Below are positions 1 through 18,067 of a DNA stretch of 18,067 nucleotides, piece by piece. Made by a program: the position numbers and the translations under genes. The stretch is from Gammaproteobacteria bacterium (GTDB taxonomy: Bacteria; Pseudomonadota; Gammaproteobacteria; Pseudomonadales; Halieaceae): the NCBI GenBank assembly GCA_029859085.1, contig JAOUDU010000006.1, positions 1 through 18,067 on the forward strand, in the 5' to 3' direction. The notes beneath the pieces are model-generated. The model was not told where the DNA came from. It worked only from the letters and a program-made list of their open reading frames with translations, and did not search any database. Numbering within the stretch: the stretch's first letter is position 1; every line of letters begins with the position of its first letter.

Positions 1-1763
1 ACCGGGGTAATGGACGCCGACAGCAGGTAGCCGTGGGCGGCGTGCAGCTCGATCATATCGAAGCCCGCCCGCTCAGCTCGTCCCACCGCGGCGACGTGCT
101 CGGCGGTCACCCGGACCATATCCTCCCGGGTCATCGCCCTGGGTGACCGGCTGTGGGGCGCAAACGGATGCGCCGAGGGGCCGATGATCTCCCAGCCTCC
201 CTCGTCCAGCGGCTCGTCGGATACGCTGCACTCCCAGGGCTTTTTGGTCGCCCCCTTGGGCCCGGCGTGGCCGATCTGCAGGCATATTTTTGCCCCGGTG
301 CTGGCGTGGGTAAAATCAACGATACGTTTCCAGGCCGCTTCCTGCTGGTCGTTCCAGATCCCTGCGCAGCCGGTGGTGATGCGCGCCTCGGGGCTGACAT
401 TGGTCATCTCGGTGTAGACCAGGCCCGCGCCGCCCTGGGCGAGGGCGCCATAGTGCACCAGGTGCCAGTCCGAAGGCAGGCCATCCTCGGCGCTGTACAT
501 GGACATGGGTGACACCACGACGCGGTTTTTCAGGGCCATTCCCCGCAGCCTGAAGGGGAGGAACATCGGCGGTACCGGCTGCTCGACCGCCCGGCCGAGG
601 GCGAGGCCCGCCAGGTGCTTTTCGTAGCTTTCCAGCCACTCCTTGTCCCGCAGGCGCAGGTTCTCGTGGCTGACCCGCTGGCTGCGCGTGAGCATGGAGT
701 AGTTGAGCTGCTTGGTGTCGAAGGCTTCCACGTAGCGTGGGGCGTTCTCGAACCAGACCATCGCGTTGCGGGCGGCGCTCTGCAGCTTCAGCGCCTCGAC
801 CTCGCGCTCCGCCTGGTAGGCGCGCAGGGCCCGGGGCAGGGCCAGGTCCGAGTCCAGGTGCCTGGCCAGGGAGATGGCGTCCTCCAGCCCGAGCTTGGTA
901 CCGGAGCCGATCGCGAAGTGGGCGGTGTGGGCGGCGTCGCCGATCAGCACGACGCGGTCATTCTTGACCCAGTTGCGGCACAGCACCCTGGGGAAACTGA
1001 TCCAGGCGGAGCCGCGGATATGGGCGGAGTTGGTCAGCAGCTTGTGGCCGCCAAGGTACTTCTCGAAAATCTTTCGGCAGGTCTCCGCGCTCTCCTCGTG
1101 GTTCATGTGCTCAAAACCCAGCGCGTCGTACACGTCTGGCTGGCACTCCACGATGAAGGTGGAGGTGTTCTCATCGAACTGGTAGGCGTGTACCCAGATC
1201 CAGCCGTGCTCGGTTTTTTCGAAGATGAAGGTGAACGCTTCCTTGAAGCTCTGGTGGGTGCCCAGCCAGACGAATTTGTTGGGTCGCAGGTCGATATCGC
1301 AGTCGAAGACGTCGAGGTTGGCGTTGCGGACTTTCGAGTTCAGGCCGTCGGCCGCCACGATCAGGTCCGCATCGGCAAACTGGCTGTCGATGTCATCCAC
1401 GCTGAACTCGTGCTCGAACACCAGGTTGACGCCGAGCTCCATCGCGCGACCGTGCAGAATCTGCAGCATGCGCTTGCGGCCGATACCGATAAAGCCGTGG
1501 CCGCCGGAGCGCTCGACCTCGCCGTTGACGTGGCAGTCGATCATGTCCCAGTGCACCAGCTCGTTGATCATGATGTTGGCGCTGACGGGATCGTTTTTCC
1601 TCAGGTTCTCCATGGTTTCATCGGAGAACACCACGCCCCAGCCGAAAGTATCCCCGGGGCGATTGCGTTCGTAAACAGTGATGTCGGTGGCCGGATCCCG
1701 CAACTTCATCGAGATGGCGAGATACAGTCCAGAGGGGCCGCCGCCCAGGCAGACGATTTTCAT
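1..1763 (-). CDS. Bifunctional aromatic acyl-CoA monooxygenase/reductase (FAD monooxygenase-OYE fusion), 3' end outside window
   Basis: 587 residues are visible; the C-terminus lies beyond base 1. Residues 1 to about 380 form a class A FAD monooxygenase: Rossmann motif GGGPSGL at 7-13 and the later FAD motif GDAAH in the context [19 protein letters not shown]. From about residue 410 an Old Yellow Enzyme domain starts ([12 protein letters not shown]), reaching the HAAHGYLL motif near the edge. This order is that of 2-aminobenzoyl-CoA monooxygenase/reductase and of proteins annotated as salicylyl-CoA 5-hydroxylase/oxidoreductase, usually near 780 residues. These enzymes hydroxylate, and in the fused form also reduce, an aromatic CoA thioester in the cytoplasm. 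Which aromatic acyl-CoA is used cannot be told from sequence. It is divergent from a MarR gene with a palindromic operator between them. The Cys often found in the OYE PMCQY motif is Ser here. The start is the first ATG of the FAD motif, with GGGAAGG upstream. Confidence 0.87.
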
Positions 1764-1808
1764 ATGGAGGCCTTCCCGATAATGACTTTTGGTGGATTCT
1801 AGGGGAAA

Positions 1809-1848
1809 TTATTTTAAATGTAAAATAAAATATTTTAGCTTTAAACGA
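1809..1848. promoter_or_regulatory. MarR-type tandem operator between the monooxygenase and marR genes
   Basis: This AT-rich stretch sits in GC-rich surroundings. Half-sites are TATTTTA (1810-1816), TAAAATA (1821-1827), TATTTTA (1831-1837) and a degenerate TAAACGA (1842-1848). They form one perfect dyad TATTTTA-N4-TAAAATA (extended to 8-bp arms at 1809-1828) and a second weaker dyad with the same N4 spacing; dyad centres are 21 bp apart. It lies 46 bp upstream of the minus-strand monooxygenase ATG and 55 bp upstream of the marR ATG, right for divergent control and autoregulation. MarR dimers bind such palindromes, so assignment to the adjacent regulator is inference strengthened by the matching site before gcdH. 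Confidence 0.72.
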
Positions 1849-1903
1849 ATCTGCAAAGCGGGCAGAATATGGAGCACGACTACTTAGCAGGCCCGCCCGA
1901 ACG

Positions 1904-2392
1904 ATGAGCAGTGCGCTCGATTCCGAATCCCGCATCCAGGACCATGACCACCTGGCGTTGAAGCTGTGGCTGCGCCTGCTCACCTGTACCAACATGGTGG
2001 AAGGTGCGTTGCGCCAGAACCTGCGCCAGTCCTTTGACAGCACACTGCCGCGCTTCGACCTGATGGCCCAGCTGGATCGCCATCCTGAGAAACTGACGAT
2101 GGGGGAGCTGTCGCGCCTGATGATGGTATCCGGCGGCAACGTCACCGGCCTGGTCAGGCAGCTGGAGGAGGAGGGGCTGGTCAGTCGCGTGCCACTGAAA
2201 ACGGACCGGCGCACCTGGCAGGTGGGCCTGACGGCAAAGGGCAAGCGCCACTTTGATGAAATGGCGGGTGAGCACGAAGGCTGGATAGCGGAACTCTTCG
2301 CGGGTATGGACCACGACCAGCAGGAGGCCCTGATGGATGCGCTGGCGGCCCTCAAGCAGAGTGTGCGCAAGACCAGGAAAGCGGCCGAATAA
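1904..2392 (+). CDS. MarR-family transcriptional regulator
   Basis: This 162-residue protein has the usual MarR length. The winged helix-turn-helix spans about residues 55-115: LTMGELSRLMMVSGGNVTGL is the HTH, followed by the wing with DRR at 101-103 and the LTAKG turn. Flanking N- and C-terminal helices would form the dimer interface. The pattern (STLPRFDLMAQLDR, then VSGGNVTGLV) resembles MarR regulators of aromatic acid catabolism, several of which (CouR/FerC type) respond to CoA thioesters. It is probably a repressor of the divergent monooxygenase gene and of gcdH, released by an aromatic acyl-CoA or a downstream CoA ester. The ligand is inferred, not visible. The Shine-Dalgarno sequence is weak; a 12-codon reading frame ends in an ATGA overlap with this start and could couple translation. 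Confidence 0.93.
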   Translation: MSSALDSESRIQDHDHLALKLWLRLLTCTNMVEGALRQNLRQSFDSTLPRFDLMAQLDRHPEKLTMGELSRLMMVSGGNVTGLVRQLEEEGLVSRVPLKTDRRTWQVGLTAKGKRHFDEMAGEHEGWIAELFAGMDHDQQEALMDALAALKQSVRKTRKAAE

Positions 2393-2400
2393 ATTCGGCC
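2383..2400. terminator. Hairpin across the marR stop codon, candidate bidirectional terminator
   Basis: GGCCGAAT (2383-2390), AA, ATTCGGCC (2393-2400) is a perfect inverted repeat; realistically a 7-bp stem with a TAAA loop. The loop carries the marR TAA stop. It lies between the convergent marR and gcdH genes, 34 bp from the gcdH stop. There is no T-tract on either side, so it may be a weak or assisted terminator or an mRNA 3'-end stabiliser. Confidence 0.4.
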
Positions 2401-2433
2401 ATCAGGGCGCCGCCGCTACTGTCATGATCCCCG

Positions 2434-3618
2434 TCAGAACGCCGGGATATCGGTCTGGGTCCGGCCCAGGATCAGCGCGTGAATATCGTGGGTGCCCTCG
2501 TAGGTGTTCACCACTTCCAGGTTCACCATGTGGCGCATCACCGGGTACTCGTCCGAGATCCCGTTGCCGCCCAGCATATCCCGCGCCTGGCGGGCAATTG
2601 CCAGCGACTTGCCACAGGAATTGCGTTTGATCAGGGAGATCAGCTCCGGCGCGATCTGGCCGGCGTCCATCAGCTGCCCCGCCCGGAAACAGCCCTGCAA
2701 GGCCAGGCTGATCTCGGTCTGCATGTCCGCCAGCTTGAGCTGTACCAGCTGGTTGGCCGCCAGCGGGCGCCCGAACTGCTTGCGGTCCATCACATAATCC
2801 CGGGCGGCATGCCAGCAGCTTTCCGCGGCCCCCAGGGCGCCCCAGGCGATACCGTAGCGGGCATTGTTGAGACAGCCGAAGGGGCCCTTCAGTCCCTCCA
2901 CGTCCGGCAGCAGCTGGTCCCCGGAAACGAATACCTCGTCCATCACAATCTCGCCGGTAATGGACGCCCGCAGTGCCAGCTTGCCCTCGATTTTCGGGGC
3001 GCTCAGTCCAGCCATGCCTTTTTCCAGGATAAACCCGCGGATCTTGCCGTCGTCGGTCTTGGCCCACACCACGAAGACATCGGCGATGGGGCTGTTGCTG
3101 ATCCACATCTTCGCGCCGCTGATTTTGTAGCCGCCATCCACGCTTCGCGCCCGGGTGACCATGGAGCCGGGGTCGGAGCCGTGGTCGGGTTCGGTCAGCC
3201 CGAAGCAGCCTATCCACTCCCCGGTGGCGAGCTTCGGCAGGTATTTTTCCCGCTGCTGCTCACTGCCGTAGGCGTAGATCGGGTACATCACCAGGGAGGA
3301 CTGTACGCTCATCATCGAGCGGTAGCCGGAGTCCACCCGCTCCACTTCCCGGGCGATCAGGCCATAGGAAATGTAGTCGACCCCCGGGCAGCCGTAGCCC
3401 TCGATGGTCGAACCCAGCAGGCCCAGCTCACCCATCTCGCGGAAAATCGCGGGGTCGGTCTCCTCCCTGCGAAAGGCCTCCTGTACCCGCGGCGCCAGTT
3501 TGCCCTGGGCGTACTGCCTGGCCGAATCGCGCACCATGCGCTGCTCGTCCGTGAGTTGCTGCTCCAGCAGGAAGGGGTCCTGCCAGTTCAGGTGCTGCCA
3601 GCGCTTGCCCTTTGCCAT
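2434..3618 (-). CDS. gcdH: Glutaryl-CoA dehydrogenase
   Basis: This 394-residue cytoplasmic FAD enzyme oxidises and decarboxylates glutaryl-CoA to crotonyl-CoA and CO2, passing electrons to electron-transfer flavoprotein. The acyl-CoA dehydrogenase fold is complete. Family-specific signatures are SGYRS with R100, matching the Arg that binds the substrate gamma-carboxylate in human [48 protein letters not shown]; and [13 protein letters not shown] with catalytic E374. These separate it from ordinary short- and medium-chain acyl-CoA dehydrogenases. Glutaryl-CoA arises from lysine and tryptophan and from some aromatic acyl-CoA routes. It is convergent with marR and has a TATTTTA-N4-TAAAATA operator 51 bp before its ATG, identical in plan to the one by marR, which ties it to the aromatic locus. 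The gap to the upstream same-strand gene is 122 bp, so it probably has its own promoter. Confidence 0.95.
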
Positions 3619-3668
3619 ATCAAGAACCTCGTCCGCCCGATCTCGTTGGGATGCAATCTAGCAGAAAA

Positions 3669-3686
3669 TATTTTAATAATAAAATA
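3669..3686. promoter_or_regulatory. MarR-type operator upstream of gcdH
   Basis: TATTTTA (3669-3675), ATAA, TAAAATA (3680-3686) is a perfect 7-4-7 palindrome, the same half-sites and spacing as the operator next to marR. Its near edge is 51 bp upstream of the gcdH ATG, where a promoter is expected. I found no second dyad here, unlike the marR site. Co-regulation by the MarR protein is inferred from identity of the sites. Confidence 0.7.
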
Positions 3687-3740
3687 ATTTCTTGCCGACT
3701 CAGCCGGCTCAATGGTTGATCCCACCGCATCCAGCCGGTA

Positions 3741-4235
3741 TCAGGCCCCGGCATCCGGCGCTGTGCGGCCGGCGAACACCACCCTCGCCACATGGTCGGA
3801 CAGATCGCTGACGTGGGTGGAGTTCACCTTGCACACCGTCGAGCTTATCAGCCAGCGGCCATCGACCTTCCGGTACTCGTCCTCGTAGTAGGCGCCCAGC
3901 TGGGTCACGCTGCGGGAGTTGGTGTCGATAAGGTGGTAGTAGAGCCCCCACACACCTTTGGCACTGGTTTCATCCAGCAGGTCGATACGCGGGTTCTGGG
4001 CGTGGTGCATCTCCACCATATGCTCGTGGCAGGCCATCTCGGTGAATACTGCCACCAGCGCATCCCGCTGTGTGAATACGCCGATGCGGCCATAGTCGAT
4101 ATGCACCGGTCCCTCCACAAAGCAGTCCCGCACCTTGTCCGGTTGCTTGGTATCGCAAAAGTAAAAATAGTCGTGCTTGAGGCGCTTGATCGCCTCGATA
4201 TCTTCCAGTGCCTGGATGCGGCTTGTTAAATCCAT
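3741..4235 (-). CDS. SnoaL-like (NTF2 superfamily) protein
   Basis: This 164-residue protein starts at ATG 4235 with MDLTSRIQALEDIEAIKRLKHDYFYFCD, the usual beginning of SnoaL-like cone-shaped alpha+beta-barrel proteins (an N-terminal helix pair, then a sheet lining a pocket). Later segments VHIDYG, MHHAQNPRIDLL and YYEDEYRKVDGRWLI fit the family. Members are small cyclases, isomerases, dehydratases or ligand binders, and the reaction cannot be assigned. The reading frame stays open upstream to 4343, but that extension is low-complexity and runs up to the dispersed repeat, so I prefer the internal start despite a weak ribosome site. It is on the same strand as gcdH and the SDR gene but 122 and 211 bp from them, so co-transcription is uncertain. 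No signal peptide is seen. Confidence 0.85.
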   Translation of the reverse strand: MDLTSRIQALEDIEAIKRLKHDYFYFCDTKQPDKVRDCFVEGPVHIDYGRIGVFTQRDALVAVFTEMACHEHMVEMHHAQNPRIDLLDETSAKGVWGLYYHLIDTNSRSVTQLGAYYEDEYRKVDGRWLISSTVCKVNSTHVSDLSDHVARVVFAGRTAPDAGA

Positions 4236-4333
4236 TGGTAGCCCCGAAGTCCAGACCCTGGACCCAAAATTCGGAAATGTATGCCTGGCGGGCTGGGCCA
4301 GGTTCCGGGCGGGGTATCGGCAGGCGGGACCGT

Positions 4334-4389
4334 CTGCAGCCATGGAAGGCTGCAGCGAGCCTACATGGATGTATTTACGGCGTGTCCCG
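4334..4389. repeat. Hairpin-bearing dispersed repeat element
   Basis: CTGCAGCC (4334-4341), ATGGAA, GGCTGCAG (4348-4355) forms an 8-bp hairpin. It runs into GCGAGCC (4355-4361) and then GTATTTACGGCGTGTCCCG (4371-4389). A shortened relative with CGAGCC followed by GTATTCACGGCGAGTCCCG occurs at 14339-14368. The hairpin plus GTATTyACGGCG tail resembles a non-coding repeat that I recall as scattered between genes in many gammaproteobacteria; that recollection was not checked. It lies 57 bp downstream of the SDR stop codon and may help end or stabilise that transcript. Confidence 0.5.
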
Positions 4390-4446
4390 ACTGTCGATAC
4401 CTCGCGTGGAGCCGTTTTACTGAGCCCAACACCAAGCAGAGTATTT

Positions 4447-5382
4447 TCATTTCGTACGGTGTTTAAGCACTTCCGGTGCCAGCGCCTGCAACTGCCGCCG
4501 GATACCGTCGCGCCAGTCCACCCGGGTCTCGCCGATCAGCTCGTGCATCCGGGTGGTATCTATACAAAGGCTGCCAAATGCGGTGGCGGTCTCGTTGAAC
4601 ACCGGCTCGAACCCGGTCAACTCGCCGATATAGGCGCACCACTGCTCGATACTGGCCGACTGCGAGCCGCCGAAGTTGGTAGTGGTGACCTGGGGGGTGG
4701 CGGCTCCCAGCAGGTAGGGGATCTTCTCGATGTAGTCATCCGCGTGGATCGGGTTGTAGCTGTTGGGCCGCTCCGGGTGAATATCGATGGGGATACCCTG
4801 CTGCATCATCAGCATGTGGTAGTACATCCAGCCCCCGTTATCGCCGTAGGGCACGCTGAGGCGGGCGATGGTGGTCGGTATACCCAGTTGCCTCGCGACA
4901 AAACGGCACACGGTTTCGGCGGCGATTTTAGAGATGCTGTAGGTGGGGAACATCGCGCGGTGGTTGTCGCCCAGGGGGTCGCTCTCCCGGCGCGGCTCAT
5001 GGCCGTTGTACTCATATACCGCGGTGGAGGAGATGTGGAGGAACGCGCGGGCCCCGCTGCAGCGGGTCATCAGGTTGCCCACACCCTCGCCGTTGGCGGC
5101 CAGGTCATAGTCGAAGTCACCGCTCTTGACCACGGCGAAATTCAGGACGTAATCGATATCCTGGGGTATCACCGCCAGTGCTGCCGGGTCCGCCAGGTCT
5201 GCCGCCAGCACCCTGGCCCCCAGCGCCTCGATCTTCTCCCGGTCAGCCTGCTTGCTGAACCGGGCCAGCGCGTAGACCTCAGCGGTCTTCGCATAATGCT
5301 CCACCACCGGCAGGGCTACCTGCCCGGTGGGGCCTGTTACCAGGATTTTGGCGCCGTTTAAATCGACAGGTGTCACAGCCAT
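4447..5382 (-). CDS. Extended short-chain dehydrogenase (NAD-dependent epimerase/dehydratase family)
   Basis: This 311-residue protein has an N-terminal Rossmann fold with the nucleotide-binding motif TGPTGQVA at about 16-23, and the catalytic set S118/S119 in HISST, with Y148 and K152 in YSISK. Later segments LSVPYGDNGGW and NPIHADDYIE are typical of extended SDRs such as sugar epimerases and dihydroflavonol- or cinnamoyl-CoA-reductase-like enzymes. It probably oxidises, reduces or epimerises a hydroxyl or carbonyl group with NAD(P)(H); the substrate is unknown. The start has GAGG seven bases before the ATG. The neighbouring SnoaL-like, YbjN-like and DHOD-like genes lie on the same strand, which hints at a shared but unidentified pathway. 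No membrane segment or signal peptide is seen. Confidence 0.88.
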   Translation of the reverse strand: MAVTPVDLNGAKILVTGPTGQVALPVVEHYAKTAEVYALARFSKQADREKIEALGARVLAADLADPAALAVIPQDIDYVLNFAVVKSGDFDYDLAANGEGVGNLMTRCSGARAFLHISSTAVYEYNGHEPRRESDPLGDNHRAMFPTYSISKIAAETVCRFVARQLGIPTTIARLSVPYGDNGGWMYYHMLMMQQGIPIDIHPERPNSYNPIHADDYIEKIPYLLGAATPQVTTTNFGGSQSASIEQWCAYIGELTGFEPVFNETATAFGSLCIDTTRMHELIGETRVDWRDGIRRQLQALAPEVLKHRTK

Positions 5383-5470
5383 TGGGTTGCCTCGCAGTTA
5401 TGTGCCCGGCTGCAGAGTGTACGCCAGAACCCGCGGGTTGAAGTCCCCCAAATGGGTGAAGCGCTCCGGG

Positions 5471-5854
5471 TCAGTGCAGGTCGGTGCGATATATCTCGCG
5501 CTCGTAGCGGTCTGCGGTTTCGGCGATGAAACCCATGGCGTAAGCCAGCTGGTCGTGGCAGTCGCCCTTGAGCAGGTAGGTATCCGTCATGACCAGGTCC
5601 TTGCCCAAAATGGCCAGGGCGCCGAAAGCCAGGCTGGCGTTGAGTCCCAGTACCCCGTTGAGCTGGATCTCCGACAGGGGAGCCACCGGGCCCACGGCGG
5701 TGGTAATCCGCAGTACCTCCTCGCCTTCAAACAGGAAGGTCGCAAAAGAGAGAACCTGGTGGCGCCCGCCGGGGATTACCAGCGTGGCCTGGTTACCATC
5801 ACACTGCCAGTCGTTGCGCAGGCAGACATCAACTACAACCTTGGGGCATTGCAT
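5471..5854 (-). CDS. Small conserved-looking protein, possibly YbjN/type III secretion chaperone-like fold
   Basis: This 127-residue protein has alternating beta segments (ATLVIPGGRHQVLSFATFLF, VLRITTAVGPV), then LNGVLGLNASLAFGALAILG and a C-terminal helix (DQLAYAMGFIAETADRYEREIY). The layout of N-terminal strands, a central LN..L motif and a long last helix ending in AD(R)YE recalls YbjN and CesT-type chaperone folds, which bind partner proteins. I do not recognise a specific family, so this is a fold guess. It is soluble with no signal peptide. It lies 91 bp downstream of the DHOD-like gene and 88 bp upstream of the SDR gene on the same strand. The ribosome site before the ATG is weak. Confidence 0.7.
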   Translation of the reverse strand: MQCPKVVVDVCLRNDWQCDGNQATLVIPGGRHQVLSFATFLFEGEEVLRITTAVGPVAPLSEIQLNGVLGLNASLAFGALAILGKDLVMTDTYLLKGDCHDQLAYAMGFIAETADRYEREIYRTDLH

Positions 5855-5945
5855 GAGGCGGTTATTCCATTGCCGTAAGCTGCCTGCAGTATAGCCGACG
5901 CCCCGCCGCGGGAGGAGTCCTTATCGGGTCAGGTGACCCTGCGCA

Positions 5946-6914
5946 CTACTTCATCCTGTACCCGCTCAGCATCCTCAGGTAATGCCCGCGGGCAAAGGCG
6001 CCGGGGTCGTCGCAGTTGCTCTGGCTCAATGAGCCGCGGATCTGGGTGAGCGAATCGAAACCTCGTTTGCCCAGCCACTTGACCGTGTTGTCCCTAATGC
6101 GCCTGAGGTGTCCCGGGCCGTTGGCGAGCAGTGTGCTGCCCAGGTAGGTCACGTCGGCGCCACACAACAGCATCTTCAGCGCATCCTCCGCAAAATGGAT
6201 GCCCCCGGTGGCGGCCAGGGAGAGCTGCACACGGCCGTGCAGGATCGCAATCCAGCGCATCGCAAGCAGCGAGTCCCCGGACGTGGACAGTTCCAGGGAG
6301 TCCGAGATCGACAGGCTCTCGAGGTCGATATTCGGCTGGTAAAAGCGATTGAACAGCGCCACCCCGGCGGCGCCACTGGCCTCCAGTGCGGTGACCATTT
6401 TGCCCAGCGAACTGAAGTAGGGCGACAGCTTGATCCCGACGGGTATATCCACCCTGCCGGCCAGCGCCGTGAAAATATCGAGCACCCGGCGTTCGACCGA
6501 CGCGGCGGACTCGGTGATGTCCGCCGCCACATAGTACACGTTGAGTTCCAGCGCCGGGGCACCCGCCGCCTCCAGTTCTGCTGCGAAGTCCACCCAGTCA
6601 CCCGCGGATGAGCCGTTCAGCGAGGGGATAACCGGAATATCCAGTGCTGCCCGCAGCTGCCTGAACTGCGCCAGGTACTCCTCGCGGCTGGCCATGGTGT
6701 GGGTGCCGCCGAGGATGTCGCCACCGGCGATATTGCCGATGTCGGCGCCCCGGTTGGCCTCGATCTCTTCCTGGAACAGGGAGTGCATCACCAGCGCGCC
6801 GGCGCCGGCATCCTCCAGTTGCCTCGCGGTATCCAGGTTTTTTGACAGTGGAGTGGAGGACGCCACAAACGGGTTTTCCAGCTCCAGCCCGAGATACCGG
6901 CTACGAAGATCCAC
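5946..6914 (-). CDS. Dihydroorotate dehydrogenase-like FMN protein
   Basis: This 322-residue TIM barrel resembles the DHOD superfamily but belongs to the DHOD-like branch of unknown reaction. It opens with MDLRSRYLGLELENPF. FMN contacts are suggested by K162 in GIKLSPYFSS, by LAATGGI at about 233-239 and by YLGSTLLANG. In true PyrD the orotate site carries an N-x-S-S/C-P-N motif; here the matching place reads LNVYYV, and no base Cys or Ser is evident, so orotate synthesis is unlikely. Homologues are often found beside pyruvate:ferredoxin oxidoreductase genes; none is visible here. The start is GTG, supported by AGGGAG seven to eight bases upstream. It is divergent from the nucleotide-carrier gene, with 161 bp between them. 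Confidence 0.88.
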   Translation of the reverse strand: MDLRSRYLGLELENPFVASSTPLSKNLDTARQLEDAGAGALVMHSLFQEEIEANRGADIGNIAGGDILGGTHTMASREEYLAQFRQLRAALDIPVIPSLNGSSAGDWVDFAAELEAAGAPALELNVYYVAADITESAASVERRVLDIFTALAGRVDIPVGIKLSPYFSSLGKMVTALEASGAAGVALFNRFYQPNIDLESLSISDSLELSTSGDSLLAMRWIAILHGRVQLSLAATGGIHFAEDALKMLLCGADVTYLGSTLLANGPGHLRRIRDNTVKWLGKRGFDSLTQIRGSLSQSNCDDPGAFARGHYLRMLSGYRMK

Positions 6915-7075
6915 GGCCTGACTCCCTCGTTACCATACGCTACAGTCCACCCTGCAAGCACCTCCGCCCATGTTACCTGCCTGAATACTAGGGCAAGTCA
7001 GTGCCCCGACCATTGATGTAGAACAAGTGAAGACGCCCTTCCCTTGGTTATGCTAACGAAGATGATGGACCGGCT
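6915..7075. other. Divergent intergenic region between the DHOD-like and carrier genes
   Basis: These 161 bases separate two divergent starts, so both promoters should lie here. TATGCT at 7049-7054 could be a -10 for the carrier gene but has no convincing -35 partner. No palindrome, riboswitch or small gene stands out. Confidence 0.4.
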
Positions 7076-8692
7076 ATGACAACTGACGCACTGATCCGCA
7101 ATCGATGGGAGCGGTCCCTCGGCCTGTTTGCCAGGTTGCGGCCGGGGGAAGGGCTGGCCGTGCTCTATTTCATGAGCTACGGCTTCCTGGTCATGTTTTC
7201 CTATTACATGCTGAAGACCCTGCGGGAGCCGCTGCTGCTCAGCAAGGCGACGGCTGAGACCAAGAGCTACGCCTACGCGGTTATCGCGCTGGTACTGCTG
7301 TTTGTCGTGCCCGCCTACGGGGCGCTGTACCGGCGCCTGCCAAAGCGACAACTGAGTTTATGGGTGAGCGCCATTCTGCTGGCGGTGCAGGGCGTATTTT
7401 TCCTGCTGAGCCTGGCGGGATTGAGGATCGGTTTCGCCTACTATGTCTGGGTGGGGATATTCGGTGTGTTGATTACCGCCCAGTTCTGGGCTTTCGCCGC
7501 GGACAGCTTCAACCTGAAAGCCGGCAAGCGCCTGTTCCCGTTGATCATGATCGGAGTCTCGCTGGGGGGGTTGGCGGGGCCGGCGATTGCGGGTCAGCTG
7601 TTCCAGCTGCTGGGCGCACGCGACCTCATGCTGGTCATCCTGGTATTTATCGCCCTCACCCTGCCAATGTCCGGCCTGGCCCGGGGCGCGGTGCCCGCAC
7701 TCTCGCGCAGCTTCCTGGCGGTCGCGGAGCCGGTGAAAAGCCCGCTGCTGGGCGGATTTTCGCTGGTCAGGCGCAACCGCTACCTGCTGCTGATCGCGAT
7801 GATGATCGTGCTCTTGAACTGGGTCAATACCACCGGCGAGTACCTGCTCGCGGAGCTGGTCATTCGCCACGCGGACTCACTGATCGCCCGGGATCCCAGT
7901 CTCGACAAGGGCAACCTGATAGCTGCCTTCTACGGCAATTTTTTCTCCATCGTCAACGCGCTTTCGCTGTTCCTGCAACTGTTCATCGTGTCGCGGGTGA
8001 TCCGGTGGATCGGGGTGCGGGGCGCCGTGCTCGTGCTGCCCGTGATTGCGCTGGTGGGGTATGGCCTGATGGTGTTCATGCCGATCTTCAGCATGATCAG
8101 GATGGTAAAAATGGCGGAGAACTCAACCGACTACTCGCTGATGAATACCGCGCGTCACGCACTGTTCCTGCCGCTGAGTGCGGCTGAAAAATACCAGTCG
8201 AAAATCGCTATCGACGCGTTTTTCTGGCGTTTTGGCGACCTGGTGCAGGCGCTGGCGGTTTATGCCGGGCTGCACCTGTTTGGATTCCAGTCGCAACAGT
8301 TTGCGGTCCTGAATATGGTACTTGCCCTGGTGTGGCTGGCACTGGCGGTGCAGATCGGGCGGCGCTATGTGGACCTGGAACAGGGCGCTACCAGCGGCGA
8401 GCCTCCGCGCCTGCTGCTGGCCCTGCGGCCGCATCCGGCGCCGCCCGGCGTCGCGCTGGCCTACCGCCTCCCCGCCAACCTGTTCCACTGCGAACCCGGC
8501 GATATACTGCGGGTATCGGTGCGCGAGGTCGATGCCGATGCGCTTCCTGCCTGGCTGCATTTTGACGCCGAATCCCTGGCCTTTACCGGGGTGCCACCGG
8601 AGGATACCGACGCCAATACCTGGCTGACCGTGCGGGCGTCCAACCTGGAAGGGCAGTGGGTCGAGACCCGGCTGGGGTTTATACATTTGTGA
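7076..8692 (+). CDS. ATP/ADP translocase-like (NTT-type) carrier with C-terminal cadherin-like domain
   Basis: This 538-residue inner-membrane protein has hydrophobic segments at about 26-46, 65-85, 93-114, 120-141, 153-176, 184-200, 236-260, 283-308, 316-338, 386-404 and 409-427, plus a polar helix near 350-368. That suggests the 12-helix MFS fold of NTT nucleotide carriers. Family-like features include SYYMLKTLREPLLL (42-55), FWAFAADSF then GKRLFPLIMIGVSLGGLAGP, and NTARHALFLPLS. NTT proteins exchange ATP for ADP or import nucleotides; the substrate here is unproven. Residues 460-538 form a cadherin-like (CADG/He_PIG) beta domain: YRLPANLF, PAWLHFD (491-497), FTGVP (503-507), LTVRASNLEGQW. 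Such domains normally work outside the cytoplasm, whereas 12 helices would place this one inside. The next gene, a secreted kinase-like protein, starts 8 nt downstream, implying one transcript and a shared task. Confidence 0.83.
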   Translation: MTTDALIRNRWERSLGLFARLRPGEGLAVLYFMSYGFLVMFSYYMLKTLREPLLLSKATAETKSYAYAVIALVLLFVVPAYGALYRRLPKRQLSLWVSAILLAVQGVFFLLSLAGLRIGFAYYVWVGIFGVLITAQFWAFAADSFNLKAGKRLFPLIMIGVSLGGLAGPAIAGQLFQLLGARDLMLVILVFIALTLPMSGLARGAVPALSRSFLAVAEPVKSPLLGGFSLVRRNRYLLLIAMMIVLLNWVNTTGEYLLAELVIRHADSLIARDPSLDKGNLIAAFYGNFFSIVNALSLFLQLFIVSRVIRWIGVRGAVLVLPVIALVGYGLMVFMPIFSMIRMVKMAENSTDYSLMNTARHALFLPLSAAEKYQSKIAIDAFFWRFGDLVQALAVYAGLHLFGFQSQQFAVLNMVLALVWLALAVQIGRRYVDLEQGATSGEPPRLLLALRPHPAPPGVALAYRLPANLFHCEPGDILRVSVREVDADALPAWLHFDAESLAFTGVPPEDTDANTWLTVRASNLEGQWVETRLGFIHL

Positions 8693-8700
8693 GGGCACCC

Positions 8701-9825
8701 ATGCTTGCACGCATAGTCACGATTTTGCTGGTGTTGCCGATTGGCGGGCTTGCCGCGACTGACGCCGTCGACCCCAATACACCCGCAATCCCCGATGCTT
8801 CGCTTTTCAGTGAAAGTGGCGTGCTGGAGCTTTCCCTGTCGGTGGACTTCGATGCCCTGTGCCGGCCGAACGAGGTTGAGGATTGCAATTACTCACCCGC
8901 GATTTTGCGCCTCGGGACCCCGGGCGGCGTCGACAGGAACCTCCCGGTAGAGCTCAGGGTGCGCGGTGGCTGGCGGGCCAGGAGGGATCACTGTGAGGTG
9001 CCGCCCTTGTTTGTTCGCTTTGCGCCCGGGGGCGCGGCGGGAACACCCTTTGCCGGCCAGGACCTGCTGCCGCTGACCACCCACTGCCGCAGGAAAAAGG
9101 AGCGGGGACTGGCGGGCAGCGCCGGGGCCGATTACGAGCAATACGTGCTCAAGGAGTATCTCGGTTACCGGCTGTACAACCTGGTGACCGATCGCAGCCT
9201 GCGGGTGCGCCTGGTCAGGATCAATTACAGCAACCCGGCCCAAGGGGGGGAGACCGTCACCCGCTATGCATTTTTTACCGAGCACTTTGACTCGATGGCC
9301 GCCCGCCTGGGATTCAGTCGGCTGCCCGGCGACAGTTTTGATCACGAAAAAATAGACCTGCCCGACTTTGACCGGTTGGCGCTGTTCAATTTCATGATCG
9401 GCAATACCGACTGGTCCGTGGTGCGCCAGCGCAATATCGTCCTGCTTGCGGATGGCCGGGGCCGGCAATACCCCGTTCCGTTTGACCTGGATATGTCCGG
9501 GCTGGTGGATGCGGAGTACGGCGGGGTCTCACCGCGGCTGGATTTTCGCGACCCCCGCCACCGCCACTACCTGGGGTTCTGCCATCCCGGGCCGGATTAC
9601 GACCGGCTATTCGGCGATTTCGAGAGCAGTAAAGATGCGATGCTGGAGCTGGTGCGCGAGATCCCCGGCATGGACAGGACCACGCGGAAGGTGGGCCGGC
9701 GCTACCTCGATAAATTTTTCGATATTATTGAATCTCCCGCGGATCGCCAGCAGGACATTATTGGCGCATGCCAGCCATGGCCGCCGTCCCCGGTGGATCA
9801 TACGACACCGCCGGACCCGGCATGA
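8701..9825 (+). CDS. Secreted CotH-like atypical protein kinase candidate
   Basis: This 374-residue protein starts at ATG 8701, with GAGGG five bases before it and directly after the carrier stop. Residues 1-19 form a signal peptide (MLARIVTILLVLPIGGLAA). About 150-195 (KEYLGYRLYNLVTDRSLRVRLV, then the TRYAFFTEH strand) matches the core of CotH kinases. The catalytic-looking region is LFNFMIGNTDWSVVRQRN: NTDW at 235-238 with candidate catalytic D237 and N245, then PVPFDLDMSG with candidate metal ligands D262 and D264. CotH proteins are Fam20/HipA-related kinases that phosphorylate secreted or coat proteins. Six cysteines (54, 62, 98, 129, 294, 357) allow disulphides in the periplasm. The adjacent carrier could provide nucleotide, and the convergent phosphatase could reverse the reaction. 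Kinase activity is inferred; it could instead be a binding relative that lost activity. Confidence 0.75.
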   Translation: MLARIVTILLVLPIGGLAATDAVDPNTPAIPDASLFSESGVLELSLSVDFDALCRPNEVEDCNYSPAILRLGTPGGVDRNLPVELRVRGGWRARRDHCEVPPLFVRFAPGGAAGTPFAGQDLLPLTTHCRRKKERGLAGSAGADYEQYVLKEYLGYRLYNLVTDRSLRVRLVRINYSNPAQGGETVTRYAFFTEHFDSMAARLGFSRLPGDSFDHEKIDLPDFDRLALFNFMIGNTDWSVVRQRNIVLLADGRGRQYPVPFDLDMSGLVDAEYGGVSPRLDFRDPRHRHYLGFCHPGPDYDRLFGDFESSKDAMLELVREIPGMDRTTRKVGRRYLDKFFDIIESPADRQQDIIGACQPWPPSPVDHTTPPDPA

Positions 9826-11809
9826 GGGCCAGCAGCGCGTCCCGGCGCGCCAGCAGCGCCGTTATCTGCGCGCCGTCGAGCAGCGGGCCGAGTGTCCCCC
9901 GCAGCGCCGGTTCATCCAGGGCCAGCAGCGCGGCCCGCACTGTCGGCGGCAGCTTGAGTTGGAGTTTTTCCGCGGAGCCCGGCAGGGTATGCGCCGTGCT
10001 GAAAGCGTCGCCGAAGTGCGAGGCCTGCAGGTTCCAGAACGGCTGGGTGTAACCGAACGATGTGCCGGGCCGATCGTTTTCGCCGACCAGCAGGTCGAAT
10101 ACGTCCAGCAGCTGTTGTTGCGCGGGCAAGGGGCACCAGTCGTCCGTGCCTGTTCCCTGGCGCAGGCGCCGGGACTCGGTGAGGAAGTGGCGATAACCCA
10201 GTTGTAAAACCCCCGGCCTGCCGTCGATGTCCCGCGCGACGGAAATGGGCACAAGGTCGAATCCCAGCATGGTATCCAGCAGGTAGGCCGCCTGTTCCCG
10301 CCGCTGTGTGCCCTGTTTGTCCGCGGGGAAGAACAGGGCGTGGACCTTCGATCCCCGATAGGCCAGCACGATATGTGAGGTGCTTTCCAGCCAGCCCTGC
10401 TCGATCTCGAGTATTTTCCCGTTGCGCAGCGCATCGCCCAACTGCTCGCTGCTTAACGGGTACTCGCGGTTGCCGCCATCACCCAGGGGCTCCACCCGTT
10501 CGGTGGGGTACAGATACTGCACCATGGTGCCCGACTTATCGATGACCAGGGCGGCGGGACGGCCCCGGTACATCGCGACCAGCATACCGGTGTCGAGCAT
10601 GATCAGCCGGTCGCCGCGCAGCAGGTGGACCCGTTTGTCCGTGGTCGGGGTATGGCCGACCACCACGCGTTTCGCTTCCAGGTTGTCCAGGGCAGCCTGT
10701 AGCACCGGTATTTCCAGGACATCCTTGCAGCGCACCGAGCCGCGGTACCACAGCGGGCCGGAGGTACCAAACAGCGGAGAGCTCTCCAGTGCGAGCAGTT
10801 CCCTGAGAGCGGCGACCACCGCGGGTGGCGGGCTGCGCTGGCTGTCCGTCGCGCTGCCCCGCTCGCGGGCACAGGCCGTGCGCTCCTGGCGCGGGCAGCT
10901 GGAAGGGTCCGCTATCCGCAGGGCTTTTTGTGCCAGGGTGAGATTGGTCTCCACACCTGCCTGGGTCAACACGCCGGCATCGATGAGCTGGCGCCACAAC
11001 TCGAAAAAACGCTCGAGGTCCGCGAGGAATTCCAGGTTGAGCTGATCCAGTGGTGCGCTCGCGGTCACGGGCGGCAGGCCGCCATGGACGAAAACGGTAT
11101 CGTTTATCACGATCAGCGCGGGTAATGACAGCAGCCAGCGGCCGTACTTGCCCCCGGGCGCGAAGGCGGCGCGATGCCCGAAGTAGCCTGGCGGGTACAG
11201 CTGCTCGAAATCCTGGTGGGTCTGCGGGTCGCGCTCGACCGCGGTGACGCCACCGCCGAGGAAGCTCAGTGCCACGGCCTCGCTGCGCTGCGCAACGAAC
11301 TGCGCGTATGCCTGCTCGCGCTGCTCGCCGGACTCCATATCAGTGAACGCCGCGAATTCCGCCGTGGAGACATAGCGCAGGTCTCCCACCAGGTTCATCG
11401 TCTCGTGATTGCCGGCCACCACGTGAACGCGGCCGCCCTGTTCCGGCGCCTCCTGTTGCAGGCGCATCAGCAGGTCCATCACCTTGCGCGATTCCGGGCC
11501 CCGGTCGAGCAGGTCCCCCAGGCTGACCAGGTGGGTTGCGCCCCCGCTCCAGTGCAGCGAGGCGTCCACCACGCCGGCCGCCTGCAACAAACCGGTCAAA
11601 TCCGCGTATGCCCCGTGGATATCGGGGACGACCACGATGCGCTCAACCCCGGACCAGCGCCAGGGACCGAGCTGCCTGGCGGTTTGGGTCGAGGCCAGGG
11701 CAGCCTGGCAGGACAGGAACGCAGTTATCACTAGCAGGGCTGCAAGCAGCGCATCCCTGGTGGAATCACCCAAAGCTGGTCGGCACCTGGTCATTATTGC
11801 TGGGGACAT
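9758..11809 (-). CDS. Secreted PPP-family phosphatase fused to a degenerate kinase-like C-terminal domain
   Basis: This 683-residue protein has a signal peptide ending near ALA-ST at 38-41. Residues 55-430 form a calcineurin-like phosphatase with all PPP metal motifs: DIHG (63-66), GDLLDRG (98-104), GNHE (133-136), VHGG (241-244) and GHT (385-387). This most resembles Shewanella-like (Shelph) phosphatases, which remove phosphate from Ser/Thr or Tyr. Residues 450-683 are additional: ALFFPADK, REQAAYLLDTMLGFDLVP (E505), LQLGYRHF, FDLLVGENDRPGTSF (D579) and ASHFGDAF resemble, in order, the FKP, aC-Glu, catalytic Asp-Arg and metal-binding segments of HipA/Fam20-like kinases. The FKP Lys and the metal Asp are changed (F494, H598), so this domain is probably a pseudokinase or sensor. 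ATG 11809 is preferred over 11794 because AGGG precedes it. The last 68 bp overlap the facing kinase gene. Confidence 0.85.
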   Translation of the reverse strand: MSPAIMTRCRPALGDSTRDALLAALLVITAFLSCQAALASTQTARQLGPWRWSGVERIVVVPDIHGAYADLTGLLQAAGVVDASLHWSGGATHLVSLGDLLDRGPESRKVMDLLMRLQQEAPEQGGRVHVVAGNHETMNLVGDLRYVSTAEFAAFTDMESGEQREQAYAQFVAQRSEAVALSFLGGGVTAVERDPQTHQDFEQLYPPGYFGHRAAFAPGGKYGRWLLSLPALIVINDTVFVHGGLPPVTASAPLDQLNLEFLADLERFFELWRQLIDAGVLTQAGVETNLTLAQKALRIADPSSCPRQERTACARERGSATDSQRSPPPAVVAALRELLALESSPLFGTSGPLWYRGSVRCKDVLEIPVLQAALDNLEAKRVVVGHTPTTDKRVHLLRGDRLIMLDTGMLVAMYRGRPAALVIDKSGTMVQYLYPTERVEPLGDGGNREYPLSSEQLGDALRNGKILEIEQGWLESTSHIVLAYRGSKVHALFFPADKQGTQRREQAAYLLDTMLGFDLVPISVARDIDGRPGVLQLGYRHFLTESRRLRQGTGTDDWCPLPAQQQLLDVFDLLVGENDRPGTSFGYTQPFWNLQASHFGDAFSTAHTLPGSAEKLQLKLPPTVRAALLALDEPALRGTLGPLLDGAQITALLARRDALLALMPGPAVSYDPPGTAAMAGMRQ

Positions 11810-11988
11810 CCGGACCCTGGCTACTTGTGTTGGCAGCCAGGGCAGTGGTGATCCCTGGCGGTACCTTCGGCTGTCGACTGTCGGCTCTTTCCCCGGGGGA
11901 GCCTGCCGCGTCGTTGTCAGCGCAGTCTAACCTGCAAATTGATTTTTTTGCACTTACACTTCCGTTTGGGAGCGCAGTGTGGGCGGCG

Positions 11989-12010
11989 GGTCCGGTCAAC
12001 GATCCGGACC
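11989..12010. repeat. Inverted repeat, candidate operator or hairpin
   Basis: GGTCCGG (11989-11995), an 8-base centre, and CCGGACC (12004-12010) form a perfect inverted repeat about 157 bp upstream of the CoA-transferase start and 180 bp upstream of the phosphatase start. It could be a regulator site or a short RNA hairpin; no T-tract follows, so a terminator is less likely. Confidence 0.35.
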
Positions 12011-12109
12011 AGGTCGACGGGTAAATAAACAGAGTTGCCAGCACCACGTGATTATCGAGCATAATGTGCCCTGACCGGTCGATTGCAGCGGTTATTGCGG
12101 GCCTATCTA

Positions 12110-12137
12110 TTGTGCCTGAATCATATATCGTTATATT
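12110..12137 (+). promoter_or_regulatory. Candidate sigma70 promoter of the CoA-transferase gene
   Basis: TTGTGC (12110-12115) and TATATT (12132-12137) are separated by 16 bases, close to -35 and -10 consensus, and would start transcription about 20-25 bases before the coding start. It lies in a short AT-rich stretch in GC-rich surroundings. An ATATA-TCGT-TATAT dyad overlaps the -10 region. Confidence 0.35.
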
Positions 12138-12166
12138 TCAATTGCCGTAACCGAGGTGAGAAAAAG

Positions 12167-13369
12167 ATGAGCGAGATGGAGCGGCCCCTGGATGGCCTGC
12201 GGGTGATAGAAATGGGTCAGCTGCTGGCGGGACCTTTTACCGGCACCATCCTGGCTTACTTTGGCGCCGAGGTGATCAAGGTGGAGCCCCCGGGTGGCGA
12301 TCCCGTGCGCGGCTGGAGGGAGGTGCGCGACGGCACGTCCCTGTGGTACCGCAGCCTGGGGCGGAACAAGAAAAGCGTTACCCTCGACCTGAAGTCCGGG
12401 GAGGGCAGGGAACTGGCGCTGAAGCTGCTGGAAACCGCCGACGTGGTGGTTGAAAATTTTCGCCCCGGCCTGATGGAGAGCTGGGGCATGGGCCCGGCCG
12501 AGCTCAAGCAGCGCAACCCGGGCCTGGTCTACGCCCGTATCTCCGGCTACGGCCAGACCGGCCCCTATGCCAGCAAGCCGGGCTACGCCTCGGTCACCGA
12601 GGGCTTCGGCGGGTTCCGCTATATCAACGGCGAGCCGGGCAAGGCACCGGTGCGCCCCAATATCAGCATGGGCGATACCTTGTCAGCGATTCACGCCGCC
12701 CTGGGGATCGCGCTGGCGCTGATCCAGCGTGCGAAGCCGGGATCCGGTGAGGGGCAGGTGGTCGACGTGGCGCTGTATGAATCCGTGTTCAACCTGATGG
12801 AGGGAATTGTGCCCGAGTACGATGGCGCGGGTGTTGTGCGCGAGCCCTCCGGCACCACGGTGACCGGGATTGTGCCCACCAATACCTACCGCTGTGACGA
12901 CGGCAAGTACGTGGTCATTGGCGGCAATGGTGACTCGATCTTCAAGCGCCTGATGATCGCCGCCGGTCGCTCGGACATGGCGGAGAATCCGGAGATGGCG
13001 AATAACGCGGGCCGGATAGTGCATGAGGCAGAGATTGACCAGGCCCTGGACCTGTGGTGCGCCGCGCACTCCTCGACCCATATCATCAACACCCTGGAAG
13101 AGGCGCGGGTGCCGGTAGGCCCGATCTACAGCGTGGAGGATATGATGGTCGATCCCCAATACCAGGCCAGGGGACTGTTCGAGAGCGTGGAGATCGACGG
13201 CCGGCCACTCAAGATCCCGGCCATAATGCCGAAACTCGACGCCACCCCGGGCCGGACCGACTGGCCGGGAATGGCCATTGGCAGCCATAATGACGAGGTG
13301 CTGCGAGGCATTCTCCAGCTCGACGACGCCCGGATCGAGCGCCTGCGCGCCGATGGAGTGATAAGCTGA
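12167..13369 (+). CDS. Class III (CaiB/BaiF) CoA transferase
   Basis: This 400-residue cytoplasmic enzyme moves CoA from a donor such as succinyl-CoA to a carboxylic acid through aspartyl anhydride and thioester intermediates. The family core is clear: PLDGLRVIEMGQLLAGPF, FGAEVIKVEPPGGDP, RNKKSVTLDLK, VVVENFRPG, ISGYGQTGPY, and SMGD with D170 in the place of the catalytic Asp of formyl-CoA transferase. The start at ATG 12167 is fixed by GAGGTGA seven bases upstream; the frame is open further back but lacks family sequence. The HMG-CoA-lyase-family gene follows 30 bp later. CoA transferase III plus this lyase family is the pair that activates and cleaves citramalate in Chloroflexus, and a similar pair could act on hydroxymethylglutarate. 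The acceptor acid here is not known. Confidence 0.93.
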   Translation: MSEMERPLDGLRVIEMGQLLAGPFTGTILAYFGAEVIKVEPPGGDPVRGWREVRDGTSLWYRSLGRNKKSVTLDLKSGEGRELALKLLETADVVVENFRPGLMESWGMGPAELKQRNPGLVYARISGYGQTGPYASKPGYASVTEGFGGFRYINGEPGKAPVRPNISMGDTLSAIHAALGIALALIQRAKPGSGEGQVVDVALYESVFNLMEGIVPEYDGAGVVREPSGTTVTGIVPTNTYRCDDGKYVVIGGNGDSIFKRLMIAAGRSDMAENPEMANNAGRIVHEAEIDQALDLWCAAHSSTHIINTLEEARVPVGPIYSVEDMMVDPQYQARGLFESVEIDGRPLKIPAIMPKLDATPGRTDWPGMAIGSHNDEVLRGILQLDDARIERLRADGVIS

Positions 13370-13399
13370 TGCAGACAACCACCCGCCCCGGTGAATGAT

Positions 13400-14311
13400 A
13401 TGAGCCAGCAGATTGTCATTACCGATGTCGGTCCCCGGGACGGCCTCCAGAACCAGCCGCGTATCCTCGTCCTGGAACAACGCCTGCAACTTATCCGGGC
13501 GATCGCAGACGCCGGGGTCAGCAGTATTGAGGTCGGCAGCTTTGTCTCCCCCAGAGCCGTGCCGGCGATGGCGGGCACGGATGCGCTCGTGGCTGCGCTG
13601 CCGCAGGGCGGTACCGTCCACTACACGGCCCTGATTCCCAACATGAGAGGCTACGAGCTGGCCCGGGCCGCCGGCGCCCGCTCCGTCACCATGGTGCTCT
13701 ACGCCAGCGAGGGCATGGCACAGAAAAACGTCAATATGAGCATGGACCAGGCCGAGTCGGTCACCGCCGATATCCTCGGCGCCGCCCGGGCGGATGGCAT
13801 CGAGGTCATCGCCGTTATCGCCGTGGCCTTCGCCTGCCCCTTCGACGGACCCACCGACCCCGGCGTGGTGCGCGCGGTTGCCGACAAGTTTTTGACTATG
13901 GGCGCGGACCAGGTGGTCATTGCGGACACGATAGGCGCCGGCAACCCGCAACAGGTTCGCAGCCTGACGGCGGACCTGGTGCGCGACCACGGCGCCGCCC
14001 GCCTTGGCTGCCATTTCCACGACACCCGCGCCCTTGGCCTGGCCAATGTATTCGCCGCTGTCGAATCGGGCATCCGCCGCTTCGACGCCTCCATCGCGGG
14101 CCTGGGCGGTTGTCCTTTCGCCCCTGGCGCCAGCGGTAACGTGGCGACCGAGGACGTGGCGATGATGCTGGAGCAGATGGGTTTTGACACTGGCATCGAC
14201 CTGGATGCGCTGCTGCGCGCGTCGGATCTCGCCGAAGAATTGACCGGCACCGCGCCGGGCGGGCGCTCCAAGCCCTGGCTGAAGCCGTGGCTGGCGAAGC
14301 GGGCCGGGTGA
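13400..14311 (+). CDS. HMG-CoA lyase-family enzyme (DRE-TIM metallolyase)
   Basis: This 303-residue TIM-barrel lyase cleaves a 3-hydroxyacyl-CoA branched at C3, such as HMG-CoA to acetyl-CoA and acetoacetate, or R-citramalyl-CoA to acetyl-CoA and pyruvate. Visible residues: R13 and D14 in VGPRDGLQNQ (catalytic Arg and metal Asp), E45 in IEVGSFVSP, metal His H205 and H207 in CHFHDTR, and C238 in the family signature GLGGCPFAPGASGN. The motif HFHDTRALG differs from the HDTYGQA of mitochondrial HMG-CoA lyase, so the substrate may differ. ATG 13400 is preferred, with GGTGA five bases before it; a GTG at 13391 in the same frame is the alternative. It lies 30 bp after the CoA-transferase gene, so the acid activated there is probably cleaved here. 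Confidence 0.92.
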   Translation: MSQQIVITDVGPRDGLQNQPRILVLEQRLQLIRAIADAGVSSIEVGSFVSPRAVPAMAGTDALVAALPQGGTVHYTALIPNMRGYELARAAGARSVTMVLYASEGMAQKNVNMSMDQAESVTADILGAARADGIEVIAVIAVAFACPFDGPTDPGVVRAVADKFLTMGADQVVIADTIGAGNPQQVRSLTADLVRDHGAARLGCHFHDTRALGLANVFAAVESGIRRFDASIAGLGGCPFAPGASGNVATEDVAMMLEQMGFDTGIDLDALLRASDLAEELTGTAPGGRSKPWLKPWLAKRAG

Positions 14312-14338
14312 TTTTTATTGGCTTGCTTCGAGGTGGTA

Positions 14339-14368
14339 TCGAGCCGGGTATTCACGGCGAGTCCCGGC
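14339..14368. repeat. Short relative of the dispersed repeat, with inverted repeat
   Basis: CGAGCC is followed by GTATTCACGGCGAGTCCCG, matching 17 of 19 bases of the tail of the element at 4334-4389 but lacking its 5' hairpin and a few bases after CGAGCC. GCCGGG (14343-14348) and CCCGGC (14363-14368) form a 6-bp stem with a 14-base loop. It sits in the 122-bp gap between the lyase and hyuA genes and may influence read-through. Confidence 0.4.
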
Positions 14369-14433
14369 ATGCCACAGTTGGTTAAAGGCCGGTCTTTTAG
14401 CAGAGCAAAGCATGAGACAACCAGGAGAGCACA

Positions 14434-16503
14434 ATGAGTTACAGGCTGGGCGTGGACGTAGGGGGAACCTTCACCGATCTCCTGCTGATCAACGAAGAGA
14501 CCGGTGAGACCCATACCGCCAAGGTACCCTCCACGCCGGAGGATTCATCCGTGGGTGTGCTCAACGGCATCGCGCGTATCTGCGACGAGTCCGGTATCGA
14601 TCCGGTGGGTATCAACCGGGTGATGCACGGCACCACGGTGGCGACCAATGCGGTGCTCACCGGCAAGGGCGCACGGGTGGGCCTGGTGACCACCAGCGGT
14701 TACGAGGATACGCTGCAGGTGGCCCGCTCATTCTGCCCCGGCGGCCTGGGCGGCTGGGTCAGCTTCGTGAAGAAACCCCTGCTGGCGCCGCTGGAGCTGA
14801 CCATAGGCGCGAGTGAGCGCATCGGCGCCGACGGGGTCGTGGTGCGCGGCCTGGACGAGGACAAACTGCGGGCCGACCTGAAGGCGCTGCATGCGAAGGG
14901 CAGGGTACAGGCCCTGACGATCTGCTTTATCAACGCCTATATCAACGGCGAGCACGAGCGCCGGGCCCGGGATATCGCCGCGCAGATTTTCACCGACACC
15001 CCCATTTCCATATCCAGCGAGGTGGTGCCGGAAATGCAGGAGTACGAGCGCACCGAGACCACCGTGGTCAACTCCTATGTGCGCCCGGAAGTGGCCCGCT
15101 ATGTGCGCAACCTGCAGGCGGCGCTGGAGGAGCGGATGGGCGGCAATACCCAGCTCTCCATCCTGCGCTCCGACGGCGGCCTCGCCTCGGCCCGGGGGGC
15201 GGCGGAATCCCCGGTCAACCTGCTGATGTCAGGCCCCGCTGGCGGCGTGTCCGGCGCCATCTATTTCTGCAGCCGGGCGGGCTTTGACAATATCCTCACC
15301 TTCGATATGGGCGGCACCTCCACCGACGTGGCCCTGATCCAGAATTCCCGCGCCCGGGTGCGGCGCGAGACCATCGTCGGCGACGTGCGGGTGCGGGCGC
15401 CGTCGGTGGACGTGCGCACCGTGGGGGCCGGCGGCGGCTCCATCGCCTTCGTGCCGGAACTGACGAAAGCGTTGCGGGTCGGCCCGGAGTCCGCCGGTGC
15501 CGTGCCGGGGCCCGCCTGTTATATGAAGGGCGGCGAACTGCCGACCGTCTGCGACGCCAACGTGGTGCTCGGTTACCTGCCCTCGGACGTGCAACTGGGC
15601 GGCAAGATGCAGATCAATCGCGACGCCTCGGTCACCGCCGTGCAGAAAGTGGCGGACGCGATGGGCATCGGGCTTATGGAGGCCGCGGAGGGTATCTGCA
15701 AGATCGTCAACGAATCGATGTTCGGCGCCCTGCGGCTGGTGTCGGTGGAGCAGGGCTACGACCCGAGGGACTTCGCCCTGGTGGGCTTCGGCGGCGCCGG
15801 TCCCCTGCACGCCAATGCGATGGGCATACTGACCGAGGCCTGGCCGGTCATCATCCCCCCCGGCCCGGGTGTGCTCTGCGCCTATGGCGATGCCACCACC
15901 CAGGTACAGGACGAGGCGGCCCGCACCTACCTGACCATGGCCGGGGCCTTGAGCGATGCCCGGTTGCTGGCGGACCTGCAGGAGCTGCAGCAGCGGGCCG
16001 GGGAGTCACTGCTGGCCGATGGCATTCCGGTGCAGGACCACGAGGTGAGCTACCAGGCGGACCTGCGCTACGCCGGCCAGGCCTTCCAGATCACGGTGGA
16101 TTTTACCGAGGAGCAACTGAAAGCCCGGGGAGTGGCCCTGCTGACCGAGCAGTTCGACAGCGAGCACGAGCAGTTGTTCACGTTCAAGCTGGGGGATGGT
16201 CACGAGATCCTGATGATCCGCGCCCTGGTAAAGGCGCGCAGCAAAGGTATCGCCGAGCTCAAGACAGGCAAGGCGGGCACCACCCTCGAACAGTGTCGCA
16301 TCCACGACAGCCGTTTTTACCACGAGGGCCAGTGGCACGAGATTTTCATCTATGACCGCAATAAATTGCACGAGGGCCTGGTAGTGCCCGGCCCGGCGAT
16401 CATCGGTGAAATGGATTCAACCACCGTGGTGCTGCCCGGTTTCGATGCCCGGGTCGACGCGATCGGCAACCTGCTGATCAATCCGGCGAAGCAAGGAGGT
16501 TAA
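14434..16503 (+). CDS. hyuA: HyuA-type hydantoinase/oxoprolinase/ketone carboxylase ATPase subunit
   Basis: This 689-residue subunit uses ATP, through an ASKHA-type fold, to phosphorylate an amide or enol oxygen; the HyuA/HyuB pair then opens a ring (hydantoin, 5-oxoproline, lactam) or carboxylates a ketone. Complete family motifs are GVDVGGTFTD (6-15, first phosphate loop), MHGTTVATNAVL, SGPAGGVSGA, FDMGGTSTDVAL (about 290-301, second phosphate loop), GAGGGSIA, then GPESAGAVPGPACY and CDANVVLGYL. The start at 14434 has AGGAGAG just upstream. HyuB follows, its ribosome site lying inside the last codons of this gene, so the two are made together. The upstream CoA transferase and lyase suggest the product is a carboxylic acid that is then activated and cleaved. 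Acetone/acetophenone carboxylase, caprolactamase and oxoprolinase relatives all share these motifs, so the substrate stays open. Confidence 0.93.
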   Translation: MSYRLGVDVGGTFTDLLLINEETGETHTAKVPSTPEDSSVGVLNGIARICDESGIDPVGINRVMHGTTVATNAVLTGKGARVGLVTTSGYEDTLQVARSFCPGGLGGWVSFVKKPLLAPLELTIGASERIGADGVVVRGLDEDKLRADLKALHAKGRVQALTICFINAYINGEHERRARDIAAQIFTDTPISISSEVVPEMQEYERTETTVVNSYVRPEVARYVRNLQAALEERMGGNTQLSILRSDGGLASARGAAESPVNLLMSGPAGGVSGAIYFCSRAGFDNILTFDMGGTSTDVALIQNSRARVRRETIVGDVRVRAPSVDVRTVGAGGGSIAFVPELTKALRVGPESAGAVPGPACYMKGGELPTVCDANVVLGYLPSDVQLGGKMQINRDASVTAVQKVADAMGIGLMEAAEGICKIVNESMFGALRLVSVEQGYDPRDFALVGFGGAGPLHANAMGILTEAWPVIIPPGPGVLCAYGDATTQVQDEAARTYLTMAGALSDARLLADLQELQQRAGESLLADGIPVQDHEVSYQADLRYAGQAFQITVDFTEEQLKARGVALLTEQFDSEHEQLFTFKLGDGHEILMIRALVKARSKGIAELKTGKAGTTLEQCRIHDSRFYHEGQWHEIFIYDRNKLHEGLVVPGPAIIGEMDSTTVVLPGFDARVDAIGNLLINPAKQGG
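16493..16500 (+). promoter_or_regulatory. Strong ribosome binding site of hyuB inside the hyuA end
   Basis: AAGGAGGT is a full anti-16S match, seven bases before the hyuB ATG, and encodes the last residues of hyuA next to its TAA stop. It implies strong, coupled translation of the second subunit. Confidence 0.75.
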
Positions 16504-16507
16504 GCAC

Positions 16508-18067
16508 ATGAGCGCAACGATTATCCAGACCAACAACGCGCCCTTCGGCAGGGCCGACGTCGATGGCGTCACTGTCGATATCATCGAAAACGCGCTGCGC
16601 AATGCCCGCGAGGAGATGGACGCGGTGCTGTTCCGGACAGCGATGTCCCCGGGTATTCGCGAGCAGGGCGACTGCTTCCCGATGATCGCCAGCCGCGAGG
16701 GCAAGATGGTGGTGGGCCAGTTCGGCTCCTTCATCGGGCCCTTCCTGGAGGCCTACGACGCCGAGATCGAGGAGGGGGATGTCATCCTCACCAACGATCC
16801 CTATATGTGCAACGCCGCGGTCTCGCACCTGCCCGACTGGGTGGTGCTGGTGCCGGTATTCAAGGACGGCCGCCATATCGCCTGGTCCGCGATGTTCGGC
16901 CATATGTCCGACAACGGCGGCATGGTGCCGGGCTCGATCCCGATCCAGGCCACCACCATCTACCAGGAAGGCATTCGCATCCCGCCCATCAAGCTGTACA
17001 AGAAAGGCGTGCTGCAGTCCGACCTGCTGGAGCTGATCCTGCACAATGTGCGCACTCCCCAGTGGAACCGTTTCGACCTGAATGCGCTGGTGGCGGCCTG
17101 TAACACCGCGGCCAAACGCTGCGTGGAACTGGCCCGGCGCTTCGGCGACGACGTGCTCGTCACCACCATGGATATCATGCTGCAGCGCAACTACGACGCG
17201 ATGAAGCACATCATCAGCATGTTCATCCCGGAGGAGCCCCGGGTGTTCGAGGACTACCTCTGTGACGACGGCATGGGTATGGGACCCTACAAGATCAAGT
17301 GCAAGATGTGGCGCGAGGGCGCGGTGGCCATCTTCGATTTCGACGGCACCGACCCCCAGGCCCAGAGCTCGGTGAACTTCTTCCTCAACGAGGACATGTT
17401 CAAGATGTTCTTCGGTTCCTTCACCATCAACGTGGTGGACCCGCAGATCGTGTTCAACGACGGCTTCTACGACCTGGTGGATGTGCGTATACCCAAGGGC
17501 ACCCTGCTCAAGCCCAATTTCCCGGCCGCGCTGTCGGGGCGCACCCATGCCCTGGGCCGTATCTTCGACCTGCTGGGAGCGCTGCTGGGGATGGGCGCAC
17601 CGGAGCAGATGCTGAACGCGGCGGGCTTTTCCGACTCGCCCCACCTGTTCTACTCCGGTTACGACAAGAAGGGCGAGTGGTTCCAGCTGTTCCAGATAGG
17701 CTTCGGCGGTATTCCCGGCCGGCCGGTCGGTGACGGACCCGACGGTCACTCCCTGTGGCCGGGCTTCACCAACGTGCCCAACGAATTTATCGAGTCCTAT
17801 TTCCCGCTGCGCATCGAGCGCTACGAGACCATTCCCGATTCCGGCGGCGCCGGCCTGCACCGCGGCGGCAACGGCCTCAGCGTGGTCTACTGCTTCCTCT
17901 GCGATGGCGAGATCGGCATTCACGACGAGCGCTGGCTGATGTACCCCTGGGGTGTGCTCGGCGGCGAGACCGGGCTGCGTTCCACCAAGCGCCTGGTCCG
18001 CGCCGGCGGCGGCGAGGAATGGCTGCCCGCCAAGGTCGAGGGTATCAAGGTGAAGGAGGGCGACCTT
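16508..18067 (+). CDS. hyuB: HyuB-type hydantoinase/oxoprolinase/ketone carboxylase subunit, 3' end outside window
   Basis: 520 codons are visible and the frame is open at the window edge; family members run to about 520-780 residues. It opens with DGVTVDIIENALRNAREEMDAVLFRTAMSP, the standard HyuB start. It continues with LTNDPY (95-99 region), SHLPDW (106-111), GHMSDNGGMVPGS (131-143) and, late, SGGAGLHRGGNGL. These form the metal site of the partner that acts on the substrate phosphorylated by HyuA. Where hydantoinase and oxoprolinase members usually read NDPY-GG-HLPD, this one has NDPYMCNAAVSHLPD, a longer linker that may mark a different substrate branch. The protein is cytoplasmic, with no signal peptide. 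A third small subunit just downstream, beyond this window, would favour a ketone carboxylase. Confidence 0.92.
   Translation, partial: MSATIIQTNNAPFGRADVDGVTVDIIENALRNAREEMDAVLFRTAMSPGIREQGDCFPMIASREGKMVVGQFGSFIGPFLEAYDAEIEEGDVILTNDPYMCNAAVSHLPDWVVLVPVFKDGRHIAWSAMFGHMSDNGGMVPGSIPIQATTIYQEGIRIPPIKLYKKGVLQSDLLELILHNVRTPQWNRFDLNALVAACNTAAKRCVELARRFGDDVLVTTMDIMLQRNYDAMKHIISMFIPEEPRVFEDYLCDDGMGMGPYKIKCKMWREGAVAIFDFDGTDPQAQSSVNFFLNEDMFKMFFGSFTINVVDPQIVFNDGFYDLVDVRIPKGTLLKPNFPAALSGRTHALGRIFDLLGALLGMGAPEQMLNAAGFSDSPHLFYSGYDKKGEWFQLFQIGFGGIPGRPVGDGPDGHSLWPGFTNVPNEFIESYFPLRIERYETIPDSGGAGLHRGGNGLSVVYCFLCDGEIGIHDERWLMYPWGVLGGETGLRSTKRLVRAGGGEEWLPAKVEGIKVKEGDL

Follow-up and report, generated by a model that had tools for sequence, protein, structure and literature searches.

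A transporter-like carrier, a CotH-fold kinase and a Shewanella-like phosphatase at one gammaproteobacterial locus: a candidate extracytoplasmic phosphorylation module

Closest described systems and the locus

In the mother cell, CotH works on the coat of the spore, so that the initial annotation's premise of CotH kinases acting outside the cytosol holds only loosely. Among the secretory-pathway kinases, the pseudokinase Fam20A binds its partner kinase Fam20C, and NTT carriers of intracellular bacteria import nucleotides. Four charged residues, which we take to be K155, E245, E385 and K527 of AtNTT1, are essential for ATP/ADP exchange by NTT carriers. In the passages of the sources drawn on here, the active residues of CotH kinases match D166, N171 and D184 of PKA (PMC12189002), and the traits of the Shewanella-like phosphatases (Shelphs) are the PPP motifs, LDTG and an insert between GNHE and HGG (PMC535813).

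The window, that is, the whole stretch of 18,067 nucleotides that was analysed, contains three neighbouring genes whose features are listed in Table 1. The initial annotation had noticed an NTT-type carrier, a CotH-like protein with a signal peptide 8 nt downstream of it, and a facing PPP phosphatase that also bears a signal peptide, and this observation was confirmed as a whole. The kinase starts at ATG 8701, the same start as in database entry P0001, and the spacer is 8 nt because the carrier stop ends at 8692. The N-terminus of the kinase has a signal-peptide-like hydrophobic stretch (judged by eye), while the phosphatase matched Pfam Metallophos at 7.1e-12 and has a hydrophobic stretch at residues 20-38.

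Table 1. Positions of the three genes and their features in the window
Feature	Position	Strand	Basis
NTT/TLC-like carrier, 538 aa, with a small Ig-like (He_PIG) domain at its end	7076..8692	+	profile matches, residue check
He_PIG/dystroglycan-like Ig domain of the carrier (residues 453-526)	8432..8653	+	Pfam PF05345 2.1e-6; dystroglycan chains
Predicted secreted CotH-fold kinase, 374 aa, ATG start	8701..9825	+	fold; no Pfam family
Putative Sec signal peptide of the kinase, MLARIVTILLVLPIGGLAA	8701..8757	+	hydrophobic stretch, by eye
Catalytic-loop-like motif of the kinase, N235-x-D237-x-S239...N245	9403..9435	+	invariant columns, 30-row alignment
Metal-site-like motif of the kinase, D262-x-D264	9484..9492	+	invariant columns, 30-row alignment
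Shelph (Shewanella-like PPP phosphatase), predicted to be secreted; 683 aa, kinase tail degenerate	9758..11809	-	profiles, motifs
PPP phosphatase domain (about residues 57-430): DxHG, GDxxDRG, GNHE, HGG, GHTP, LDTG	10520..11641	-	
Degenerate Fam20-type kinase domain (phosphatase residues 490-663)	9821..10342	-	alignment, fold
Tail-to-tail antiparallel overlap, 68 nt, between the 3' ends of the two enzyme genes	9758..9825	both	ORF coordinates

The kinase, the phosphatase and its tail

The kinase is classed with CotH by its fold alone, the Foldseek match being weak by itself, and has no Pfam match: searches against Pfam and NCBIfam returned no family at E ≤ 0.01, the CotH profile included, and only HEPN_AbiA_CTD (0.065) at E ≤ 10. 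Residues of catalytic type, N-x-D237-x-S-(n)-N245 and D262-x-D264, were invariant in 30 rows, and by motif order they correspond to the active residues of CotH kinases.

The phosphatase contains the metal and catalytic motifs of PPP enzymes (DIHG, GDLLDRG, GNHE, and HGG), its first motif reading PDIHG and not GDxHG, and a profile of 17 sequences placed Shewanella PPP as its closest solved structures (E 4.7e-54 vs 9.4e-8 for the next kind). Its C-terminal tail had been called kinase-like, which is right by homology, but the copy in the window has lost the catalytic Asn and the metal Asp. The tail of a relative matched Pfam HipA_2 at 1.5e-5 (24.9 bits, below the cut-off of 27) and has a Fam20-like fold of the Fam20/PI4KII kind, and the catalytic motifs of the tail are intact in 29 of 30 family members. 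The window tail reads ENDRPGTSFGY and HFGD, in which the Asp of DR is kept, the catalytic Asn is replaced by Ser, the metal Asp by His and the first Asn by Glu; it thus has neither NxDRxxxN nor the metal Asp. Loss of activity is likely, short of certain, because this one catalytic Asp is retained, and a working second kinase in the window tail is unlikely. Judging from these motifs, the tail is probably a pseudokinase of Fam20-type descent. Two changes suffice for the tail states on the tree, which means few independent events. That the tail and the stand-alone kinase are one family, fused and then set free, was not supported (hhalign probability 0.6%, with different best folds).

The kinase and phosphatase genes are adjacent across families and several phyla, in convergent, codirectional, and divergent orientations. 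The stand-alone kinase adjoins phosphatases whose fused tail has degenerated or is absent, and does not adjoin those with an intact one; the short-form count for the family leaves out weak matches to other PPP proteins and two fragments, one at a contig edge (G140) and one of 90 aa that resembles a tail (G026). At L149-L155, which of the named relatives are closest to the kinase, no such phosphatase was found. Some big neighbours of Bacteroidota kinases are housekeeping enzymes (transketolase, IspG), and some kinase neighbours are therefore no partners. Homologues of a DUF4956 protein were found within 6 kb of the kinase in 17 of 80 loci, a match in L311 being left uncounted because its ORF lies antisense to the phosphatase. 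Gene clusters of CotH, VTC, and DUF4956 exist; a VTC or polyphosphate link through this neighbour was rejected, since no VTC family occurred among the representative neighbours scanned, and a literature search found nothing relevant to such a link.

The carrier and its gene neighbourhoods

The claim of an NTT-type carrier was borne out by a Pfam TLC ATP/ADP transporter match of 28.1 bits (cut-off 21), whose best stretch covers residues 345-431 only, and by the match of a 15-row carrier profile to the solved NTT 9j3n (E 1e-28) over the transmembrane part, so that the carrier belongs to NTT/TLC. It scored 21 bits against the 387 required for the NCBIfam exchanger TIGR00769. The carriers of the window and of clade 1 read K/R, G, E, and D at AtNTT1 K155, E245, E385, and K527, the assignment at K155 varying with the alignment, and E245 is replaced by G and K527 by D in every clade-1 carrier with the position aligned. 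The four charged residues of ATP/ADP exchangers are thus not all present. Because two of these four essential residues are replaced, the movement of ATP and ADP that had been proposed for this carrier is doubtful, and a plain ATP/ADP exchanger was not upheld. A sister carrier type reads D, D, and K at E245, E385, and K527.

By raw counts, which like all counts given here ignore kinship, the carrier co-occurs with the kinase-bearing phosphatase in 28 of 30 genomes, the exceptions being the long-phosphatase genomes G064 and G143, and in 10 of these 28 it co-occurs although the two genes lie apart; where neighbours of such carriers were scanned, they were ion channel, TPR, acyl-CoA dehydrogenase, or amidase genes. 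The same carrier group also lies near an unrelated secreted ATP-binding dikinase, absent from the window and its genome. Two kinds of locus thus link the group to secreted phosphotransferases of ATP type, and the sister type occurs at both. The carrier is no constant companion of the kinase: this group was absent from the flanks (up to 8 kb) of all 80 kinase loci, where one generic carrier was found, and from 13 of 13 short-form genomes, which hold kinase and phosphatase. The expectation that the three genes are neighbours in relatives therefore holds only partly, because the carrier is frequently missing where kinase and phosphatase occur. A test for shared contigs by their length gave, on the full list, 4-6 matches (null mean about 1.2, null maximum 4-7), a weak result, and was then limited to the nearest homologues on contigs of at least 3 kb, a limit chosen after the first result. 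These length matches suggest that, in pairs, close relatives of the three genes lie on common contigs; on them, the short-form genomes, the 80 kinase loci and the co-occurrence rests the view that the neighbourhood is more than chance.

Proposed module and comparison with known systems

We put it at about an even chance that the three genes make up a module for extracytoplasmic phosphorylation, composed of a kinase, a phosphatase, and a nucleotide-bringing carrier. The CotH-fold protein, once secreted, would phosphorylate a periplasmic or cell-surface target, the Shelph-type phosphatase would remove the phosphate, the pseudokinase tail may have been retained for binding either the partner kinase or the substrate, in the manner of Fam20A towards Fam20C, and the NTT-related carrier would bring in the nucleotide used by the kinase. 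Its computed basis consists of families, folds, conservation and loss of motifs, and conserved neighbourhoods; secretion, catalysis, the nucleotide cargo with its direction, and the role of the pseudokinase are what we infer. The writing, erasing, and ATP supply initially proposed were partly supported: the kinase fold and residues, the PPP motifs, and the neighbourhoods stood, an active tail was not supported, and ATP/ADP exchange is doubtful.

It is rather unlikely, though the strongest of the alternatives, that kinase and phosphatase are a true write/erase pair while the carrier is a mere neighbour or moves something else, such as a phosphorylated sugar, a lipid part, or a reaction product, the kinase obtaining ATP by leakage or another route. 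The replacements at E245 and K527, the missed exchanger cut-off, and the absence of this carrier group from the kinase loci and short-form genomes speak for it, against which stand the co-occurrence with the kinase-bearing phosphatase, the dikinase neighbours, and the D, D, K type at both kinds of locus. Nucleotide scavenging, in which extracellular nucleotides or other phosphoesters would be dephosphorylated by the phosphatase, the product would be taken up through the carrier, and the CotH-fold protein would be a binding protein or act on the nucleotide itself, is improbable: the Shelph and metallophosphatase partners seem to be secreted, and import is the role of NTT carriers in intracellular bacteria, but it would explain neither the catalytic-type residues that are invariant in the kinase nor the occurrence of the kinase beside phosphatases with a degenerate or missing, and not an intact, tail. 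Inherited synteny with no joint function is more improbable still, for although many adjacent carrier-phosphatase cases in the family belong to one conserved gene block and the tail states reflect few events, the window and G002 lie outside that block, kinase and phosphatase adjoin in three orientations and several phyla, and the co-occurrence persists in the 10 genomes with separated genes.

Beyond the phosphorylation module itself, we tentatively suggest, at somewhat less than even odds, that this NTT-like branch is a general periplasmic nucleotide supply in free-living gammaproteobacteria, with different secreted ATP-dependent phosphotransferases as clients: the bifunctional Shelph/Fam20-type kinase-phosphatase, the CotH kinase of the window with its Shelph/pseudokinase, and the secreted glucan-water-dikinase-like enzyme. 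If the carrier brings nucleotide across the membrane, it helps to answer how enzymes in the ATP-poor periplasm are fuelled, and since its group is found with secreted ATP-type enzymes of two unrelated kinds, the question can be put to a direct test. If the supply is real, bacteria would have a Golgi-like compartment of extracytoplasmic phosphorylation with its own ATP feed. The swap of a fused Fam20-type kinase and a free-standing CotH-type one next to the same phosphatase amounts to a natural experiment in extracytoplasmic phosphorylation, which also bears on why degenerate kinase domains persist.

A search of the open PMC literature found no description of the three-gene set, and no paper on the NTT structures. 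The phosphatase resembles the Shelphs (SLP; 1v73/2z72) in its profile match (E 4.7e-54), PPP motifs, LDTG, and the insert between GNHE and HGG, and, unlike those in the passages of PMC535813 drawn on here, where the fusion is absent, it has a C-terminal kinase-fold domain. From the Bacillus spore-coat kinase CotH (PDB 5jd9/5jda) the kinase differs in having no sequence-level match, in its Gram-negative origin, signal peptide, and invariant cysteines, and in its phosphatase and carrier partners. Unlike in Fam20C and Fam20A, a phosphatase carries the Fam20-type domain as a fusion here, and the active partner in the window is of the CotH type, a different kinase family. The carrier shares with the NTT/TLC carriers (AtNTT1 9j3j, 9j3n) homology over the transmembrane part, the kept E385, and a basic residue near K155, and differs by G at E245, D at K527, an extra Ig domain, and its position next to secreted enzymes. 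The dikinase near the carriers has a phosphohistidine domain followed by a C-terminal PPDK_N, as in enzymes of the glucan water dikinase and PEP synthase type, the domain order being that of glucan water dikinases, and is set apart from them by its apparent signal peptide (by eye) and its place near the carriers.

Layout of the window and conservation of the kinase-phosphatase pair

The window is contig C753 of a fragmented assembly (771 contigs, 90% complete). The initial annotation placed the kinase gene 8 nt downstream of the carrier, and this spacing was confirmed, while the phosphatase gene overlaps the end of the kinase gene in antiparallel orientation (Table). A convergent layout with an overlap of 17-24 nt, against 68 nt in the window, was also observed in five relatives. 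The metabolic genes on both flanks are unrelated, and those on the right are likely to form a degradation operon without relation to the phosphorylation genes.

Table. Coordinates of features in the window and at related loci (L)
Feature	Location	Strand	Remark
Left-flank metabolic genes			acyl-CoA dehydrogenase, SnoaL, epimerase, DHO_dh-family protein
Carrier ORF	window 7076-8692	+	
Carrier C-terminal Ig-like domain	window 8432-8653		dystroglycan-like
Kinase gene	window 8701 (ATG)	+	same start as in database entry P0001
Phosphatase	window 9758-11809	-	
Kinase/phosphatase overlap	window 9758-9825		68 nt
Right-flank metabolic genes	window 12083-16503	+	CoA-transferase III, HMGL-like, caprolactamase/hydantoinase-like, in series
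Symporter fusion	L074:10683-12821		Halieaceae block
Kinase and metallophosphoesterase	L192:6080-7951		Marinifilum
Kinase and PafA-type enzyme	L191:5910-7529		Bacteroidota
DUF4956 homologues	L170:6236-7000; L183:10027-10680		examples
~322-aa protein	L197:8967-9932		example
Carrier/dikinase/beta-lactamase-family clusters	L315:1452-8198; L316:5325-13397; L318:926-7507; L339:732-7267; L340:6017-12512		NTT-like carriers

Among 140 Halieaceae genomes, the CotH-fold kinase was present in 19, the long phosphatase (with the C-terminal Fam20-type tail) in 30 and the short form in 13, with the fragments of G140 and G026, as well as weak matches to other PPP proteins, excluded from the phosphatase tally. 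The kinase adjoins the short form in 13/13 cases. In named genomes (best 80 of 244 stretches with kinase relatives, flanks up to 8 kb), the phosphatase is the immediate neighbor of the kinase at 23 loci (11 long forms; 11 divergent, 7 convergent, and 5 codirectional), and a long form lies a few genes away at one more; no phosphatase of this kind was found at the other 56. These pairs span Gammaproteobacteria, Alphaproteobacteria, Gemmatimonadota, and Bacteroidota, among others. The nearest named kinase relatives (L149-L155) had no such phosphatase in the fetched stretch; they neighbor a malate synthase group in 6/7 loci and an M14 peptidase group in 5/7 (one representative of each identified).

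Other neighbors of the kinase were also observed. In Bacteroidota the kinase can lie downstream of a large metallophosphoesterase (L192) or a PafA-type alkaline phosphatase (L191), so that other phosphatases can occupy the same place. A homolog of a DUF4956 membrane protein (Pfam assignment checked in L085 and L170) is encoded no more than 6 kb from the kinase in 17 of the best 80 loci, at times directly upstream of the phosphatase, and is a candidate for a further part or substrate of the system. At nine loci, a protein of ~322 aa is encoded next to the kinase or in the interval that separates the kinase from the DUF4956 gene; it matched no Pfam or NCBIfam family (one representative scanned).

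For close relatives, protein lists without gene context were paired by identical size of the longest contig. Sizes matched for kinase and carrier (6177, 9302, 8991, 8935, 5963), kinase and phosphatase (11813, 4465, 3421, 3832, 29604, 3893), and carrier and phosphatase (64716, 6679, 8378, 8552). Match counts for the full lists were not far above those of shifted controls, which averaged about 1.2 and reached 4-7 at most, while a post hoc restriction to nearest homologs and to contigs no shorter than 3 kb gave 4, 6, and 3 matches, respectively, versus about 0.1 expected. The 9302 pair could be checked: the N-terminal extension of kinase P0017 (MGRDPSGIFTL) appears to be an other-frame reading of the end of carrier P0143 (WAETRLGFLHL), in agreement with the match.

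Tail state of the long phosphatase

By the motif test, the tail is intact in 29 of the 30 Halieaceae long forms, none of which has an adjacent kinase (5 of these genomes encode one elsewhere); the window, with a degenerate tail and an adjacent kinase, is the sole exception. The DR-motif Asp is lost in all 12 long forms near a kinase among the best 80 of 244 loci, with the catalytic Asn retained in L217 and the metal Asp in L223. Searching via the phosphatase found four long forms outside Halieaceae (G491, two in G326, and G683), all with degenerate tails. The kinase is adjacent or near in three of them, with a 226-aa ORF in between in G491; the fourth (G326:C35) has no nearby kinase, kinases being encoded elsewhere in that genome. 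Over the Halieaceae long forms and these four together, an adjacent kinase thus accompanies 0/29 intact versus 4/5 degenerate tails (Fisher p 1e-4, kinship ignored). None of the 120 nearest listed homologs of the window phosphatase has an intact loop motif. In a rapidly built tree of the phosphatase domain (66 sequences, L311 left out), intact tails form one clade and tail state needs only 2 changes, the window and L217 being long branches of unsure placement; the pattern is consistent, resting on few events. That the domain is kept although degenerate points to a role in binding or regulation.

The carrier and its two partners

The carrier groups by sequence with NTT carriers. At K155, E245, E385, and K527 of AtNTT1, which we take to be essential positions, the window carrier and its group (clade-1) read K/R, G, E, and D (E385 is D in one member), the K155 column being clear in one alignment and shifted in another. 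The related sister type reads K or E (alignment-dependent), D, D, and K, and generic paralogs x, S, Y, and D or nearly so. As a side observation, the Ig-like domain, normally of extracellular type, would face the cytoplasm if the carrier helices were even in number and both termini cytoplasmic.

A clade-1 or sister carrier (E ≤ 1e-90) was found in 30 of the 140 Halieaceae genomes, 28 of which have the long phosphatase (Fisher p 8e-25, kinship ignored). The phosphatase occurs without the carrier in G064 and G143, and the carrier without the phosphatase in G012 (66% complete) and G082 (86% complete). The two genes are adjacent in 18/28 genomes, counting the window with one gene between, and many of these 18 share one syntenic block; the adjacent carrier is of sister type in G018, G021, G158, and G159. 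In the other 10 they are apart or on separate contigs, and the scanned neighbors of apart carriers (MscS channel, TPR proteins, acyl-CoA dehydrogenase, Dus, penicillin amidase, and TPP enzyme) gave no support. The co-occurrence of all three families suggested initially therefore held in part: kinase and phosphatase are neighbors in several phyla, but this carrier group is absent from 13/13 short-form genomes of Halieaceae. In the Halieaceae block, a fusion of a sodium:dicarboxylate symporter with an extracellular solute-binding domain also adjoins the long phosphatase (L074).

Outside Halieaceae, clade-1 carriers were found in four genomes (G039, G743, G583, and G589) of an order survey of 312, none with the long phosphatase. 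In G039, G743, and G589, from three families, the carrier adjoins or is one gene from a protein of 976-998 aa that has a putative signal peptide as well as a phosphohistidine domain of the PEP-utilizer type and, at the C-terminus, an ATP-binding PPDK_N domain. Beta-lactamase-family proteins belong to the same cluster. The ATP domain matches PEP synthases, and the domains follow the order known from glucan water dikinases. Two motifs, G-N-P-L-S-H539 and R745-S-D-T-N-x-E-D, show no variation in five members. A protein of this kind stands beside a sister-type carrier in three Halieaceae genomes of one genus (G079, G080, and G019, where a contig end cuts the gene) and away from the carrier in G012, G018, G021, G024, and G583. 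Among genomes that we selected from those surveyed (G082 not included), it occurs in 11/22 with the carrier versus 0/21 controls, and all 22 have either it or the long phosphatase; 3/21 controls have the kinase and short phosphatase without such a carrier. A secreted-looking metallophosphoesterase adjoins the carrier in G743 and G003. None of these partners was found at six generic-carrier loci (L319, L320, L336-L338, and L342). The carrier/dikinase/beta-lactamase-family cluster deserves its own study.

Proposed mechanism and relation to known systems

We consider it likely that the kinase adds phosphate outside the cytoplasm and that the phosphatase takes it off. Fam20A/Fam20C offers an analogy for the degenerate Fam20-type domain, which probably serves to hold or tune the kinase. 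The chances that the carrier supplies the nucleotide seem to us about even, and, given the changed NTT residues, it may carry a cargo other than ATP/ADP or work in a different exchange mode.

Every single part has a known relative. In searches of the open-access PMC literature, we found no description of the three-gene set or of a Shelph-Fam20 fusion, and we class the set as a form of extracytoplasmic phosphorylation not previously described in the literature searched. If the role of the carrier is shown, the set would be more than a variant of extracytoplasmic phosphorylation.
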